NCBI RefSeq assembly: GCF_019968905.1
Contig: NZ_CP079946.1
Coordinates: forward strand, 4,774,001-4,838,000
Length of the DNA stretch: 64,000 nucleotides
Origin: Corallococcus sp. EGB
GTDB lineage: Bacteria > Myxococcota > Myxococcia > Myxococcales > Myxococcaceae
Direction of reading: 5' to 3'
Each line of letters starts with the position of its first letter. The stretch's first letter is position 1. Position numbers and translations under genes: made by a program. The notes beneath the pieces were generated by a model. The model had not been told where the DNA came from. It made no database searches and saw only the letters and a list, made by a program, of their open reading frames with translations. This document shows positions 1 to 64,000 of this stretch, piece after piece.

Positions 1-1
1 C

Positions 2-424
2 ACGCTCCACACCGGCAAGAAGATCCAGGTGCCCTTCGACGTGTTCGCTGCCTTCTCCACCAACCTGGACCCCAGCGCCCTCGTGGATGACGCCTTCCTG
101 CGCCGCGTCCGCTACAAGCTGGAGGTGCAGCGCCCGGACGAGGAGCAGTTCCACGAGATCTTCCAGGTGATGTGCAAGAAGCGCGGCGTGCCCTACGACG
201 CGCGCGCCGTGGACTACCTCATCGACGAGCACTACCGCCCGGCGAACCGGCCCTTCGCCGCGTGCCAGCCTCGCGACCTGTTGGATCAGGTCATCGACAT
301 GGCGCACTACCAGGGCATGTCGCCGCGCCTGGAGCCCGCGCTGCTCGACGCCGCCGTGCGCAGCTACTTCGTGCGCTTCGACAAGCCCCAGACGTCCTCG
401 CCCACCTCCGCGTCCGCCGGCTGA
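2..424 (+). CDS. AAA+ family ATPase, C-terminal part (gene runs off the left edge)
   Basis: The reading frame is open from base 2 and ends at a TGA at 422-424, so only about 140 C-terminal residues are present. The visible part has a sensor-1-like AFSTNLDP, then DDAFLRRVRYKLEV, where the LRR arginines sit where AAA+ proteins carry the arginine finger. After that comes a helical lid-like segment with CQPRDLLDQVIDMA. The Walker A and B motifs would lie outside the window. The 3' end overlaps the convergent WbqC-family gene by 61 bases. It acts presumably as a cytoplasmic NTP-driven remodelling protein; the substrate cannot be told from this fragment. Confidence 0.75.
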   Translation, partial: TLHTGKKIQVPFDVFAAFSTNLDPSALVDDAFLRRVRYKLEVQRPDEEQFHEIFQVMCKKRGVPYDARAVDYLIDEHYRPANRPFAACQPRDLLDQVIDMAHYQGMSPRLEPALLDAAVRSYFVRFDKPQTSSPTSASAG

Positions 425-1212
425 AGCGGCTGGGGGCCGTCCCCCGCGAACGGCCCCCACGGCGACGGCTGGAGCCACTCGCGCACCGTCTCCACGGGGA
501 CGTTGGCCAGCACGTCCACGATGGACAGCCCTGTCACGAAGCGACCCTCGCGCCCCTGCGCGTAGTCCGGGTGGCGGAAGCGCTGCCACAGCAGGCGCAC
601 GTCCGCCGCGCGGAAGCGCTCCGGCTTCAGGTACACGGTGGAGCCCGTCCCCGAGTAGTACGTGTGCGCGCCCGTCTGGAGGCAGTACTCCACCAGCCGC
701 TGCGTCTTGTCCTCGCCCCGGCGCTCCAGCGTGGAGGAGCACACGAGGTTCGGCTGAAGCCCCAGCGGCGCGTAGAACAGCGCCATGCTGGACAGCAGCA
801 CGCGCAGGAGCGACCCCGGCCCGGACTCGCGCGCGGCGGCGTCATAGAAGGGCTCCAGCAGCGGCAGCACCTGCGCTCGGAAGCAGGGCCGCCCTCCGTA
901 GAGCGTCACCAGGGACTGGAGGTGCTTGCGCGCCCAGGGCTGGCTCGCGTCCACCGCCAGGTCGCGGATGCGCGTGTCGCGGTGCGGATCCTCCAGCGGG
1001 ATGGACAGCCACTGGAAGCCCGGCTCGGACGGGGGCGGCATGGGGACGCCGTGGGGCAGGGCGACGCGCGTGCGGCGCTGCCAGCCGCGCCGGAGCCACT
1101 GCACGTCGTCGAGCACCACCAGGGTGCCGGCGCGAGCCACCTGCTCGTAGAAGTCCACCCACGGCAGGTAGTGGGGCTGCTCGGCGACGAGGACTCCAGG
1201 GTGTCCGGACAC
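364..1212 (-). CDS. WbqC-like family protein
   Basis: A 282-residue cytoplasmic protein starting at GTG (1210-1212). The N-terminus reads VAEQPHYLPWVDFYEQVARA, then LVVLDDVQWLRRGWQRRTRV. This matches the WbqC family signature (QP.YLPW...., then LDDVQ...R.WQ.R). WbqC proteins occur in O-antigen and other glycan clusters and have been linked to sugar or lipid modification, but the biochemical role is not settled. It lies 20 bases downstream of the phytanoyl-CoA dioxygenase-like gene on the same strand, so the two are probably co-transcribed. Its 3' end overlaps the ATPase gene by 61 bases tail to tail. No promoter is obvious in front of it. Confidence 0.8.
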   Translation of the reverse strand: MSGHPGVLVAEQPHYLPWVDFYEQVARAGTLVVLDDVQWLRRGWQRRTRVALPHGVPMPPPSEPGFQWLSIPLEDPHRDTRIRDLAVDASQPWARKHLQSLVTLYGGRPCFRAQVLPLLEPFYDAAARESGPGSLLRVLLSSMALFYAPLGLQPNLVCSSTLERRGEDKTQRLVEYCLQTGAHTYYSGTGSTVYLKPERFRAADVRLLWQRFRHPDYAQGREGRFVTGLSIVDVLANVPVETVREWLQPSPWGPFAGDGPQPLQPADAEVGEDVWGLSKRTK

Positions 1213-1232
1213 GGCCCGGATGATAGGGCCTT

Positions 1233-2042
1233 TCAGCCGCCGCGCGGCGGGTGGCGGAACACCGGGGGGAAGACGCGGGGGGCCTTCTTCTTGCGCACGC
1301 AGGTGGTGTCCGCGCTCATGTAGCAGGCGGAGAACGCGCGCCGCCGCTGTCCGGGCCGGCCGCGTCCGGAGCGATGCCAGACGTGGTTGTGCACGAGCAG
1401 CGCCTCTCCGGCACGCACCGGCAGGGACACCACGTGTCCTTCCGCGTCCTCCGCCTCCACGCGATCCTGCGGAATCACGCCTCCCAGGGCCGTCACCAGC
1501 CCCGCGCGATGGCTGCCGGGGATGACCTCCAGGCAGCCGCCGCCTTCCGGCGCGTCATCCAGCGCGGTCCAGATCTGGAGGTCCGGCTCGCGCGTGAGGC
1601 CCCACAGCTTTCCACCGTCCTGGTGGAAGGGCAGGTTGCTGCCGCCCGCGGGGCCCTTGTGGAAGAGGATGGCGCGGTAGAGGACGATGTCGCCGGGGAT
1701 GCGGGCGCGGGCGATGCGCTCGAACAGCGGGTTCTCCAGCCACGCGAGGAAGCGCGGATCCTTCTCCAGCTTCTCCAGCTTGCGGTACTCCAGGGACGGG
1801 CCCTGCCAGCCCAGCCCCAGGGGCGCGTCCTCGTAGCGGCCGGTGGTGGCGTCCGGCTGGAAGAACATCCCCGGGTACACCACACGGCCGAGCATCAAGT
1901 CGTCCGCCCGCTCGCGCAGGGCCTCCACGCCCGCGTCGTCCAGGACCCGGCCCAGGCGCGCGTAGCCGTGCGCCCCGTAGTGGGCGAGCGCGGCCGCCAC
2001 GTCCAACCCTTCCGCCTCCGTGCTGAGCATCTCCGCCACCAT
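1233..2042 (-). CDS. Phytanoyl-CoA dioxygenase (PhyH) family protein
   Basis: A 269-residue Fe(II)/2-oxoglutarate-type oxygenase. The metal-binding HxD is H140-Q-D142 in LPFHQDGG. The distal histidine is probably H223 in VWHRSGRG (H218 and H220 lie close by). PGSH in the segment EVIPGSHRAG is also typical of PhyH proteins. I chose the ATG at 2042 (MVAEMLSTEA), because the family-like sequence begins soon after it; a start at 2129 would add 29 low-complexity residues. The neighbouring WbqC-family gene follows by 20 bases. The pair could hydroxylate and further modify a secondary metabolite or surface glycan, which is inference. The divergent hydrolase gene begins 98 bases away. Confidence 0.85.
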   Translation of the reverse strand: MVAEMLSTEAEGLDVAAALAHYGAHGYARLGRVLDDAGVEALRERADDLMLGRVVYPGMFFQPDATTGRYEDAPLGLGWQGPSLEYRKLEKLEKDPRFLAWLENPLFERIARARIPGDIVLYRAILFHKGPAGGSNLPFHQDGGKLWGLTREPDLQIWTALDDAPEGGGCLEVIPGSHRAGLVTALGGVIPQDRVEAEDAEGHVVSLPVRAGEALLVHNHVWHRSGRGRPGQRRRAFSACYMSADTTCVRKKKAPRVFPPVFRHPPRGG

Positions 2043-2140
2043 TGCCCCAAGCACCGTGCGCGTCCAGTCCGGCCGTGAGGGCGGGGGAGGGAGCCCTCGG
2101 GCCTTGCACCCGCGCCTGCCCGGCCGCATGGTGGGCGGGG

Positions 2141-3103
2141 ATGCCCTATCGTCGCGCCACGCACTTCGTCTCCGCCCCGGATGGTACCCGGGTGGCGGTC
2201 CACACCCACAGCTCGGGCATGCCGGAGGAGAGGCGCGACGCCCTGCTCGCGGACCGCCCCACGGTGCTGCTCACCAACGGCATCGGCACGTCGGAGAACT
2301 TCTGGCGCCACATCGTCGCCGACCTGGAGCAGGACCACCGCGTGGTGCACTGGGACTACCGCGGCCACGGCATGAGCGAGGAGTCGCGCGACGGGGACTA
2401 CCGCGTGAAGGTGCACGTGGACGACCTGGAGCGCATCACCGAGGCGGCCATGGCGCGCGGCGACGGCCGGCCGCCGCACCACATCGCCTTCTCCATGGGC
2501 GTGCGCATCCTGCTGGAGCTGTACCGCCGGCGCCCGGACCTGGTGCCTTCCATGACGCTCATCGCGGGGACGCCGGGTGTGCCGGGCTCGGCGGATCCGC
2601 GCTGGGGGCCTCGCGCCGTGCTGTCCGCCGCGAAGGGCTTCCTCGCCGCGAGCACGCCATGGGTGCCGGTGGCGGCGCCCGCGGTGAGGGCCTTCCTCGC
2701 CAGCCCGCTGGCGGATCCGTTCGCGAGGGCCGTGGGAGCGCTGCGGCCCCGGGCTCCGCGCGAGGACATCGCCGAGTTCCTCGACGCGCTCTATCACATG
2801 AGTGTGCAGGCCTATTGGCGCACGCTGCGGGGCCTCACCGAGGGCCACGCCTGGGACGTGCTCCCATCCATCCGGGTGCCCGTGCTGATCATCGCCGCGG
2901 CGAATGACGTCCTGGTGCCCCTGACGGAGGTGCAGCGGCTGCACCGCGCGTTGCCCCAGGCCGACTGGCTCCAGGTGGATGACGCCGGCCACGCGGGCCT
3001 CCTGGAGGCCGGGACCGAGATCGCCCAGGCTGTGCGGGGTTTCCTGGATGCACATGGGTTGGAGGCTTCGGACCCCGCGCAAACCCCCGTCACTCCAGGC
3101 TGA
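2141..3103 (+). CDS. Alpha/beta hydrolase
   Basis: A 320-residue alpha/beta-hydrolase-fold protein. The oxyanion region is LLTNGIGTS, and HWDYRGHGMSEE matches the classical DxRGHG.S strand. The nucleophile elbow is AFSMGV, with Ala in place of the usual first Gly. The acid is the Asp in AANDVLVPL and the base is the His in DDAGHAGLLE. I start at ATG 2141 (MPYRRATHF), where homology-like sequence begins. No signal peptide is visible, so it is probably cytoplasmic. It is divergent from the PhyH gene with a 98-base intergenic region. The substrate is unknown; esterase, lipase or haloperoxidase-like activities all fit the fold. Confidence 0.85.
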   Translation: MPYRRATHFVSAPDGTRVAVHTHSSGMPEERRDALLADRPTVLLTNGIGTSENFWRHIVADLEQDHRVVHWDYRGHGMSEESRDGDYRVKVHVDDLERITEAAMARGDGRPPHHIAFSMGVRILLELYRRRPDLVPSMTLIAGTPGVPGSADPRWGPRAVLSAAKGFLAASTPWVPVAAPAVRAFLASPLADPFARAVGALRPRAPREDIAEFLDALYHMSVQAYWRTLRGLTEGHAWDVLPSIRVPVLIIAAANDVLVPLTEVQRLHRALPQADWLQVDDAGHAGLLEAGTEIAQAVRGFLDAHGLEASDPAQTPVTPG

Positions 3104-3262
3104 ACGCGCTTGGGTCCGGACAACCCATCTGGGCTGTCGAATCCTGAGAAACCGGCGACCTGGAAGGTCCCCTGGACGTGAGCCAGAAGTCACAGGGTGG
3201 GGTTTGCGTCGCCCTGTAATTTTGTGGTTTGGAGGAGGCTCAGTACTCAACACGGAGTCTCC

Positions 3263-5056
3263 ATGTCCTGGTCTTCCCGGCACCTGCTGGTCCCTTTGTC
3301 AGCGGTGCTGTTGGTGTTGTCGGCGTGCGGTGGTGATGACGACAACAAGAACCCTGTCTGCGGCAACGGCATCGTCGAGAGCGGCGAGGCGTGCGACGAC
3401 GGCAACCGCGTCGACAACGACCGCTGCAACAACAGCTGTCAGGTGAATACGCCCGCGGTCGACGCGGGCTCTGACGCTGGCACCGAGGTGGATGCGGGCA
3501 CCGACGCGGGCACGGAGCCGGATGCCGGCACCATCGATGCGGGCACGGACGCCGGGACGGAGACGGACGCGGGCACCATCGACGCGGGCACGGATGCCGG
3601 CACCATCGATGCGGGCACGGACGCGGGTACGGATGCCGGCACCATCGACGCGGGCACGGACGCGGGTACGGATGCCGGCACCATCGATGCGGGCACGGAC
3701 GCGGGCACCATCGACGCGGGCACGGATGCCGGCACCATCGACGCGGGTACGGATGCCGGCACCATCGATGCGGGCACGGACGCGGGTACGGATGCCGGCA
3801 CCATCGACGCGGGCACGGATGGCGGCGCCATCGACGGTGGCCCGGCTCCGGACGCCGGCACAGGCAGCGACGCGGGCACCACCGCGACGCTGAGCGCGCT
3901 GGAGCCGGCCGCGGTCTTCGCGCGCTCGGGCACCACGGGTGAGACGATTCCGGAGCCGCTGGCGGTGACGCTGAGCGCCAACGCCACCGCGGACGTGGTG
4001 GTCCAGGTCTCCTCGTCCAGCCCGTCGGTGGTCGTGGCCAACAACGGCCAGGTGACGGTGCCGGCGGGCTCGCGCTCCGCGGCGGTCATCGTGACGGCGA
4101 ACGACGCGGCGGGCTCCGCCAAGGCGACGCTGACGGCCACGCTGGGCGGCGATTCGCGCACGGCGACCGTGCGCGTGCTCGGCGCGACCGAGGCGGCCTC
4201 GCTGGCGTACCTGTCGCCGGAGACCGTGTCCCTGTCCTCCGGTCAGACGGCGAACGTCACCGTGGTGCTCGACATCCCGGCCGCGGCGGCCACGTCCATC
4301 GCGCTGTCCACCACGGGCAACGTGGGCTCCGTGCCGGCCACCGTGACGGTGCCGGCCAACGAGATCTCCGCGAAGTTCGTCTTCACCGCCGGCGCGGCCG
4401 GCTCGACGGGCACCATCGTGGCCACGCTCAACGGCCAGTCCGTGTCCGCCCAGGCGAAGGTCACCGCCGCCCCGACGACGAACCACGTCGTCATCAGCGA
4501 GCTCGCCCCCGCGGGTCCTGGTGGCGCGAACGATGAGTTCATCGAGCTCTACAACCCGACGAACGAGGACGTGGACCTGACCGGCTGGAAGCTCCAGTAC
4601 AAGAGCGCGTCGGGTCCGACCTACAACGCCACCGCATTCACGTTCGCCTCGGGAGCCAAGATCGCCGCGCACGGCTTCTTCCTGGTGACCCACACGTCCT
4701 ATCAGGGCACCGTCAAGGGCGACGCGAGCACTGGGTCCATTTCCATGGCCGTGAACGGCCACATCCGGCTGGGTAAGCCCGGCATCGGCAACGCCCCGAC
4801 GGAGGCGCTCGCGGTGGACACGGTGGGCTTCGGCACGGCGGACTCCGCGGAAGGCAAGAGCCCCGTCTCGGGAACGATCGGGACCAACGGAAGCATCGAG
4901 CGCAAGGCCAACGCCGGCTCGTCCGCGGCGACCATGGAGGGTGGCTCGGACGCGACGAAGGGCAACAGCCAGGACACGGACGTGAACGGCGCGGACTTCA
5001 TCATCCGCACCACGCGTGATCCGCAGAACAAGGCGAGTGCCCTCGAAGTGCCGTGA
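3263..5056 (+). CDS. Secreted lipoprotein with Asp-Ala-Gly-Thr repeats and a C-terminal lamin-tail domain
   Basis: A 597-residue exported lipoprotein. The start at ATG 3263 (MSWSSRHLL) has GGAG at 3253-3256. A hydrophobic stretch ends in the lipobox VLSAC (C22). Next is one Myxococcus cysteine-rich repeat (VCGNGIVESGEACDDGN, then C..N.C). Then comes about 140 residues of DAGT/DAGTIDAGT repeats, which probably form a flexible wall-spanning stalk. Two Ig-like beta-sandwich segments follow (about 215-405). The C-terminus (about 410-560) is a lamin-tail domain: ISELAPAG, DEFIELYNPT, VDLTGWKL and FLVTH are its usual landmarks. Lamin-tail domains occur in many surface proteins and secreted nucleases; no nuclease domain is present here. 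A hairpin terminator follows at 5075. Confidence 0.88.
   Translation: MSWSSRHLLVPLSAVLLVLSACGGDDDNKNPVCGNGIVESGEACDDGNRVDNDRCNNSCQVNTPAVDAGSDAGTEVDAGTDAGTEPDAGTIDAGTDAGTETDAGTIDAGTDAGTIDAGTDAGTDAGTIDAGTDAGTDAGTIDAGTDAGTIDAGTDAGTIDAGTDAGTIDAGTDAGTDAGTIDAGTDGGAIDGGPAPDAGTGSDAGTTATLSALEPAAVFARSGTTGETIPEPLAVTLSANATADVVVQVSSSSPSVVVANNGQVTVPAGSRSAAVIVTANDAAGSAKATLTATLGGDSRTATVRVLGATEAASLAYLSPETVSLSSGQTANVTVVLDIPAAAATSIALSTTGNVGSVPATVTVPANEISAKFVFTAGAAGSTGTIVATLNGQSVSAQAKVTAAPTTNHVVISELAPAGPGGANDEFIELYNPTNEDVDLTGWKLQYKSASGPTYNATAFTFASGAKIAAHGFFLVTHTSYQGTVKGDASTGSISMAVNGHIRLGKPGIGNAPTEALAVDTVGFGTADSAEGKSPVSGTIGTNGSIERKANAGSSAATMEGGSDATKGNSQDTDVNGADFIIRTTRDPQNKASALEVP
3461..3882 (+). repeat. Coding minisatellite encoding DAGT/DAGTI units
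   Basis: In-frame tandem repeats of 12-21 bases, built on units such as GACGCGGGCACC and GATGCCGGCACCATC, that alternate DAGT with TIDAGTDAGT. Synonymous changes (gac/gat, gcg/gcc) alternate between units, so higher-order blocks have been duplicated. The array is likely to vary in length between strains. Confidence 0.9.
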
Positions 5057-5074
5057 CGCACTGAGCAGTGACCG

Positions 5075-5104
5075 GCCCCACCGTCCTTCCAGGAACGGTG
5101 GGGC
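5075..5104 (+). terminator. Hairpin terminator after the lamin-tail lipoprotein
   Basis: A perfect 10-bp stem, GCCCCACCGT (5075-5084) with ACGGTGGGGC (5095-5104), and a 10-base loop, starting 19 bases past the stop codon. There is no T tract, so it may work with Rho or mainly stabilise the transcript end. Confidence 0.65.
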
Positions 5105-5140
5105 TGGAAATGCCCGCGCGCTTTCGCCATAAGCGGGGGC

Positions 5141-5926
5141 GTGCGAGTCGTCTCCTGGAACGTCAACGGTCTGCGCTCCATCCACCGCAAGGGGTTCCTC
5201 CCGTGGCTCTCCAAGGCCCGGGCGGACATCGTGGGGCTACAGGAGGTGCGCGCCCGCGTGGAGCAGCTCCCCGCGGAGGTCCGCGCCCCCCGCCGGTGGA
5301 AGACCCACTTCGTGGCTGCGGAGCGCCCCGGCTACAGCGGCGTGGGCCTCTACAGCCGCCACGAGCCCTACGACCTCACCACCACCCTGGACGCGCCGGA
5401 GGTGGACGCGGAGGGCCGCCTCCAGTTCGCCCGCTTCGGCAAGCTGACCGTGGTGAACGGCTACTTCCCCAATGGCAACGGGAAGGACCGCGACCTCTCC
5501 CGCATCCCCTTCAAGCTGGACTTCTACCGCCGCCTCTTCGCGCGCCTGGAGAAGCCGCTGCGCGACAACCAGCGCGTGCTGGTGATGGGGGACTTCAACA
5601 CCGCCCACCGCGACATCGATCTGGCGCGCCCGCGCGAGAACCGCGAGACCAGCGGCTTCCGCCCGGAGGAGCGCGAGGAGTTCGACCGGTGGATCCGCTC
5701 CGGCTGGGTGGACACCTTCCGCCACTTCAACGCCGACGGCGGCCACTACTCCTGGTGGAGCCAGCGCGCTGGCGTGCGCGAGAAGAACATCGGCTGGCGC
5801 ATCGACTACGTGCTCGCCACCCCCGCGGCGCTCGCCTTCGTGAAGAAGGCCTCCGTGCACGCGGACGTCCACGGCTCGGATCACTGCCCGGTGAGCGTGG
5901 ACCTGGACCCCGCGATCCTCACCTGA
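5141..5926 (+). CDS. xth: Exodeoxyribonuclease III
   Basis: A 261-residue exonuclease III/AP endonuclease of the EEP fold. It removes 3' blocks and cleaves at abasic sites in base-excision repair. The catalytic residues fall at nearly the same numbers as in E. coli ExoIII: N7 (SWNVNGLR), E35 (GLQEVRA), Y108 (VVNGYFPNG), D151 and N153 (VMGDFNTAH), D222 (RIDYVL), D247 and H248 (GSDHCP). The length is normal for the family. The start is GTG 5141, chosen because the conserved first strand begins right at residue 2; the ribosome-binding site is weak. It is followed after 28 bases by plsC-like DNA on the same strand. It is set apart from the lipoprotein gene upstream by a hairpin. Confidence 0.95.
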   Translation: MRVVSWNVNGLRSIHRKGFLPWLSKARADIVGLQEVRARVEQLPAEVRAPRRWKTHFVAAERPGYSGVGLYSRHEPYDLTTTLDAPEVDAEGRLQFARFGKLTVVNGYFPNGNGKDRDLSRIPFKLDFYRRLFARLEKPLRDNQRVLVMGDFNTAHRDIDLARPRENRETSGFRPEEREEFDRWIRSGWVDTFRHFNADGGHYSWWSQRAGVREKNIGWRIDYVLATPAALAFVKKASVHADVHGSDHCPVSVDLDPAILT

Positions 5927-5954
5927 ACCCGCGCATCCTCAAGGGACACCCCTC

Positions 5955-6734
5955 ATGAACGCACTGCTCTCCATCTGGACCTGGGTCGAGGTGGGCCTCG
6001 TCGCCCTCGTGGGCTTCTTCGTCCAGATCTTCCTGCTCATCTTCACGTTCCCGTTTGACAAGCGCCGCTACGCCGTGGGCCGCTGCTTCCGGCTGGTGGG
6101 CGTCACCGCCGCGAAGCTCACGCCCTACTGGCGCTTCGGCGTGCACGGCAACGTGCCGGCCCAGGTGGCGCCCAACACGGTGGTGGTGAGCAACCACGAG
6201 TCCAACGCGGATCCGTTCCTCATCTCCCATCTGCCGTGGGAGATGAAGTGGCTGGGCAAGAAGAGCCTCTTCCGGGTGCCAGTGGTGGGCTGGATGATGG
6301 GCATCGCCGGAGACATCCCGGTGGAGCGCGGCGACCGCGACTCGGCCACCGGCGCCATGGCGCGCTGCAAGCAATGGCTGGCCAAGGGGATGCCGGTGAT
6401 GATCTTCCCGGAGGGCACGCGCTCCAAGACCGAGGAGCTCCTGCCCTTCAAGGACGGCGCCTTCCGGCTCGCCATCGAGGCGCAGGCGGACGTGCTGCCG
6501 CTGGCGGTGAGCGGCACGCGGCTGGCCCTGCCCAAGCACTCGTGGCGCTTCGCCACGTCACGCGGGCTGGTGACGGTGGGCACGCCCATCTCCACGAAGG
6601 GGATGACGTTGGACGACGTGGAGACGCTCAAGAATCAGGCGCGCGCCCAGATTGAATCCCTGCGCGCGTCGCTCAAGCCGCTGACGGGGAGCGGGCCCGT
6701 CGCCCCGGCGACGGACGCCAACACCGCCCGGTGA
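5955..6734 (+). CDS. plsC: 1-acyl-sn-glycerol-3-phosphate acyltransferase
   Basis: A 259-residue inner-membrane-associated acyltransferase of phospholipid synthesis, which would convert lysophosphatidic to phosphatidic acid. One or two hydrophobic helices span residues about 7-34. The catalytic NHX4D motif is NHESNAD (H81, D86). The phosphate-binding FPEGTRS lies at 151-157. A further block-III-like segment (GDIPVERGD) sits between them. AAGGGA upstream of ATG 5955 is a good ribosome-binding site. The gene could be co-transcribed with xth. Myxobacteria carry many PlsC paralogues, so the acyl acceptor in this case is not certain. Confidence 0.9.
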   Translation: MNALLSIWTWVEVGLVALVGFFVQIFLLIFTFPFDKRRYAVGRCFRLVGVTAAKLTPYWRFGVHGNVPAQVAPNTVVVSNHESNADPFLISHLPWEMKWLGKKSLFRVPVVGWMMGIAGDIPVERGDRDSATGAMARCKQWLAKGMPVMIFPEGTRSKTEELLPFKDGAFRLAIEAQADVLPLAVSGTRLALPKHSWRFATSRGLVTVGTPISTKGMTLDDVETLKNQARAQIESLRASLKPLTGSGPVAPATDANTAR

Positions 6735-6877
6735 ACGGACGGCGGACCCGGCATTCGTCGTCCAGTCGTACACGTTTCCCAGATTGTTGATCCCTCCAGG
6801 GTTGGCTGGACTAAGAGTCTCCAGGTCCGGTCCCCAGGGCCGGCTCGGCGCCTGGCGCCCCAGGAAGGGAACGTGTG

Positions 6878-8443
6878 ATGGCGCTGGGCAGTCCACGTGA
6901 AGAGCAGCGGGTGTCCACGGGCATTCCCGGCCTGGACACCGTGCTGTGTGGTGGCCTGCGCAAGGGCCGCATGTACATGGTCATGGGCCTGCCGGGAGCG
7001 GGCAAGACCATCCTGGCCAACCAGATCTGCTTCCATCAGGCGGCCCTGGGCCACAAGGTCCTCTACCTCACGCTCCTCGCCGAGTCGCACACGGAGCTGG
7101 TGAGCAACCTTCAGACGCTGTCGTTCTTCGACCCGTCCTGCGTGCCGGGGAAGATCAGCTACCTGAGCGCCTTCACCATCCTGGAGCAGGGAGGGCTGGA
7201 CGCGCTCGCGGAGCTGGTCCGCAAGGAGATCAAGTCTCACAAGGCCTCGCTGCTCGTGCTGGATGGCCTGCTGGCGGCGGAGGAGCTGGCCCCGTCGCGG
7301 CAGGCGCTCAAGAAGTTCATCCACGGCCTCCAGGTCGTGACGGGCCTCATCGGCTGCACCACGGTCGTGCTCACCACCGGCGGCGACAAGGGCCTGCGCG
7401 CGGAGCACACCATGGTGGACGGCCTGCTGATGCTCCAGCAGCGCACCTTCGGCGTGCGCACCCTGCGCGAGCTGAGCGTGCGCAAGTTCCGCGGCAGCGC
7501 GTACAAGCTGGGGCGGCACGGCTTTGAAATCACCGGTGACGGGCTCACCGTCTATCCCCGCCTGGAGTCGATGGTGGACGGCAACCTGGTGCCGGGCGCG
7601 GGCCGGCGCGAGCGGGACGCCTTCGGCATCACCGGCCTGGACCGGATGCTCAAGGGCGGCGTGCCGGCGGGCTCCACCACCATCCTCCTGGGGCCGCCGG
7701 GCAGCGGCAAGACGCTGATGGGCCTGAGCTTCCTGGCGGAGGGCGCGCGCCAGGGAGAGCGCGGCCACTACTTCGCCTTCTACGACGCGCCGGAGCGGAT
7801 GCTCGCGCAGGCGGCGGGCGTGGGGTTGCACCTGCAGCCGCTGATGGAGCGCGGCGAGCTGGAGGTGAGCTTCCGGCCGCCCACGGAGAACATCCTCGAC
7901 AAGCTGGGGACGGAGCTGCTGACACTCGTGCGCAGCGGCCGGGTGCGGCGCATCTTCCTGGACGGCTACGAGGCGCTGCGCCGCGCCTCCACGCGCCGCA
8001 CGCGGGTGGCTCGCTTCCTGGCGGCGCTCATCAACGAGTGCCGCGTGCGGGAGGTGACGCTCCTCTACACCGCGGAGGTCACCTCCGCGTTCGGGCCGGA
8101 GGTGAGGTTCCCGCTCAAGGGCATCTCCATGGTGGCCGAGAACATCCTGTTCCTGCGCATGGTGGAGCTGCACTCCGGGCTGCGCCGCTTCATCGCGGTG
8201 CTCAAGGTGCGCAACAGCGCCTACGATCCCGCCCTGCGTGAGCTGGAGATCACGGACAAGGGAATCCAAGTGGGAGCGCCCTTCGCCGAAGGGCAGATGT
8301 TGATGACGGGGCTCGCGCGCACGCGGACGCCGGAACCGACCCCCTTGCCGAAGCCGCGCCGCAAGCCGCGCGCGGGCGCGAAGTCCTCCGCGAGGGCGAC
8401 CTCTTCGAAGCCGCGCCGCAACGTCAAGCGCCGAGGCACGTGA
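6878..8443 (+). CDS. KaiC-like RecA-fold ATPase with two ATPase domains
   Basis: A 521-residue protein with two tandem KaiC/RadA-type domains. Domain 1 has STGIPGLDTVLCGGL and Walker A GLPGAGKT (K43). Domain 2 has FGITGLDRMLKGG and Walker A GPPGSGKT (K278). Cyanobacterial KaiC has the same double architecture and autophosphorylates in the clock. In non-clock bacteria, KaiC-like proteins usually work with two-component partners. The tail from about 470 on is a basic, low-complexity stretch (KPRRKPRAGAKS) that may bind nucleic acid or acidic partners. I chose ATG 6878, with AGGAAGGGA just upstream; GTG 6875 is an alternative. The receiver-domain gene starts 2 bases after the stop. No KaiA or KaiB is present nearby. 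Confidence 0.9.
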   Translation: MALGSPREEQRVSTGIPGLDTVLCGGLRKGRMYMVMGLPGAGKTILANQICFHQAALGHKVLYLTLLAESHTELVSNLQTLSFFDPSCVPGKISYLSAFTILEQGGLDALAELVRKEIKSHKASLLVLDGLLAAEELAPSRQALKKFIHGLQVVTGLIGCTTVVLTTGGDKGLRAEHTMVDGLLMLQQRTFGVRTLRELSVRKFRGSAYKLGRHGFEITGDGLTVYPRLESMVDGNLVPGAGRRERDAFGITGLDRMLKGGVPAGSTTILLGPPGSGKTLMGLSFLAEGARQGERGHYFAFYDAPERMLAQAAGVGLHLQPLMERGELEVSFRPPTENILDKLGTELLTLVRSGRVRRIFLDGYEALRRASTRRTRVARFLAALINECRVREVTLLYTAEVTSAFGPEVRFPLKGISMVAENILFLRMVELHSGLRRFIAVLKVRNSAYDPALRELEITDKGIQVGAPFAEGQMLMTGLARTRTPEPTPLPKPRRKPRAGAKSSARATSSKPRRNVKRRGT

Positions 8444-8445
8444 CC

Positions 8446-8814
8446 ATGGGGCCCGTCCTCATCGTCGACGACGAGTTCGGCATCGTGGAGGCCGTCCGGG
8501 ATCTCTTGTCCGACGAGGGCTACCGCACGGTCACCGCGCTCAATGGCCGGGAGGCCCTGGAGCGGATGCGCCAGGAGCGCCCGTCGGTGGTGCTGCTCGA
8601 CTACATGATGCCGCTGCTCAATGGGCCGGGCGTGCTGGAAGCCATGCAGAAGGACGAGGCCCTGCGCGACGTCCCGGTGGTGATGATGAGCGCCAGTCCG
8701 CCGGACTACTGGCAGCACCTGCCGTGCGCGGGCTTCCTGCCCAAGCCCTTCGACATCGATCAATTGATCGCCATCGTCCAGCGCATCGCGGGTCCGCCGC
8801 CCGTGGCGCACTGA
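8446..8814 (+). CDS. Single-domain response regulator (CheY-like receiver)
   Basis: A 122-residue stand-alone receiver domain. The acidic pocket is VDDE (D8, D9), the phospho-acceptor is D52 in LLDYMMP, the switch Ser is in MMSAS, and the conserved Lys is in FLPKPF. There is no output domain, so it acts through protein contacts. The ATG at 8446 is preferred; a GTG at 8440 would overlap the upstream stop. It sits directly behind the KaiC-like ATPase gene and is almost certainly translated from the same mRNA. This suggests that phosphorylation of this protein controls, or is read out by, the ATPase. It is immediately followed by an RHS remnant. Confidence 0.9.
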   Translation: MGPVLIVDDEFGIVEAVRDLLSDEGYRTVTALNGREALERMRQERPSVVLLDYMMPLLNGPGVLEAMQKDEALRDVPVVMMSASPPDYWQHLPCAGFLPKPFDIDQLIAIVQRIAGPPPVAH

Positions 8815-8822
8815 GGGTCGAC

Positions 8823-10942
8823 GTGACCCTCTTCACGAGCTCCGGTCCGCAAACCGAACGACTGGTGAGCAAGGTGGCGTGGGAACCGTTCGGCGGTCTG
8901 CGGGGCTATCAAATCAACCCACTGCCCGCTCAAACGCGTCCGGTGGCCGTGGAGTACGCGCTGGGGGATGATGGCACGCAGGCCCCCGCCAATTGCTCGG
9001 CGGCCTTCCCATCCGCCGCGAATTCGGATCTGACGGGGCGGGTGCGCTCATTGCGCGTCAACCGGGATGACTTCACTCCGGGCAGCACGTTCAACAACGG
9101 CGGCATCTACAAGCGCACCTTCACGTGGAGCGCGGATCAGGTCGTGCGGACGGACACGTGCCTGCTGGGGGCGACGACTCCCAGGACGGAACTGTATGCC
9201 TATGATCGGACCCTGCGGCTGACGTCCGCGTCCCGGCCTCCTGGCAACTGGGACGCGACCGGTGGCGCGTTTGCGGAGCAGACCTTTGGCTACGATCGCC
9301 GTAGCAATCGGTCACAGCTCTCCCAGTTCTACAGCACCTTCTCATACTCGCTCGCATACGACACCGGGGCTCGCGCGGACCTGCTGATGTCAGTGGCGCC
9401 CCCCGGTGGGCAGTACAGGGAGACGAATTTCACCTACGACGCGGATGGGCGCGCAGTGACCAAGGAATCGGGTCACTACATGTCTGGACAGCCCGCGAAC
9501 CTGATGGAGTTCCGCTATGCACCCTTCAACGCGGCGGAAGGGCAAGGGGGCAGCGCGAGAGTCTGTCTTCCGTGCCGTACGGGTCAACGGCCTGACGTAC
9601 AACTACTTCTACGATGCCCTGGGACGCAGGCGCGCCAAGGTCAACCCGTTCAATCGGCGGGATGAATTCTTCCATGGCACTGGCAATCAGCTGCTGGTGG
9701 ATCAGGGATGGAATGAGCCCATCCCGCAGAGTCAGGGCAACTTCCGTGTGGTGGATGATTACGTATGGCTCGGAGGCCATCCGTTGATGATCTTCCGGGG
9801 CAGGCTGGACGCGACACAGAACGTTCGGGAGCCTGACTCGACCGTGGATTGCAGGCGTGACGGTGAAGCTGCGGCGTGAGGTGTCTACTTCCCCGTCACA
9901 GACATCATCGGTAAGCCGGTTTTGATGTTGAACAGCAATGGACTTGTGGCAGGCGCGGCGGACTACCAGCCCTTTGGCCACGTCAACCGGCTTTCCACTC
10001 CGGACAGCTCAAACCTTCCCTACCTGGATGAGGACCGAGAGACCTTCACTTCTTTCCGGCAGCCCGCGGAGAACAGCAACGTCCAGGGGCGTGCGCGCGC
10101 CCGGTTCATGTTCGTCGACATCCACGATGGGCAGGACGACGTGACGGTCTACAGGAATGACCCCGTGGCTCCCCAGGAGGTGACCTATCAGGACCCGGAG
10201 ATGAGCCAGGTGATCACGCCCTGGTACTCGTTGCCCGACGATGGGATGGGCGTGCGTATCTCCGCGGGCCCGGAGGATAGCTCCGGACCGAATACCTCCC
10301 TGGGCGCGGCGATGGAAAGCTTCGAGTACCAGCGCTACCAGACGGGTGCGCAGCCATTCTGGACGCCCCTGCGCTTTGCGGGTCACTACTACGACGCGGA
10401 GACGGACCTCTTCGAGAACTGGAACCGATACTACGACCCGAGTGTGGGGCGGTATCTCCAGCCGGAGCCGTTACTCGCGATGGGGCCGGCGGTGCTGCCG
10501 ACGTACGCATATGCGATGAACAATCCGGTCAATGTAACCGACCCTTCCGGAAAGGACCCGATCATCAGCCTGCAGACCTACATTGGTCTTTACTATGGCG
10601 TTGGATTGGGATTGCTCGGTGGTGCGGACGTCAGCCTCCAGTTCTCGCCAACGGTCGGCCCCTACATTCAAGTGCAGAATCACCCGATTCAGGCGCAGCG
10701 TGGTTACGACACCACGTTTGGGCGGATCATCTGCTATTCAGGCAAGGACCTTTCCAATCGCCCCCCACGAAGAGGCTCATATCCTGCAGTCGGACTTCTT
10801 GGGGGACGCGTACCTCACGACTCATTTGATGCTCCAGGGAATCTCGCAGGCCTTTACTGGAACTCACTACGCGCTGAACCCTCTTGAGTGGGGACCGAAC
10901 CAGAACCCGCCGACCCCTTGGCCGACGCAGATTCCCAAGTGA
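8823..10942 (+). pseudogene. RHS/YD-repeat polymorphic toxin gene, 5'-truncated and disrupted
   Basis: The sequence encodes the C-terminal half of an RHS-repeat protein but in pieces. Residue strings such as FTYDADGRAVTKES, TYNYFYDALGRRRAKVN, YFPVTDIIGKPVLML and the core-end RYYDPSVGRYLQPEP with NPVNVTDPSG are RHS hallmarks. The large N-terminal part is missing; the remnant starts 8 bases after the receiver gene. Three lesions break it. One is a one-base excess in the G run at 9546-9550. The second is a TGA at 9877-9879 where a Cys codon is expected before GVYFPVTD. The third is a one-base excess in the C run at 10761-10766. Correcting the last restores a variable tip with HEEAH, a possible HExxH zinc motif, and the ending NPLEWGPN. 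Two of the lesions lie in homopolymers, so sequencing error is possible for those. A lipoprotein gene follows by 3 bases. Confidence 0.8.
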
Positions 10943-10945
10943 ACC

Positions 10946-11425
10946 ATGAAGCCTGTTCTTCTTATCATTCTCGTGGCTGCTGCTTCGGCCTTGTGGGCTT
11001 GTTCGTGGCTGCCCGGCAAAAAGAGAGAGCCAACAGTGGAACGGTCGGCACGCCTCAAGTCGGCGTTGACGGAGTCATGCATCAATGAGGGATTGCATCG
11101 ACTCCGGTTGCGGAGCACCGGCAATCTGGATAACCAGCTGTTTGTGATAGCGGAACCTGATGGGCCATCAATGGCCCATCAGGTTCCTGTGAGGATTCAG
11201 CATCACAAGGTTCTTGGGCCCGCCTTCATCCTGGTCGCGGTGACGACATTGCCACCTGATCGCGTGGGTGAGGCGGATTACCGGCAGGCGGAAGAGTGGA
11301 CTGGAGAGATACTTCAGGGCGTTCTCGACGCGTGCAAGGTATCCGGCCCGGAGTCGTGCGTTCGGTGCCAGCATGAGGCGTGCAACGTGCCGTGCACACC
11401 TGGCCGAACTGGACGTCAGCTGTAG
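10946..11425 (+). CDS. Small lipoprotein next to the RHS remnant, possible immunity protein
   Basis: A 159-residue protein with a short signal and lipobox ALWAC (C19), then a charged segment KKREPTVERS. The mature part has Cys residues concentrated near its end (CVRCQHEACNVPC). I do not recognise the family. It starts 3 bases after the stop of the restored RHS frame, the usual place for the immunity gene of a polymorphic toxin. That is the only evidence for such a role. Codon use is less GC-biased than the surrounding genes, like that of the RHS tip, which fits joint acquisition. A rho-independent terminator follows at once. Confidence 0.6.
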   Translation: MKPVLLIILVAAASALWACSWLPGKKREPTVERSARLKSALTESCINEGLHRLRLRSTGNLDNQLFVIAEPDGPSMAHQVPVRIQHHKVLGPAFILVAVTTLPPDRVGEADYRQAEEWTGEILQGVLDACKVSGPESCVRCQHEACNVPCTPGRTGRQL

Positions 11426-11441
11426 AACGTCGTGAGCGAGA

Positions 11442-11482
11442 CCCTGGAGCCGCGTTCGGTTGCTCCAGGGCCTTCCTGTTTT
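11442..11482 (+). terminator. Rho-independent terminator
   Basis: A perfect 9-bp stem, CCCTGGAGC (11442-11450) with GCTCCAGGG (11462-11470), and an 11-base loop. It is followed by CCTTCCTGTTTT. It ends the RHS/lipoprotein transcript. Confidence 0.85.
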
Positions 11483-11843
11483 GAGGTTGGCCCCCTCCCA
11501 TCGTGGCGCGGTGCGGTCACCTCAACGTCGACGCTGCGCATGAGGCCCATAGCGCACTGCATCAGCCGATTGACAGCACTGCGCGTGCGGTCACGCGCTT
11601 GCAAATTGGCAAAGGGGGCTGGTATTTCTTCGTCAATCGAACGAACTCGCATGTTCGCGGTTGGCGGGGACGCGGGACGACTCCAGGTGGCAGGAGCCCC
11701 GGCGGCGGGAGACAGCGGATTCTCCTCTGGCGTATGTCGGTGTGAGTGACGCATTGCGACGCGCGGGTGGCGGCTTACAGCAGCTTCTAATTTCTTCGCC
11801 GTAAGAACGAAGTCATCCCAGCAAGACAACCCGGAGGGGACTC
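11483..11843. other. Gene-free stretch upstream of the glucan locus
   Basis: No convincing gene on either strand: the open frames here have no ribosome-binding site, no recognisable motif and no coding-type third-position bias. Base composition is more mixed than in the flanks. It must hold the promoter of the glucan operon. Near the 3' end are short inverted repeats: CTTAC (11772-11776) with GTAAG (11799-11803), and CTTCG (11792-11796) with CGAAG (11806-11810). These could be operator sites for the ROK regulator, but the arms are only 5 bp. GGAGGGG (about 11831-11837) is the ribosome-binding site of the next gene. Confidence 0.45.
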
Positions 11844-12608
11844 ATGCTTCGCAACAAGCGTTTCGCGTGGACGTTGGCGGTCGTCGGAGTTTTCGCGACG
11901 GCGGGGCTGGTGGGCGCCTGTGACCCCGAGGATGAGAAGCCCACTCCCAGCCCCCAGAGCGACGCCGGCACCAAGACGGACGCGGGCACGAACACCGACG
12001 CGGGCACGAACACCGACGCGGGGACCAACACCGACGCGGGCACCAATACGGATGCCGGGACGACGACAGACGCGGGCACCACCACCGACGCGGGCACCGA
12101 TGCCGGCACCCAGACGTCGCTGCCCCTGGCGGTCGACGGTACCTGGGCGGCCAGCGGCTACATGGGCTCAGGCGGTGGTAACCAGGGCGGCCTGGTGGAC
12201 GAGCCTGTCTGCCACACGCCCCGTCCGGGCTCGGGCCTGGGCAACTGCCACAAGTTCACCGCCACCCAGAAGGCGGACTTGTGGGCCGGCGTCTTCTGGC
12301 AGTTCCCGGAAGGGGCCTGGGCGGATGACCCGCGGCCCGGCTTCCAGGTGCCGGATGGCGCGAACTCCGTGTCCTTCTACGCCTGGGGTGAATCCGGCGG
12401 TGAGATCGTCGACTTCTTCGTCGGTTACGAAGACAAGGATGGCTTCACGAAGAAGATCAACGTCACGCTGACCACCGAGCCCAAGCAGTACACGTTGGAC
12501 ATCAGCAAGGTCCGTTACGGTGCGGTCGGCGCGGGCTTCGGCTGGTCGGCGGGTGGGCTGGACGTCAAACCGCTGGTCTTCTTCCTCGACGACATCCAGT
12601 GGCACTGA
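11844..12608 (+). CDS. Secreted lipoprotein with DAGT repeats and a carbohydrate-binding-like beta-sandwich
   Basis: A 254-residue lipoprotein: signal peptide, lipobox LVGAC (C26), then about 50 residues of TDAGTN repeats as a stalk. The globular domain (about 95-254) has many aromatic residues and ends in VFFLDDIQWH, the last-strand pattern of galactose-binding-like and CBM-type beta-sandwiches. The domain contains two Cys (VCHTP, GNCHK) that may pair. It is the first gene of the glucan locus, 50 bases before the ROK regulator, so a role in holding beta-glucan at the cell surface is likely. That is inferred from context and fold; I do not recognise the exact family. A close functional relative may be the lipoprotein at 25352. 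Confidence 0.75.
   Translation: MLRNKRFAWTLAVVGVFATAGLVGACDPEDEKPTPSPQSDAGTKTDAGTNTDAGTNTDAGTNTDAGTNTDAGTTTDAGTTTDAGTDAGTQTSLPLAVDGTWAASGYMGSGGGNQGGLVDEPVCHTPRPGSGLGNCHKFTATQKADLWAGVFWQFPEGAWADDPRPGFQVPDGANSVSFYAWGESGGEIVDFFVGYEDKDGFTKKINVTLTTEPKQYTLDISKVRYGAVGAGFGWSAGGLDVKPLVFFLDDIQWH
11962..12114 (+). repeat. Coding repeat encoding TDAGT units
   Basis: About eight imperfect tandem copies of an 18-base unit (roughly acSaacaccgacgcgggc) encoding TDAGTN/TDAGTT. It is the same kind of stalk as in the lipoprotein at 3263, but with a different unit length. Confidence 0.85.
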
Positions 12609-12658
12609 TCTCCAACCTGTGAGCGCCCGGTGCGCCAACCAAGGAACGTGAGCGGACG

Positions 12659-13885
12659 ATGAAAGCGGGAACGGCGGTGTTGACGGTCGATGCGGCGGGC
12701 ATGCGTGCGCAGAACAGCGGCCTGCTGCTGAACATGATCTGGCACGAGCGTCAGATCTCCCGGGCGGAGATCGCCCGGCGCACGGAGCTCAGCCCGTCGA
12801 CCGTCTCCGCCATCGTCGCGGACCTGGAGCAGGCGGGCCTGGTGCGCAGCATTGGCGCCGGGGTCTCCCGCGGGGGCCGCCGTCCCACCCTCATCGGCTT
12901 CTGCGACGAGGCATTCAGCCTGGTGGGCGTCGAGCTGGGCGCCACCCACATCACCGTCGTCCTCACGGACCTCCGCGGCCGCGTGCGCACGCAGAGCAAG
13001 GCGAGCCACGCGGTGCGCGGCGATCCGGAAGGGTCGCTGCAGAAGGCCAGGGAGCTCGTCCAGGAGTGTCTGGATGCCGAGCGCGTTCCGCGCCGCTCCG
13101 TCGTCGGCATGGGGATCGCCGTGCCCAGCCCCGTGCACCCGGCGGCTCCCGGCAAGATGTCCCCCCTCATCCTCCCCGCGTGGAAGCACGTGGACGTGAA
13201 GGAGTGGTTCCAGACCACCTTCGACATGCCGGTGTTCGTGGACAACGACGCGAACCTCGGCGCGCTGTCCGAGTGCTTCTGGGGCGCGGGCTCCAACGGT
13301 GAGGACCTCACGTACATCAAGCTGGCCACCGGTATCGGCGCCGGCCACATCATCCACGGCGACGTCTACCGCGGCGCCGGCGGAACGGCCGGTGAGATTG
13401 GCCACATCCCGGTGGACTCCAACGGGCCGCTCTGCGTGTGCGGCCTGAGGGGCTGCCTCGTCACCCTCATCGGCTCCACGGCGCTCACCGAACGCGCGCG
13501 CGAGCTCATGGGGACCCGCGGCCGCAAGGGCCCCACCGTGCGCGACCTGGTGGACGGCGTCCGCACCGGCGACGCCGCCGCGAAGCAGATCATCGACGGC
13601 ATGGGCGCCTACCTGGGCATCGCCGTGGGCGGCCTGCTCAACCTGCTCAACCCCGCCGTCGTCGTGCTCGGCGGGGAGATCTCCTCCGTGGGCGAGATGC
13701 TGCTCGACCCGCTGCGCGCGTCCGTTCGGCAGCGCGCCCTGTCCGTCTCCATGGCGGAGACGCGCATCGTCACGTCCACGCTGGGCGAGCGCTCCATCGC
13801 CGTGGGCGCGGCCACCCTCGTGCTCCAGGCGGCGCTGCGCGACCGCTCCCTCTTTCCCACGCAGAACGTCGGGAGAACTGCATGA
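12659..13885 (+). CDS. ROK-family transcriptional regulator
   Basis: A 408-residue ROK protein with an N-terminal winged helix-turn-helix (about 20-85; RAEIARRTELSPSTVSAIV is the HTH). The ROK kinase-like domain follows. It has the DxGxT-like start (GVELGATH), VDNDANLGA with the catalytic-type Asp D197, LATGIGAGHI, and the zinc motif GHIPVDSNGPLCVCGLRGC. HTH-containing ROK proteins of the NagC/XylR type bind sugars and usually repress sugar-uptake genes. Here it lies inside the operon it probably controls, between the repeat lipoprotein and the GH16 gene, so self-regulation is likely. Its stop overlaps the GH16 start (ATGA). The ligand is probably glucose or a beta-gluco-oligosaccharide, by context only. 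Confidence 0.92.
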   Translation: MKAGTAVLTVDAAGMRAQNSGLLLNMIWHERQISRAEIARRTELSPSTVSAIVADLEQAGLVRSIGAGVSRGGRRPTLIGFCDEAFSLVGVELGATHITVVLTDLRGRVRTQSKASHAVRGDPEGSLQKARELVQECLDAERVPRRSVVGMGIAVPSPVHPAAPGKMSPLILPAWKHVDVKEWFQTTFDMPVFVDNDANLGALSECFWGAGSNGEDLTYIKLATGIGAGHIIHGDVYRGAGGTAGEIGHIPVDSNGPLCVCGLRGCLVTLIGSTALTERARELMGTRGRKGPTVRDLVDGVRTGDAAAKQIIDGMGAYLGIAVGGLLNLLNPAVVVLGGEISSVGEMLLDPLRASVRQRALSVSMAETRIVTSTLGERSIAVGAATLVLQAALRDRSLFPTQNVGRTA

Positions 13886-14745
13886 CTTCGCGCCGTGTTG
13901 TCCTCGCCCTGGCCCTGTCGGGCCTGGGGATGGCTTCGTGTGATCCGGCAGCAGGTCTGGATAACAAGCAAAGCGAGCAACCCGGGCCCGTGACGGAGCA
14001 GCCGGGCACGGGCTGGGAGATCGTCTGGCAGGACGAGTTCGACGGGCCGGCGGGCTCGCAGCCGTCCAAGGAGCGCTGGACCCCGGAAGTGGGCGGGGAC
14101 GGGTGGGGCAACGGCCAGTTCGAATACAACACCGCGCGGGCGGAGAACGCGTCGCTGGACGGTGAGGGCCACCTGCTCATCACCGCGCGCAAGGAGCGCT
14201 ACGGCAACAACGACTACACGTCCGCGCGCCTGTCGACGAAGAACCGCTACAGCAAGGCCTACGGCCGCATCGAGGCGCGCATCCAGCTGCCCACGGGCCG
14301 CGGCATCTGGCCGGCGTTCTGGATGCTGGGCGCGGACGTGGACTCCGTCGGCTGGCCGGACTGCGGCGAGATCGACATCATGGAGCACAAGGGGCAGATC
14401 CCCTCGGTGATCCGCGGCTCGCTGCACGGACCGGGCTACTCGGGCGGCGGGAACATCGGCCGCGAGCATGCGATCTCCGGCGCGCCGCTTGCGGCGGACT
14501 TCCACATCTACGCGGTGGAGTGGGAGCCCGAGCGCCTGCGCTTCATCCTCGACGACACCGTCTTCTTCGAGGTCACCCCGAAGAACCTGCCCGCCGGCCG
14601 GAAGTGGGTCTACGACCATCCGCACTTCATTCTCCTCAACGTCGCGGTGGGCGGCTCGTTCGTGGGGCCGCCGGACTCCAAGACGGTGTTCCCGCAGTCG
14701 ATGAAGGTGGACTACGTGCGCGTCTACGAAAGGGCCGCGCAGTGA
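13882..14745 (+). CDS. Glycoside hydrolase family 16 lipoprotein (endo-beta-1,3/1,3-1,4-glucanase)
   Basis: A 287-residue GH16 enzyme. The signal peptide ends in a lipobox-like GMASC, so it is probably a surface lipoprotein. The mature domain begins WEIVWQDEFDGP. The catalytic motif ExDxxE is E163-I-D165-I-M-E168 (GEIDIMEHKG): E163 is the nucleophile and E168 the acid/base. The methionine insertion in the motif is typical of laminarinases. FWMLGA, ARIQLPTGRGIWPAF and the closing VDYVRVYE are further GH16 marks. It would cut beta-1,3- or mixed-linked glucan outside the cell into oligosaccharides for the adjacent importer. It overlaps both neighbours by 4 bases, so translation is coupled. Confidence 0.94.
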   Translation: MTSRRVVLALALSGLGMASCDPAAGLDNKQSEQPGPVTEQPGTGWEIVWQDEFDGPAGSQPSKERWTPEVGGDGWGNGQFEYNTARAENASLDGEGHLLITARKERYGNNDYTSARLSTKNRYSKAYGRIEARIQLPTGRGIWPAFWMLGADVDSVGWPDCGEIDIMEHKGQIPSVIRGSLHGPGYSGGGNIGREHAISGAPLAADFHIYAVEWEPERLRFILDDTVFFEVTPKNLPAGRKWVYDHPHFILLNVAVGGSFVGPPDSKTVFPQSMKVDYVRVYERAAQ

Positions 14746-16385
14746 GGTTCGCCCGCGCGCTCCTGCCGCTCGCGCTGCTGGTGGCGTGCTCCTCCGAGCC
14801 GCGCCCCCGGCCACCGGGGGTGCTGTTCGTCTCCGTGGAGCAACAGAGCGCGTGGGTGCGCAACTTCAACCCGCTGTTCGCGGGCGCCAACGCGCGTTGG
14901 CCCACCCGGGCGGGCGTGTACGAGTGCATGGAGGTCTTCAGCTCCGCGCAGGGCAGGTGGGTGCCGTGGCTCGCGGTCAGCCACGCGTGGTCGGAGGACC
15001 AGCGCACGCTGCGCTTCAACCTGCGCGACGGCGTCCTCTGGTCGGACGGCACGCCCTTCACCGCGGACGACGTCGTCTTCACCTTCGGCGTGCTCAAGCA
15101 GCACCCGGCGCTGGACGCGGCCGGCGTGTGGCGCTTCCTCACGGACGTGAAGGCGGAAGGCAAGGGCACCGTCACCTTCAGCTTCTCGCGCGTGTACCTG
15201 CCGGGCTTCAGCGACCTGGCGCACCAGATCATCGTCCCCCAGCACATCTGGAAGGACGTCGCGGATCCGGTGACGTTCACCAACCCGGAGCCGGTGGCCA
15301 CCGGGCCGTTCACCCAGGTGACGCTGTTCCGCAACCAGGTCTACGAGCTGGGCCGCAATCCGCACTACTGGCAGCCCGGCAAGCCCGCGGTGTCCGCGCT
15401 GCGCTTCCTCGCGTTCCCCACCAATGACCAGGCCAACATGGCGCTGGTGGAGGGGGAGGTGGACTGGGCGGGCAACTTCGTGCCGGCGGTGGACCGCACC
15501 TTCGTGTCGCGCGACCCCGCGCACCATGCGCGCTGGTTCCCGCTCTACGGCAGCACCGTCTTCCTCTATCCCAACACCACGCGCCCGCCGCTGGACGACG
15601 TGCGCGTGCGCAAGGCGCTGAGCATGGCGCTGGACCGCGACCAGCTGGTGGAGGTGGCCATGTATGGCTACACCCGCCCCGCGGACGCCACCGCGCTCAA
15701 CGACGCGTACACCGGCTGGAAGGACGCGGACGTCGCGAAGGACGCGTGGACGCACTACGACCTGGGCGCGGCGAACAAGCTCCTGGACGAGGCGGGCCTC
15801 ACGCGCGGCGCGGACGGGATGCGGCGCCTGAGGGACGGGCAGCCCTTCACGATGGACCTGGAGGTCGTGAGCGGGTGGTCGGACTGGGTGCGCGCAGGGC
15901 AGGTGGTGGGCCGCGACCTGCGCAAGCTGGGCATCGGCGTGACGCTCAAGACGTACGAGTTCGGCACCTGGTTCACGCGCCTGCAGAAGGGCGAGTTCCA
16001 GCTGGCCATCTCCTGGTCGCTGGACGGACCCACGCCGTACAACTTCTACAAGTGGCTCCTGTCGCCGCGCACGGTGCGGCCGGTGGGCGAGGTGGCCGCG
16101 GCCAACTGGCACCGCATGGGCGATGCGCAGGCGGATGAGCTGCTCATCCGCTTCGAGCGCGCGGGCACGCCGGAGGAGCAGCACGCGCTGATGTCCCAGG
16201 TGCAGCAGCGCTTCTCCGCCGTCGCGCCCGCGATCCCCCTGTTCCCCAACCCGTCGTGGGGCGAGTCCAACTCCTCGCGCTTCACGGGCTTCCCCACCGA
16301 GCAGAACCCCTACGCGCGGCTCGCGCCGCACGCGGAGCCGGACAGCCTGCTGGTGCTGACGGCGCTGTCCCCGAGGGAGCGCTGA
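14742..16385 (+). CDS. ABC transporter substrate-binding lipoprotein (family 5, peptide/oligosaccharide type)
   Basis: A 547-residue extracytoplasmic solute-binding protein of the DppA/OppA family. The start is GTG 14742, overlapping the GH16 stop (GTGA). The lipobox LLVAC (C16) is followed by SSEPRPRPP. Family marks are LRDGVLWSDGTPFTADDVVF and VRKALSMALDRDQLV. Family 5 proteins bind peptides, but in several bacteria (for example the cello-oligosaccharide transporters of thermophiles) they carry beta-gluco-oligosaccharides. Since glycosidase genes flank it on both sides, an oligosaccharide ligand is the better guess. The transporter is completed by the next three genes. Confidence 0.92.
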   Translation: MRFARALLPLALLVACSSEPRPRPPGVLFVSVEQQSAWVRNFNPLFAGANARWPTRAGVYECMEVFSSAQGRWVPWLAVSHAWSEDQRTLRFNLRDGVLWSDGTPFTADDVVFTFGVLKQHPALDAAGVWRFLTDVKAEGKGTVTFSFSRVYLPGFSDLAHQIIVPQHIWKDVADPVTFTNPEPVATGPFTQVTLFRNQVYELGRNPHYWQPGKPAVSALRFLAFPTNDQANMALVEGEVDWAGNFVPAVDRTFVSRDPAHHARWFPLYGSTVFLYPNTTRPPLDDVRVRKALSMALDRDQLVEVAMYGYTRPADATALNDAYTGWKDADVAKDAWTHYDLGAANKLLDEAGLTRGADGMRRLRDGQPFTMDLEVVSGWSDWVRAGQVVGRDLRKLGIGVTLKTYEFGTWFTRLQKGEFQLAISWSLDGPTPYNFYKWLLSPRTVRPVGEVAAANWHRMGDAQADELLIRFERAGTPEEQHALMSQVQQRFSAVAPAIPLFPNPSWGESNSSRFTGFPTEQNPYARLAPHAEPDSLLVLTALSPRER

Positions 16386-16387
16386 CC

Positions 16388-17371
16388 ATGGGCCGCTACA
16401 TCCTCCGGCGACTGGGCTTCTACCTCATCGCCGCGTGGGCCTCGCTCACGCTCAACTTCGTGATTCCGCGGCTGGCTCCCGGCGATCCGGCCGCGGCCAT
16501 GTTCGCGCGCTTCGAGGGCAAGGTCGCGCCGGAGGCCATGGGCGCGCTGAAGGCCGCCTTCGGCTTCACGGACGCGCCGCTCTATGCCCAGTACTTCACC
16601 TACCTGAAGCACCTGGTGCAGGGCGACCTGGGCATGTCCTACGCGTACTTCCCTTCGCGCGTCTCCGAAGTCATCGGCACGGGCCTGATGTGGACGGTGG
16701 GGCTGGCTGGCGTGGCGGTGATCATCAGCTTCGTGGTGGGGTCCTTCCTGGGCGTGCTCGCCGCGTGGAACCGGGGCGGGTGGCTGGACTCGGCGCTGGC
16801 GCCCGCGCTCGCGTTCCTGGGGGCCTTCCCCTACTTCTGGCTGGCCATGCTGGCGCTGTACCTCTTCGGTTTCGTGCTGGGGTGGTTCCCGCTGCGCCAC
16901 GCGTACGGGCACGACATGGAGCCTGGGCTTTCGTTCGCGTTCGCCGCGGACGTGGCCCGCCACGCGGTGCTGCCCGCGTCCTCCATCGTGGTGGCCACGC
17001 TGGGCGGGTGGATGCTCGGCATGCGCAACACGATGGTGGCCACGCTGGGGACGGACTCCATCCGCCTGGCGCACGCGCGCGGCCTGCCGCCCCGGCAGGT
17101 GATGCTGCGCTACGCGGCCCGCAACGCGCTTCTGCCCAACGTCACCAGCTTCGGCATGGCGGTGGGCTTCGTGCTGTCCGGTTCGCTGCTCACGGAGATC
17201 GTCTTCTCCTATCCGGGCACGGGCTACCTGCTCATCCTCGCCGTGCGCAACCAGGACTACCCGCTGATGCAGGGCCTGTTCCTGGTCATCACCCTGGCGG
17301 TGCTCGCGGCGAACTTCGCCGTGGACCTCCTCTGCCTCTGGCTGGACCCGAGGACCCGCGCCCATGCGTGA
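16388..17371 (+). CDS. ABC transporter permease (DppB type)
   Basis: A 327-residue integral membrane protein with about six helices. The N-terminal MGRYILRRLGFYLIAAWASL and FVIPRLAPGDPA match the DppB/OppB start. The EAA-type coupling loop reads ARGLPPRQVMLRYAARNAL. The end FSYPGTGYLL with NQDYPLMQG is also family-specific. The start ATG 16388 lies 2 bases after the preceding stop. It forms the channel with the permease half of the next gene and takes the solute from the preceding lipoprotein. Confidence 0.93.
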   Translation: MGRYILRRLGFYLIAAWASLTLNFVIPRLAPGDPAAAMFARFEGKVAPEAMGALKAAFGFTDAPLYAQYFTYLKHLVQGDLGMSYAYFPSRVSEVIGTGLMWTVGLAGVAVIISFVVGSFLGVLAAWNRGGWLDSALAPALAFLGAFPYFWLAMLALYLFGFVLGWFPLRHAYGHDMEPGLSFAFAADVARHAVLPASSIVVATLGGWMLGMRNTMVATLGTDSIRLAHARGLPPRQVMLRYAARNALLPNVTSFGMAVGFVLSGSLLTEIVFSYPGTGYLLILAVRNQDYPLMQGLFLVITLAVLAANFAVDLLCLWLDPRTRAHA

Positions 17372-19136
17372 CTTCCTGCGAAGGCTCTCCCGCCACCGGA
17401 AGGCGGGGGTAGGGGGCGGTCTGCTCCTGTTCTTCCTCCTGCTCGCGGTGGTGGGGCCGTTCTTCGTGATGGATCCCACGGAGCTCGTGGGCCGGCCGCA
17501 CCAGCCGCCCAGCGCGGCGCACTGGTTCGGCACCACGGGCCAGGGGCAGGACGTGCTCGCGCAGACGGTGGTGGGCTCGCGCCAGACTCTGGCGGTGGGC
17601 TTCGCGGTGGGCGCGCTCGTGACGCTGATGGGCGCGTTGGTGGGCGTCACCGCGGGCTACCTGGGCCGCCGCGTGGACGACGTGCTGTCGCTCACCACCA
17701 ACGTGTTCCTGGTGATCCCCGGCATGCCGCTGGCCATCGTGCTGGGCGCGTACCTGCCCTCCGGGCCGCTGCGCATGGTGGCGGTGCTGACCGTGGCGGG
17801 CTGGGCCTGGAACGCGCGCGTGTTCCGAGCGGAGTCGCTGGCGCTGCGCGGGCGCGACTTCGTGTCCGCGGCGGTGGTGACGGGAGAGAGCCACTCGCGC
17901 ATCGTGTCGCGCGAGCTGCTGCCGAACATGGCGTCGCTGGTGGGCTCGTCGTTCATCGGCAACACGCTCTACGCCGTGGGCGCGCAGGTGGGCCTGGAGT
18001 TTCTGGGCCTGGGCGACGTGAGCGTGGTGACGTGGGGCACCAACCTCTACTGGGCTGGCAACGACGCGGCGCTGCTCACCCGCTCCTGGTGGATCTTCGT
18101 CCCCACGGGCCTGTGCATCGCGCTCGTGGGCTTCGCGCTCACGCTGCTCAGCTCCGCCATCGACGAGATGACCAACCCCGCGCTGCGCGTCCACAAGCCC
18201 GCGGCGCTGCCCGTGAGCACCGCTCCGCGCGCGCAGCTGGAGAAGCCGGTGCCGGGCGTGCTCCTGCGCGTGCAGGACCTGTGCATCGACTACGCGACGG
18301 AGAAGGGCGCCTCGCGCGTGGTGGACTCGGTGTCGTTCGACGTGGCGCCCGGCGAGGTGTTCGGCCTCGCGGGCGAGTCCGGCAGCGGCAAGTCCACCAT
18401 CGGCTCCGCGCTGCTGGGGCTGCTGCCTTCCTCCGCCCGTGTCACGCAGGGGCGCATCCTCTTCAACGGCATGGACGTCACCGCGCTGGAGGGGCAGGCC
18501 CAGCGCGCGTTCCGCTGGCGCCAGGTGTCCATGGTGTTCCAGAGCGCCATGAGCGCGCTCAACCCGGTGCTCACGCTGGGCGAGCAGTTCCACGACACGC
18601 TCGCGGCGCATGGAAGCGTATCGCGTGCCTCGTCCTATGCCCGCGCGCGGGAGCTGCTGGGCATGGTGGGCCTGTCGCCGGACCTGGTGACGGCGTGGCC
18701 GCACCAGCTCTCCGGCGGCATGCGGCAGCGCGTGGGCATCGCGCTGGCGCTCGCCCTGGAGCCCCGGCTGATCATCATGGACGAGCCCACCACGGCGCTG
18801 GACGTCGTGGTCCAGAAGGAGCTGCTCCAGCGCATGGTGGAGCTCAAGCAGCGGCTGGGCTTCGCCATGCTCTTCATCACGCATGACCTGCCGCTGCTGC
18901 TCGCGCTGTCGGACCGCGTGGGCGTGCTCCAGGGCGGAAGGCTGGTGGAGGTGGACACCTCGGCGAACCTGCGCGCCGGGGCCCGCCACCCGTACACGCA
19001 GCTCTTGCTGTCCTCGTTCCCGCACCTGTCCGCGAAGGACGTGGCCCCCGTGCCCCAGCCGGTGACGCAGGCGCCGGAGCTGTCCGTGGCCCGGCCGTCC
19101 AGGCGCATCGCCGCCGTCCCCGGAGGTCACCGATGA
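17364..19136 (+). CDS. ABC transporter permease-ATPase fusion (DppC-DppD type)
   Basis: A 590-residue fusion. Residues 1 to about 275 are a DppC-like permease: FGTTGQGQDVLAQTVVGSRQ, several helices, and the coupling loop GESHSRIVSRELLPNM. Residues about 290-560 are a DppD-like ATPase: Walker A GESGSGKST (K343), signature LSGGMRQRV, Walker B LIIMDEPTTALD and the H-loop ITHDLP. Permease and ATPase are normally separate genes in Opp/Dpp operons; the fusion fixes their stoichiometry. The frame runs unbroken through the junction, so it is a true fusion and not a sequencing artefact. It overlaps the DppB gene by 8 bases and the next ATPase by 4 bases. Confidence 0.93.
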   Translation: MRDFLRRLSRHRKAGVGGGLLLFFLLLAVVGPFFVMDPTELVGRPHQPPSAAHWFGTTGQGQDVLAQTVVGSRQTLAVGFAVGALVTLMGALVGVTAGYLGRRVDDVLSLTTNVFLVIPGMPLAIVLGAYLPSGPLRMVAVLTVAGWAWNARVFRAESLALRGRDFVSAAVVTGESHSRIVSRELLPNMASLVGSSFIGNTLYAVGAQVGLEFLGLGDVSVVTWGTNLYWAGNDAALLTRSWWIFVPTGLCIALVGFALTLLSSAIDEMTNPALRVHKPAALPVSTAPRAQLEKPVPGVLLRVQDLCIDYATEKGASRVVDSVSFDVAPGEVFGLAGESGSGKSTIGSALLGLLPSSARVTQGRILFNGMDVTALEGQAQRAFRWRQVSMVFQSAMSALNPVLTLGEQFHDTLAAHGSVSRASSYARARELLGMVGLSPDLVTAWPHQLSGGMRQRVGIALALALEPRLIIMDEPTTALDVVVQKELLQRMVELKQRLGFAMLFITHDLPLLLALSDRVGVLQGGRLVEVDTSANLRAGARHPYTQLLLSSFPHLSAKDVAPVPQPVTQAPELSVARPSRRIAAVPGGHR

Positions 19137-20128
19137 GCGCGCCCCTGCTGGAGGCGGAGGGACTGACCCGCAGCTACCTGGCAGGCGGCTTCTTCTCCCG
19201 CGAGCGCAAGCCCATCCTCAAGGGCGTGTCCTTCTCCCTCCAGCCGGGGGAGATCGTCGCGCTGGTGGGCGAGTCTGGCAGCGGCAAGAGCACGCTGGCG
19301 CGCTTGTTGGCGCGGCTGGACATGCCGGACGCGGGGCAGCTGCGGCTCGCCGGGCGCGATGTGCTGGCGGACGGCAGCGCGCAGGCGTCGCTCGAGTACC
19401 GCGGCCGCGTGCAGATGGTGTTCCAGGATCCGTTCGCGTCCCTCAACCCCGTGCACACGGTGGCGTATCACCTGGAGCGGCCGCTCGTGCGCCACGGCCG
19501 CGTGCCGAAGTCCGGCCTGCGCACGCGGGTCCTGTCGCTGCTGGAGTCCGTGGGCCTGACGCCCGCGGAGGCCTTCGCGAAGCGCTACCCGCATGAGCTG
19601 TCCGGTGGCCAGCGCCAGCGCGTGGCGGTCGCGCGCGCCCTGGCGGTGGAGCCGCAGGTCATCATCGCGGACGAGCCCACGTCCATGCTGGACGTGTCCA
19701 CGCGCAAGGGCGTGCTGCAGCTGCTTCGCGGCCTCACGCAGGAGCGCGGCATCGGCATCCTCTTCATCACCCACGACCTGGCGAGCGCGCGCCACCTGGC
19801 CGACCGCATCCTCGTGCTCTACGCGGGCACGGTGGTGGAGGCGGGCAGGGCGGATGAGGTGCTGCGCCACCCGCACCATCCGTACACGAAGCTGCTCCTG
19901 TCCGCGGTGCCGGATGGCGACGACTTCCTCCAGGCCGCGCTGCCGGCGAGGCCCGCCACGGGGGCGCCGCCGCTCGTGGGCTGTCCCTTCGCTCCGCGCT
20001 GCCCGGTGTCCGAGCCGCGCTGTTCCTCGCTCACCCCTCCCGACGTCCTCCCGGCCGCGAATCACCTCGTCCGCTGCCACCTTGAAGTTCCGAAAGGAGT
20101 TACCGCCGATGCGTCAGTTTCCTCCTGA
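19133..20128 (+). CDS. ABC transporter ATP-binding protein (DppF type)
   Basis: A 331-residue ATPase. Walker A is GESGSGKST (K52), the signature LSGGQRQRV, Walker B VIIADEPTSMLD, and the H-loop FITHDL. The C-terminal extension with GCPFAPRCPVSEPRC is the Cys-rich oligopeptide-transporter tail, which carries an iron-sulfur cluster in some relatives. It would pair with the ATPase half of the preceding fusion protein. The start overlaps the upstream stop (ATGA). Its 3' end overlaps the GH1 gene by 20 bases. Confidence 0.93.
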   Translation: MSAPLLEAEGLTRSYLAGGFFSRERKPILKGVSFSLQPGEIVALVGESGSGKSTLARLLARLDMPDAGQLRLAGRDVLADGSAQASLEYRGRVQMVFQDPFASLNPVHTVAYHLERPLVRHGRVPKSGLRTRVLSLLESVGLTPAEAFAKRYPHELSGGQRQRVAVARALAVEPQVIIADEPTSMLDVSTRKGVLQLLRGLTQERGIGILFITHDLASARHLADRILVLYAGTVVEAGRADEVLRHPHHPYTKLLLSAVPDGDDFLQAALPARPATGAPPLVGCPFAPRCPVSEPRCSSLTPPDVLPAANHLVRCHLEVPKGVTADASVSS

Positions 20129-21479
20129 CTTCCTCTGGGGCGTGGCCACCTCCGCGTTTCAGATTGAAGGGGCCACCCGCGTGGATGGCCGCGGCGAGTC
20201 CATCTGGGACCGCTTCGCCGCCACCCCGGGGAAGATCCAAGACAAGTCCGACGGCTCGGTGGCCTGTGAGCATTACCGCCGCTGGCCGGAGGACATCGAG
20301 CTGATGCGCTGGATGGGGCTCAAGTCCTATCGCTTCTCCATCGCGTGGCCGCGCATCCTCCCGGAGGGCCGCGGCCGGGTGAACACCCCGGGCGTGGACT
20401 TCTACTCGCGCCTGGTGGACTCGCTGCTGGGCGCGGGCATCGAGCCCTTCGTCACACTCTACCACTGGGACCTGCCGCAGGTGCTGGAGGACCAGGGCGG
20501 CTGGCCCGCGCGCGCCACCGGTGACGCCTTCGTGGAGTACGCGGACGTCATCAGCCGCGCCCTGGGCGACCGCGTGAAGCGGTGGATCACCCACAACGAG
20601 CCCTGGTGCATCAGCTACCTGGGCTACGGCAATGGCGAGCACGCGCCGGGCCACAAGGACTGGTCCAAGATGCTGGCCGCGGCGCACACGCTGCTCGTGT
20701 CGCATGGCCACGCGGTGAAGGTGCTGCGCGCCAACGTGAAGCACGCGGACGTGGGCATCACCCTCAACCTCACACCGGGCGAGCCCGCGTCGCCCAGCCC
20801 GGAGGACGCGGACGCCACGCGCGACTTCGACGGCGGCTTCAACCGCTGGTTCCTGGAGCCGCTCTACGGCCGGGGCTACCCGCGGGACGTGATTGAAGAC
20901 CACGTGAAGGCAGGCCGCATCGCGTCCCCACACCTGGACTTCATCCAGCCCGGGGACATGGAGACCATCGCCACGCCCACCGACTTCCTGGGCGTAAACT
21001 TCTACTCGCGCGCCGTCCTGCGCAGCAATCGCATCCCCGAGGAGCAGAACGCGCCGCGCACCGTGTTCGTGCGCCCGGACAAGACAGACATGGACTGGGA
21101 GGTGTGTCCGGCCTCCCTCACGCGCCTGCTGGTGCACCTGGAGAAGGAATACAAGCCGGGCCCCATCTACATCACGGAGAACGGCTGCGCGTACTCCACC
21201 GCCCCCAGCGCGGACGGCCGCGTGCACGACGCGCAGCGCGTGGAGTACCTGCGCGGGCACCTGGAGGCGTGCGGTGACGCCATCGCGCAGGGCGTGAACC
21301 TTGCCGGCTACTTCGCGTGGTCGCTGCTGGACAACTTCGAGTGGGCCTACGGGTACACCAAGCGCTTCGGCCTGGTGTGGGTGGACTACGCCACCCAGCA
21401 GCGCATCCCGAAGGACAGCGCCCACCTCTATCGCGACGTCGTGGCCCACAACGGCCTGGACGTGGAGCAGGCCGCTTGA
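20109..21479 (+). CDS. Glycoside hydrolase family 1 beta-glucosidase
   Basis: A 456-residue cytoplasmic GH1 enzyme without signal peptide. FLWGVATSAFQIEGA is the family N-terminal signature. The acid/base is E164 in THNEPW and the nucleophile E357 in ITENGC. WSLLDNFEWAYGYTKRFGL closes the barrel. It would hydrolyse imported laminari- or cello-oligosaccharides to glucose. The start ATG 20109 has a strong AAAGGAG at 20093-20099 inside the end of the transporter ATPase gene. Its stop overlaps the TTG start of the next gene. Confidence 0.95.
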   Translation: MRQFPPDFLWGVATSAFQIEGATRVDGRGESIWDRFAATPGKIQDKSDGSVACEHYRRWPEDIELMRWMGLKSYRFSIAWPRILPEGRGRVNTPGVDFYSRLVDSLLGAGIEPFVTLYHWDLPQVLEDQGGWPARATGDAFVEYADVISRALGDRVKRWITHNEPWCISYLGYGNGEHAPGHKDWSKMLAAAHTLLVSHGHAVKVLRANVKHADVGITLNLTPGEPASPSPEDADATRDFDGGFNRWFLEPLYGRGYPRDVIEDHVKAGRIASPHLDFIQPGDMETIATPTDFLGVNFYSRAVLRSNRIPEEQNAPRTVFVRPDKTDMDWEVCPASLTRLLVHLEKEYKPGPIYITENGCAYSTAPSADGRVHDAQRVEYLRGHLEACGDAIAQGVNLAGYFAWSLLDNFEWAYGYTKRFGLVWVDYATQQRIPKDSAHLYRDVVAHNGLDVEQAA

Positions 21480-24400
21480 AAAAGCTCTTCCTGACGACGT
21501 GTCTGGCGCTGTGCGGCGGCACCCAGGCTTTCGCCCAGGTTGCCGGAGCAGGCGCGCCTCTTCAATCACCGCCCTCGGCGCAGCCGCCCTCGGCCGGCCC
21601 CGTTGACTCCGCCGCGCCCGTGCCCGGGCAGCCGCCGCCTGGACAGCAGCAGGCTCCGGCGGCGCCCGTGGCTCCCGAGGCGCCGCCACCTCAGGCCGCC
21701 GCGGCCTCGGACGCGAGGCGCACGACGGTGACGCGCATCATCCACGACGAGCGCGGCTTCAAGCTCCAGGTGGACGGGAAGGACTTCCCCATCCACGGCG
21801 TGAACTGGGGCTACACGCCCATCGGTGAGAACTACCGGTACTCGCTCTGGACGCAGCCGGAGGACTTCATCAAGCAGGTGCTGGCGAAGGAGATGGGGAT
21901 GCTCCGCGACGCGGGCATCAACGCCATCCGCCAGTTCGACGACATCCCGCCCGTCTGGGTCGAGTACATCTACCGGAACTACGGCATCTACACGATGCTC
22001 AACCCGCTGATGGGACGCTATGGCCACCCGGTGAACGGGGTCATGGTCGTCAACATCGACTACTCGAACCCGGAGCATCGCAAGGCCATCCTCGGCGCGC
22101 TCGCCGAGAAGGTGGAGGTCTACCGGGACGTTCCCGGCGTCCTCATGTGGCTCTTGGGCAACGAGAACAACTACGGCCTGCACTGGACGTCGTTTGAAAT
22201 CGAAGCCCTGCCGGGCCACGAGGACGCCGCGCGCGCGGAGTCGCTCTATTCGCTCTACGGCGAGGCGGCCCGCACGGTGAAGAAGCGCGACACGAACCAC
22301 CCCGTGTCCATCGCCAACGGCGATCTCCAGTACATCGACCTCATCGCCAAGCACTGCCAGGACCTGGACGCGCTGGGCACGAACGTCTACCGCGGCCCCA
22401 CCGCGCGCGACCTGTTCGCGGAGGTGAAGGCCAGGCTCGACAAGCCGGTGTTCTTCTCCGAGTTCGGCGCGGACGCCTACGACGCGAAGGCGGGCCGCGA
22501 GGACCACGTGATGCAGGCGGAGTACCTGCGCACGCAGTGGGAGCAGATCTACCTGGAGGGCTACGGCCAGGGCCTGTCCGGCAACGCGCTGGGCGGCTTC
22601 GTGTTCCAGTGGGTGGACGGCTGGTGGAAGCACGGACAGGAGTCCAACCTGTCCATCCACGACACCACCGCGACGTGGCCCAACGGCGGCTACATGGCCG
22701 ACTTCGTCCCCGGTCAGAACAACATGAACGAGGAGTGGTTCGGCATCGCGGCCCTGGGCCCGCCGGACTCCAACGGCATCAGCGTCATCCAGCCGCGCAC
22801 GGCCTACTACGTCCTCCAGGCCGCGTTCCGGTTGGATCCATATGCGCCCACCACCAACCCGGACGTCATCCGCGACTACTTCGCCAACATCCGCCCGTCC
22901 GCGCTCACCAGCAGCTACACGTCGTCGGTGGCGCTGTCGCGCGCGGAGGAGCTCAGCGCGGTGCGGGTGTCCAACCTGCGGCTCTTGCTGGACAGCTCGC
23001 TGTCGCGCGGGAGCATCGCGACGGTGCGGCCCAACCAGAGCGCCGCGGACCACACCGAATCCATCTTCTTCGACCTGGCGGTGCAGCCGGCCAGCGGCGT
23101 GTACGGCCGCGCGTCGTTCAACGTCGTGGGGAACGTGGCGCAGAACCGGCTCAACAACCTGTTCTACGAGAACCGCGGCACGCCCTCCGCGCCCACCGCG
23201 GGCCAGATCCCCGTGGGCCCTGGCGCGCCGGCTCGCGAGCAGTCCCCGCTGGATCGCTTCGCCCTGTACCAGGCGGAGTTCAAGTTCGACCGCTCGGACT
23301 TCGCGCTGGAGGGCTACTACCGCACCGGCCACTACCACTGGGGCGAGGAGGGTGACTTCTTCAACCTCTACCGCGAGGCGAACTACGGGCCGAACCTGGA
23401 CATCTACCACGGCAACGCGCCCTTCGGCGTGGTGTTCAGCGGCAAGAAGGCAATTGACGGACTGAAGATCGCCATCGGTCCGGAGCTGTACTGGGGCGCC
23501 AACCCCTCCGTGGTGGCGAAGTACCGCAACAACGTGGGCCCGGTGAACATCACGCTGGTGCACCAGGAGGACCTGGCGCAGGGCGCGTCGTCCGCCACGG
23601 CCTCCGTGGTGCGCGAGCGCATCGCGCGCAGGACGGCGCTCAACTTCCAGTACGCCACCGGCAAGCTGGTGCTGGACGTGGGTGGCCTGCTCTCCGCGCC
23701 GCAGCGCATTGGCGAGACATTCACCTATACGCGCAGTGCTCCGGACGGCGCCCCCAGCTACCTCAACAGCGGCTACGACGTGCTCCAGGACAAGGTGCAG
23801 TTCCTGGACACGCTGGGCGCCAAGGCCCGCCTCACCTACGACATGGGGATGGTGCGCTGGCTGGTGCAGTCCTCCATCCGCGGGCTCGTCGCGGACAGCG
23901 GTCCGGAGCAGGGCAACATCATCACGGGCTGGAGCCTGCGCGAGAGCGGCCGCGGCAACCACTACGCGGGACAGCTGGGCGCGGCGCTGCAGTTCGGCTC
24001 CATCCAGGTGTCACCCAACGTCCTGTATCAGAAGCCGCTCATCGGGCCGAACCCCACCATCCAGGACGCGTACGACCCGGGCTCCGGGCTGTACTACTCG
24101 GGCGTGAGGCCGCGCAGCGTGCTGGTGGACGCGTTCAGCGTGTTGGACAACCGCGAGACGCTGGGCGGCGAGCTGCTCATCACCTTCGACCCCACGCCGG
24201 GCACCTGGTTCTGGTCGTGGGACCGCGACATGCGTGAAGACGCGCCGTTCGCCGCGGGCCTGGACATCGTCTACCGGCACCAGCCCACGTCGCGCGACGC
24301 GGGCATCGCCATCCTCGCGGACGGCAGCACCATCGCCTTCGGCAGCGCGCCGGTGGCCCGCGATGAATGGGAGACGTCCCTGCGCCTGGTGGGCAACCCC

Positions 24401-24784
24401 ACCCAGCGCCTGCGCCTGTACGGCACGGCCTACGTGGGCAGCCAGCAGTCCTCCGGCGAGGACAGCCGGCAGGTCCACCGCTTCGGCCTGGACGGCTCCG
24501 CGCTCTACGACACGCTGCTGCTCGCGGCCCAGGTGCGCTTCAACGACTGGGGGCCGTACGACTACCACCGCGTCTTCAACCTCACGTACCCGCTGCAACT
24601 GGGCGGTGACCTGTCCTACGGGTTGAAGAAGCCGGTGCTGGGCGCGGTGTCCACGCGCTTCGGCCTGCGGGGCCTGGTGCGCATGCTGAACGAGTACTCG
24701 GAGGGCCTCAACGACCGGGGCATCACCGAGGGCCTGAAGGGTCGCGAGTACGAGGTGGGCGCGTATGCCATCCTTTCTCTCTGA
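21476..24784 (+). CDS. GH2-like glycoside hydrolase fused to a putative outer-membrane beta-barrel
   Basis: A 1102-residue exported protein. It starts at TTG 21476 (overlapping the GH1 stop), with the signal MKKLFLTTCLALCGGTQAFA and a Pro/Ala/Gln-rich linker. Residues about 80-420 form a (beta/alpha)8 domain of GH2 type: FKLQVDGKDFPIHGVNWGY, MLRDAGINAIRQ, the acid/base E230 in LLGNENNYG, and the nucleophile E329 in FFSEFGAD. Residues about 470-1102 consist of long alternating amphipathic strands rich in Tyr/Trp/Arg with short turns, for example FALEGYYRTGHYHWG, LRLYGTAYVG and YEVGAYAILSL. This is the look of an outer-membrane porin. The arrangement suggests an enzyme tethered to its own oligosaccharide channel. 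The barrel call rests on pattern only; a soluble beta-sandwich array is the alternative. Confidence 0.8.
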   Translation: MKKLFLTTCLALCGGTQAFAQVAGAGAPLQSPPSAQPPSAGPVDSAAPVPGQPPPGQQQAPAAPVAPEAPPPQAAAASDARRTTVTRIIHDERGFKLQVDGKDFPIHGVNWGYTPIGENYRYSLWTQPEDFIKQVLAKEMGMLRDAGINAIRQFDDIPPVWVEYIYRNYGIYTMLNPLMGRYGHPVNGVMVVNIDYSNPEHRKAILGALAEKVEVYRDVPGVLMWLLGNENNYGLHWTSFEIEALPGHEDAARAESLYSLYGEAARTVKKRDTNHPVSIANGDLQYIDLIAKHCQDLDALGTNVYRGPTARDLFAEVKARLDKPVFFSEFGADAYDAKAGREDHVMQAEYLRTQWEQIYLEGYGQGLSGNALGGFVFQWVDGWWKHGQESNLSIHDTTATWPNGGYMADFVPGQNNMNEEWFGIAALGPPDSNGISVIQPRTAYYVLQAAFRLDPYAPTTNPDVIRDYFANIRPSALTSSYTSSVALSRAEELSAVRVSNLRLLLDSSLSRGSIATVRPNQSAADHTESIFFDLAVQPASGVYGRASFNVVGNVAQNRLNNLFYENRGTPSAPTAGQIPVGPGAPAREQSPLDRFALYQAEFKFDRSDFALEGYYRTGHYHWGEEGDFFNLYREANYGPNLDIYHGNAPFGVVFSGKKAIDGLKIAIGPELYWGANPSVVAKYRNNVGPVNITLVHQEDLAQGASSATASVVRERIARRTALNFQYATGKLVLDVGGLLSAPQRIGETFTYTRSAPDGAPSYLNSGYDVLQDKVQFLDTLGAKARLTYDMGMVRWLVQSSIRGLVADSGPEQGNIITGWSLRESGRGNHYAGQLGAALQFGSIQVSPNVLYQKPLIGPNPTIQDAYDPGSGLYYSGVRPRSVLVDAFSVLDNRETLGGELLITFDPTPGTWFWSWDRDMREDAPFAAGLDIVYRHQPTSRDAGIAILADGSTIAFGSAPVARDEWETSLRLVGNPTQRLRLYGTAYVGSQQSSGEDSRQVHRFGLDGSALYDTLLLAAQVRFNDWGPYDYHRVFNLTYPLQLGGDLSYGLKKPVLGAVSTRFGLRGLVRMLNEYSEGLNDRGITEGLKGREYEVGAYAILSL

Positions 24785-24797
24785 GGGAGCACGCATC

Positions 24798-25355
24798 ATG
24801 AGGACTGGTCTCCTGCTGGCCGCCGCCGTGGCCGCGCTGTCCGGCTGCTACGACGACCCGACCATCATCTATGGCAAGCAGCTGGAGGGCATGACCTTCA
24901 CGGTCACGGACCCGGCCATGGGCATCTACCCGAACACCTCCGTGCTGGAGGATCCGAACAACCCCTTCGCGCTGGGCGGGGTGGGCACGGAGACGAAGTG
25001 GCAGATCCAGTCCGGCGGGGACCCGGTGGCGGGCTACTACGCGTGGGCCACGGTGCTCGCGAACGGGCCCTATGGCGAAGCGCAGTACTACGTGGCCGTC
25101 AACCTGGCCGCCATCTACCAGCGGGGCCGGGCGGATCAGGCCAGCCTGGCGAAGACGCGTGAGATGGCGGTGAAGGCCTACCAGTCCGTGCTCGACAACT
25201 TCCCGGACGCGGTGACGTACGACGCGTCCGGCACGGTGGCCTATGACCTGGCGACGCCCGCGTACAAGGGCGTCGTCGAGCTGGGCGGCACCGTGGCGGG
25301 CGGCTGGGTGATGGTGAAGACCTCCAGTGGTGCGGACCGGGCGGTGAAGCCATGA
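24798..25355 (+). CDS. Lipoprotein of the glucan locus, unknown function
   Basis: A 185-residue lipoprotein. ATG 24798 has GGGAG at 24785-24789. The lipobox is LSGC (C17), followed by YDDPTIIYG. The middle part (about 75-135) is predicted helical with YYAWATVLANGPYGEAQYY and AAIYQRG, and may resemble a short tetratricopeptide-like helical repeat (VKAYQSVLDNFPDAVTYD). The C-terminus is beta-like. I do not recognise the family. It lies 13 bases after the hydrolase-barrel gene and overlaps the next lipoprotein gene by 4 bases. This suggests an outer-membrane accessory for glycan binding or barrel assembly. Confidence 0.75.
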   Translation: MRTGLLLAAAVAALSGCYDDPTIIYGKQLEGMTFTVTDPAMGIYPNTSVLEDPNNPFALGGVGTETKWQIQSGGDPVAGYYAWATVLANGPYGEAQYYVAVNLAAIYQRGRADQASLAKTREMAVKAYQSVLDNFPDAVTYDASGTVAYDLATPAYKGVVELGGTVAGGWVMVKTSSGADRAVKP

Positions 25356-26023
25356 AGAAGCCAATGTGGGGTTTGTTGCTGCTGCTCGCCGCCTGCCGTC
25401 CGGATCCGGGGCCGGCTGACTACTCCGGCCAGGAGCTGCCGGGCGGCCTGGACCCCGACGGCGGCACGGGGCCGGATTCGCAGATGCTGCCCGGGCCGTT
25501 CCCCTACGAGGCCGGCCAGGCCCGCCTCATGGTGGGCATCTTCTACGAGACGGGCCGCTCGCAGGAGATCATCCTCGACAACGTCGACTCCAACTTCTAC
25601 CTCTACGAGAACACGGTCTACGTGGAGTCCGACCCCGACCACGTCGAGGGCAAGTCCGCGGACCGCATCGTGCAGAACGGCAAGCCGTGGATGGGCTTCG
25701 GCGTGCACTGGAAGCAGACGCACAACTTCGACGCGTGGAAGACGCTCCACGTGAGCATGAAGTCGTCCGACGCCGCCTTCGCCAACGTGAAGGTGGGCAT
25801 GTCCCACGGCACGGGCACCAACGAGAAGGGCTTCCAGTTGGCTGTCTCGAAGTACGGCTGGGCCAACGACGGTGAGTGGCACCACCTGGCCATCCCCGTC
25901 GCGGACTACGTGGCGGCGGGCCTGAAGCTCAACGACGTCTCGTCGCCGTTCACCTTCGCGGCCGAGGGTGGCACGGCCGGTCAGTCACTCCTGCTCGACA
26001 ACCTGTACTTCACCGCGAACTAG
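25352..26023 (+). CDS. Lipoprotein with carbohydrate-binding-like beta-sandwich
   Basis: A 223-residue lipoprotein: MKKPMWGLLLLLAAC (C15), a flexible Pro/Gly/Asp linker to about residue 50, then one beta-sandwich. The domain has EIILDNVDSNFYLYEN, WKTLHVSMKSSD and WHHLAIPVADY. It ends LLLDNLYFTAN, the strand layout of galactose-binding-like domains and CBMs. It resembles in design the first lipoprotein of the locus (11844). As the last gene of the overlapping series it probably binds beta-glucan at the surface, by context and fold. A weak hairpin follows at 26045. Confidence 0.72.
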   Translation: MKKPMWGLLLLLAACRPDPGPADYSGQELPGGLDPDGGTGPDSQMLPGPFPYEAGQARLMVGIFYETGRSQEIILDNVDSNFYLYENTVYVESDPDHVEGKSADRIVQNGKPWMGFGVHWKQTHNFDAWKTLHVSMKSSDAAFANVKVGMSHGTGTNEKGFQLAVSKYGWANDGEWHHLAIPVADYVAAGLKLNDVSSPFTFAAEGGTAGQSLLLDNLYFTAN

Positions 26024-26044
26024 GCAGGAACGCAGTGCCAGGAA

Positions 26045-26083
26045 GGGCGGGCCGGCTGTCGCCGTCAGGCAGCCGGGACGCCC
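26045..26083 (+). terminator. Possible terminator hairpin after the operon
   Basis: The stem CCGGCTG (26052-26058) with CAGCCGG (26070-26076) could be extended by GGGC (26045-26048) with GCCC. There is no T tract. If real, it separates the eleven-gene operon from the GH3 gene. Confidence 0.4.
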
Positions 26084-26242
26084 CAGCCTTGCCTCGAGGG
26101 CCCCGTCACGCCCCCGCGTGCGGTGTCTCTCAAGGCAGGGAGGCAGTCCCCCAGCAGGGAAGTCCCTTGCGTCCGCCGCGCGTCCTGGCGGTGCGTGCGA
26201 ACGCAGGTGTCCCGGTGTTCCTACCCAAGGAGTCGTCCCCCA

Positions 26243-29200
26243 ATGTCTGAATCCTCCTCGCCATTGTCAAGCAGGGGCGTCAGTCCCTGTCTCCCTGAAG
26301 CACCGCGTGTCTGGTCATTACAAGCCTTCGCGGCGGTGCTGATGGTGGTGTCCCTCCTCGGTGCGTCCGACGCCCACGCGCAGACGAACCTGGCGCTGAA
26401 CAAGACCACCTATACCTCTTCCGCCGAGGGTCCATTCCTGGGCCAGTACGCGGTGGACGGCGACGGTGGCACGCGCTGGGCCAGCGGCTTCAGCGCGAAT
26501 GAATGGATCACCGTGGATCTGGGCCAGACGCGCACCATCGGGCGCGTGGTGCTCACCTGGGAGGCGGCGTACGCCACCGTCTACAAAATCCAGGTCTCCA
26601 ACAACAACACGACCTTCACCGACGCGCTGACGGTGAACACCGGCGACGGCGCGGTGGATGATCTGTCACTGCCGTCAGGCACGTCGGGCCGGTACATCCG
26701 CATGCAGGGCATCACCCGTGCGCTGCCCGCGTATGGCTATTCGCTGTGGGAGTTCGCCGTCTATGAGACGGGCGGCACGCCGCCGCCCACCAACACGGAC
26801 CTGGCACGCAACCGTCCGGCCACGGCGTCCAGCGTGGAGGCGGACGCCGCGGGGCTGCAGCCGGGCTTCGCGTTCGACGGCGACATCAACACGCGCTGGG
26901 CCTCCGCGCAGGGCGTGGATCCGCAGTGGATCCGCGTGGACCTGGGCTCGCCGCAGGTGGTGGGCAAGGTGGTGCTGGAATGGGAGGGCGCGTACGGCAA
27001 GACGTACACGATTGACGGCTCCAACGACGACGCCAATTGGACCACGCTCAACACGGTGACCAACGGCGCCATCGGCCGCCGGGAGATCCCCGTCTCCGGC
27101 ACGTACCGCTACATCCGCATGCGCGGCACGGAGCGCGGCACGGGCTACGGCTATTCGCTGTGGTCCTTCGAGGTCTACCAGAACGGCGGCACGACGCCGC
27201 CGCCCACGCAGACCACGAACCAGACCATCAAGCTGAATTTCCCGGAGCTGGCATACGCGAAGATCAACGTGTCGCCCGCGCCGCTGTCGGTGACGCCGGT
27301 GCCGGAGGAGGGCAACACCACGCCGTCCGTGCGCAACCCGCCCGGGCCCTTCACCTACCAGCTCACGTTCCCGCCCAACACGACGGTGACGCTGTCGAAG
27401 AACCAGTTCTCTCCCACGCAGCCGAACACGGACATCCGCCTGGCGGTGGTGGACGTGAACGGCGTGCAGCAGCGCGCGCAGTCCGTCACGGCGCTGGCGG
27501 TGCAGGGCGCGGACTGGAACGTCGAAATCTTCTCCACGGGCAATGGCCCCACGGATCCGCGTGACCCCACCATCATCCCGGACCCGTACGTGGCGCCCGC
27601 GCCGCTGCCGGTGGCCGGGGCGTTCCGGCTGGTCGCTCCGGCCAACAACGCGATGGTCACCAACACCCGCCGCCCCACGCTGTCGTGGGCCGCGGTGACG
27701 GGGGCGTCGAACTACAAGCTCTACGTCAACCTCACGCGCAACGACTACGACTGGATGGCCGCGGGCAACCTGCTGGACAGGTATACGCAGGTGGCGTCGC
27801 AGACGGGCACGTCCTTCACCTTCACCGAGGACCTGCCGGATCGCTGGACGTACAAGTGGTACGTCGTGGCCACGCTGTCGGGCGGGAGCACGTCGCGCTC
27901 GGACATCGGCAACTTCAGCGTGTACCTGCCGGTGGTGGAGACGCAGTCGGACGGCGTCAACCTCATCAATGGCATGCGCGACCTGAACAAGAATGGGACC
28001 ATCGAGCCGTACGAGGACTGGCACAACCCCATCTCCGTACGCGTGAACGACCTCTTGGGCCGCATGACGTTGCACGAGAAGGCGCTGCAGATGTTCTACG
28101 ACGCCAAGACGTACCCCGAGGCCGGCTTCCAGATGGGGCCCCTGTCGCCCACGGACATCCCCATGTTCCAGAAGGCGTCCGCGGCCACGCGCCTGGGCAT
28201 TCCGCACATCGACGCGGGGGACACCATCCACGGCTACAAGACGAGCTGGCCCACGCAGCCGGCGCTCGCGGCCTCGCGCGACCTGGACACGATCTACGAG
28301 ATGGGGGACATCCAGCGCCGCGAGCAGCTGGCCATTGGCAGCCGCGGCACGCTGTCGCCGCTGGCGGAGGTGAACACCAAGGTCCTCTATCCGCGCATCC
28401 AGGAGGGCAATGGCGAGGACGCGGACCTGGCGGCGGGCATCACTCGCGCGCTCATCGCGGGCCTCCAGGGCGGTCCAGAGGTGAACCCGAACTCCATCTG
28501 GGTGACGACGAAGCACTGGCCGGGGCAGGGCGCTGGCGGTGAGGCGGGCATCACCTACGACGGCACCACCATCCACTACCACATGCGTCCGTGGCACGCG
28601 GCCATCGAGGCGGGCACCAGCGGCATCATGCCGGGCTACGCGGGCAGCTGGCTGTTGGGGCCGGAGGGCTACGGCGCGGGTGACAACCCGGGCATCCTCA
28701 ACTACCTGCGCAACCAGCTGAAGTACACGGGCGTCATCTGCTCGGACTGGCTGCCGTCGGGGTCGTGGGTGCGCTCCGCCACGGCGGGCTCGGACGTGAT
28801 GGGCGGCGCGACGCCGCAGGCCATGGCCAACTTCGAGAACGAAGTTCCCATCGCGCGCATCAACGACTCCGTGCGCCGCATCCTGGACCTGAAGTTCCGC
28901 CTGGGCATCTTCGAGGACCCCTACAAGCAGGGCCCCGCTGGCACGTCCCAGTGGCACACCGCGGACAGCAAGGCAGCGGTGCGCCGGGCGTCCCAGGAGG
29001 CCATGACGCTGCTCAAGAACGATGGCGCGCTGCCCATCCGCCTGCCTGCGGGCGGCAAGCTGGTCATCGCCGGCCCTCGCGCGGACGACATGTCCTGCAT
29101 GGTGACCTGGCGCTCAGACTTCCATGGCAATGAGTTTGGCGACCCGACCATCTACGCGGCGGTGAAGGCGCGCGCGGAGGCCGCGGGGCTCACGGTCTAC

Positions 29201-30739
29201 AAGGACAACACCCCGGCGGGCGTGACGCCGGACGCGGCCATCGTGGTGGTGGGCGAGAGCTACTTCACCCACGGCACCGAGTGGGACAAGGAGAAGCCGT
29301 ACCTGCCGGGTGACCCGATTGGCTCCGCCCACGACGCGAAGTGGGGCGACCAGTACGGCGTCATCAACAGCTTCAAGTCGCGCGGCATCCCGACCACGGT
29401 GGTGGTGATCAGCCCGCGGCCCTACGTGCTGACCAACGTGGTGCCCCTCTCCAACGCGCTGATGCTGGCGTACCGCCCAGGCGACATGGGCGGCTACGCG
29501 GTGGCGGACGTGCTGTTCGGTGACGTGCTGCCCCGAGGCAAGACGCCGTGGCAGCTGCCGCGGAGCATGAGCCAGATCGGCACGGACGTGGAGAGCAACC
29601 AGTTGGAGAAGTGGGACCTGCCGTTCGACCTGGGCGCGACGGACGCGGAGCGCGCGGCCATCCGCCAGAAGATCGCGGCGGGGCAGCCGGTGCCGCCCAC
29701 CTATGGCAACCCGCTGTATCAGTATGGCTCTGGCATCCAGGGCTTTGGCCTGACGGACGCGACCCCGCCGGTGGCGTTCAACCTGCTGACGCCCGCGAAC
29801 AACCTGGTGATTACGGGCACGCGTCCGGCGTTCACCTGGTCCGCGAGCAGCGATCCGCAGACGGGCATCCAGCGCTACGAGGTGTTCCTGGACGGTGGCG
29901 CGATGCCGGTGGCCATCACCAAGACGCCGTCGGCGGCGCTGGACGGCCTGAAGCTGGCGAACGGGACGCACACGTGGTTCGTGAAGGCATTCAACTGGGC
30001 GAACGGCGTGACGCAGTCCGCGACGTTCACCTTCACGCTGAACGACACGACGCCTCCGGCGGCCTTCGAGGCGCTGTCGCCGTCGGCGGGCCAGTCGGTG
30101 CCGGGCACGTCCACCCGCTTCATCTGGGAGCAGACGACGGACGTGGGCGCGGGCGTGGCGGAGTACGTCCTCATCGTGGACGGCACGGACCGCAGCCCCT
30201 CCATCCTGCGCAGCACGCCGGTGCCGGCGGGCACGAACCTGGCGCGGGGGAAGAATGCCTACGCCACGTCCGTGGAGTTCGGCAGCGCGAACGATGCGGT
30301 GGACGGAAGCCTGACGACGCGCTGGTCCAGCGTGGGCACGGCGACGACGGGTGACACGGAGTCCATCACCATCGACCTGGGAGCCGTCTACTCGCTCAAG
30401 CGCATCGTGCTGAACTGGGAGGCCGCCTATGGCCGCCGCTACGTCCTGGAGGCGTCGCTGGACAACACCACCTGGACGGCGCTGAAGACGGTGGACACCG
30501 GCGACGGTGGCATCGACGACTGGACGGTGGCCGGCGTGGGCCGCTACGTGCGCATGCGCGGTGTGCAGCGTGCGACGGCGTATGGCTACTCGCTGTGGGA
30601 GTTCGAGGTGTACGGCGTGGGCACGGAGCAGACGACGCTGAACGGGCTGGCCACGGGCTCGCACACGTGGCGCGTGCGCGCGGTGGATGGCGCGAACAAC
30701 ACCACGCTGTCCTCGGGGCCCATCACGTTCACGAAGTAG
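26243..30739 (+). CDS. Secreted multidomain GH3 beta-glucosidase with three discoidin (F5/8C) domains
   Basis: A 1498-residue exported enzyme. ATG 26243 has AAGGAG upstream; the signal runs to about residue 46 (ASDAHA/QTN). Two discoidin-type domains lie at about 48-180 and 185-320 (NLALNKTTYTSSAE, TRWASG.., GRYIRMQG, YGYSLWEF). A beta domain and an Fn3-like domain (FRLVAPANNA) follow to about 570. The GH3 catalytic part spans about 570-1170: MTLHEKALQM, TKHWPGQGAG, and the nucleophile D835 in VICSDWLP. FRLGIFEDP marks the (beta/alpha)8 end. VRRASQEAMTLLKNDG opens the beta-sandwich domain. Two Fn3-like segments and a third discoidin domain close the protein. It would trim beta-glucan or its oligomers at the cell surface or in the medium. 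Confidence 0.93.
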   Translation: MSESSSPLSSRGVSPCLPEAPRVWSLQAFAAVLMVVSLLGASDAHAQTNLALNKTTYTSSAEGPFLGQYAVDGDGGTRWASGFSANEWITVDLGQTRTIGRVVLTWEAAYATVYKIQVSNNNTTFTDALTVNTGDGAVDDLSLPSGTSGRYIRMQGITRALPAYGYSLWEFAVYETGGTPPPTNTDLARNRPATASSVEADAAGLQPGFAFDGDINTRWASAQGVDPQWIRVDLGSPQVVGKVVLEWEGAYGKTYTIDGSNDDANWTTLNTVTNGAIGRREIPVSGTYRYIRMRGTERGTGYGYSLWSFEVYQNGGTTPPPTQTTNQTIKLNFPELAYAKINVSPAPLSVTPVPEEGNTTPSVRNPPGPFTYQLTFPPNTTVTLSKNQFSPTQPNTDIRLAVVDVNGVQQRAQSVTALAVQGADWNVEIFSTGNGPTDPRDPTIIPDPYVAPAPLPVAGAFRLVAPANNAMVTNTRRPTLSWAAVTGASNYKLYVNLTRNDYDWMAAGNLLDRYTQVASQTGTSFTFTEDLPDRWTYKWYVVATLSGGSTSRSDIGNFSVYLPVVETQSDGVNLINGMRDLNKNGTIEPYEDWHNPISVRVNDLLGRMTLHEKALQMFYDAKTYPEAGFQMGPLSPTDIPMFQKASAATRLGIPHIDAGDTIHGYKTSWPTQPALAASRDLDTIYEMGDIQRREQLAIGSRGTLSPLAEVNTKVLYPRIQEGNGEDADLAAGITRALIAGLQGGPEVNPNSIWVTTKHWPGQGAGGEAGITYDGTTIHYHMRPWHAAIEAGTSGIMPGYAGSWLLGPEGYGAGDNPGILNYLRNQLKYTGVICSDWLPSGSWVRSATAGSDVMGGATPQAMANFENEVPIARINDSVRRILDLKFRLGIFEDPYKQGPAGTSQWHTADSKAAVRRASQEAMTLLKNDGALPIRLPAGGKLVIAGPRADDMSCMVTWRSDFHGNEFGDPTIYAAVKARAEAAGLTVYKDNTPAGVTPDAAIVVVGESYFTHGTEWDKEKPYLPGDPIGSAHDAKWGDQYGVINSFKSRGIPTTVVVISPRPYVLTNVVPLSNALMLAYRPGDMGGYAVADVLFGDVLPRGKTPWQLPRSMSQIGTDVESNQLEKWDLPFDLGATDAERAAIRQKIAAGQPVPPTYGNPLYQYGSGIQGFGLTDATPPVAFNLLTPANNLVITGTRPAFTWSASSDPQTGIQRYEVFLDGGAMPVAITKTPSAALDGLKLANGTHTWFVKAFNWANGVTQSATFTFTLNDTTPPAAFEALSPSAGQSVPGTSTRFIWEQTTDVGAGVAEYVLIVDGTDRSPSILRSTPVPAGTNLARGKNAYATSVEFGSANDAVDGSLTTRWSSVGTATTGDTESITIDLGAVYSLKRIVLNWEAAYGRRYVLEASLDNTTWTALKTVDTGDGGIDDWTVAGVGRYVRMRGVQRATAYGYSLWEFEVYGVGTEQTTLNGLATGSHTWRVRAVDGANNTTLSSGPITFTK

Positions 30740-30763
30740 GGTGAGGGCTTGAGGTGAGGGGAG

Positions 30764-30797
30764 GGGCGGCCGGGGTGCTGGCCGCCCTTCTTCATTT
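30764..30797. terminator. Terminator shared by the GH3 gene and the convergent tetR gene
   Basis: An 8-bp stem, GGGCGGCC (30764-30771) with GGCCGCCC (30780-30787), and an 8-base loop. TTCTTCATTT follows on the + strand. It lies between the convergent GH3 and TetR genes and overlaps the last codons of the latter. Confidence 0.8.
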
Positions 30798-31370
30798 GGA
30801 CGTCATTCCGCGAAGCATCAGCCTGACGATGGCTCGGAGCTGGGGTTCCAGATCGTCATGGGCAGACTGCGTGACAAGCGTGGGATGGTGGAACGCCGCC
30901 GTCGCGCGGAACAGGAGATCCGCCTTCTCGCGCGCGTCCTTCACGCCGGCTTCGGCCAGCAGCTCCTGGAGCTGGCCGAGAAGGTCCTTTACATGCGCGA
31001 TGGCGAAGGGCTTTTCGACCGCCGACGCGACATCGAACGCCCGAAAGGGCGCCGGGTCATCGAGCGCCCTGGAGCGCTTCATCCTGTAGAGGGTCACGAA
31101 CCAGTCGACGATGCGTGCCTGCGCGTCCCCGGACCGTCGCGTCACCGCGGCCAGGGACTCCGTGGAGTCACGCAGCCAGCGCTCGAGCATCGCGTCGAAG
31201 AGCGCCGCCTTGTCGGCGAAGTGGGGGTAGAGCGCGGCGTGGCTGACCCCGATGTCCCGCGCGACGTCGCTCAAGCGGACCTTGTCGTGTCCGTCGCGCC
31301 GCACACGGACCAGCGTGGCGTCGATGGCCTTCTCCTTGAGCTGTTCAGCGGACAAACCGGTGCGAGGCAT
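30792..31370 (-). CDS. TetR-family transcriptional regulator
   Basis: A 192-residue repressor-type protein. The N-terminal helix-turn-helix (about 10-55) reads VRLSDVARDIGVSHAALYPHFADKAALFDAM, in which the segment VSHAALYPHFADK is the TetR recognition helix and following helix. The C-terminal ligand-binding domain is all-helical, as usual. It is divergent from the aldo/keto reductase gene with 82 bases between start codons, so it most likely represses that gene and itself. A candidate operator lies between them. Confidence 0.92.
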   Translation of the reverse strand: MPRTGLSAEQLKEKAIDATLVRVRRDGHDKVRLSDVARDIGVSHAALYPHFADKAALFDAMLERWLRDSTESLAAVTRRSGDAQARIVDWFVTLYRMKRSRALDDPAPFRAFDVASAVEKPFAIAHVKDLLGQLQELLAEAGVKDAREKADLLFRATAAFHHPTLVTQSAHDDLEPQLRAIVRLMLRGMTSK

Positions 31371-31391
31371 GGGGCGAGGATACCAGATTGA

Positions 31392-31408
31392 CTGAAGGAT
31401 ACTTACAG
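31392..31408. promoter_or_regulatory. Candidate TetR operator in the divergent promoter region
   Basis: The imperfect palindrome CTGAAGGATACTTACAG matches itself at five of eight base pairs, with CTG/CAG ends. It is centred in an AT-rich island (TACAGATTACATATTTTGAAA) that is the only such stretch nearby and probably holds the -10 elements. Confidence 0.4.
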
Positions 31409-31452
31409 ATTACATATTTTGAAAGTTGAAACCGTGTCCCCGTGAGGAACCC

Positions 31453-32439
31453 ATGTCCCAGATGACGAACCGGCGGCTTGGCCGCGATGGCCCCGCTGTC
31501 TCGACGCTCGGCTTCGGATGCATCAGCGTCGCTCGCAGCGGAGAGGCGGCCGAGCGCCAGGCCATCCGCACCCTCAAGGCCGCGCTGGATGCTGGATTCA
31601 CGTTCCTCAACACCGCGGACTTCTACGGAAGCGGTCAGAGCGAGTTGAACGTCGGCCGGGCCATTCGTGGCAGGCGCGACGAGGCCTTCCTGAGCGTGAA
31701 GTTCGGCGCGCAGGTCGCTCCGAACGGGCGGATGATCGGCCTGGATGGGCGTCCGAACTCGGTCAAGAACTTCGCTGCCTATTCGCTCAAGCGCTTGGGC
31801 GTGGATGTGATCGACCTCTACCAGCCGGGCCGCGCGGATCCCGAGGTGCCCTACGAGGAGACGATTGGCGCCATCGCGGACCTGATCCAGGAGGGCAAGG
31901 TTCGCTATCTCGGCGTGTCGGAGGTCGGAGCCGATCAGATCCGCCGTGCCCACGCCGTGCATCCGGTCACCGCGCTCGAGATCGAGTACTCGCTGGCGTC
32001 GCGCTTCATCGAGCGGGAGATCCTGTCGGTCGCGCGGGAGCTGGGGATCGGCATCGTCGCGTATCGGGTCCTTGCCGAAGGCATGCTCGCCGGCACGCTT
32101 CCGCAAGGCCAGCCGCCGCAAGGCGCGCATTTCCTGGCGCCCCGGATGCACGGCGAGAACTACGCACGCAACATGGCCACCGCCCAGGCGCTCGATGCGA
32201 TGGCGGTGCGAAAGGGGTTCACGTCCGCGCAGCTCGCGCTCGCCTGGGTGCTGTCGCGCGGCGACGACATCATCCCGCTCGCCGGCATCAGCCGTCCGGA
32301 GCGCATCGCGGAAAATCTGGCGGCGTTGGATGTGAGGTTCACGCAGGACGAGCTGGCGGAGCTGGACCGCGTGTTCGCGCCGGGCGCCATCGTGGGCGGT
32401 CGTTACCCCGACTTTGCCGCGAAGTGGGCCGCCAGTTAG
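31453..32439 (+). CDS. Aldo/keto reductase
   Basis: A 328-residue NADPH-dependent oxidoreductase of the (beta/alpha)8 AKR fold. I start at ATG 31453 (MSQMTNRRLG), with GAGGA at 31444-31448. Cofactor-site marks are IIPLAGISRPERI and QLALAWVLSRG. The tetrad is atypical: Y58 (ADFYG) and the Lys of SVKFG are present. The usual Asp is N53 (FLNTAD) and the usual His is replaced (LYQPGRAD instead of LYYQHRVD). As far as I recall, a bacterial AKR subgroup shares these changes, so activity is not excluded. It is divergent from a TetR gene, which suggests induction by an aldehyde, ketone or xenobiotic. A strong hairpin follows. Confidence 0.9.
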   Translation: MSQMTNRRLGRDGPAVSTLGFGCISVARSGEAAERQAIRTLKAALDAGFTFLNTADFYGSGQSELNVGRAIRGRRDEAFLSVKFGAQVAPNGRMIGLDGRPNSVKNFAAYSLKRLGVDVIDLYQPGRADPEVPYEETIGAIADLIQEGKVRYLGVSEVGADQIRRAHAVHPVTALEIEYSLASRFIEREILSVARELGIGIVAYRVLAEGMLAGTLPQGQPPQGAHFLAPRMHGENYARNMATAQALDAMAVRKGFTSAQLALAWVLSRGDDIIPLAGISRPERIAENLAALDVRFTQDELAELDRVFAPGAIVGGRYPDFAAKWAAS

Positions 32440-32455
32440 ACGTGAGGCATGAGAA

Positions 32456-32486
32456 AGCCCCTCGGGCCAGGGAGGCGCGAGGGGCT
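32456..32486. terminator. Terminator between convergent aldo/keto reductase and SRPBCC genes
   Basis: A perfect 9-bp stem, AGCCCCTCG (32456-32464) with CGAGGGGCT (32478-32486). On the minus strand it is followed by a T-containing run (TTTCTC), so it serves the SRPBCC gene as well as the reductase gene. Confidence 0.8.
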
Positions 32487-32512
32487 GTTGGCCACGAGGT
32501 GTCGGCCGTGGA

Positions 32513-33127
32513 CTACGGCGTGGGCGCGGCGACGGCGGGCGCGGTGGCGGCTTCCGCGGCGGCCTTGCGAGCGGCTTCCGCCTCGGCGCGCTTCGTGGCC
32601 TCTGCCTGGGCGGCGGTCTTCATGCTGGCGAGGCCCTTCTCGAAGTCCTTGCCCACCATCTTGTCCATGTCCATGAACAGGCACATCGCCTTGCTGATGA
32701 AGTTGTGATCGCCGGTCATGGTCCAGGTGACGGAGGTGCCGTCGCTGGCGGGTTTGAACGTGAAGTGGGTGGTGCTGGTGGAGGCGAAGGGCTTGATGAA
32801 CTCCAGCTTGACGCGGATGGACTCGTTGGCCGAGGCCTCCTGGATCGTCATCTGGCCCTCACCCACGTCGTCGTTGCCCGTCCATCCATAGGTGGCGCCG
32901 ACACCTGACTCCGCGCCGCCAAACGTCCGCTTCATGTTCGGGTCGAGCTGATCCCAGGGAGACCACTGGTTCCACTGGTGGAAGTCATTGACCAAGCCGA
33001 ACGCGATGTCGGGCGAGCCCGGCACGGTGGCGGAGCGCGTGACGGTGAAGGTGTCGGGGCGGGTGGCGACGAAGCCGGCGAACAGCACGAGCGCGGCGAC
33101 GACGCCCATGGAGATCTTCTTGAGCAT
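32513..33127 (-). CDS. SRPBCC-family (polyketide cyclase/START-like) protein with a membrane anchor
   Basis: A 204-residue protein. One N-terminal helix (KKISMGVVAALVLFAGFVA) anchors it or is a signal peptide. The SRPBCC domain (about 28-170) has the typical start FTVTRSATVPGSPDIAF and the middle string WNQWSPWDQLDPNM. GVGATYGWTGNDDVGEGQM and TSVTWTMTGDHNF are further marks of this exported SRPBCC subgroup. The tail from about 172 is an Ala/Glu/Lys-rich helix (AQAEATKRAEAEAARKAAAE). The fold binds hydrophobic ligands; the actual ligand is unknown. It is transcribed alone. Confidence 0.85.
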   Translation of the reverse strand: MLKKISMGVVAALVLFAGFVATRPDTFTVTRSATVPGSPDIAFGLVNDFHQWNQWSPWDQLDPNMKRTFGGAESGVGATYGWTGNDDVGEGQMTIQEASANESIRVKLEFIKPFASTSTTHFTFKPASDGTSVTWTMTGDHNFISKAMCLFMDMDKMVGKDFEKGLASMKTAAQAEATKRAEAEAARKAAAEAATAPAVAAPTP

Positions 33128-33315
33128 GAGGTCCTCGAAAGGGGAGCCCAGGGCAGGGCGCCCGCGTCTTAGGCCGCCCCTTCGGTCGGGCTCAAGCCCC
33201 CCTGCGAGTCCCCCATCGTGACGCAGCGTGCGGCGCGGGCCATCGTGGCCTCCGCGACCGAAACCGCTTCAAGCCCCGAGCGTGAGCGGCTAAGCGTGCT
33301 TCCTGGATCCGCACC

Positions 33316-34290
33316 ATGCTCACGCCTTCCCCGCCGCTGGACCCTGCTACCGCGAGACACTTGTCCCTGTTGCGGACGCTGGGCGAGCCGGAGCTGTCGC
33401 CGTCCTCGCGGTGGCAGTGGCTGGCGTGGGATGCGTCGTCGCGCTACCTGCTGTCGGTCCAGAAGCAGGGCGGCGTCTCGCTGCGATGGTGGGACCTGCA
33501 CGCGGAAACCCATCAGCCGTACGCGGCGAAGTCCATCCCCGGCTGCGTGGCCGCGTGGTTCCTGCCCGACTCTCAGCGGCTGTTGTCGGTGACGGTGCGG
33601 GGCACCCTCCAGACGTGGTCCGTCTCCGATGGCCAGTTGCTGTCCACCGTGGAGACGGGCGGCTCCATCTCCCACGCTTTCCTGTCCCCGGATGGGACTC
33701 GCCTGCTGCTCGTGGCGAGCGTGGGCCGTGTGCTGCTCTGGGATCTGGAGCGGCGCTGGCTCGTCTGGAGGAAGGAAGAACCGTGGCAGGTCCATGGCTG
33801 TGCGCTCTCTCCCGATGGCGCGTTCGCCGCCGTGGGGGCCGCCGAGGACCTGCAGAACGCCGCCACCCGTGCGTTCGTCCGCCTCTGGGACGCGCGGACT
33901 GGACTGCGCATCGCGACCCGAGCCTTCAACGCGCGGCGGACCTGGGCCGTGTCCTTCACTCCGTCCGGGGAGCATCTGGTCGCCGCGACGTCCTCGGGGG
34001 AATTGCTGTTCCTGACACTGCCCGCACTGGACGTCGCGCGGAGCCTCAAGGCCCCCGCGTCGTTCGCGCTGCATCTGGAGTTCAACCCGTCAGGCTCACT
34101 GCTGGCGGCCAGCCCTGACACGAGCGCGTTCGCCATCATTGACGTTCGCGACGGTCAGCATGTCTTTGGCTACTCGGACCTGGATGACCAGCAGGGGAGT
34201 ACCGCGAACTTCTCTCCCGACGGACGCTTCGTGAGCTGGGGCATGGACGACGGGAAGGTAGGCATCTGGGGCGTGAAGCCGCGTAGCTAG
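33316..34290 (+). CDS. WD40-repeat protein
   Basis: A 324-residue beta-propeller of about six to seven WD40-like blades. Blade ends include GTLQTWSVSDGQLL, GRVLLWDLERRWL, FVRLWDARTGLRI and GKVGIWGVKP. Repeated FSPDG or LSPDG strings open each blade. There is no signal peptide or other domain, so it is a cytoplasmic scaffold of unknown partners. It is flanked by 188 bases upstream without any recognised feature and stands alone in its transcript as far as can be seen. Confidence 0.88.
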   Translation: MLTPSPPLDPATARHLSLLRTLGEPELSPSSRWQWLAWDASSRYLLSVQKQGGVSLRWWDLHAETHQPYAAKSIPGCVAAWFLPDSQRLLSVTVRGTLQTWSVSDGQLLSTVETGGSISHAFLSPDGTRLLLVASVGRVLLWDLERRWLVWRKEEPWQVHGCALSPDGAFAAVGAAEDLQNAATRAFVRLWDARTGLRIATRAFNARRTWAVSFTPSGEHLVAATSSGELLFLTLPALDVARSLKAPASFALHLEFNPSGSLLAASPDTSAFAIIDVRDGQHVFGYSDLDDQQGSTANFSPDGRFVSWGMDDGKVGIWGVKPRS

Positions 34291-34349
34291 CGGCTTATGG
34301 GAAAGAAAAGCCTGATGGGCAGCCATGAGGATGCGCTAGCTTGCAGTTC

Positions 34350-36005
34350 ATGCGAACAATTGCCCTCTGTTTGACCCTGGCATTGCTGACAGCCTTCCCG
34401 GCTCACTCCCAGCCCACGGAGACCGCTCGTGACCTTGAAGTCGATGGGGAGTGGCTGTTCCTTGATTCGATAGGGGATGCCACCCGGATGGCGTGGGCTC
34501 CGGATGGCTCTGGCCGCCTGTTCGTCTCGACGATGTCTGGAAAAGTCTATGTCGTGGTGAACAGGGTGTTGCAGCCCGTTCCGTTCATCTCCGAGTCATT
34601 CAGTCAGGGCTGGAACCAGGAGGGCCTTCTGGGCATGGCCTTTGATCCCGACTTCGCGAACAACCACTACGTCTATTTCTTCGCGGCAATGCCGGGCTAC
34701 ACGCTGCAGATCTTCCGGTACACCGACGTGGGCGGCATCGGCGTCAATCGCACCGTCATCGTGGATGGGATCCAGGCGGGAGTGCTCGACTATGACGGCG
34801 GTGGCCTGACTTTCGGTCCGGATGGCATGCTGTACTTCGGGGTGGGGAATCTCCATGGCTACCGCAGCGAAGATGATCTGACGAGCGCAGCGGGAAAGAT
34901 CCACCGAGTGCGCCCGGATGGCACCGTGCCCACTGACAATCCCTTCTACGATGGGCCGGGCCCCAACGTGGACAGCATCTGGGCGCAGGGGTTCTGCAAT
35001 CTCTATGGATTGGTTTTTCAGCCGGGGACCGGCCGCCTTTGGGCCAATGCCTCGAGTCCGGAAAACCTTCAGATCTTCAGCGTGAGTCCGGGCGACCATG
35101 GCGGGTGGCCCCACTACAACTACACGCGGCCCCCGGGCTACCTCGCGCCCGTGTACTCATACATCCCTGCCTATGATTTCAACTCGTTCACGCCGACAGG
35201 CGCTGTGCGGCAGAACGGAGTCGCGACCTTCACACTCCAGGACGGCTACTTGGACTCTACCTGGTACCACAAGGGAACGCGGGTCATGATCAGGGACGTG
35301 GTGGATCCCAGCTTCAACGGTGACTTCCATGTCACCGGGCATCCCTCCCCACAGTCTTTCACCGTGGATCAACCGGAGCCGGATGCAGTGAGCGGCGGCG
35401 GACAGCTCATGCGGTGGTTCCAGGGCGAGTACGTCATGGGAGGCATGTTCTATGAGGGCACGCGCTTCCCCGCGAGCTACTCCGGCAACTACCTCTACAC
35501 GGATTTCCACGGGTATCTTCACCGGATCCGGTTCGCGACAGATGGCTCCGTGGCCGCGGAGGACATCATCGTGAACATGTGGTCCTACGCCGGCTTCGTT
35601 GACGTGAATGAGGGACCGGACGGGGCGTTGTATGTGCTGGCCCACTACGGACGGATCGTGCGGATCACCCCGGTGCCCGGAGCCCAGGCCCTGATCGTGT
35701 CACCCTCGGACGTCGTCATCCCGGAGGGTGAAACCAGGACGGTCATGGTCTCCCTGGCCATGCCTCCCTCCGTGGACGTCTGGGTCAAGGTGACGGCGCA
35801 GGGTGGTGATGGCGACCTCTCCGTGGTGGATGGCGCCTCGCTTCGCTTTACGCTCGAGAACTGGAGCGTTCCGCAATTCGTGACGCTGGGCGCGGCGCAG
35901 GATGCGGATGCGGAGGTCGACCACGCGTCCTTCACGTTCACGCCGACGAAGGATTTCCCCGCGGTCACCATCCAGGCCCGCACGGAGGAGGACGAGGTCC
36001 CATAG
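34350..36005 (+). CDS. Secreted PQQ-dependent sugar dehydrogenase-like beta-propeller with C-terminal Ig/Calx-beta-like domain
   Basis: A 551-residue exported protein; signal MRTIALCLTLALLTAFPAHS. A six-bladed propeller of the soluble glucose dehydrogenase/sorbosone dehydrogenase type follows. Marks are MAWAPDGSGRLFVSTMSGKV, GLLGMAFDPDFANNHYVYFF, GGLTFGPDGMLYFGVGN, GKIHRVRPDG and DVNEGPDGALYVLAHYGRI. Residues about 450-550 form an Ig-like domain of the Calx-beta sort (VSPSDVVIPEGETRTVMVSL, DHASFTFTPTKDFP). The enzyme would oxidise sugars in the periplasm or outside, but whether it binds PQQ cannot be shown here. ATG 34350 was chosen because the signal begins there; a TTG at 34341 also exists. 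Confidence 0.85.
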   Translation: MRTIALCLTLALLTAFPAHSQPTETARDLEVDGEWLFLDSIGDATRMAWAPDGSGRLFVSTMSGKVYVVVNRVLQPVPFISESFSQGWNQEGLLGMAFDPDFANNHYVYFFAAMPGYTLQIFRYTDVGGIGVNRTVIVDGIQAGVLDYDGGGLTFGPDGMLYFGVGNLHGYRSEDDLTSAAGKIHRVRPDGTVPTDNPFYDGPGPNVDSIWAQGFCNLYGLVFQPGTGRLWANASSPENLQIFSVSPGDHGGWPHYNYTRPPGYLAPVYSYIPAYDFNSFTPTGAVRQNGVATFTLQDGYLDSTWYHKGTRVMIRDVVDPSFNGDFHVTGHPSPQSFTVDQPEPDAVSGGGQLMRWFQGEYVMGGMFYEGTRFPASYSGNYLYTDFHGYLHRIRFATDGSVAAEDIIVNMWSYAGFVDVNEGPDGALYVLAHYGRIVRITPVPGAQALIVSPSDVVIPEGETRTVMVSLAMPPSVDVWVKVTAQGGDGDLSVVDGASLRFTLENWSVPQFVTLGAAQDADAEVDHASFTFTPTKDFPAVTIQARTEEDEVP

Positions 36006-36092
36006 GCGCCTGCCAATGGTCGCGGGGGGAACATCCACGCGGGGGGACTCCGCAACCCCATGGGAGGATGATTAGCGTTCCGCCACGGGGAG

Positions 36093-36746
36093 GTGGATGT
36101 GGCGAAGCCGCGCCAGGCGGTCCGGAAGCAGCTGCGCGTGCCGCATGAGCGGCGGCACGACACGGCGTTGCTCATCATCGACGTCATCAACGACCTGGAG
36201 TTCCCCGGCGGGGAGAACGTCCTGCCGTGGGCGCTGCGCATGGTCGAGCGCCTGAGCCCCTTCGCCGAGAGGATGCGCAAGGGCGGCGTCCCGGTCATCT
36301 ACGTCAACGACAACTTCGACCTGTGGCGCAGCAACTTCGCGGACGTCTACAAGCACTGCACCCGCAAGGACAGCCGGGGCCAGCGGGTCGCCCACGCGCT
36401 CAAGCCCCAGCCGGACGACTACTTCATCCTCAAGCCCAAGCACTCGGCCTTCTTCGCCACGTCGCTGGTGCCCCTCCTGGAGCACCTGGGGACGAAGAAG
36501 CTGCTGCTCGCGGGCATCGCCACCAACCTGTGCGTCTTCTTCAGCGCCCACGACGCGCACATGTACGAGTACAAGATCACCGTGCTCAGCGACTGCTGCT
36601 GCGCGGAGAGCGACAAGGACCACGACCTGGCCCTGGATCAGCTCCAGCGCTTCCTGGGCGTGCGCGTCCGCCGGGCCGACGAGGTGCACCTGCCGCCCCG
36701 CTCGCGCCGGCGCGCCACGCGCAAGGCCCCGCCGGAAGGGACGTGA
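36093..36746 (+). CDS. Isochorismatase-family cysteine hydrolase
   Basis: A 217-residue hydrolase. The catalytic triad is D30 (LLIIDVINDLEFPGG), K116 (ILKPKHSAF) and C147 (GIATNLCVFF). A cis-peptide-like GIATN precedes the Cys. The family includes nicotinamidases and N-carbamoyl-amidohydrolases, and the substrate is not clear. The start is GTG 36093 or GTG 36099; GGGGAGG at 36087-36093 fits the second better. The last 25 residues are basic (RSRRRATRKAPPEGT) and not part of the fold. Confidence 0.88.
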   Translation: MDVAKPRQAVRKQLRVPHERRHDTALLIIDVINDLEFPGGENVLPWALRMVERLSPFAERMRKGGVPVIYVNDNFDLWRSNFADVYKHCTRKDSRGQRVAHALKPQPDDYFILKPKHSAFFATSLVPLLEHLGTKKLLLAGIATNLCVFFSAHDAHMYEYKITVLSDCCCAESDKDHDLALDQLQRFLGVRVRRADEVHLPPRSRRRATRKAPPEGT

Positions 36747-36776
36747 CGGCGGCGGCCTGACGCGGGGAAGGACGGC

Positions 36777-37322
36777 TCAGGCGTCCTTGTCGTCGTCATC
36801 ATCGTCGTCGAGGATGTGGCACTTGCCGGCATCCTCGTCGAGCGCCTTGCCGACGAACTCCTTCACCAGGTCATCGCCGTTGAAGACCAGGGAGAGGTTG
36901 ACCTGTTCGCCGCCCACGTCCTCCTTCTTGTCCAGACGGAGCTTGCCGCCGAGCGCCGTCGCGCTCCCGTCGACGCGCGCGCCCGCGGGCACCCGCACCT
37001 CGCCGCCGATGCACACCACGTCGCCCTTCACCTTGGCGCCGGGCTCCAGGATGACGCGGCCCCGGATGGCCACCACGTCGTTGTCCACCACCGCGCCCTT
37101 CTTCACGATGACGTCGCCGTCCACCGCCACCGCGTCGTGGATCTTCTCCCCGGGCTCGACGACCAGGTTCGTCCCCTGGACCGCCTTGCTCCCGTCCTTG
37201 ACGTTGACGCAGACGGCCTTGGCGGGAGCCTTGGCCGGCGCCTTCTTCGCGGGGTCCGCCGCCAGGGCCGGCAGGGCCAGCGAGCAGGCGAGGAGCATCA
37301 TGGGCAGGAAGGGACGGCGCAT
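36777..37322 (-). CDS. Exported polymer-forming (bactofilin-like) protein with acidic tail
   Basis: A 181-residue exported protein. ATG 37322 has GGAGG just upstream; signal MRRPFLPMMLLACSLALPALA. The core (about 50-140) has short beta-helix rungs of the bactofilin/polymer-forming type: AVAVDGDVIVKKGAVVDNDV, VAIRGRVILEPGAKVKGDV and VCIGGEVRVPAGARVDGS. Classical bactofilins are cytoplasmic; this one carries a signal peptide, so it would act in the envelope. The C-terminus is a run of Asp (ILDDDDDDDKDA) that could bind cations. Its neighbour is a cation/proton antiporter on the same strand, which lies upstream by 84 bases. Confidence 0.75.
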   Translation of the reverse strand: MRRPFLPMMLLACSLALPALAADPAKKAPAKAPAKAVCVNVKDGSKAVQGTNLVVEPGEKIHDAVAVDGDVIVKKGAVVDNDVVAIRGRVILEPGAKVKGDVVCIGGEVRVPAGARVDGSATALGGKLRLDKKEDVGGEQVNLSLVFNGDDLVKEFVGKALDEDAGKCHILDDDDDDDKDA

Positions 37323-37406
37323 GGCGGAGACCTCCAGAACGCGGAAGGGGAGCGGCATGCCCTTGCTACGGACGGCCGCAACCCCCATTGCATCCGGGCC
37401 CGCGCT

Positions 37407-39464
37407 TCAGCAGAGCACGCCTTTCGCCGCGTCGATGGCCTCGTGGGTGCCCGCGAGCGCCAGGATGTCGCCCGCGCGCAGCACCTCCTGGGCGGTGGGC
37501 ACGAGGACGCCCGCGTCACCCCGGCGGATGGCCAGCACCGTGGCCCCCGTCATGCCGCGCAGGTTGAGCTCCGCCAGGGTGCGGCCCACCGCCGCGCTGG
37601 ACTCGCCGAGCGCCACCGACTCCGGCTCTCCGATGCCGGGGAGCATCTGACGCACGCCGTGCAGCACGTCCTGGGACGGCTCGTCCTCGTCGCCCTTGGC
37701 GTGGGACTGGGCGGCGAGCGCCTCCACGATGACCTGCGCGCCCGCGCGCATGTGCCCCTGCAGGTTCGTGGCGCTCTTCCAGAACGCGAAGCCCAGCACC
37801 CCCAGGGACACCAGCAGCAGCACCGCGCCCGGCACGCCCGGCAGGAACGGCTGGGTGACCGCCAGCACCGGCACGCCCACCATGAAGACGCTGGCCAACT
37901 GGAGCGCCACCACCAGCACCCGGCGAGGCGCCGCCGCCAGGTCCACCTTGCCGTTGGCGGCAGCCGGCAGCGCGCCCTCGGCCAGCACCACGCCCAGCCG
38001 CCGTCCCATCCGGACGATGCCCACGCAGAAGGGCAGGGCCAGCGCCGTGGCCAGGCCGATGACGATCCACGGCGTCAGGGTCTTGCCCCAGCCCATGCGC
38101 TCGTCGATGAACTCCGTCACCTGGGGCAGCAGCACCGACGTGCCGATGACGATGATGGTGATGAACGCCGCGTCCAGCAGCATCAGGAGCGCCATGCGCC
38201 GCACGCGCGCGCCCACCGTCTTCTGCCGCGGCGACGTGCGCAGGTTCTCCACCCAGCTGCCGTAGAGCGAGGCGAACGTCTGTAGCGGCGCCGGCAGCTT
38301 GCGGTCCACCCAGTTGGCGATGGGGCCGGAGGCGCGGATGAGCCACGGCGTCGTCAGCGTGGTGATGGCGGACACGGCCACCGCCACCGGGTAGAGGAAC
38401 GCGCCCGTGGCCTTCAGGGACAGGCCCAGGCCCGCGATGATGAAGGAGAACTCGCCAATCTGGGACAGGCTCAGGCCCGCCTGCACGGACGTGCGCGTGC
38501 CGTTGCCGGTGAAGAACGCGCCCAGCGACACGCTGAGGATCTTCCCCACGACGACCACGCCGGTGAGCACCGCGATGGCCAGCCAGTGCTCGCGGATGAG
38601 CGCCGGGTCGATGAGCATGCCCACCGACACGAAGAACACCGCGCCGAACAGGTCGCGCACCGGCTGCACCAGGTGCTCGATCTCCTTGCCCTCGCCGGAC
38701 TCCGCCACCAGCGAGCCCGCGAGGAACGCGCCCAGCGCCACCGAGTAGCCGAACGACTGCGCCAGCAGCGCGCCCGCGAAGCAGATGCCCACGCTGGTGA
38801 CGAGCGTCGTCTCCGGCCGTTGGAGCTTCGTGATGGCGCGCATCGCGCGGGGCACGACGAACAGGCCGATGCCGACCAGGCCCACCAGGAACGCGGCCAG
38901 CCGGCCCACGGTGAACGCCAGGTCCCCGGCGGACAGGCCGGTGCCGCTGGACACCGCCGTGAGCATGGCCATCAGCAGGATGCCGATGAGGTCCTCCACG
39001 ATGAGGATGCCCACCACGATGCCCCGGAGCGCGCCCCGGATGTTCTGCTCGTCGAACGCCTTGGCGATGATGGTGGTGCTGGAGATGGCGATGCAGCAGC
39101 CGGTGAACAGGCTCTCCAGCATCGTCCAGCCGAAGGCGCGGCCGGTGATGAAGCCCAGCCACACCATCACGCTGCACTGGATGACGGCGGTGAGCCCCGC
39201 GGTGGGCCCCACCTGGAAGAGCTTGCGCAGGCTGAACTCCAGCCCCAGGGAGAACATCAGCAGGATGACGCCCAGCTCCGACAGCGTCTGCACGATGCCC
39301 GGGTCCGCCACCAGGGGGATGGGGACGTGAGGACCGATGATGAAGCCCGCGAGGATGTAGCCCAGCACCACGGGTTGGCGCAGGCGCTGGAAGAGGACCG
39401 TGGTGACCGCCGCGACACAGAGGACGGTGGCGAGGGCTTGGAGGAAGGCGTGGGCGTCGTGCAT
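37407..39464 (-). CDS. CPA2-family cation/proton antiporter with RCK-C (TrkA-C) domain
   Basis: A 685-residue inner-membrane antiporter of the KefB/GerN/YbaL type. The transport domain (about 1-400) has the family strings VVLGYILAGFIIGPH, SELGVILLMFSLGLEF, ILIVEDLIGILLMAML, LGAFLAGSLVAES, FGAVFFVSVGM and LSLSQIGEFSFI. A second hydrophobic block (about 425-570) of four helices is an addition to the basic CPA2 plan. The C-terminal regulatory TrkA-C domain (about 605-685) includes ATVLAIRRGDAGVLVPTAQE and LRAGDILALAGTHEA. No RCK-N NAD-binding domain is present. It probably exports K+ or Na+ in exchange for H+. Confidence 0.92.
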   Translation of the reverse strand: MHDAHAFLQALATVLCVAAVTTVLFQRLRQPVVLGYILAGFIIGPHVPIPLVADPGIVQTLSELGVILLMFSLGLEFSLRKLFQVGPTAGLTAVIQCSVMVWLGFITGRAFGWTMLESLFTGCCIAISSTTIIAKAFDEQNIRGALRGIVVGILIVEDLIGILLMAMLTAVSSGTGLSAGDLAFTVGRLAAFLVGLVGIGLFVVPRAMRAITKLQRPETTLVTSVGICFAGALLAQSFGYSVALGAFLAGSLVAESGEGKEIEHLVQPVRDLFGAVFFVSVGMLIDPALIREHWLAIAVLTGVVVVGKILSVSLGAFFTGNGTRTSVQAGLSLSQIGEFSFIIAGLGLSLKATGAFLYPVAVAVSAITTLTTPWLIRASGPIANWVDRKLPAPLQTFASLYGSWVENLRTSPRQKTVGARVRRMALLMLLDAAFITIIVIGTSVLLPQVTEFIDERMGWGKTLTPWIVIGLATALALPFCVGIVRMGRRLGVVLAEGALPAAANGKVDLAAAPRRVLVVALQLASVFMVGVPVLAVTQPFLPGVPGAVLLLVSLGVLGFAFWKSATNLQGHMRAGAQVIVEALAAQSHAKGDEDEPSQDVLHGVRQMLPGIGEPESVALGESSAAVGRTLAELNLRGMTGATVLAIRRGDAGVLVPTAQEVLRAGDILALAGTHEAIDAAKGVLC

Positions 39465-39557
39465 GGGGGGCGCCTCGGGGAGGTGATGGGCTCGCGTTGC
39501 CCGGCCCCGCCCGCGTCGCGCGGGGCCGGATCCACAGGAAAGGAAGTTAGGGCGGGC

Positions 39558-39710
39558 TCAGCTGCATCGCTCGAGGGCGATGGCTCCGCCGATGATGACC
39601 AGGCACAACAGGCCGCTCCACAGCAGGCGCGCGCCCTGCCACTGGTCGTGGGTGGCGCCGCCCTGGGACGGGGTGGGGGTGGGCTCGGTGGGGGAAGGTG
39701 ACGAAGACAT
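39558..39710 (-). CDS. Small single-helix membrane protein
   Basis: A 50-residue protein: a Ser/Pro/Thr-rich start (MSSSPSPTEPTPTPSQ), then one transmembrane helix (LLWSGLLCLVIIGGAIALE) ending in RCS. It lies 93 bases upstream of the antiporter gene on the same strand. No strong ribosome-binding site is visible, so the start is tentative. No known family. Confidence 0.5.
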   Translation of the reverse strand: MSSSPSPTEPTPTPSQGGATHDQWQGARLLWSGLLCLVIIGGAIALERCS

Positions 39711-39852
39711 GGAAGGAGGCCTCGCGCGGCCGCGTGAAGGCGCGCCGCGTGCTTCGAAGGGTGGGGTAGGAGGAAGGGCCTGCACGCCTGGCGTCCGGAG
39801 GTCACACCGGGGCGCGGCGGGCACGGGCCCGTGAATGGAAGACGGGTTCCGC

Positions 39853-40332
39853 TCAGCCCCGGAGGGGTGGGCCTCTCGCCGGGCAGTTCACCGTCCGGGG
39901 ACGGTCCGCCAGCGGCGTGAGCCGGGAGGGCAGTGCCCGGGCAAGCAGGCCCTCGGCCCGCGCCAGCACTCCCGCGTCATAGCGCGCGAGCAGCGCGCGC
40001 AAGGTGTCCCACCGGGGAGCGAAGGGCGTCGGGAGGCGGAGCCCGGACCCGCCGCCATCCACCTGTTCGCGCGAGCCCGGCCGCGGCGCGGCCACATGGG
40101 CCCCATGCAGCAGCCCCGCCTCTTCCCACCCCAGCTTCTGGCTGGAAGACGCGCGCAAAGTCTTCTGGGGCCAGGATGCAGCCACCTCCTCGCGGACCCC
40201 ATGGAAGGGCCCCGCGTGGAGCGCCACCATCCCCAGGAACCCGGCGATGACCGCCGCGCACACGACCGCCGCCAGGGTCATCCTGGAGAAGCGGGGGGCT
40301 TCACGCCCGGTGTGGGGAGGGGCCAGCGTCAT
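39853..40332 (-). CDS. Hypothetical membrane-anchored protein
   Basis: A 159-residue protein with one N-terminal helix (MTLAAVVCAAVIAGFLGMVAL) and a periplasmic Arg/Leu-rich part containing ARYDAGVLARAEGLLARAL. I do not recognise it. The start is either ATG 40332 or ATG 40281, neither with a good ribosome-binding site. The third-position GC bias fits a gene. It is divergent from the tonB gene. Confidence 0.45.
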   Translation of the reverse strand: MTLAPPHTGREAPRFSRMTLAAVVCAAVIAGFLGMVALHAGPFHGVREEVAASWPQKTLRASSSQKLGWEEAGLLHGAHVAAPRPGSREQVDGGGSGLRLPTPFAPRWDTLRALLARYDAGVLARAEGLLARALPSRLTPLADRPRTVNCPARGPPLRG

Positions 40333-40553
40333 GGGTGCGGGGGTTAAGCGTGTCGCACGGGATGCGACAGTCAGCCGCCAACCAAAAAGTGCGACGGCGG
40401 AAGGGCTTTATACGCAGCGGGGTTTTCACGCACCCCGGAAAATCGCGCCCTTGGCGATGAAAAGGCGACGTGCGGACGCATCCTGCTGATTTCAGTTGGC
40501 CTCCACATTGACGTTGCCACCCGCCAGGGGGTATCCCCTTTCAGCGAAAGAAA

Positions 40554-41420
40554 ATGAGAACCATTCTCAACTTCGACGACGGATTGGGGGCAGCGCCGGC
40601 GCTGCCTCAAGCTGTGACCGCCCGTGTGGATGCGGCGCGGAGCCCGGCGGGACTGTTCCAGTCCACGACGGCGCCGGCGGAGGCGGGATGGGGTCGCTGG
40701 AGCGGGGCCCTGCTGACGGCGACCGCGGCGCACGTGGTGGCGGTGGCGGTGGGACTGATGATGGTGTCGAACCGTCCGCCGCCGGAGGTCAAGAAGCCGG
40801 AGCCGGAGCTGGTGCTGATGGCGTACGCGCCGCCCCCGCCGCCCCTGGGCGGTGGCGCGGTGAAGCAGGCCGCGGAGCCCGTGAAGCCGGTGGTGCAGAA
40901 GCCCCGCCCGAAGCACCGGGAGCTGGTGGTGCCCGCGAAGGTGCCGGAGCCGGTGAAGGAGCCGCCGGTGGAGCAGGTGGAGACGCCGCCCGCGACGGAG
41001 GTGGCGGCGGTCGCGTCGCAGGCGCCCGCGGGGCCGGGCGTGCCTGAAGGCGCGGTGGGAGGCGTCGTCGGGGGCGTGGTGGGCGGAATCGTGGGCGGCA
41101 AGGTCGGTGGGCAGGGCACGGCGCCGCCCATCTACACGCCGCGCGAGGTGATGAAGCTGCCGGTGCTGCTGTCCGGCAAGCCGGAGTATCCGCGCCGCGC
41201 CCGGGAGGACGGAATCACCGGCGTGGTGATGGTGATGGTGGTCATCGGCACGGACGGACGGGTGGAGCCGGGCTCGCCGCGCATCCAGCGTTCGGTGCCG
41301 GGCCTGGACGAGGCCGCGCTCGAGTCCGTGGCGGGCTGGCGCTTCTCGCCGGCCCTGGGGCACGACGGCGCGCCCGTGCGCGTGAAGGTCGTGATCCCGG
41401 TGAAGTTCGCCCTGAGGTAG
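40554..41420 (+). CDS. tonB: TonB-family energy transducer
   Basis: A 288-residue TonB protein. One anchor helix lies at about 50-71 (LLTATAAHVVAVAVGLMMV). A Pro/Lys/Glu-rich periplasmic spacer (KKPEPELVLMAYAPPPP, VPEPVKEPPVEQ) and a Gly/Val run (GGVVGGVVGGIVGGKVGG) follow. The C-terminal TonB domain (about 195-288) has YPRRAREDGITGVVMVMVVI and LDEAALESVAGWRFSPA. It couples the proton-motive force to the siderophore receptor encoded downstream. The ATG at 40554 sits inside the Fur box and has only a weak ribosome-binding site; GTG 40626 is the next in-frame option. No exbB/exbD is in the window. Confidence 0.9.
   Translation: MRTILNFDDGLGAAPALPQAVTARVDAARSPAGLFQSTTAPAEAGWGRWSGALLTATAAHVVAVAVGLMMVSNRPPPEVKKPEPELVLMAYAPPPPPLGGGAVKQAAEPVKPVVQKPRPKHRELVVPAKVPEPVKEPPVEQVETPPATEVAAVASQAPAGPGVPEGAVGGVVGGVVGGIVGGKVGGQGTAPPIYTPREVMKLPVLLSGKPEYPRRAREDGITGVVMVMVVIGTDGRVEPGSPRIQRSVPGLDEAALESVAGWRFSPALGHDGAPVRVKVVIPVKFALR
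40555..40569. promoter_or_regulatory. Fur box overlapping the tonB start codon
   Basis: TGAGAA-CCA-TTCTCA is a perfect 6-3-6 inverted repeat preceded by GAAAA, close to the Fur consensus (AATGATAATCATTATCATT). It begins at the second base of the presumed tonB ATG (40554). A nearly identical box stands at 42949. Confidence 0.85.
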
Positions 41421-41447
41421 TGCCCTCACAGCTCCGAACAAGCATTC

Positions 41448-42755
41448 ATGAATCCCAAGCTCCGCTCGGTTCTCTTCTGGATCCACCTGGTGTGCGGCCT
41501 CATCGTGGGGCTCGTGGTGGGGGTGATGTCGTTCACGGGCGCGGCGATCGCGTTCGAGTCGCAGATCGTTGACTGGGCGGACCGCGATGCGCGCCACGCG
41601 GCGCCTCCCGCGCAGGGGACGCCGCGCCTGACGCTGGAGGAGATGATCGCGAAGGTGAAGGAGGCGAAGCCCGCCGTGCCGCCCTCCGGCGTGACGGTGT
41701 CCTCGGAGGCGGACAGCATGGTGACGGTGGCCCTGGGCCGCGGCGCCGCGGTCTACGTCCACCCGTACACCGGCGAGGTGCGTGAGCAGGGCGCGCAGGG
41801 GTGGCGTTCGTTCTTCCACACGATGGAGGAGCTGCACCGCTGGCTCGCGGCGTCCGGCGACAACCGCGCCGTGGGCAAGGGCATCACCGGCGTGGCGAAC
41901 CTGGCCTTCCTGTTCCTGGGCGTCTCCGGCCTGTTCCTGTGGTGGCCGCGCAAGTGGAACCTGCGCGCCATGCGGCCCATCCTGTGGTTCCGCAGCGGGC
42001 TCAAGGGCAAGGCGCGCGACTTCAACTGGCACAACGTCATCGGCTTCTGGTCGCTGCCGGTGCTGGTGGTGCTGACGGCGTCTGGCGCGGTCATCTCCTA
42101 CCGGTGGGCGTCCAACCTGGTCTTCACCCTCACTGGCAACGAGCCGCCCGCGGCGCAGGGGCCCATCGCCTCCGCGCCCGTGGTTGTTCCCACGCCCGCG
42201 CCGGGGACGCAGCCCCAGCCGCTGGACGCGCAGTTCAACGCGGTGATGAAGCAGTCCAAGGCCTGGGAGGCCATCTCCCTCCGGCTGGCCACGCCTCCGG
42301 GCGCGGGCGGTCCGGGCGGCCGTCCGGACGGTGCGCCGCGAGGTGAGGGGGCTCCGCGCGGTGAGGGAGGGCCTCGTGGCGAAGGACGCGGCGGTCCGAA
42401 GGGTCCGCAGGCCAGCACCTTCACCGTCCGCGAGCAGGAGCGCTGGCCGCTCTTCGCCACCAACACGGTGTCGGTGGATCCGTTCACGGCGCAGCCGTTG
42501 AAGACGGAGACCTACGCGGACTTCAACAGCGGCCGGAAGGTGCGCACGTGGCTGCGCTTCCTGCACACCGGCGAGGCGCTGGGGTGGCTGGGCCAGCTCA
42601 TCGCGGCGCTCGCGTCCTTCGGCGCCGTGTTCCTCGTCTACACCGGCTACGCGCTGTCCTGGCGCCGCTTCGTCCCGCGCCGCCGGCCCCAGCCCGAGGC
42701 TCTTGCGGCGCCGGTGGTGGCTCCGCCGGCGGAATCGAATACGAACGCCGCCTGA
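41448..42755 (+). CDS. PepSY-associated membrane protein (putative siderophore-iron reductase)
   Basis: A 435-residue inner-membrane protein with about four helices. LFWIHLVCGLIVGLVVGVM is the first, FLFLGVSGLFLWWPRKW the second, HNVIGFWSLPVLVVLTASGAV the third and LIAALASFGAVFLVYTGYAL the last. PepSY domains lie between (YVHPYTGEVREQG; VSVDPFTAQPLKT). Conserved His residues face the membrane (HWxxG-like FHTMEELHRWL; RFLHTGEALG). Such proteins accompany TonB-dependent siderophore receptors and are thought to reduce the ferric siderophore. A Gly/Arg/Pro/Glu repeat (GAPRGEGAPRGEGGPRGEG) interrupts the second periplasmic domain. It starts 27 bases after tonB and ends before a strong terminator. 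Confidence 0.9.
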   Translation: MNPKLRSVLFWIHLVCGLIVGLVVGVMSFTGAAIAFESQIVDWADRDARHAAPPAQGTPRLTLEEMIAKVKEAKPAVPPSGVTVSSEADSMVTVALGRGAAVYVHPYTGEVREQGAQGWRSFFHTMEELHRWLAASGDNRAVGKGITGVANLAFLFLGVSGLFLWWPRKWNLRAMRPILWFRSGLKGKARDFNWHNVIGFWSLPVLVVLTASGAVISYRWASNLVFTLTGNEPPAAQGPIASAPVVVPTPAPGTQPQPLDAQFNAVMKQSKAWEAISLRLATPPGAGGPGGRPDGAPRGEGAPRGEGGPRGEGRGGPKGPQASTFTVREQERWPLFATNTVSVDPFTAQPLKTETYADFNSGRKVRTWLRFLHTGEALGWLGQLIAALASFGAVFLVYTGYALSWRRFVPRRRPQPEALAAPVVAPPAESNTNAA

Positions 42756-42784
42756 AGTCACACTTCCGTCAACCCAGACATTCC

Positions 42785-42826
42785 AAGGGCCCGGACCGCA
42801 AGCGCGGCTCCGGGCCTTTCTGTTTT
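42785..42826 (+). terminator. Rho-independent terminator
   Basis: An 11-bp stem with one G-T pair, AAGGGCCCGGA (42785-42795) with TCCGGGCCTTT, enclosing a smaller CCGC/GCGG hairpin and followed by CTGTTTT. It ends the tonB-PepSY transcript. Confidence 0.9.
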
Positions 42827-42948
42827 CACCCACAGGCGTGTGGCATTCGTCTCACTGATACAAGGCAGTGCTGGGACGATCGCCCCTCGGCCGGTTTCGA
42901 TGTGTTGCCGGGAAGAAATTTCTTGTAACGCCAATCGGGCTCCTGCAT

Positions 42949-42965
42949 ATGAGAATCATTCTCAT
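42949..42965. promoter_or_regulatory. Fur box upstream of the siderophore receptor gene
   Basis: ATGAGAA-TCA-TTCTCAT is a perfect 7-3-7 palindrome, close to the Fur consensus. It lies 31 bases ahead of the GTG start at 42997 and so covers the likely promoter. With iron present, Fur would block the receptor and the dioxygenase gene. Confidence 0.9.
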
Positions 42966-42996
42966 TTAGGCAGTGCTTCCCATCCCGAGGGGATTC

Positions 42997-45336
42997 GTGT
43001 CCACATCCAAGCCCGGTCGTCCTGGTATCCGCTCTTCGAATGGCAACCCTGGAGGCGTGCGCGGCGCGCTCTGGCCCTGGGGACCCGCGGCCGTGGGGCT
43101 CGCTTCGGCGCTGGTTGCGGGAGGGGCGGCGGCGCAGGAGACGCCGCTGGCGGGCGAGGCCCCGGCGCCGGTGCAGGAGTCCCGGCCGGCGGAGGCCGCG
43201 CCCGCGGGCCAGGCGGCTCCCGCTTCCGAGCCCACGCAGCAGACGGCCCCCGCGGCGGCGGCGATGGCGGGCGACGATGACGCCTACGTCCTGCCGGAGG
43301 TCGCGGTGGAAGACGAGCAACAGAAATACAACGTCACCCAGCCGGGCGTGACGCGCCTGCCGAAGGCCATACTCGACACCCCGCAGACCATCACCGTGGT
43401 GCCGGAGCGGGTCATCGAGGAGCAGCAGGCGACGACGCTGCGCGATGCCCTGCGCAACGTGTCGGGCATCACCGTGACGGTGGGCGAGGGTGGCCGCCAG
43501 GGTGACTCCTTCTCGCTGCGCGGCTTCTCCGCCCAGACGGACACGCTGCGCGATGGCGTGCGCGACCTGGGCTGGTACACGCGCGACACGTTCAACCTGG
43601 AGGGCGTGGAGGTCTACTTCGGCCCGTCGTCGGTGGTGTTCGGCCGTGGCTCCACGGGCGGCGCCATCAACCTGGTGACGAAGAAGCCCAAGAAGGCGTC
43701 CTTCCAGGACCTGCGCCTGACGCTCGGCACCGCGCCATCCGGCCGCATCGAGGCGGACGTCAACGAGGCCATCAACGACACGGTGCAGGTGCGCGTCTCC
43801 GCCACCGGCCAGCTGGCGGACGTGGCCGCCCGTGACGTGGTGCAGGAGAACCGCGCGGGCATTTCTCCGTCCGTGCGCTTCAACCTGAGCGAGAAGGCGT
43901 CGCTGGAGCTGGACTACTTCTACCAGCGCGAGCACAGCATCCCGGACTACGGCCATCCGTACTTCAACGGGTACCCCGTCTCCACCAGCCTCGACGTGCC
44001 GCGCAGCGCCTGGTACGGCGTGGAGGGCTCCGACAAGGAGCGCGTGAACGTCCACATCGGCACGGGCCGGTTCCTGTACCTGTTCGGCGGTGGCTCGCAG
44101 CTCACCAACACGCTGCGCTACGGCGGCGTGGATCGCTTCTCCCGCCCCACCTCGCCGCGTGGCCTGACGCCGGCGGACAACCCCACCACCATCGGCCGTG
44201 AGCGCTACGAGACGTCCACGGACAATACCTACCTGGCCAACCAGACGGACCTGCGCGGCGTCTTTCAGACGGGCTTCCTCAAGCACACCGCCAACGTGGG
44301 CTTGGAGCTGACGCGCGAGTTCCGGGACCAGTACCGCAACAACCTTCGCGCCACGGGCCTGCCCACCGGCCCCAACATCCCCGCGGACCTCTACGATCCG
44401 GATCCGAAGCCGGACCTGTCCGCGGTCTCCACCACCTTCGCGAACTCCAGCAAGACGCGGCAGTGGACGGTCGGCGCGTACGCGGCGGATCAGATCGAGC
44501 TGTCGCGCTACTTCGAAGTCCTGGGCTCGCTGCGCTACGACATCTTCCGCACCGACTACACGACGGTGAACACCCAGCTGGTGTCCACGCGGCTGGAGAA
44601 CAAGGACCACCTGTTCAACTGGCGCGTGGGCGCGGTGGCGCACCCGGCCCAGAAGGCCAGCATCTACGCGATGTACGGCACGTCCTCCAACCCCTCCGCG
44701 GAGGTGGGCACCATCACCTCTGGCCAGGAGCGGCTGGATCCGGAGAAGAACGAAACCTTCGAACTGGGCGCCAAGGCGGACCTCGTCGCAGATCGCCTGT
44801 CGGTCAGTGGCGCGGTGTTCCGCACGGACAAGAAGAACGCCCGCGTGGCGAACCCCGACCCCACGGGCCCGGCCACCATCCTGGAGGGCGCGCAGCGGGT
44901 CCAGGGCTTCAACGCGGGCATCGCCGGCACGGTGCTGCCGCGCTGGAACGTGTTCGCCAACTACACGTTCCTCGACTCGGAGATCCGCGAGAACCCCAAC
45001 GCCTTCCTCGTGGGCCAGCGGCTGCCCAGCACGCCGAGGAACAGCATGTCGCTGTGGACGACCTACGCCATCACCGACGCGCTCACCCTTGGCGGCGGCG
45101 CCGTGTACCAGGACGTCACGCCGGTGAACAACCCGGCCAACGAGACGGTGGTGCTCAACAAGGTCCCCAACTACTGGCGCTTCGACGCGTACGCCAGCTA
45201 CGCGTTCAAGAAGGTGGACCTGCAGCTGAACGTCTACAACCTCACCGACGCCCTCTACTACGAGGCCTATTATTCGGCGCAGGCCACGCCGGCCGATGGG
45301 CGCTCGGCCCTGCTCTCCGCGCGCGTGCGGTTCTAG
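42997..45336 (+). CDS. TonB-dependent siderophore receptor
   Basis: A 779-residue outer-membrane receptor. GTG 42997 has GAGGGG just upstream. The signal ends near ALVAGGAAAQ, then an Ala/Pro-rich stretch. The plug (about 125-265) reads LPKAILDTPQTITVVPERVI, LRDALRNVSGITVTVGEGG, FSLRGFSAQTDTLRDGVRD and GRGSTGGAINLVTK, which is the TonB-siderophore receptor subfamily. The 22-strand barrel fills the rest, and the last residue is Phe (SARVRF), the usual outer-membrane sorting end. LDPEKNETFELGAKADL and VFANYTFLDSEI are late-barrel marks. It imports a ferric siderophore, probably catecholate type given the PiuC neighbour; the exact ligand is unknown. Confidence 0.93.
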   Translation: MSTSKPGRPGIRSSNGNPGGVRGALWPWGPAAVGLASALVAGGAAAQETPLAGEAPAPVQESRPAEAAPAGQAAPASEPTQQTAPAAAAMAGDDDAYVLPEVAVEDEQQKYNVTQPGVTRLPKAILDTPQTITVVPERVIEEQQATTLRDALRNVSGITVTVGEGGRQGDSFSLRGFSAQTDTLRDGVRDLGWYTRDTFNLEGVEVYFGPSSVVFGRGSTGGAINLVTKKPKKASFQDLRLTLGTAPSGRIEADVNEAINDTVQVRVSATGQLADVAARDVVQENRAGISPSVRFNLSEKASLELDYFYQREHSIPDYGHPYFNGYPVSTSLDVPRSAWYGVEGSDKERVNVHIGTGRFLYLFGGGSQLTNTLRYGGVDRFSRPTSPRGLTPADNPTTIGRERYETSTDNTYLANQTDLRGVFQTGFLKHTANVGLELTREFRDQYRNNLRATGLPTGPNIPADLYDPDPKPDLSAVSTTFANSSKTRQWTVGAYAADQIELSRYFEVLGSLRYDIFRTDYTTVNTQLVSTRLENKDHLFNWRVGAVAHPAQKASIYAMYGTSSNPSAEVGTITSGQERLDPEKNETFELGAKADLVADRLSVSGAVFRTDKKNARVANPDPTGPATILEGAQRVQGFNAGIAGTVLPRWNVFANYTFLDSEIRENPNAFLVGQRLPSTPRNSMSLWTTYAITDALTLGGGAVYQDVTPVNNPANETVVLNKVPNYWRFDAYASYAFKKVDLQLNVYNLTDALYYEAYYSAQATPADGRSALLSARVRF

Positions 45337-45375
45337 TCGCGCGCAAGTCCTGCCGGGCGTAGGAGGACGTCCATC

Positions 45376-46056
45376 ATGATGGTGCACATCCCGCAGGTCC
45401 TCACGCCCGAGCAGGTGGCCCACTGCCGCGCCGTCTTCCAGCAGGCGGCGTGGGAGGATGGCCGGGCCACCGCCGGCAAGCAGTCCGCACAGGTGAAGAA
45501 GAACCTCCAGCTGCCCGAAGGCAGCCCCGCCGCGCGGGAGCTGGGGGACCTGGTGCTCGCCGGCCTGGAGAAGAGCCCGCTGTTCATCTCCGCCGTGCTG
45601 CCCCAGCGCGTCTTCCCGCCGCTGTTCAACCGCTACGAGGCGGGCATGGACTTCGGCTCGCACGTGGACAACGCCATCCGGCCCATCCTGGGGACGAACC
45701 AGCGCATCCGCACGGACGTGTCCGCCACGCTCTTCTTGAGCGACCCGGACAGCTACGACGGCGGTGAGCTGGTGGTGGAGGACACCTACGGCAACCACTC
45801 GGCGAAGCTGCCCGCGGGGGACCTCATCATCTACCCGTCCACCAGCCTGCACCACGTCACCCCGGTGACGCGCGGCGTGCGGCTGGCGTCGTTCTTCTGG
45901 GTGCAGAGCATGATCCGCGACGCGGGGAAGCGCTCGCTGCTCTTCGACATGGACACGTCCATCATGCAGCTGACGCGGGAGGTGCCCAAGAGCCCCGCGC
46001 TGGTGATGCTCACGGGCGTGTACCACAACCTCCTGCGCCAGTGGGCGGAGCCCTAG
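45376..46056 (+). CDS. piuC: PiuC/YbiX-type Fe(II)-dependent dioxygenase (PKHD hydroxylase)
   Basis: A 226-residue 2-oxoglutarate-type oxygenase. The iron ligands are H96 and D98 (GSHVDNAIR) and H159 ([12 protein letters not shown]), with Arg169 for the co-substrate ([14 protein letters not shown]). The family accompanies TonB receptors such as PiuA/CirA/Fiu and is named PKHD-type hydroxylase. ATG 45376 has AGGAGG at 45361-45366. It lies 39 bases after the receptor stop, so it shares the Fur-controlled promoter. The 3' end meets the convergent stress-protein gene with 3 bases between. Confidence 0.93.
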
Positions 46057-46059
46057 CCG

Positions 46060-46521
46060 TCACTCCGGGCTGACGTGCAGGGTGAGCACCGGGCACGCCG
46101 CGCGGCCCACCACCTTCTGCGCCACGCTGCCCAGCAGCATGCGGGTGAGCCCCTTGCGCTGGTGCGTGCCCATCACGATGAGGTCGTACTTCCCGCGCTC
46201 GGCCTCCTCCAGCACCACGTTGCCCGCCTCGCCAATCACCACGCGGTGGGAGAGCGCCACGGGCGCGGTGCCGTCCACGGAGCGCAAGAGCGCTTCCATC
46301 TCCTTGCCCGCGCTGTCGCGCGCCATCGCCTCCAGCGAGTTGGCGTCCCAGCCGGGCGAAGCCACCAGCAGGTCCGGCGCCACGTACTGCGGCGGCTCCC
46401 AGGCGTGCAGCACGTCCACCGTCGCGCCGAAGGGACGGGCGAGTTGGAGCGCGTAGTTCACGACGGACCGGGACCCGTCCTTCAGGTCCACCGGCACGAG
46501 GATGCGTGAAGGGCCAGCCAT
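46060..46521 (-). CDS. Universal stress protein (UspA family)
   Basis: A 153-residue cytoplasmic UspA-type protein. SRILVPVDLKDGSRSVVNYA is the first strand and helix. GKYDLIVMGTHQRKGLTRML with GSVAQKVVGRAACPVLTL gives the ATP-binding G-2x-G-9x-G(S/T) type motif (G..HQRKG........GS). ATG 46521 has CAGGAGGA upstream. It is divergent from the SDR-like gene by 143 bases and convergent with piuC. Confidence 0.92.
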   Translation of the reverse strand: MAGPSRILVPVDLKDGSRSVVNYALQLARPFGATVDVLHAWEPPQYVAPDLLVASPGWDANSLEAMARDSAGKEMEALLRSVDGTAPVALSHRVVIGEAGNVVLEEAERGKYDLIVMGTHQRKGLTRMLLGSVAQKVVGRAACPVLTLHVSPE

Positions 46522-46664
46522 GGGTGTCCTCCTGCGGGAAGCATGAAGGGGTAAGGCCCGCCCGCCACCAGGGCAAGGGGGCGTCCGGGGAGCGGCGAGC
46601 AGCGGGGCGGGCACGCAGGGGCACCCGCGCGTGGGCACCTTCCAGTCCGAGGTCCTGCCCCCAT

Positions 46665-47537
46665 ATGCGCCCTCCCATCGACAACGGTACCGTGCTCATC
46701 ATCGGCGCTGCTGGCGGCATCGGCCGCGAGCTTGCCCGGCTGCTCTCCCCGCGGGTCAGGACCCTGGTGCTCGTCGCGCGCGACGTGGACGACCTGGGGA
46801 GCCTGAGGGAGGAGCTGCTCGCCCGAAACCCCACCCTGGGCGTGATGGTCCGCGCCTGCCACCTGGATGATCCGAGCGCCGTGGACGCGCTCTTCGAGCA
46901 CCTGGAGAGTCACTTCGTCCGCGTGGACGTGCTCATCAACAACGCGGACCACGCCTTCAGCGGGCTGTACGCGGAGGAGCGCTGGACGCGAATCGAGGAG
47001 CTGGTGCGGGCCAACGTGCTGGCCCCGGCCATGATCACGCACCGCCTGCTGCGCCCCATGCTGGAGCGCGGGCGGGGAGGCATCCTCACCGTGGGCTCGG
47101 GCGCGGCGCGCCTGTTCCTCCCGGGCGCGACGACGTTCGCCGCCACGCAGCGCTTCCTGGATGGCTTCAGTGAATCCCTGCGCCTGGAGCTGAAGGACGC
47201 GGGCATCCCCGTCACCTTCGTGGCGGCGGGCCCGCTCGCCGTGGGGCCGCACCTGGAGGGGGAGGTGACGCCCTTCTTCGAGCTGTCCCTGCGTCAGTGC
47301 GCCCGCGAGGCCCTGGAGGGCTTCGAGCGGGGCGATGCGCTGGTGTACCCCGGCCTGGGGCACCGCTGGGCGATGCGGCTGCTGCGCTTGCTGCCGCGCA
47401 CGTTCAAGCGGGGCCTGGGACGGCTGGCGCTGGGGGGCTTCAAGCGGAGGCTGCTCCTGAACCCGTCCGGGCCTGGAACGGACCCAGCCCACCGGCCGGT
47501 GCTGCTGGCCGGTGGGGAGCCTTCGTCCGCGACGTGA
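46665..47537 (+). CDS. SDR-fold protein lacking the catalytic Tyr and Lys
   Basis: A 290-residue short-chain dehydrogenase-like protein. The nucleotide-binding glycine motif is IIGAAGGIGREL and the structural NNAD (VLINNADHAFSG) replaces NNAG. The Ser of the catalytic set is present (VGSGAARLFLPG). The usual YxxxK is F158-AAT-Q162 (TTFAATQRFLDGFSESLRLE). Both proton-relay residues are therefore lost with spacing kept, so reductase activity is doubtful. A 40-residue C-terminal tail (RTFKRGLGRLALGGFKRR) is basic and amphipathic, as in membrane-associated SDRs. The start is ATG 46665 with a weak ribosome-binding site. It converges on the serine protease gene. Confidence 0.85.
   Translation: MRPPIDNGTVLIIGAAGGIGRELARLLSPRVRTLVLVARDVDDLGSLREELLARNPTLGVMVRACHLDDPSAVDALFEHLESHFVRVDVLINNADHAFSGLYAEERWTRIEELVRANVLAPAMITHRLLRPMLERGRGGILTVGSGAARLFLPGATTFAATQRFLDGFSESLRLELKDAGIPVTFVAAGPLAVGPHLEGEVTPFFELSLRQCAREALEGFERGDALVYPGLGHRWAMRLLRLLPRTFKRGLGRLALGGFKRRLLLNPSGPGTDPAHRPVLLAGGEPSSAT
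47488..47516. terminator. Hairpin within the 3' end of the SDR gene
   Basis: A perfect 10-bp stem, CCCACCGGCC (47488-47497) with GGCCGGTGGG (47507-47516), and a 9-base loop. It lies 21 bases before the SDR gene's end and just past the stop of the convergent protease gene, which it may terminate. No T tract. Confidence 0.5.
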
Positions 47538-47540
47538 CGG

Positions 47541-48335
47541 CTACAGGCCGATTTCGGCGAGCCGCGCCTTCACGCGCGTGGCCTTCACGCCGGTGTTGGC
47601 CGTGCCACGGCCCTGCGAGTTGCCGCCGATGCCAATGTGGTGCAGCGCCACCACCTGGTTCGTGGACGTGGAGATGACGGGCGAGCCGGACGAGCCGCCC
47701 AGCGTGTCCGCGTCGTAGGAGATGTCCGTGGTGCTGTAGCTGCCGTTGAGCACCTTGCCCGGCGAGGACTTCTTCGTCGGCGTGCAGGTGCTGTCCGTGT
47801 AGTAGTCGCAGTTCTGGTTCACGACGTACACGGTGGCGTTCGTCGCCGCGTTGGTGCTGGAGACGGTCAGGAAGCCGTACACCTGGCCGGGCAGCTGGCC
47901 GTTGACGGCCGCGCAGCGCAGCGCCGTCATGTCGTCACCGCTCCACGTCTTGATGAACGTGTCGCACGGGTACCAGACGCGCGAACCGGACGCGACGCCG
48001 TCCTCGTAGTTGAACGACACGCGCGCGCCCACCGCGTCCGCGCTGCTGCCCACGCAGTGGTTGTTGGTGATGACCACGTCGTTGGACACCAGCCACGCCG
48101 TGCAGCGGCTGCCCACCGCGGGGATGGAGAGGTAGCCCACCGCCAGGGACTTCGTGCGCTGCGTGCCCGTGAGGGACGTGGCGCTCACCCAGTTCAGCGT
48201 ACCCACGATGACGTTGGACTCCTGCGACGCCAGCGGCCCCTTCGGCTCCGCGTCCGGCACGTCCATGGGCTCCACGGAACCACACGCCGTCAGGCCCATC
48301 ACCAGCATCGCACCCACGAGCTTCTTCGCGGCCAT
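47541..48335 (-). CDS. Secreted trypsin/V8-like serine protease lipoprotein
   Basis: A 264-residue protease. ATG 48335 has GGGAGGA upstream. The signal ends in the lipobox GLTAC (C18). The catalytic triad is H93 (VITNNHCVGSS), D135 (SGDDMTALRC) and S216 (GGSSGSPV). Six or more Cys (CTAWL, HCVG, YPCDT, LRCAA, QNCDYYTDSTC) suggest disulfides. The Gly-Ser-Ser-Gly-Ser-Pro environment of S216 is the V8/glutamyl-endopeptidase style. Short pro-region about 20-45. It would act in prey or protein degradation outside the cell. Upstream, a 279-base region without genes holds a palindrome at 48460 and the terminator of the next operon. Confidence 0.9.
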   Translation of the reverse strand: MAAKKLVGAMLVMGLTACGSVEPMDVPDAEPKGPLASQESNVIVGTLNWVSATSLTGTQRTKSLAVGYLSIPAVGSRCTAWLVSNDVVITNNHCVGSSADAVGARVSFNYEDGVASGSRVWYPCDTFIKTWSGDDMTALRCAAVNGQLPGQVYGFLTVSSTNAATNATVYVVNQNCDYYTDSTCTPTKKSSPGKVLNGSYSTTDISYDADTLGGSSGSPVISTSTNQVVALHHIGIGGNSQGRGTANTGVKATRVKARLAEIGL

Positions 48336-48459
48336 CTCTGAGTCCTCCCTCCGCGCGGCATTGCGCGGCGCGAAGGGCCAAGGCACGCCGCGTGCCAGCG
48401 CGCGCCCCAGAGGGAGCAAGGCATCACCCCGGGGCGCGGGTGGTGCGTGGATGCTCCGT

Positions 48460-48472
48460 GCAACCCGGTTGC
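48460..48472. promoter_or_regulatory. Possible operator palindrome upstream of the protease
   Basis: GCAACC-C-GGTTGC is a perfect 6-1-6 palindrome 125 bases ahead of the protease start, next to the only AT-rich stretch of the region (GTTTGTAAAGAAA). It may be a regulator site; no regulator can be named. Confidence 0.35.
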
Positions 48473-48570
48473 GTTTGTAAAGAAACGTCACATTCCGCGG
48501 CGAATCCCCAGCCATCCCGGGCGCTTGTGTGATTTACCGGGAGTGCCGCTTTTGCGGACATGCGGGGCGT

Positions 48571-48597
48571 GCCCCTGCCTCAGGCCGAGACAGGGGC
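48571..48597 (-). terminator. Hairpin terminator of the amine dehydrogenase operon
   Basis: GCCCCTG (48571-48577) pairs with CAGGGGC (48591-48597). The smaller GCCT/AGGC hairpin inside it could form instead. It stands 17 bases beyond the stop of the FAD subunit. Confidence 0.55.
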
Positions 48598-48614
48598 GGG
48601 GAGGGCGGAATCCT

Positions 48615-50105
48615 TCAGCCGATGATCATGTCCTCGCGCTCGAGCGTGCCTTCCTCGAAGCGGCGGAGGCTGAAGCGGGTGAAGAGCTCGTCGGACTCGC
48701 CGGAGGTCATCCACCGGGCCATGCGCTCGGCGACGGCGGGGGCCATCATGAAGCCGTGGCCCACGAAGCCGGACATCTGGAGCAGGTTGTCCAGGCCCGG
48801 GGTGCGCCCGAGGATGGGGTTGTTGTCCGGGGTGACGTCGTAGAGGCCGCCCCACTGGCGCAGCACCTTCACCTGGCCCACGTGCGGCAGCTGCTCCGTG
48901 AGGGCCTGGGCGAAGCGCGACACGAAGCGCAGCGTGCTGCCCATGTTGGGGCCGGAGGGCTCCTTCGGGTCGCCCATGCCGCCCACGATTTCACCGCGCA
49001 TGGACTGGCTGAAGTACAGGCCCGTGTCGAGCACCGACACCAGCGGCGACAGGAAGGGCTTGAGCGGCTCGGTGCTGAGGATTTCGTGGCGGTGCGGCTC
49101 GTTGGGCAGCTTCACGTCCGCCAGGTCCGCCACCTTCGGGCTCCACGCTCCGGAGGCGATGACCACGGTGTCGCAGGCGATGTCGCCCCGGTCCGTCTTC
49201 ACCTTGCGCACCTGGCCGTTGCTCGTCTCGAAGCCGGTGACGTTTGTGTACGTCTCCACCTTCACGCCGCGCTTCGCGCAGCCCTGCGCGTAGCCCCACA
49301 GGAAGGCCCAGGGGAAGATGACGCCGTCCTCCGGGTTGTAGGCCGCCGTCACGCAGTCCTTCATCGTGAGGCCGGGGACGATGTCGCGCGCCTCGTCCGC
49401 GGTGATGATGCGCGTGGGCACGCCGTACTTGTTGTGCAGCACGGCGTTGCGATCCAGCCGGTACGCGGTGTCCTTGCGCTTGGCCAGGAAGAGGTAGCCG
49501 CCCTGGCGCAGCCACACGTTGACGCCCAGCTCGCGCGCGAAGCTCTTCATCAAGTCGATGGAGCGCTTGGCCAGCTCGATCAGCGCCGGGGTGCCCCACT
49601 GCATGCGCACGCCGCCGCCGTTGCGGCCGGACGCGCCCGCGCACAGGTAGCCGCGCTCCAGCACGACGACGTCCGTCTCTCCGCGCAGGGCCAGGTTGTA
49701 CGCCAGCGACAGGCCCATGATGCCGCCGCCGATGATCACCACCTTCGCCTTCTGCGGCACCGGTCCTTCCGGGCGCAGGGCGGATGGGAAGTGCTCCAGC
49801 TCCTGGGGCACGCCGCCCACGGGCGGGACGGATTCGTCCACGGGGGCGCTGGCCATGAGGCGCAGCTCCGTGGGGTAGAGCGGAGGGCGCGGCGTGAAGG
49901 GCACCACGCCCTCCGGCTTGAGCGCCGGGGCCTTCTGCTTGAGCAGCGCGGCCACCGCGGCGTGGCAGCTCTTGCCCTGGCAGATGCCGGTGCCGAAGCC
50001 CGTGTAGCGCTTCACCGACTCCACGTCGTGGTAGCCGCGCTCGATGGCGTGCTCCACGTCCGTGACGGTGACGTCCTCGCAGGTGCAGACGAGCGCCTTG
50101 CTCAT
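48615..50105 (-). CDS. FAD-dependent oxidoreductase with N-terminal BFD-type [2Fe-2S] domain (sarcosine oxidase beta/HcnC-like)
   Basis: A 496-residue subunit. Residues 1-55 are a bacterioferritin-associated-ferredoxin-like domain with the four Cys C7, C9, C42 and C47 (VCTCEDV, GICQGKSC). A linker leads to a DAO-type FAD domain (about 118-480). It has KVVIIGGGIMGLS and LERGYLCAGASGRNGGGVRM, then VVIASGAWSPKVAD and the closing ILGRTPGLDNLLQMSGFVGHG. DAO subunits of this kind oxidise N-substituted or secondary amino acids. The start overlaps the stop of the 51448 gene (ATGA), so both subunits form one complex. Usually the BFD domain sits on the other subunit; here it is at the N-terminus of the DAO subunit. 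The substrate may be sarcosine, proline, hydroxyproline, an opine or glycine. Confidence 0.88.
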   Translation of the reverse strand: MSKALVCTCEDVTVTDVEHAIERGYHDVESVKRYTGFGTGICQGKSCHAAVAALLKQKAPALKPEGVVPFTPRPPLYPTELRLMASAPVDESVPPVGGVPQELEHFPSALRPEGPVPQKAKVVIIGGGIMGLSLAYNLALRGETDVVVLERGYLCAGASGRNGGGVRMQWGTPALIELAKRSIDLMKSFARELGVNVWLRQGGYLFLAKRKDTAYRLDRNAVLHNKYGVPTRIITADEARDIVPGLTMKDCVTAAYNPEDGVIFPWAFLWGYAQGCAKRGVKVETYTNVTGFETSNGQVRKVKTDRGDIACDTVVIASGAWSPKVADLADVKLPNEPHRHEILSTEPLKPFLSPLVSVLDTGLYFSQSMRGEIVGGMGDPKEPSGPNMGSTLRFVSRFAQALTEQLPHVGQVKVLRQWGGLYDVTPDNNPILGRTPGLDNLLQMSGFVGHGFMMAPAVAERMARWMTSGESDELFTRFSLRRFEEGTLEREDMIIG

Positions 50106-51448
50106 GACAGCCCTCCCAGCAGCGCCTCGGCGGCCCGCGCGCCCATGGCCGCGGCGTCCTTCGCCGTGCCGACCTTCGCCACATCCCCCGCGACGAACAC
50201 GTCCGCCGCCTGCGTGCGCCCGTCCGCGTCCGCCTCCACGCGGAAGTGGCCCGCGTCCGCGTCGAACTCCACCTTCGCTCCGCCCTGGCGCGCCAGCTCG
50301 AAGCCCGGCGTCACCGGCACGGACACCACCACGGCGTCACACGACACCTTCTGCTTGGAGCCACCCTGGGGCGTGAAGCTCAGCGCCGTCACCCCGCGCA
50401 GGCCGTGGGCCTTGAGCCCGTCACCGACGACGGCCCTGGGGTGCGCGTTCGCGGGCAGCGGCCCCTTCAGGTCCACCACCGCCGCCACCTCCACGCCACG
50501 CTGGGTGAACAGGTGCGCCAGCGCGTGCAGCTCCGGGCCGTGGCCCACCAGCGCCGCCACCTGGGGCGCCACGTCGTGCCGGCGCAACAGCAGGCTCGCC
50601 GCGCGGCCCGCGATGACGCCGGGCAGGTCGTTGTTCTCGAAGGGGAGGGTGGGGGGATGGCCGCCCACCGTGAGCAGGAAGCGCTTCGCGTAGACCTTGA
50701 GCAGCCGCAGGTTCCCCGCCTCCTGCGCGGCGACGGCCAGGTAGCGGCCGTGCTCGTCGTCATACAGGCCGATGACGGTGGCGTTCTTCACCACGCTGCC
50801 CTGCGGGAACGCGGTGGCCTCCGGCACGAAGGGCGCGTTGTCCTCCGGGGCGCCGTGGACCAGCCGTCCGCCCAGGTTCGCGTCGCGCTCGAAGAGGAGG
50901 AAGGGCACGCCTTTCCCGGCGAGCACCCGCGCCGCCGCCAGGCCCGCCGCGCCGCCGCCCACCACCGCGACGGAGGTGTGGAAGGCGCGAGGGGGCAGGG
51001 GCTCCGGGCCCGCCTCCTTGGGCAACAGGCCCAGGCCGGCCAGCTGCCGGGCCACTCGCGCCATCACGTCCTCCGCCACCGGCACGCCCGCGAACATCTC
51101 GTGGTGGTCCAGGCGCTTGGGGAAGAACCAGTCGATGGTCTCGAAGATGTCCACCTTCGCGGACGGGTACGCGTTCTGCCGCTCCAACCGCATGCCCTCC
51201 TTCGCGGGCGTGCGGCAGGTGTAGACGTTGGGCAGCCCGTCCACGCGCATCAGGCAGTGCGAGCAGGCCGCGGCGAAGCAGTACGGCCCGCGGGGACGGT
51301 GGTACTTCACGGAGCGGGAGAGGACGTTCTCGCCCGCGGCGATGAGGGAGCACGCCACCGGCTCGCCTTCGATGGCGGGAATGCTCTCGCCCTCGAGGTC
51401 CACGGTGATGGCCCTGCCGCGCGGGGTTGCGTCTGGGAGGCGTCGCAT
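50102..51448 (-). CDS. [2Fe-2S]/FAD subunit of the amine dehydrogenase (sarcosine oxidase alpha/HcnAB-like)
   Basis: A 448-residue subunit. Residues about 10-95 form a 2Fe-2S ferredoxin-like domain with C57, C62, C65 and C78 (YCFAAACSHC; YTCRTP). VKYHRPRGPYCF is the family string. A pyridine-nucleotide-disulfide-oxidoreductase domain follows: SVAVVGGGAAGLAAARVLAG, GVIAGRAASLLLRR and TQAADVFVAGDVAKVGTAKD. This is HcnA and HcnB of hydrogen-cyanide synthase, or the alpha subunit of opine/proline dehydrogenases, in one chain. It would pass electrons from the FAD of the partner subunit to an acceptor. It is the first gene of the operon. Confidence 0.88.
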   Translation of the reverse strand: MRRLPDATPRGRAITVDLEGESIPAIEGEPVACSLIAAGENVLSRSVKYHRPRGPYCFAAACSHCLMRVDGLPNVYTCRTPAKEGMRLERQNAYPSAKVDIFETIDWFFPKRLDHHEMFAGVPVAEDVMARVARQLAGLGLLPKEAGPEPLPPRAFHTSVAVVGGGAAGLAAARVLAGKGVPFLLFERDANLGGRLVHGAPEDNAPFVPEATAFPQGSVVKNATVIGLYDDEHGRYLAVAAQEAGNLRLLKVYAKRFLLTVGGHPPTLPFENNDLPGVIAGRAASLLLRRHDVAPQVAALVGHGPELHALAHLFTQRGVEVAAVVDLKGPLPANAHPRAVVGDGLKAHGLRGVTALSFTPQGGSKQKVSCDAVVVSVPVTPGFELARQGGAKVEFDADAGHFRVEADADGRTQAADVFVAGDVAKVGTAKDAAAMGARAAEALLGGLS

Positions 51449-51576
51449 GGGTGCCGCGCAAAATGGCGCACCGGACGGAGGCGGTCAAAGCCTGTCAACG
51501 GCCGCCCGCCCTCCACCAACCCCCGCTTCCGACAGCCCAGGTGATGGCGCGCGAGCCTGGGACTTGTGGGAGCAGG

Positions 51577-51609
51577 AAAAGCCCCACTCCCGGTGCGCGG
51601 AAGTGGGGC
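51577..51609 (-). terminator. Rho-independent terminator of the sigma-factor operon
   Basis: A perfect 8-bp stem, GCCCCACT (51581-51588) with AGTGGGGC (51602-51609). On the minus strand it is followed by TTTTCC. It ends the transcript coming from 54320 and separates it from the amine dehydrogenase operon. The rest of 51449-51655 shows nothing else. Confidence 0.85.
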
Positions 51610-51655
51610 CTCATGATGCGGCGTGGCAATTTCGTGACCTTGAAGGCCAGGTGCG

Positions 51656-53188
51656 TCAAACCGGGTTTTCCGTCCGGGGGAAGATGGGCTCCGGCATTCC
51701 CCGGCCGCGGTAGCCGAACCGGGTGCGGATGACCGCGCCGAAGGCCAGCGGGATGAGGACGAGGTTGAGGAACACGCCCAGCACCGGGATGTGGCTGACC
51801 AGGAGGATGAGGCCCAGGCCCAGGGCGAGCACCACCGCCTGCGTCTTGCGGCCGCGCATCACCGGCAACCGCGTGCCCACCTCGCTGGCGATGGCCGCGT
51901 AGCTGAGCGCCGTGCCCAGCATGGAGGCGACCAGGAGGGCGAACGCCACCGGGATGCCGATGAGCGTGATGCTCAGGACGATGCTCAACAGGAAGAGGGC
52001 CACCATGCCCACGACCCCCACGAGGAAGTTGCGGCTGGGGTTGGCGCGGATCTCGTCGCCCAGCTCCTTCATGCGCGCCGGGAAGAACATCTGCCCCAGG
52101 AAGCCCAGGCCGAAGAGGAGCGCGAACTGGAGGATGAAGGACGCCAGGCCGCCGCCGTGGTCGTCGTGGTCGTCATCGTCGTCGTGGTCCGCGGACGCGT
52201 CGTAGTCCTGCGTGTCCCGCATGCCGCGCTTGATCTCCCCGGCCACCATGCGGCCCAGGCCCGCGCCGCCGAAGGACTCCAGGCTGCCCTCCACGACGGC
52301 GCCGTCCGCCTTCTGCACCTGACCGCCAAAGGCGGACACGTCGCCCTCCACCTGGGCGTTGGGCCCCAGGATGACGTTGCCTCCGAAGGCGTGCGCGTCT
52401 CCCTCCACGTGGCCCTGGATCTCCAGGTTGCCGCCGAAGACAACCGCGTCGCCCTCCACCATGCCCTTCACGACGAGGTTGCCGCCATAGACGACGGCGC
52501 TCTCCACGGACTCGCCCTCCTTCACCTCCAGGGACTGTCCGCGCGCCACCACGTCCCGGGCGCCGCGCTTGCCCTTCCTGTGCTTGAAGCTGTCGCGGAA
52601 GCTCTTGATCTCATCGCGGATGCGCTGCTTGGCGGCCTCGGCCTCTGCCTTCGCGGCCTGCTTGGCCTCGTCGCGGGCGCGCCGCGCCTCTTCACGGGCG
52701 TCCTCGCGCGCCTGCGCGATGTCCTCCGGCGTCGCGTCCTCGTCCAGCTCCGGCGGCGCGGGGGGCGCCGGGGGCGCGGGCGGGGTGGCGGCCGCGACGG
52801 GCGGGGCCACGGGCGGCGCGGGGATGCTGGCGGTGGGGCTCGTGCCGGACTCCTTCTCCTTCGCGGTCAGCGGGCGCAGGGTGAAGATGGAGCCGTCCTG
52901 CTCCAGGTGGAGCGAGTAGGCGCGGGCCACGGTGCGCAGGGCCTGCTCGGCGGTGATGCCGCGCAGGCGCACCTCCGCCGGGGTGTCCAGGTCGCCGGTG
53001 ACGACCAGGTTCAGGCCGCCCTTCTCCGCGATGGTCTTGAGCGCGTCGCGCAGCGAACCGCGGAAGCTCACGTCGATGGTGCGGGCCGGAGCTGTGGCGG
53101 CCGCGGGGGCGGCCGGGGCGGCTTCCGCGAGCGCCACGGGGGCGCCGAGGAGGAGCGTCGGAAGCAACAGGCGGGGCAGGATCTTCAT
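51656..53188 (-). CDS. Membrane protein with STN domain, coiled coil and polymer-forming beta-helix domain
   Basis: A 510-residue exported protein; signal MKILPRLLLPTLLLGAPVALAEA. Residues about 38-105 are a secretin/TonB short N-terminal (STN)-like domain (VSFRGSLRDALKTIAEKGG, AEVRLRGITAEQALRTVARA). A Pro/Ala linker and a charged helical stretch follow (about 155-215; AREDAREEARRARDEAKQAA). Residues about 225-325 are bactofilin-like rungs: VYGGNLVVKGMVEGDAVVFG, GNLEIQGHVEGDAHAFGG and VILGPNAQVEGDVSAFGG. Next comes an Asp/His-rich loop (DYDASADHDDDDDHDDHGGG), and the C-terminal part has four hydrophobic helices. It lies 8 bases after the anti-sigma factor gene. I know no characterised protein with this order; envelope-stress sensing or surface scaffolding is inferred. 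Confidence 0.8.
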   Translation of the reverse strand: MKILPRLLLPTLLLGAPVALAEAAPAAPAAATAPARTIDVSFRGSLRDALKTIAEKGGLNLVVTGDLDTPAEVRLRGITAEQALRTVARAYSLHLEQDGSIFTLRPLTAKEKESGTSPTASIPAPPVAPPVAAATPPAPPAPPAPPELDEDATPEDIAQAREDAREEARRARDEAKQAAKAEAEAAKQRIRDEIKSFRDSFKHRKGKRGARDVVARGQSLEVKEGESVESAVVYGGNLVVKGMVEGDAVVFGGNLEIQGHVEGDAHAFGGNVILGPNAQVEGDVSAFGGQVQKADGAVVEGSLESFGGAGLGRMVAGEIKRGMRDTQDYDASADHDDDDDHDDHGGGLASFILQFALLFGLGFLGQMFFPARMKELGDEIRANPSRNFLVGVVGMVALFLLSIVLSITLIGIPVAFALLVASMLGTALSYAAIASEVGTRLPVMRGRKTQAVVLALGLGLILLVSHIPVLGVFLNLVLIPLAFGAVIRTRFGYRGRGMPEPIFPRTENPV

Positions 53189-53196
53189 GGACACGC

Positions 53197-53703
53197 TCAG
53201 GCTTCGGAGAGGGACGGAGGAGGGGAACCGGCCAGGCGCTTCAGGCCGAAGAGCGACGTGAACACGACGAAGGCGACGACGCAGGCCACCGCCAGCCCCG
53301 CGGTGCTCCACAGGGCGTGCGCCCCGCTGAACAGGCCTTCCACGAGCGCGCGCCCGTCCCGCACGCTGGACGCGAACGCGGTGCCCATGCGGCCGAGCGC
53401 CCGGTCGTTGGTGAACAGGAAGCCCAGCCCCACGCCCAGGGACGTGAGGAGGATGCACAGGCCCGTCCACACCTCGCGGCGCTGGGGCACGGGGCTCTCC
53501 GCGACGCGGGCCATCACGTTCACGACGAGCGACGGAGGCGGCAGCGGATCCGCCAGCCGGTACAGGTCCTGCTCCAGCAGGCGGTGCTCCTCCATCAGGG
53601 CGGCGCACGCCTCGCACTCCGCGGCGTGGTCCAGGGCCGGGCCCTCACCGGACTCCAGCTCCGCGAAGAGGACTTCCAGGTCGGGGCAGGGGGTGGGGCT
53701 CAT
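53197..53703 (-). CDS. Zinc-finger anti-sigma factor
   Basis: A 168-residue protein. The N-terminal HxxxCxxC zinc motif is H26-AAE-C30-EA-C33. The sigma-binding helix follows (LMEEHRLLEQDLYRL). Two hydrophobic helices (about 80-95 and 133-153; WTGLCILLTSLGVGLGFLF, LAVACVVAFVVFTSLFGL) place it in the inner membrane. Its ATG overlaps the sigma-factor stop, as is usual for such pairs. Confidence 0.88.
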   Translation of the reverse strand: MSPTPCPDLEVLFAELESGEGPALDHAAECEACAALMEEHRLLEQDLYRLADPLPPPSLVVNVMARVAESPVPQRREVWTGLCILLTSLGVGLGFLFTNDRALGRMGTAFASSVRDGRALVEGLFSGAHALWSTAGLAVACVVAFVVFTSLFGLKRLAGSPPPSLSEA

Positions 53704-54320
53704 TTCGTCTCCTCCTCGGCGGGCGCCATCTTCTTGCGCAGCTTTTCACGGGCGCGGAACAGGCGCGCCATGATGGTCCCGGGCGCGCAGCCCATGATCT
53801 GCGCGATCTCCTTCGTGGTGCGCTTCTGGACGTAATAGAGGGCCAGCACTTCACGGTCGTCCACGGAGAGCGTCTCCATGGCGGCCTCCAGCGACTGCCG
53901 CTCCTCGCGCGCGATGGCCCCGTCCTCCTGGGACGCCTCGTTGCTGGGGAGCACCTCCTTCATGGGCTCCAGCTCCTCCGTGCGCACCTTGGTGCGGCGG
54001 CGGAGCAGGTCCAGGCAGAGGTTGCGGGTGATGGCCAGCACCCAGAGGTCGAACGGGCGCGTCTCGTCGTAGCGGTGGAGGTTCTGGTACGCGCGCAGGA
54101 GGGCCTCCTGCGCGACCTCCGCGGCCTCGGCCTCGCTCTGGAGCAGGCGCAGCGCCAGCCCATACACCGGGCGCTGCACGCTGCGCACGAGCGCTTCGAA
54201 AGCGGACGGGTCCCCCTTGCGGGCGGCCAGCACGTCCGCCTGCCAGGGGAGGGGGGCGGCGTCCTCAGCCATCACCATTCCAATGGCCATGGGGAGCGAG
54301 TCGAGGGCAAGAGCGTTCAC
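53700..54320 (-). CDS. ECF-family RNA polymerase sigma factor
   Basis: A 206-residue ECF sigma factor. Region 2 spans about 38-105 (FEALVRSVQRPVYGLALRLL, AEAAEVAQEALLRAYQNLHR, FDLWVLAITRNLCLDLLRRR). Region 4 is about 140-195 (ETLSVDDREVLALYYVQKRT, TKEIAQIMGCAPGTIMARLF). The start is GTG 54320 or ATG 54290; the latter gives MAIGMVMAED. It would direct the polymerase to envelope-stress or nutrient genes when freed from the anti-sigma factor encoded next to it. It probably drives its own operon. Confidence 0.92.
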   Translation of the reverse strand: MNALALDSLPMAIGMVMAEDAAPLPWQADVLAARKGDPSAFEALVRSVQRPVYGLALRLLQSEAEAAEVAQEALLRAYQNLHRYDETRPFDLWVLAITRNLCLDLLRRRTKVRTEELEPMKEVLPSNEASQEDGAIAREERQSLEAAMETLSVDDREVLALYYVQKRTTKEIAQIMGCAPGTIMARLFRAREKLRKKMAPAEEETK

Positions 54321-54368
54321 GCCCTGGACTACGGCCCTGCGGAAGGGCCATTGCGCCGCCGTCGAGCA

Positions 54369-55949
54369 TCACTTCCGCTTCTGTTTTTTCGCGGACTTGG
54401 CAGCCGCCTGGCGCTGCTTTTCCGCCTTTTCCGCCCGCACGTCGGCCTTCTCCTGCTTGCGCTGCTTCTGCTTCGCCCGGAAGCCCAGCGGAATCGCGGG
54501 CTCCGAGGCCGGCGGGGGGGCGGCCTTGACCTCATCCAGGTCCGGGAGCGCCTCGCGGGGCACGCGGGCCGGCCGGCCGATGCGGCTGGGAGGCCGGGCG
54601 TCGTTGCCGGGCGCAGCGGCACGGCGGGGCGTCGCACGGTCCGCCAGCGCGCGGTGGCGCGGCGTCGCTTCGCCGGCGCGGGCAGTGCGGGTGGCGGTCT
54701 CCACGCGGGCCTCCTCGCGCTCGGTGGTGACCAGGCGGGGGCGCTGCGAGGTGCGGATGTCCTCCTTCGAGTCCTCCGTGTACTCGAAGTGGAACAGGCG
54801 CTTGATGACCAGCGTGGCGTAGGCGCCCGGGGGCAGGGTGAAGGCCACGTTGACCTTGATGTCGCCGCGGTTCACGTCGTCGTTCTGCGTGCGGCCCACG
54901 ACGAGCTTGTGCGGGAACATCACCAGCGGGCGCTGCTCCTCCTTGAAGTAGAGCATCCGCTCCGCGCCCTTGATGCGCAGGTCGGAGAGCTTGAGCTTCT
55001 CCCGGCCCAGCACCCAGGTCATGGCCTCGGCGACCTTCGGATCATCGAAGGTGGTGTCCGGCCCCACGAGCGGGAAGGTCTTCTCGCGCAGGATGTGCAG
55101 CACGTCCGGGGTCGCGTCCCGGTAGTGCAGCAGCGTGCCGGCCTGGTAGCGCATGGGGAACATGGCCTCGCGCGGCAGCATCAGCTGGAGGTAGCGCCGG
55201 ACGCCCTCGTTCCAGAGGAAGCTCTGGTACTCGAAGAGGATCATCGCCCGGTAGTCCGAGTCGATCTGCAGGAACGCGCGGAGCCAGTCGCCCGGGTGCT
55301 CGCGCAAGGAGCGCAGGATGCGGTGGTACTTCTTCGCGCCCTCGAAGGGCACGCGCGCGTCCCAGCGGCCCCAGTTGTCGCGCCAGAAGCCCTTCACCTT
55401 GGCGTCCTCGGTGCGGTCCAGGTCCGAGGGGCGGGCGAAGTAGTTGTGCAGCGCGGCCTCGAAGTCGCCGCGGATGAGGTCCTTGGCGATGAAGCCCTGG
55501 CCGTGCTTGAGCGCGCCGAAGCGCTGGCTGTCGAAGTAGTTCACCACGCCCAGCCGGTTCACCTCCGCGGCGGCCAGGTTCAGGGGCGCCAGCGAGTCGC
55601 GCGTGAGGGCGCGCACGGTGACGGAGAAGCGGTTGGAGGTGATGTTCTTCGCGGACAGCGGCTTGTCCGTCCGGCCCAGGAACTTCAGGCGCAGGTCGGG
55701 CTCCTGCATGTCCACGTCCGCGCCGTCCACGGCGATGATCTGCTCGGTGCGGCCCTGCTTGTCCTTCAGGCCGCAGTAGCTGATGGCACCGGGCTTCAGA
55801 CCGAACGCGTCACGGATGCGGTTGACCGCGTCAAAGGTGGACAGCTTCTGCTTGTCCATGAGGTAGACGCGGTGCCGGCCACTGGCGACCTCGTCGAAAC
55901 GGTAGGACTCCTTCACGGAGAAGTCCTCGGGTTTTTGCTTGATTCGCAC
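54369..55949 (-). CDS. truD: tRNA pseudouridine(13) synthase TruD with a long basic tail
   Basis: A 526-residue protein. GTG 55949 has AAGGGGG upstream and opens with MRIKQKPEDFSVKES, the TruD start. The catalytic Asp is D63 in YCGLKDKQGRTEQ. NRFSVTVRAL, VVNYFDSQRFGALKHGQGF and the closing PGAYATLVIKRLF complete the TruD fold (about 1-395). Typical TruD proteins have 350-400 residues. The extra 130 residues here are Arg/Lys/Ala-rich (RRAAAPGNDARPPSRIGRPA, KQKQRKQEKADVRAEKAEKQ) and end in KKQKRK, perhaps an RNA-binding tail. It modifies U13 of tRNA-Glu in E. coli; that target is assumed here. Confidence 0.9.
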   Translation of the reverse strand: MRIKQKPEDFSVKESYRFDEVASGRHRVYLMDKQKLSTFDAVNRIRDAFGLKPGAISYCGLKDKQGRTEQIIAVDGADVDMQEPDLRLKFLGRTDKPLSAKNITSNRFSVTVRALTRDSLAPLNLAAAEVNRLGVVNYFDSQRFGALKHGQGFIAKDLIRGDFEAALHNYFARPSDLDRTEDAKVKGFWRDNWGRWDARVPFEGAKKYHRILRSLREHPGDWLRAFLQIDSDYRAMILFEYQSFLWNEGVRRYLQLMLPREAMFPMRYQAGTLLHYRDATPDVLHILREKTFPLVGPDTTFDDPKVAEAMTWVLGREKLKLSDLRIKGAERMLYFKEEQRPLVMFPHKLVVGRTQNDDVNRGDIKVNVAFTLPPGAYATLVIKRLFHFEYTEDSKEDIRTSQRPRLVTTEREEARVETATRTARAGEATPRHRALADRATPRRAAAPGNDARPPSRIGRPARVPREALPDLDEVKAAPPPASEPAIPLGFRAKQKQRKQEKADVRAEKAEKQRQAAAKSAKKQKRK

Positions 55950-56020
55950 GACAGCCCCCTTACCACGTGGACGCCCGGATTGAAGCGTCCGCACCGGAAA
56001 TGGGCTTAACCTGCAACCCC

Positions 56021-56956
56021 ATGAGAAACCTTCCCGCCCTGCTGCTCTTGGGGATCGCCGGGCTTGTCGTGGGGTGCGCGACCCCGCTGTCCACCATGCA
56101 GACGGCCAGGACGCTCGCGCCGGGCCAGGTCCAGGTGACGGGCAGCATGGGCGTCTTCGTCCCGGTGGGGACGCTCTCGTCGGTGGTGGACGTGGGCATC
56201 GACCAGGGGAGGGCGGCGAAGCGGGCCATTGACGAGGACAAGCCCTACACCCTCACGGAGGAGGACCAGCAGCGCCTCTTGACGGCGGGCCTGGCCCTGG
56301 TGGTGGCCCCACCGGGGGTGAACCCGGAGCTGATGGTGCGGGTGGGCCTGGTGGACGGGCTGGACGTGGGCGGGCGCTACAACGGCAACTCGCTGCGCTT
56401 CGACGGCAAGGTGCGGCTGGCCCATGGCGGGCCGGATCCGCGCCGCTCCTATGACCTGGCGCTGGGGGTGGGGGTGTCCAAGTACCTGTTCTCCGGGGCG
56501 GTGATGGACGTCCTGGAGGTGGTCCAGCTGGGGGACTTCAGCCGGACGGACGTGGAGGTGCCGCTGTACTTGAGCGCGGAGTACGGCGACGTGTTCAAGC
56601 TCTACGGCGCCCCCAAGTACGTCTTCAGCCACACCCGGCTGGACGCCCAGCTGGTGGACTTCTCCCAGCAGGGCAAGCCGGTGACGGGCTTCGACGCGAG
56701 GCTGCCGTCCTCCGTGAACAGCCACTTCGTGGGCACCACGGTGGGCCTCGCGGTGGGCTACCGCTACGTGCACTTCTACGCCGAGCTCACCGGGGGCTAC
56801 GTCTTCTGCAACCCGCACCTCTTCGGGCAGAAGCGGGACCTGGGCGGGATGACCTTCCTGCCGTCCATCGGCCTGGGCTTCCGCGCCCCGGAGCGGCGTC
56901 CGGCCGCGTCAGTGAACCCCGCGGCTCCGGGGACGGTGGCCCCGCCGTCCCCATGA
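56021..56956 (+). CDS. Outer-membrane-type lipoprotein, beta-barrel-like
   Basis: A 311-residue lipoprotein: signal, lipobox LVVGC (C19). The mature protein begins TMQTARTLAPGQVQVTGSMG and shows strand pairs typical of small outer-membrane barrels. Examples are VRVGLVDGLDVGGRYNGNSL, SYDLALGVGVSKYLFSG and VGLAVGYRYVHFYAELTG. The end (PAASVNPAAPGTVAPPSP) is a low-complexity tail. The family is not known to me. It is divergent from truD with 71 bases between starts. Confidence 0.75.
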   Translation: MRNLPALLLLGIAGLVVGCATPLSTMQTARTLAPGQVQVTGSMGVFVPVGTLSSVVDVGIDQGRAAKRAIDEDKPYTLTEEDQQRLLTAGLALVVAPPGVNPELMVRVGLVDGLDVGGRYNGNSLRFDGKVRLAHGGPDPRRSYDLALGVGVSKYLFSGAVMDVLEVVQLGDFSRTDVEVPLYLSAEYGDVFKLYGAPKYVFSHTRLDAQLVDFSQQGKPVTGFDARLPSSVNSHFVGTTVGLAVGYRYVHFYAELTGGYVFCNPHLFGQKRDLGGMTFLPSIGLGFRAPERRPAASVNPAAPGTVAPPSP

Positions 56957-57083
56957 GCGGCCGGACGGGGGCGGGGACTGACCGGCCGTGCAGGGCGCTG
57001 GTGGCCCGGACCTGGGGGCGCGTCGCGAGCGTTCCTTTGGGGCGGAAGGCTCTGGTAGTGTCCGGGCCGGTGAGGATTCGCGC

Positions 57084-58754
57084 GTGAACCAGGCACCCGC
57101 CCCATTCCCGCCCAGGTCCGGGTCGCACCCGCGCGGGCCGCACCTGACGGGGCGGTTCGCGGACGGGACGCTGGGGGAATTTCCCCTGGGCGCGACCACT
57201 TCGCTCGGCCGCCATCCGTCCAACACGCTGCGGCTGGTGGACCGGGAGGTCTCCAAGGAGCACGCCACCATCGACAAGGTGGGGCGCGACTTCGTGCTGC
57301 GCGACCTGAACTCGTCCAACGGCACCTTCGTCAACGGGCGCCGGGTGACGGGGGAGATGCGGCTGAAGGACGGGGATGAGATCGCCCTGGGCTCCTCGCG
57401 GCTCGTCTTCCACAGCGGCGAGGCGGCCCCGGCCGGCGGCAACCCGCCCACGCTGCCGGGCGTGACGGTGGTGGCCAACGCCGTCTCCATGCCGGCCTTC
57501 CTGGCGCAGATGGACCAGGTGCCGCAGAACTTCCGCCCCGCGGAGCAGGTGACGGACATCGCCGCCCTGCGCCGGGACTACGAGAAGCTGCGCATCGTCC
57601 ACGAGTTCCACCGGCAGGTGAGCCTCAAGGGCAACCAGCACGACCTGTTCGAGCAGATCTTGAAGGTGGCCTTCGAGCTGCTCGCGGCCGACCACGGCGT
57701 CATCCTGAAGGTGGGCCCGGAGGGGGAGTTCATCCCGGCCGCGGTGCACCACCGGCAGGGCAAGCAGGTGAACGTCATGCTGTCGGACACCGTGCTCAAG
57801 CGCGTGGTGGAGACGGGCAAGGCGGTGCTCACGGCGGACGCCATCATCGACGAGCGCTTCTCCGCCGCGGAGAGCATCGTGGCGCAGGGCATCCGCTCCG
57901 CCATGGCGGTGCCGCTCCTGGTGAACGGCGACATCATGGCGGTGCTGTTCCTGGACAGCCGCCAGCAGATCAACGCCTTCTCGGAGAAGGACCTGACCAT
58001 CCTCTCCGGCATCGCCGCGCAGGCGGGCATCGCGCTGGAGAACGCGGCCCTGGCGGAGCAGATCCGCAACGAGGCGGTGACGCGCGCGGAGCTGTCCCGC
58101 TTCCTGTCCAAGGCGGTGGCGGACGCGGTGATCAACGGCGGCACGGAGGACCTGCGCCAGAGCCGGCTCGCGGAGGTGAGCTGCCTGTTCGCGGACATCC
58201 GCGGCTTCACCACCCTGGCGGAGAGCGACTCGCCGCAGGAGGTGGTGTCGATGCTCAACAGCTTCTTCACCGCCATGGCGGACGTGGTGTTCCGCTACGA
58301 GGGCAACCTGGACAAGTTCATCGGGGACTGCGTGATGGCGGTGTGGGGTCCGCCGTCGTCGCACCCGGATGATCCGGCCCGCGCCCTGCGCGCCGCGCTG
58401 GAGATGCAGGACGCCGTCACGGAGCTCAACCGGCAGCGCGTGCTGGACGGCAAGAAGCCCATCGAGGTGGGCATCGGCGTCAACACCGGCCAGGCCGTCG
58501 TGGGCTACATGGGCAGCGCGGAGCGGCACGAGTTCACCGCCATTGGCGACACCGTGAACACCGCCTCGCGGCTGTGCGGCATCGCCAAGAGCGGCGAGGT
58601 GCTGGCGTCGGAGGCCACGGTGCGCAAGGCCGGGCCGGGCTTCGACGTGGAGGAGCTGCCGGTGCTGCAGGTGAAGGGCAAGGAGAAGGGCGTGCAGACG
58701 TTCCGCGTCCACGGCGCGGAGCTGACCACCTCCACCTCCCGCAAGGTGCGCTGA
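57084..58754 (+). CDS. FHA-GAF-adenylate cyclase (class III nucleotide cyclase)
   Basis: A 556-residue signalling protein. Residues about 25-115 are an FHA phospho-threonine-binding domain (TSLGRHPSNTLRLVDREVSK, LRDLNSSNGTFVNG). A GAF domain follows (about 170-330; LFEQILKVAFELLAADHGVI, MAVPLLVNGDIMAVLFLDS). The C-terminal class III cyclase domain (about 350-540) has the metal Asp in CLFADIRGFTTLAE, the second Asp and the adenine-specifying Lys in NLDKFIGDCVMAVWG, and the transition-state Arg in DTVNTASRLCG. This makes cAMP the likely product. Similar cyclases occur in myxobacteria. GTG 57084 has GAGG upstream. The kinase gene follows by 2 bases, which suggests that phosphorylation feeds the FHA domain. 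Confidence 0.92.
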   Translation: MNQAPAPFPPRSGSHPRGPHLTGRFADGTLGEFPLGATTSLGRHPSNTLRLVDREVSKEHATIDKVGRDFVLRDLNSSNGTFVNGRRVTGEMRLKDGDEIALGSSRLVFHSGEAAPAGGNPPTLPGVTVVANAVSMPAFLAQMDQVPQNFRPAEQVTDIAALRRDYEKLRIVHEFHRQVSLKGNQHDLFEQILKVAFELLAADHGVILKVGPEGEFIPAAVHHRQGKQVNVMLSDTVLKRVVETGKAVLTADAIIDERFSAAESIVAQGIRSAMAVPLLVNGDIMAVLFLDSRQQINAFSEKDLTILSGIAAQAGIALENAALAEQIRNEAVTRAELSRFLSKAVADAVINGGTEDLRQSRLAEVSCLFADIRGFTTLAESDSPQEVVSMLNSFFTAMADVVFRYEGNLDKFIGDCVMAVWGPPSSHPDDPARALRAALEMQDAVTELNRQRVLDGKKPIEVGIGVNTGQAVVGYMGSAERHEFTAIGDTVNTASRLCGIAKSGEVLASEATVRKAGPGFDVEELPVLQVKGKEKGVQTFRVHGAELTTSTSRKVR

Positions 58755-58756
58755 CG

Positions 58757-61084
58757 GTGCGCTCCTCGTCCCTGATGCCCACCCAGTCGTGCCCCAACTG
58801 CGGCACGGTGCACGACACCCGGGTGTACGTGAGCGGCCAGAAGGTCACGTGCCGCTGTGGCATCCGGTTCGAGGTGCGGCGCGCGGACGTGTCCGGCATC
58901 CACCGTCCGGCCGGGCCTTCGGGCATCCGGACGGCCGCGAGTGCCGATGAGGAAGCAGGCGTCGCGGTGACGTTCACGCCGCGCGCGTCGGAGTATCCGC
59001 AAGAATCGACGTCACCTCCCGCTGCTTCAGGTGTTGGGGCGGGAAGCGAGGACGCGGTGGGACAGGAGATGAGGGCCGGCTCCGTCCCAGGGGGCAGCGA
59101 GATGAGCATCCCGCGACCGGATGGCGTGGGGAGGGCAGACGAGGGCGAGGTTCCCGCGGGCGTCGCCGCCGGGGAGGGCCATCGTGCGCCTTCCGGAGTG
59201 GCATTGCCCGAGGCGGACCCGGCGGCCGCGGAGCTGATCGGGGCCACGCTGGTGCGCCAGGGCGCGCCCGGCGTGAAGGCCCCGCGCCCGCCGATGAACA
59301 CGGGCAGCCGCGACATCGAGAACGCGGAGACGGTGCTGACGGGCGCGAAGCCCGAGCTCCCCGGGCTGGAGCTCCTGGAGGTCCTGGGGCGCGGCGGCAT
59401 GGGCGAGGTGTGGCTCGCGCGCCAGCGTTCGCTGGGCCGCACGGTGGCGGTGAAGGTGCTGCCGCCCCGGCTGGCGAAGGACGCGGAGTTCGTGTCGCGC
59501 TTCGACAAGGAGGCGACCGCGCTCGCGGCCCTGAGCCACCCGAACATCGTGCAGATCATCGACCGGGGCGTGGCCGGCGAGCACTACTACTTCGTGATGG
59601 AGTATGTGGAGGGCCAGTCGCTGCGCCACGCGCTGAGCGGCCGGGAGCCGATCTCTCCCGCGCAGTCGCTGAAGGTGCTGCTCCAGGTGGCGCGCGCCGT
59701 GGAGTGCGCGCACGCCAAGAACATCATCCACCGCGACCTGAAGCCGGAGAACATCCTGCTGGACGGGCGGCTGCACGCGAAGGTGGCGGACTTCGGCCTG
59801 GCGGGCATCCGCGAGCCGGACTCGGAGAAGCATCTCACCGCGACGGCGGTGGCCATGGGCACGCTCAACTACATGGCCCCGGAGCAGCGCCGGGACGCGA
59901 AGAACGTGGACGGGCGAGCGGACCTCTTCTCCCTGGGCGTGATGATGTACGAGGCGCTCACGGGCGAGCTGCCCGTGGGCCGCTTCAAGCTCCCGTCCGA
60001 GCGCGTGCGCGGCCTGGATCCCCGCCTGGATCCGGTGGTGGAGCGCCTGCTGGAGACGGACCGCGAGGCCCGCTACACCACCGCCGCGGAGGTGTGCGAG
60101 GCGCTGGAGGGGCTGGTGTCGGCCTCGTCGTCCCCGCACGTGGCGCCCGCGTCGGCCCTGGCGCGCGCGCAGCCGTCGCACGTGTCGCCGGTGAGGTCCG
60201 CGGCGGGCCCGGAGGCGGCCGTGCTGGAGGCGCTCCACGCGGGCTGGGGCCGGGTGCGCACCGGCCTCTCCGTGGTGGGCGGCCTGGCCGTGCTGGGCTT
60301 CGCGGTGCGCGCCTTCGTGGGCATCGGAGGCCTGACGGGCCTCACGCATGCGGTGGAGCCCGCCCCCGCCGTCCAGCACTTCCCGCCCAACACGGAAGGG
60401 GAGGTGTTCGCCAGCCTGAAGCTCACGCCCCCCGCGCCCGGCTCGGATGACACCACCCTGGAGCTGGGCTTCGAGCCGGGCGAGGAGGAGATCAACGTCC
60501 ACAGCGGCACCTGGACCCTGGACCAGGGCGAGCTGCGCGCGGTGCAGGCCGGCCGCGAGGCGGACGGCAAGCTGGTGCCGCGCGCGTACCTGGCGCACCG
60601 CTACTTCACGAGCGACGACTTCACGGCGGAGGTGCTGATGGACGTGAAGGCGCTGGGCAAGCAGTGGTCGGTGGAGGAGGACGGGCAGCACTTCGGCGAG
60701 CTGGCCTTCCGCATCCGCGACGTGCAGGTGTCCGTCTTCGCCATCCCCGACGCGGGCATGCGCCTGTCGTGGCGCTACTTCTCCCCGGAGGACGGGCACG
60801 AGGTGGTGGGCAACAGCGCGGAGGACACCAAGAACCTGGTCCAGGACGAGATGCCCGTGCCCAAGCAGGGGCCCTTCCTGGTGAAGCTCCAGCTCAAGAA
60901 GCAGAAGAGCGGCGTGCGGGTGGACGCCTTCCTCAACAAGAAGCTCTTCGCCTCCAAGGTGCTGCCGGGCTTCGAGGGCCGCGTGGGCAAGCTGGCGCTG
61001 GGGTGCCGCAACCTCCAGTGCACCTTCGATGACCTGAAGGTCGTGGGGCCGCTGCAGGAGCGCCCCGCGCGCCGCGCCGAGTAG
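58757..61084 (+). CDS. Ser/Thr protein kinase with zinc ribbon, one transmembrane helix and ectodomain
   Basis: A 775-residue Hanks-type kinase. An N-terminal zinc ribbon (CPNCGTVHDTRVYVSGQ, then CRCG) is followed by an Ala/Gly/Pro-rich linker to about 190. The kinase domain is about 205-455: LGRGGMGEVWLA (P-loop), K233 (VAVKVL), HRDLKPEN with catalytic D327, the DFG of VADFGLAG, and TLNYMAPEQ. A helix (about 505-530; VVGGLAVLGFAVRAFVGIG) leads to an extracytoplasmic domain to the end. This has a beta-sandwich pattern (FTAEVLMDVKALG, FAIPDAGMRLSWRYFSPEDG) resembling a lectin/concanavalin-type fold. The start is GTG 58757, or ATG 58775. It lies 2 bases after the cyclase. Confidence 0.9.
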   Translation: MRSSSLMPTQSCPNCGTVHDTRVYVSGQKVTCRCGIRFEVRRADVSGIHRPAGPSGIRTAASADEEAGVAVTFTPRASEYPQESTSPPAASGVGAGSEDAVGQEMRAGSVPGGSEMSIPRPDGVGRADEGEVPAGVAAGEGHRAPSGVALPEADPAAAELIGATLVRQGAPGVKAPRPPMNTGSRDIENAETVLTGAKPELPGLELLEVLGRGGMGEVWLARQRSLGRTVAVKVLPPRLAKDAEFVSRFDKEATALAALSHPNIVQIIDRGVAGEHYYFVMEYVEGQSLRHALSGREPISPAQSLKVLLQVARAVECAHAKNIIHRDLKPENILLDGRLHAKVADFGLAGIREPDSEKHLTATAVAMGTLNYMAPEQRRDAKNVDGRADLFSLGVMMYEALTGELPVGRFKLPSERVRGLDPRLDPVVERLLETDREARYTTAAEVCEALEGLVSASSSPHVAPASALARAQPSHVSPVRSAAGPEAAVLEALHAGWGRVRTGLSVVGGLAVLGFAVRAFVGIGGLTGLTHAVEPAPAVQHFPPNTEGEVFASLKLTPPAPGSDDTTLELGFEPGEEEINVHSGTWTLDQGELRAVQAGREADGKLVPRAYLAHRYFTSDDFTAEVLMDVKALGKQWSVEEDGQHFGELAFRIRDVQVSVFAIPDAGMRLSWRYFSPEDGHEVVGNSAEDTKNLVQDEMPVPKQGPFLVKLQLKKQKSGVRVDAFLNKKLFASKVLPGFEGRVGKLALGCRNLQCTFDDLKVVGPLQERPARRAE

Positions 61085-61191
61085 GCCGCCGCGGCGGGGA
61101 TGGGGCTTGCCGCCCCGTCCGTCCGTTCCCACCTTGCACCCGCCGGGCTCCGCGTGCGCGGGGCTGTCCGGCACGCGGGCGGGGGTGGCGC

Positions 61192-62094
61192 ATGGGCGTG
61201 GACCTGGACCTGGGGCGCGTGCTCCTGCTGCCGCTCTGCGGTCTGGGACTGGCCCTGCTGCTCTGGGCGACCTTCGCCCTGGGGCGGACGTCCACGGGCG
61301 CGCGGCCCCGGTGGATGCTCGCGGGCTTCGGGGCGCTGGCCCTGGGGCTGGTGCTCTTCGTGCCATGGATGCGCGGAAGGCCGCTGGTGCCCGTGTCCCC
61401 GGACGTGCTGGTGAAGGCGGTGGGCGGGCTGCTGCTGGTGCTGGCCGCGGGGGTGTCCGCCCGGGGAGCCCGGGTGCGCCTGCGGGCGGATGCGCTGCGC
61501 GGCGCCGCGCCCATGCCCCTGGACGAGGCGGTGGAGGCCCTGCGCGCGGGACGGCCTCCGGGCTTCGGCGTGTACCGGGGCCGGCTGGAGTCCGTGGAGA
61601 CGCTGATGTCGCCGGGCGGCGTGCCCTGCGCCTTCTACGACGCGGCGGTGCACGCGGTGGGGGCCCATGGGCGGACGGGGCCGCTCCTGTCGCGGGAGAG
61701 GGCGTACTCGCCGGTCCTGCTGTTGAAGGGGGAGCGCACGCGCGCGGCGGTGGGCTTCGCGCCGTCCGCGCTGCTGGCGCGGGCGGAGGTGCGCCGGTGC
61801 GCGGCGCCGCCCGGACTGACGCAGGCGGAGCTCCTGGGCGGGTCCACGCAGGCGCTGTCCTGGGAGCGCGTGGGCATCCCGGGGGCGGCGTGCCTCGTTG
61901 TGGGGGAGCTCCAGCGCGGCTCCCGCGACGGAACCTACGTGCTGCGCGGGCGCGGCGGGCGTCCGGCGCTGGTGGTGCTGGGAGAGGAGGCCCTGGGCAC
62001 CGGCGGGGTGTTGTCCCGCCGGGCCTGGAGGCACTTCGCGGCGGCCGGGGCGCTGTCCCTGGCCGCCGTGCTCATGCTCGCCCGGGCCCTGTGA
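61192..62094 (+). CDS. Membrane protein, possible GIDE-domain type
   Basis: A 300-residue protein with three N-terminal helices (LLLPLCGLGLALLLWATFA, WMLAGFGALALGLVLFVPW, VKAVGGLLLVLAAGVSA) and one at the C-terminus (FAAAGALSLAAVLMLARAL). The soluble part has VETLMSPGGVPCAFYDAAVH and LSWERVGIPGAACLVVGELQ. This layout resembles bacterial GIDE-domain proteins, but the match is weak. It stands 107 bases after the kinase gene and converges with the fibro-slime gene. Confidence 0.7.
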   Translation: MGVDLDLGRVLLLPLCGLGLALLLWATFALGRTSTGARPRWMLAGFGALALGLVLFVPWMRGRPLVPVSPDVLVKAVGGLLLVLAAGVSARGARVRLRADALRGAAPMPLDEAVEALRAGRPPGFGVYRGRLESVETLMSPGGVPCAFYDAAVHAVGAHGRTGPLLSRERAYSPVLLLKGERTRAAVGFAPSALLARAEVRRCAAPPGLTQAELLGGSTQALSWERVGIPGAACLVVGELQRGSRDGTYVLRGRGGRPALVVLGEEALGTGGVLSRRAWRHFAAAGALSLAAVLMLARAL

Positions 62095-62106
62095 GGTCCA
62101 GGCGGG

Positions 62107-62136
62107 CGGCTCCGGCCGGAGAGGGCGCCGGAGCCG
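62107..62136. terminator. Terminator between convergent genes
   Basis: A perfect 9-bp stem, CGGCTCCGG (62107-62115) with CCGGAGCCG (62128-62136), and a 12-base loop. It lies between the two convergent stops at 62094 and 62152. No T tract. Confidence 0.65.
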
Positions 62137-62151
62137 AGGACGGCGCGACGA

Positions 62152-63948
62152 CTACCCCGGATCGATCTGGCAGTTGTTGGGGCAGCCGTCGGTGTTGTTG
62201 GTGTTGCCGTCGTCGCACGTCTCGCCGTACTCGTACTGGGTGATGCCGTCACCGCAGCGGGGGTTCCAGATGCAGGTGAGGCTGCACTTGCCGTAGCCCG
62301 GGCCGTTGGCGTTGCCGTTGTCGCACTGCTCGCCCGGGTCGACCTGGCCGTTGCCGCAGGTGGACTTGCACTCGGTGCGCTGGGTCTCGAAGTTGTTCAG
62401 GGTCAGCTTGTACGAGGACGCGGACGTGTGGCGCTCCGCCTGGAACACGACGACCTCGTAGATCTTGCCCTTCACCAGGCCCAGGCCGGAGACGGTGGCC
62501 GCGTCCGACAGGGCCACGGTGCCGGAGGTGGCGCCGTGCACGCCGCCCAGGTCCAGGGCGAGCTTGCCGTTGATGAACACCCAGACGTCGTCGTCACCCA
62601 GGAACGTCAGGACCTCGTTGCCCTTGAACTCGAACCAGTAGCGGACCTCGCTGGTGAAGCTGAAGTTGCGCGGGGTGCCGCTGCCGTCGTTGAGGCGGTT
62701 CTCCTTGCCCTGGCCGACCCAGCCGCTGTTGTCGAGCGGGAAGAAGGTCTGGTTGTTGAACACGTAGGAGCCGTCGCCCTGCTTGTTGAGCTTCAGCGTG
62801 CTGACCTCCGTCACGTTGACGCCCGGCGTGTCGCGGTACCACTGGTCGAAGGCGGTCTGGCCGTGGGTGACGGCCGAGCCGGCGCCCTTGGCGTAGATGG
62901 GCTTGCCGTCCGTGCCCAGCGGGCCGAACTTCGGACCGACGATGCCCTGCTCCGCGCCGTTGGCGTCCTCGAAGTCCGGGTGCGGGGTCGCGGGGGACTT
63001 GCAGCCGCCGTTGTTCTTGCCGCAGAAGTCGCGGTAGACGACGGGGATCTCCACGGCGCTCGGCGGGGACTCCGTGATGCGGACGCAGGCGAAGCCCTCC
63101 TCCAGCTTGCACGTGGAGGAGCAGCCGTCGTTGGAGCGGGTGTTGCCGTCGTCGCACTCCTCCGTGGTGTCACCCGGCAGGATGACGCCGTCGCCGCAGC
63201 GGGACTCGCACGTGCCGTTCTTGCACTTGGGCTCCAGCACGCACAGCGGCGAGCAGCCATCGCCCATGTCGTGGTTGCCGTCGTCGCACTGCTCGGTGCC
63301 TTCCCGCTTGCCGTCGCCGCAGACCGTCTTCGTGCACGGCTGGCCAATGGTGTCGCACTTGTAGCCCTGCTCCAGGCGGCAGGTGTCGCTGCAGCCGTCG
63401 CCCTTGGCGGTGTTGCCGTCCTCGCACTCCTCCTCGCCGGCGATGATGCCGTCACCGCACTGGGCCGCGCGGCAGCGCTGGCCCTGGAAGGGGCAGGTCC
63501 AGCCGGTCTCCACGGCGGAGCAGTCCGCCTTGCAGCCGTCGTTGGACTCCTTGTTGCGGTCGTCGCACGCCTCGCCATTCTCCACGATGCCGTTGCCGCA
63601 CGCCGCCGCCACGACGCAGGGCCGGCCCGAGACGGGACACTCGAAGCCGATCTCCACCTCCGTGCAGTCGTTCTTGCAGCCGTCACCGCTCACGGTGTTG
63701 GCGTCGTCACAGGCCTCGCCCTTCTGGACCTTGCCGTCGCCACAGACCTTGGGGCCCGGATCGTACGAGCCACCGTCGGGCTGGGTGTCGCCACCGTCGG
63801 GGCCGCCACCGTCGGTGTTGCCACCGTCCGTGACGTTCGTGCCGCCGTCGTCCGGGCCATCGTCGCCGGGACAGGCTGTCAGGGTGAGGAGCAGCGAAGC
63901 GAGCACAACGCTCGCGAATCGGGGGAGCCGGGGGGGAATTTTCAGCAT
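62152..63948 (-). CDS. Lipoprotein with Myxococcus cysteine-rich repeats and a fibro-slime domain
   Basis: A 598-residue surface lipoprotein; signal ending LTLTAC (C26), then an Asp/Gly-rich stalk (DGGNTDGGGPDGGD). Five Myxococcus cysteine-rich repeats follow (about 68-285), each CGDG....GE.CDD.N...DGC...C. Examples are VCGDGKVQKGEACDDANTV and CGNGIVENGEACDDRN. The fibro-slime domain (about 300-515) has VVYRDFCGKNNGGCKSP, TPHPDFEDANG, FFPLDNSGWVGQG, GDDDVWVFINGKLALDLGG and FQAERHTSASSY. Two more repeats close the protein (TCGNGQVDPGEQCDNGN; RCGDGITQYEYGETCDDGN). The domain is named for slime and fibro-like proteins, so it may serve in adhesion or extracellular matrix. No clear ribosome-binding site precedes ATG 63948. 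Confidence 0.9.
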   Translation of the reverse strand: MLKIPPRLPRFASVVLASLLLTLTACPGDDGPDDGGTNVTDGGNTDGGGPDGGDTQPDGGSYDPGPKVCGDGKVQKGEACDDANTVSGDGCKNDCTEVEIGFECPVSGRPCVVAAACGNGIVENGEACDDRNKESNDGCKADCSAVETGWTCPFQGQRCRAAQCGDGIIAGEEECEDGNTAKGDGCSDTCRLEQGYKCDTIGQPCTKTVCGDGKREGTEQCDDGNHDMGDGCSPLCVLEPKCKNGTCESRCGDGVILPGDTTEECDDGNTRSNDGCSSTCKLEEGFACVRITESPPSAVEIPVVYRDFCGKNNGGCKSPATPHPDFEDANGAEQGIVGPKFGPLGTDGKPIYAKGAGSAVTHGQTAFDQWYRDTPGVNVTEVSTLKLNKQGDGSYVFNNQTFFPLDNSGWVGQGKENRLNDGSGTPRNFSFTSEVRYWFEFKGNEVLTFLGDDDVWVFINGKLALDLGGVHGATSGTVALSDAATVSGLGLVKGKIYEVVVFQAERHTSASSYKLTLNNFETQRTECKSTCGNGQVDPGEQCDNGNANGPGYGKCSLTCIWNPRCGDGITQYEYGETCDDGNTNNTDGCPNNCQIDPG

Positions 63949-64000
63949 GAAGGAGATGCTGAAAGCCCGTAGCCCCAGGTGTCAAATGGATCAGGTGTTT

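Follow-up and report, generated by a model that had tools for sequence, protein, structure and literature searches.

We propose that three adjacent minus-strand genes of Corallococcus sp. EGB form an autoregulated ECF sigma factor operon that responds to envelope stress, probably at the inner membrane, and that the third protein is probably both a scaffold and a feedback partner of the anti-sigma factor. The genes lie at positions 54320-51656 (-) of the window, the 64,000-nucleotide stretch of DNA that was analysed. Their products are an ECF sigma factor, a membrane anti-sigma factor with a zinc motif, and a third protein of 510 aa, as follows.

53700-54320, minus strand: ECF sigma factor with regions 2 and 4, 206 aa, GTG start (Pfam and NCBIfam models)
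53197-53703, minus strand: anti-sigma factor, 168 aa (Hx3Cx2C motif, predicted transmembrane [TM] pair, weak NCBIfam match)
51656-53188, minus strand: third gene, 510 aa, ATG at 53188 (domain models, AF2 fold, linkage)
51578-51612, minus strand: terminator-like hairpin with a short U tail, 3' of the operon (folding energy)

The sigma and anti-sigma reading frames overlap by 4 bp, and 8 nt separate the anti-sigma stop codon from the third-gene ATG. This order and spacing support a single operon. The hairpin 3' of the operon (-28.7 kcal/mol over a 66-nt stretch; z -2.6) was absent from the output of a consensus terminator scan. Within the family of the window (Myxococcaceae), the operon is conserved, with the third gene downstream of the sigma and anti-sigma genes in 51 of 54 loci; the three exceptions are contig ends. 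It is also present in ten further families of the phylum. There, a related sigma gene was found upstream in 27 of 31 loci, a count that is biased because these loci were collected via the third gene; two of the four loci lacking the sigma gene are contig ends. Genome L166 has a second copy of the third-gene type (bactofilin plus TM) with no sigma neighbour, and for the bactofilin-plus-TM protein of L164 a sigma neighbour was not detected. An earlier note on this DNA had described an operon of a sigma factor, an anti-sigma factor and an STN/polymer-forming membrane protein. Such an operon is present and conserved, and the third gene, rather than standing apart in all relatives, is tied to the sigma pair.

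The sigma factor matched Pfam Sigma70_r2 (E 5e-18) and r4_2 (E 1e-15); only regions 2 and 4 were found, with no region 3 model among the Pfam matches. It fits the ECF definition (113.4 bits for TIGR02937, cut-off 42.9). The top-scoring curated model was SigW, at scores below those for membership (NF007223, 115.8 of 209 bits; TIGR02948, 98.1 of 243.1 bits). The sigma query gave a single match at E<=1e-40 per genome in 54 of 59 family genomes. There were 70 first-look candidates for the same query in the genome, of which one alone reached E 1e-40; hence, further ECF sigma factors exist there.

The anti-sigma factor carries an Hx3Cx2C motif (H26, C30, C33) in a small N-terminal domain, followed by a membrane anchor, which is the arrangement of class I (ASD) zinc-type anti-sigma factors. 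The motif was found in 37 of 54 family loci and in 20 of 24 scored loci from other families (L146, L141 and L145 are outside this count). TM segments are predicted at residues 78-96 and 136-154, and family anti-sigma factors have two predicted TM segments in 47 of 54 loci and three in the other seven. No anti-sigma model in Pfam matched at E<=1; the NCBIfam anti-sigma model NF052375 matched at E 7.5e-4, far under its cut-off, and other NCBIfam matches were also weak. The large periplasmic C-terminal domain with an STN-like subdomain that defines the FecR type was not found. Since only ~39 residues lie between the predicted TM segments, there is no FecR-like periplasmic domain on which an STN could dock. 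As predicted from its sequence, the anti-sigma factor has no sensor domain and almost no periplasmic portion.

The third protein consists of a signal peptide, an STN domain, a Pro/Ala-rich linker, a charged helix, bactofilin-fold rungs and a membrane domain, in that order.

52868-53080, minus strand: STN domain, residues 37-107 (profile matches and predicted model)
52577-52729, minus strand: charged helix, residues 154-204 (length varies among relatives)
52265-52558, minus strand: bactofilin-fold rungs, residues 211-308 (AF2 model and structure alignment)
52148-52216, minus strand: acidic/His-rich juxtamembrane linker, residues 325-347 (not conserved)
51728-52147, minus strand: hydrophobic C-terminal domain, residues 348-487, read as five TM segments (charge pattern, hydropathy)

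The STN of the window protein scored 17.1 bits with Pfam PF07660, under the gathering cut-off of 28.4, and STN was matched at E<=0.1 in 22 of 26 diverse orthologues. The same region matched part of the PilQ model TIGR02515 (E 7e-7, far under the model's cut-off), and an alignment profile matched PilQ at 2.4e-6 among PDB sequences. The modelled domain has a beta-alpha-beta-beta-alpha-beta-beta fold and matches STN structures, both FecR-like anti-sigma domains (4m0h/4m0n, Z 10.0; PupR 6ovk, Z 9.9) and receptor signalling domains (FoxA, Z 9.7; FpvA, Z 9.5). Secretins match it about as well. The number of detected STN copies ranges from 0 to 3 among relatives; among the 27 sigma-linked relatives from other families, 11 have more than one copy, and 5 that retain the rungs and TM part have none detected, although 2 of these 5 look STN-like by eye. 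The earlier note had pointed out that STN domains normally receive signals or docking partners in TonB/FecR systems; in a device of this type, the STN would take an outer-membrane docking partner and relay the signal to the anti-sigma factor. The structural matches to FecR-like and receptor domains, and the multiple copies in other families, are consistent with such cell-surface signalling. However, this reading is weakened because the anti-sigma factor, with its short loop, offers no docking domain, because the operon has no receptor gene, and because some sigma-linked relatives have no detected STN; the comparable secretin matches also count against it. We consider it very unlikely.

The rungs of the window protein scored 24.2 bits with Pfam Bactofilin (PF04519; gathering cut-off, 27.9), a family that was matched at E<=0.1 in just 9 of 26 diverse orthologues. 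They were modelled as a beta-helix, with block pLDDT of 79 to 91 for residues 221-300 and of 59 and 68 at the ends. The model aligned with Thermus thermophilus bactofilin 6rib (Z 13.3; rmsd 1.6 A over 89 residues), 6ria (Z 11.9) and 2n3d (Z 10.5), and the next beta-helices followed at Z 9.5 with rmsd of about 10. Foldseek returned no bactofilin among the best 50 of 182 matches; re-ranking of the Foldseek matches with VIA-align placed bactofilins in positions 1 to 3. The model thus supports a bactofilin fold for the rungs, which may polymerise. The exported STN, charged helix and rungs that had been claimed are present, with the STN and rungs of the window protein under their Pfam cut-offs and supported by fold, and the structure prediction that the earlier note had suggested as a check yielded a rung-like beta-helix.

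We analysed the membrane domain in an alignment of 49 orthologues, from which L073, L075, L077 and L100 (contig ends) and L101 (truncated) were left out. The charge pattern indicates five TM segments, with the N-terminus outside and the C-terminus inside: mean K+R was 3.96, 3.82 and 3.80 for two loops and the tail and about 0 for the two turns. Plain hydropathy gave five segments in 27 orthologues, four in 13 and more in 9. AlphaFold modelled the TM part alone as four long helices, at low confidence (mean pLDDT, 62.5). The C-terminus is hydrophobic, as had been claimed, but is better read from the charge pattern as five TM segments than as the four proposed. Pfam matches to EI24, Fig1 and Multi_Drug_Res were under cut-off, and we took them as matches to hydrophobic composition. 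Third-gene starts in the alignment were chosen by a score that rewards hydrophobicity at the N-terminus; hence, the finding of a hydrophobic N-terminus in 49 of 49 orthologues is partly built in. If, as we propose, export of the protein starts at the N-terminus and the C-terminal membrane domain serves as the anchor, then the STN and rungs would face the periplasm.

The earlier note had also proposed that a His/Asp cluster binds metal and so controls the sigma factor. The window protein does carry this cluster, but it lies in the gap-rich, variable linker, and at least two His residues were found in just 14 of 49 orthologues. We rejected a metal sensor on this lack of conservation and regard its likelihood as negligible.

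Upstream of the sigma gene lies a conserved motif that resembles a promoter, G(C/A)AAT-N16/17-CGTA, which is newly described here. The window has two exact copies, the second upstream of another predicted member of the regulon.

54330-54354, minus strand: predicted autoregulatory ECF promoter GCAAT-N16-CGTA (exact match; the sigma GTG is 9 nt downstream)
37367-37391, minus strand: second exact motif copy (exact pattern match)
36777-37322, minus strand: exported soluble bactofilin-like protein, predicted regulon member (motif upstream, signal peptide)

Among the 54 family loci, the motif precedes the sigma gene in 43 in exact form and in 53 in relaxed form; in 200 composition shuffles, the mean number of loci with a match was 0.01 and 0.57, respectively. 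L081 is the family locus with no match, and the relaxed match at L086 is probably due to chance. The motif was also found before the sigma gene in 25 of 27 other-family loci. At L141 and L145 the match lies slightly beyond the estimated sigma start, and L158 and L146, which is cut by a contig end, have no match. Four family genomes had 71 exact sites, compared to 16 for the reversed pattern, and four other-family genomes, scanned with GAAATA, the form preceding their own sigma genes, had 20 sites, compared to 0. Site counts alone are weak evidence because the swapped control CGTA-N16-GCAAT had 51 sites in the same four family genomes and, in G023, exceeded the motif (19 versus 15 sites). When one mismatch was allowed, the number of matches in the window was at chance level (5 versus 4.56). 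We infer that this sigma factor recognises the motif as a promoter. ECF sigma factors can share promoters, as in Bacillus, and the motif could instead be read by another sigma factor, in which case the operon would be just one of the targets and would not drive the regulon; the 70 first-look candidates are consistent with this, though one alone gave a strong match. However, the motif lies upstream of this very sigma gene in almost all loci of both groups, and the other-family targets were found with their own sigma gene's form, each group being scanned with its own form only. We consider a different sigma factor unlikely.

Shared genes behind the motif suggest what the sigma factor may control. 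Of the 71 family sites, 68 were fetched, and 33 of these were followed by a gene start with a relative downstream of a site in a different genome (33 pairs). With the swapped pattern, 30 of 51 sites were fetched and gave 1 pair; this control had fewer chances to pair because its sites numbered less than half of those for the motif. About half of the motif sites had no partner gene, and some sites will be due to chance. Across genera, the motif precedes PspC, exported bactofilin-like, Yip1, MacB/FtsX, DUF2807 and TM2-like genes, and Pfam families among shared targets were PspC (E 8.6e-15 and 2e-19), Yip1, MacB_PCD/FtsX, AI-2E, DUF2807 and YidD. Of the 8 genomes scanned, 7 have a PspC-related gene behind the motif, and Pfam confirmed PspC for two of the seven; PspC among predicted targets is a mark of PSP-type responses. 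The motif and a gene related to the exported bactofilin-like protein were likewise found together in 7 of 8 scanned genomes; two such proteins were tested and had no Pfam match. For the copy in the window, we picked the ATG that gives a signal peptide; translation could also start further upstream, from the ATG at 37358. The motif and shared targets suggest that the sigma factor regulates its own operon together with an envelope-stress regulon similar to the SigW regulon of Bacillus. The earlier note had suggested a surface-sensing device in which polymer state might control the sigma factor. The predicted targets indicate stress at the inner membrane or in the envelope, and the signal is presumably membrane stress.

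We propose the following model. The anti-sigma factor would keep the sigma factor at the membrane, and stress would free it. The freed sigma factor would transcribe its own operon from G(C/A)AAT-N16/17-CGTA promoters, together with the PspC, Yip1, MacB/FtsX, DUF2807, TM2-like and second exported bactofilin-like genes. The third protein would most likely have two roles: it would take part in the response as a scaffold tethered to the membrane, and it would set anti-sigma activity by feedback, presumably by contacting the anti-sigma factor. Sequence comparison and structural models support the gene linkage, folds, charge-based topology, motif conservation and shared downstream genes. It is quite possible, if short of probable, that the third protein is an effector only, i.e., a stress-induced tethered periplasmic scaffold with no signalling role. 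The third gene sits behind the sigma factor's own predicted promoter, the gene for the second exported bactofilin-like protein is among the predicted targets yet does not adjoin the sigma pair, and the rungs and TM core occur elsewhere with no sigma neighbour. However, the third gene adjoins the sigma pair in nearly all family loci, whereas the remaining predicted targets are dispersed around the genome, and the anti-sigma factor has no sensor domain of its own. Within the favoured reading, that of scaffold and feedback partner, we suggest only tentatively that two exported bactofilin-fold proteins, one anchored with 0 to 3 STN copies and one soluble, assemble in the periplasm under stress, and that the anchored protein reports the state of assembly to the anti-sigma factor; this is rather doubtful.

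Among the matches listed in a search of part of the openly licensed literature, no paper dealt with the operon or with an exported bactofilin, and a phrase search of that literature for a periplasmic, exported or membrane-anchored bactofilin found none. For an apparently uncharacterised sigma operon, the analysis predicts a promoter, a set of targets and a role. It suggests that bactofilin-fold proteins are located at the outer face of the inner membrane, and that one ECF sigma factor controls PspC, Yip1 and MacB-type proteins in Gram-negatives, in parallel to the Bacillus SigW regulon.

The -10 element of SigW promoters is CGTA. We take YvlC to be PspC and YknW-Z to be Yip1/MacB-like. In the available part of PMC3498285, yvlABCD and yknWXYZ belong to the core SigW regulon, and the string CGTA was not found in that text; RsiW is named as bearing a zinc anti-sigma motif in the available part of PMC7406223. 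The operon resembles SigW-RsiW of Bacillus subtilis in its best-scoring curated sigma model (115.8 bits), its zinc-motif membrane anti-sigma factor and the envelope membrane proteins among its targets. It differs in that the sigma factor is under the SigW cut-off of 209 bits, the anti-sigma factor has two predicted TM segments, the operon adds an exported bactofilin/STN gene, and the host belongs to a different, Gram-negative phylum. FecIRA-type signalling shares an ECF sigma factor, a membrane anti-sigma factor and an STN in one locus. In contrast, the STN here is on a third, membrane-anchored protein, the anti-sigma factor has no STN-bearing C-terminal domain, and the operon has no TonB-dependent receptor gene.

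T. thermophilus bactofilin and Caulobacter BacA, which the modelled rungs resemble (Z 13.3, 11.9 and 10.5), are cytoplasmic filament proteins, whereas the rungs here lie behind a signal peptide and STN and ahead of a membrane domain. Proteins annotated as "polymer-forming cytoskeletal" on haloarchaeal and Nostoc plasmids gave tblastn matches that span the rungs into the TM part (4 records; 35-53% of the query, 26-33% identity), with only ~40 residues ahead of the match. In three of the four records, no sigma pair is annotated within the 1.5- to 2.5-kb flanks; such bactofilin-plus-TM proteins in haloarchaea and cyanobacteria, which have no sigma gene annotated nearby, count against our main reading, as do the second copy in L166 and the protein of L164. 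PSP/Toastrack neighbourhoods combine PspC, a zinc ribbon and beta-helical partners, with an operonically linked sigma factor mentioned, in the available part of PMC11237479; the terms Bactofilin, STN, ECF and "myxo" are absent from its main text. The operon and its predicted regulon are similar in having PspC, a zinc ribbon and beta-helical partners, but the beta-helical partner here has an exported bactofilin fold.

The operon lies on the minus strand, with four features.

54320-53700, minus strand, ECF sigma factor gene
53703-53197, minus strand, anti-sigma factor gene, overlapping the sigma gene by 4 bp
53188 (ATG) to 51656 (end of stop codon), minus strand, third gene, 510 aa, starting 8 nt past the anti-sigma stop
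51612-51578, minus strand, stable hairpin with a short U tail, 3' of the operon

The hairpin at 51612-51578 is absent from the output of the consensus scan. The open reading frame ending 48 bp upstream of the operon is, we assume, TruD. The genome (9.43 Mb) has a single full-length copy of the third gene, and its nearest named relatives are Corallococcus first and Myxococcus second. GC content dips to 0.61-0.62 at window positions 10001-12000 and 34001-36000, in surroundings of about 0.70.

The sigma factor has a single match per genome at E<=1e-40 in 54 of 59 genomes of the family (Myxococcaceae). The earlier note had placed the third gene in one operon with the sigma pair, and this linkage holds widely: the gene is next to the pair at 51 of 54 family loci (53 fetched, plus the window), and the other three have just 483-614 nt remaining past sigma. 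Three of the five genomes without such a sigma (G020, G034, and G041; 2.1-2.7 Mb) are also without a match to A3, our profile of the third protein's rungs and transmembrane (TM) part; in G004 the core copy is truncated by a contig end and has one stop within the match, and G025 falls outside the A3 matches listed. Across the phylum, A3 matches 92 of 146 genomes (E<=1e-10), at least one of which (G118) rests on a weaker match (E 8e-17) like those of smaller bactofilins. Thirty-two further loci were fetched, 31 from other families and one (G004) from the same family. A related sigma lies upstream of the third gene at 27 of the 31, a count biased by locating these loci via the third gene. Of the exceptions, L144 and L156 are cut by contig ends; L164 and L166 have no adjacent sigma, L166 being a second third-gene copy within its genome. 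Contigs also end inside the third gene at draft Corallococcus/Myxococcus loci L007, L014-L018, and L022, mostly in the Pro/Ala-rich linker or charged helix, probably as assembly breaks at GC-rich sequence; at L010 the end falls just before STN. Locus L008 (BNCN01000004.1), titled Comamonas sp. KCTC 72670, carries the myxobacterial operon, and the record looks mislabelled.

The third protein begins with a hydrophobic N-terminus and STN. A linker rich in Pro and Ala separates STN from a charged helix, which varies in length; bactofilin-like rungs come next, and an acidic linker, also variable, leads into the hydrophobic C-terminus. The exported STN, charged helix, and rungs proposed earlier were all found, the rungs as modelled by AlphaFold2 from 19 sequences. 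The rung blocks covering residues 221-300 have mean pLDDT of 79-91, with 59 and 68 in the end blocks, and most of STN scores 61-74; the linkers and TM part are poorly modelled, and the whole-protein mean is 59.1. By VIA-align, the modelled rungs match Thermus thermophilus bactofilin 6rib (Z 13.3, rmsd 1.6, 89 residues, 28% identity) and BacA 2n3d (Z 10.5). The modelled STN matches FecR-like anti-sigma domains, receptor signalling domains, and secretin N0 domains (Z ~8-10); PilQ is closest by sequence. The N-terminus is hydrophobic in 49 of 49 aligned orthologues, whose starts were chosen by a score favouring this feature. Four C-terminal membrane helices had been proposed; the hydrophobic C-terminus is there, and the charge pattern fits five. 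Mean K+R across the 49 is 3.96 and 3.82 in two loops and 3.80 in the tail, with almost none in two short turns, a pattern consistent with five predicted TM segments and external rungs. By hydropathy alone, 27 of the 49 have five segments, 13 have four, and 9 have more; TM counts throughout derive from hydropathy and charge. The proposed His/Asp cluster is not conserved (at least two His in 14 of 49, at least six acidic residues in 29 of 49).

Among the 27 sigma-linked loci of other families, detected STN copies number zero in 5, one in 11, two in 10, and three in 1; two of the five (L149 and L150) look STN-like by eye. Because copy number varies in this way, the rungs and membrane domain are the constant core, and STN a variable module. 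Relatives at L145, L151, L164, and L165 have a signal peptide, rungs, and TM part, with STN undetected. The L160 protein (family f7) begins with an extra stretch that resembles PEGA by eye, and three STN domains are detected after it.

The window's anti-sigma factor has 168 aa, with about 39 residues between its predicted TM segments, and therefore has no FecR-like periplasmic domain. Two such segments are predicted at 47 of 54 family loci and three at 7, and the 4-bp overlap recurs at 53. Hx3Cx2C is present at 37 of 54 family loci and 20 of 24 scored loci of other families; two of the four without it (L147 and L150) have no TM segment and look like wrong-frame picks. Excerpts of PMC7406223 describe anti-sigma groups in which zinc and non-zinc forms are likewise mixed.

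Side-by-side comparison of sequences upstream of sigma revealed a promoter-like motif, G(C/A)AAT-N16/17-CGTA. The window's copy, GCAAT-N16-CGTA, ends 9 nt before the sigma start; window matches with at most one mismatch are at chance level. Upstream of sigma, GCAAT-N16-CGTA is exact at 43 of 54 family loci and relaxed at 53 (one probably by chance), against means of 0.01 and 0.57 in 200 shuffles preserving composition only. The relaxed motif occurs at 25 of 27 loci of other families, 24 of them GAAAT-N16/17-CGTA. Each form was scanned in its own group of genomes only. Family genomes G000, G023, G038, and G007 have 17, 15, 19, and 20 motif sites (reversed pattern, 4, 1, 6, and 5); GAAATA-N15-CGTA has 4, 3, 6, and 7 sites in G090, G110, G122, and G113 (reversed, none). 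The swapped control CGTA-N16-GCAAT has 7, 19, 14, and 11 sites in the same family genomes, 51 in total, so site numbers alone prove little. These control counts and one-group scans slightly lower our confidence in the main reading and add a little weight to an alternative in which another sigma factor reads the motif and the operon is one target, not the source, of the regulon. Weighing them, we consider this alternative improbable and lean, with some reserve, toward an autoregulated envelope-stress sigma operon with a regulon, in which the third protein would be scaffold and feedback partner.

The weight of the regulon case rests on shared genes, not site counts. Of the 68 family sites fetched, 33 are followed by a gene start that has a relative after a motif site in a different genome, giving 33 pairs, some from broad families (serine hydrolases, permeases) or possibly out of frame. 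The swapped control yielded a single pair, with a short 53-residue match; with 30 of 51 sites fetched, it had roughly a fifth of the motif's chances to pair. The shared predicted targets, with one or two members per group tested against Pfam, are membrane and envelope genes.

Shared genes behind the motif
Zinc-ribbon/PspC protein, 7 of 8 genomes
Exported bactofilin-like protein, 7 of 8 genomes
Yip1, 4 genomes
DUF2807, 4 genomes
TM2/DUF5683-like protein (73 aa; below Pfam cut-offs), 4 genomes
MacB/FtsX permease, 3 genomes
AI-2E family, 2 genomes
YidD, 2 genomes

Two tested members of the exported bactofilin-like group had no Pfam match; the G000 member matches A3 (E 9e-17). The window has one such gene.

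37322-36777, minus strand, exported bactofilin gene, ~14 kb from the operon
37391-37367, minus strand, its exact motif copy

Behind two sites found only in G023 (L187 and L228), the genes look by eye like DUF4097 (Toastrack) and GlsB/YeaQ.

Under the autoregulated reading, the anti-sigma factor would hold sigma at the inner membrane until stress frees it to transcribe its own operon and the regulon, so that the third protein is made along with the response. That protein may also be regulatory, most simply through contacts between membrane segments. A regulatory role is suggested because the third gene is near-invariantly beside the pair, with the other predicted targets scattered, and because the anti-sigma factor has no evident sensor part; we judge it about evenly balanced against a pure scaffold role. 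STN self-association along a bactofilin assembly could be one way to report assembly state.

The products of yvlABCD and yknWXYZ are presumably PspC, Yip1, and MacB in nature. Both loci belong to the core SigW regulon of Bacillus subtilis as outlined in PMC3498285, and our predicted target list resembles that regulon. Passages of PMC11237479 describe beta-helical Toastrack proteins and PspC as stress modules, mention a linked sigma factor, and propose Toastrack proteins as docking surfaces near the membrane; its main text does not contain the terms bactofilin, STN, or ECF. The pairing of bactofilin rungs and a hydrophobic C-terminal part is not confined to the phylum: 4 of the 72,556 plasmid records matched, the four coming from haloarchaea and Nostoc and three carrying the annotation "polymer-forming cytoskeletal protein". 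What sets the operon apart is that an STN-bearing third protein, an ECF pair, and a regulon sharing a motif occur together.
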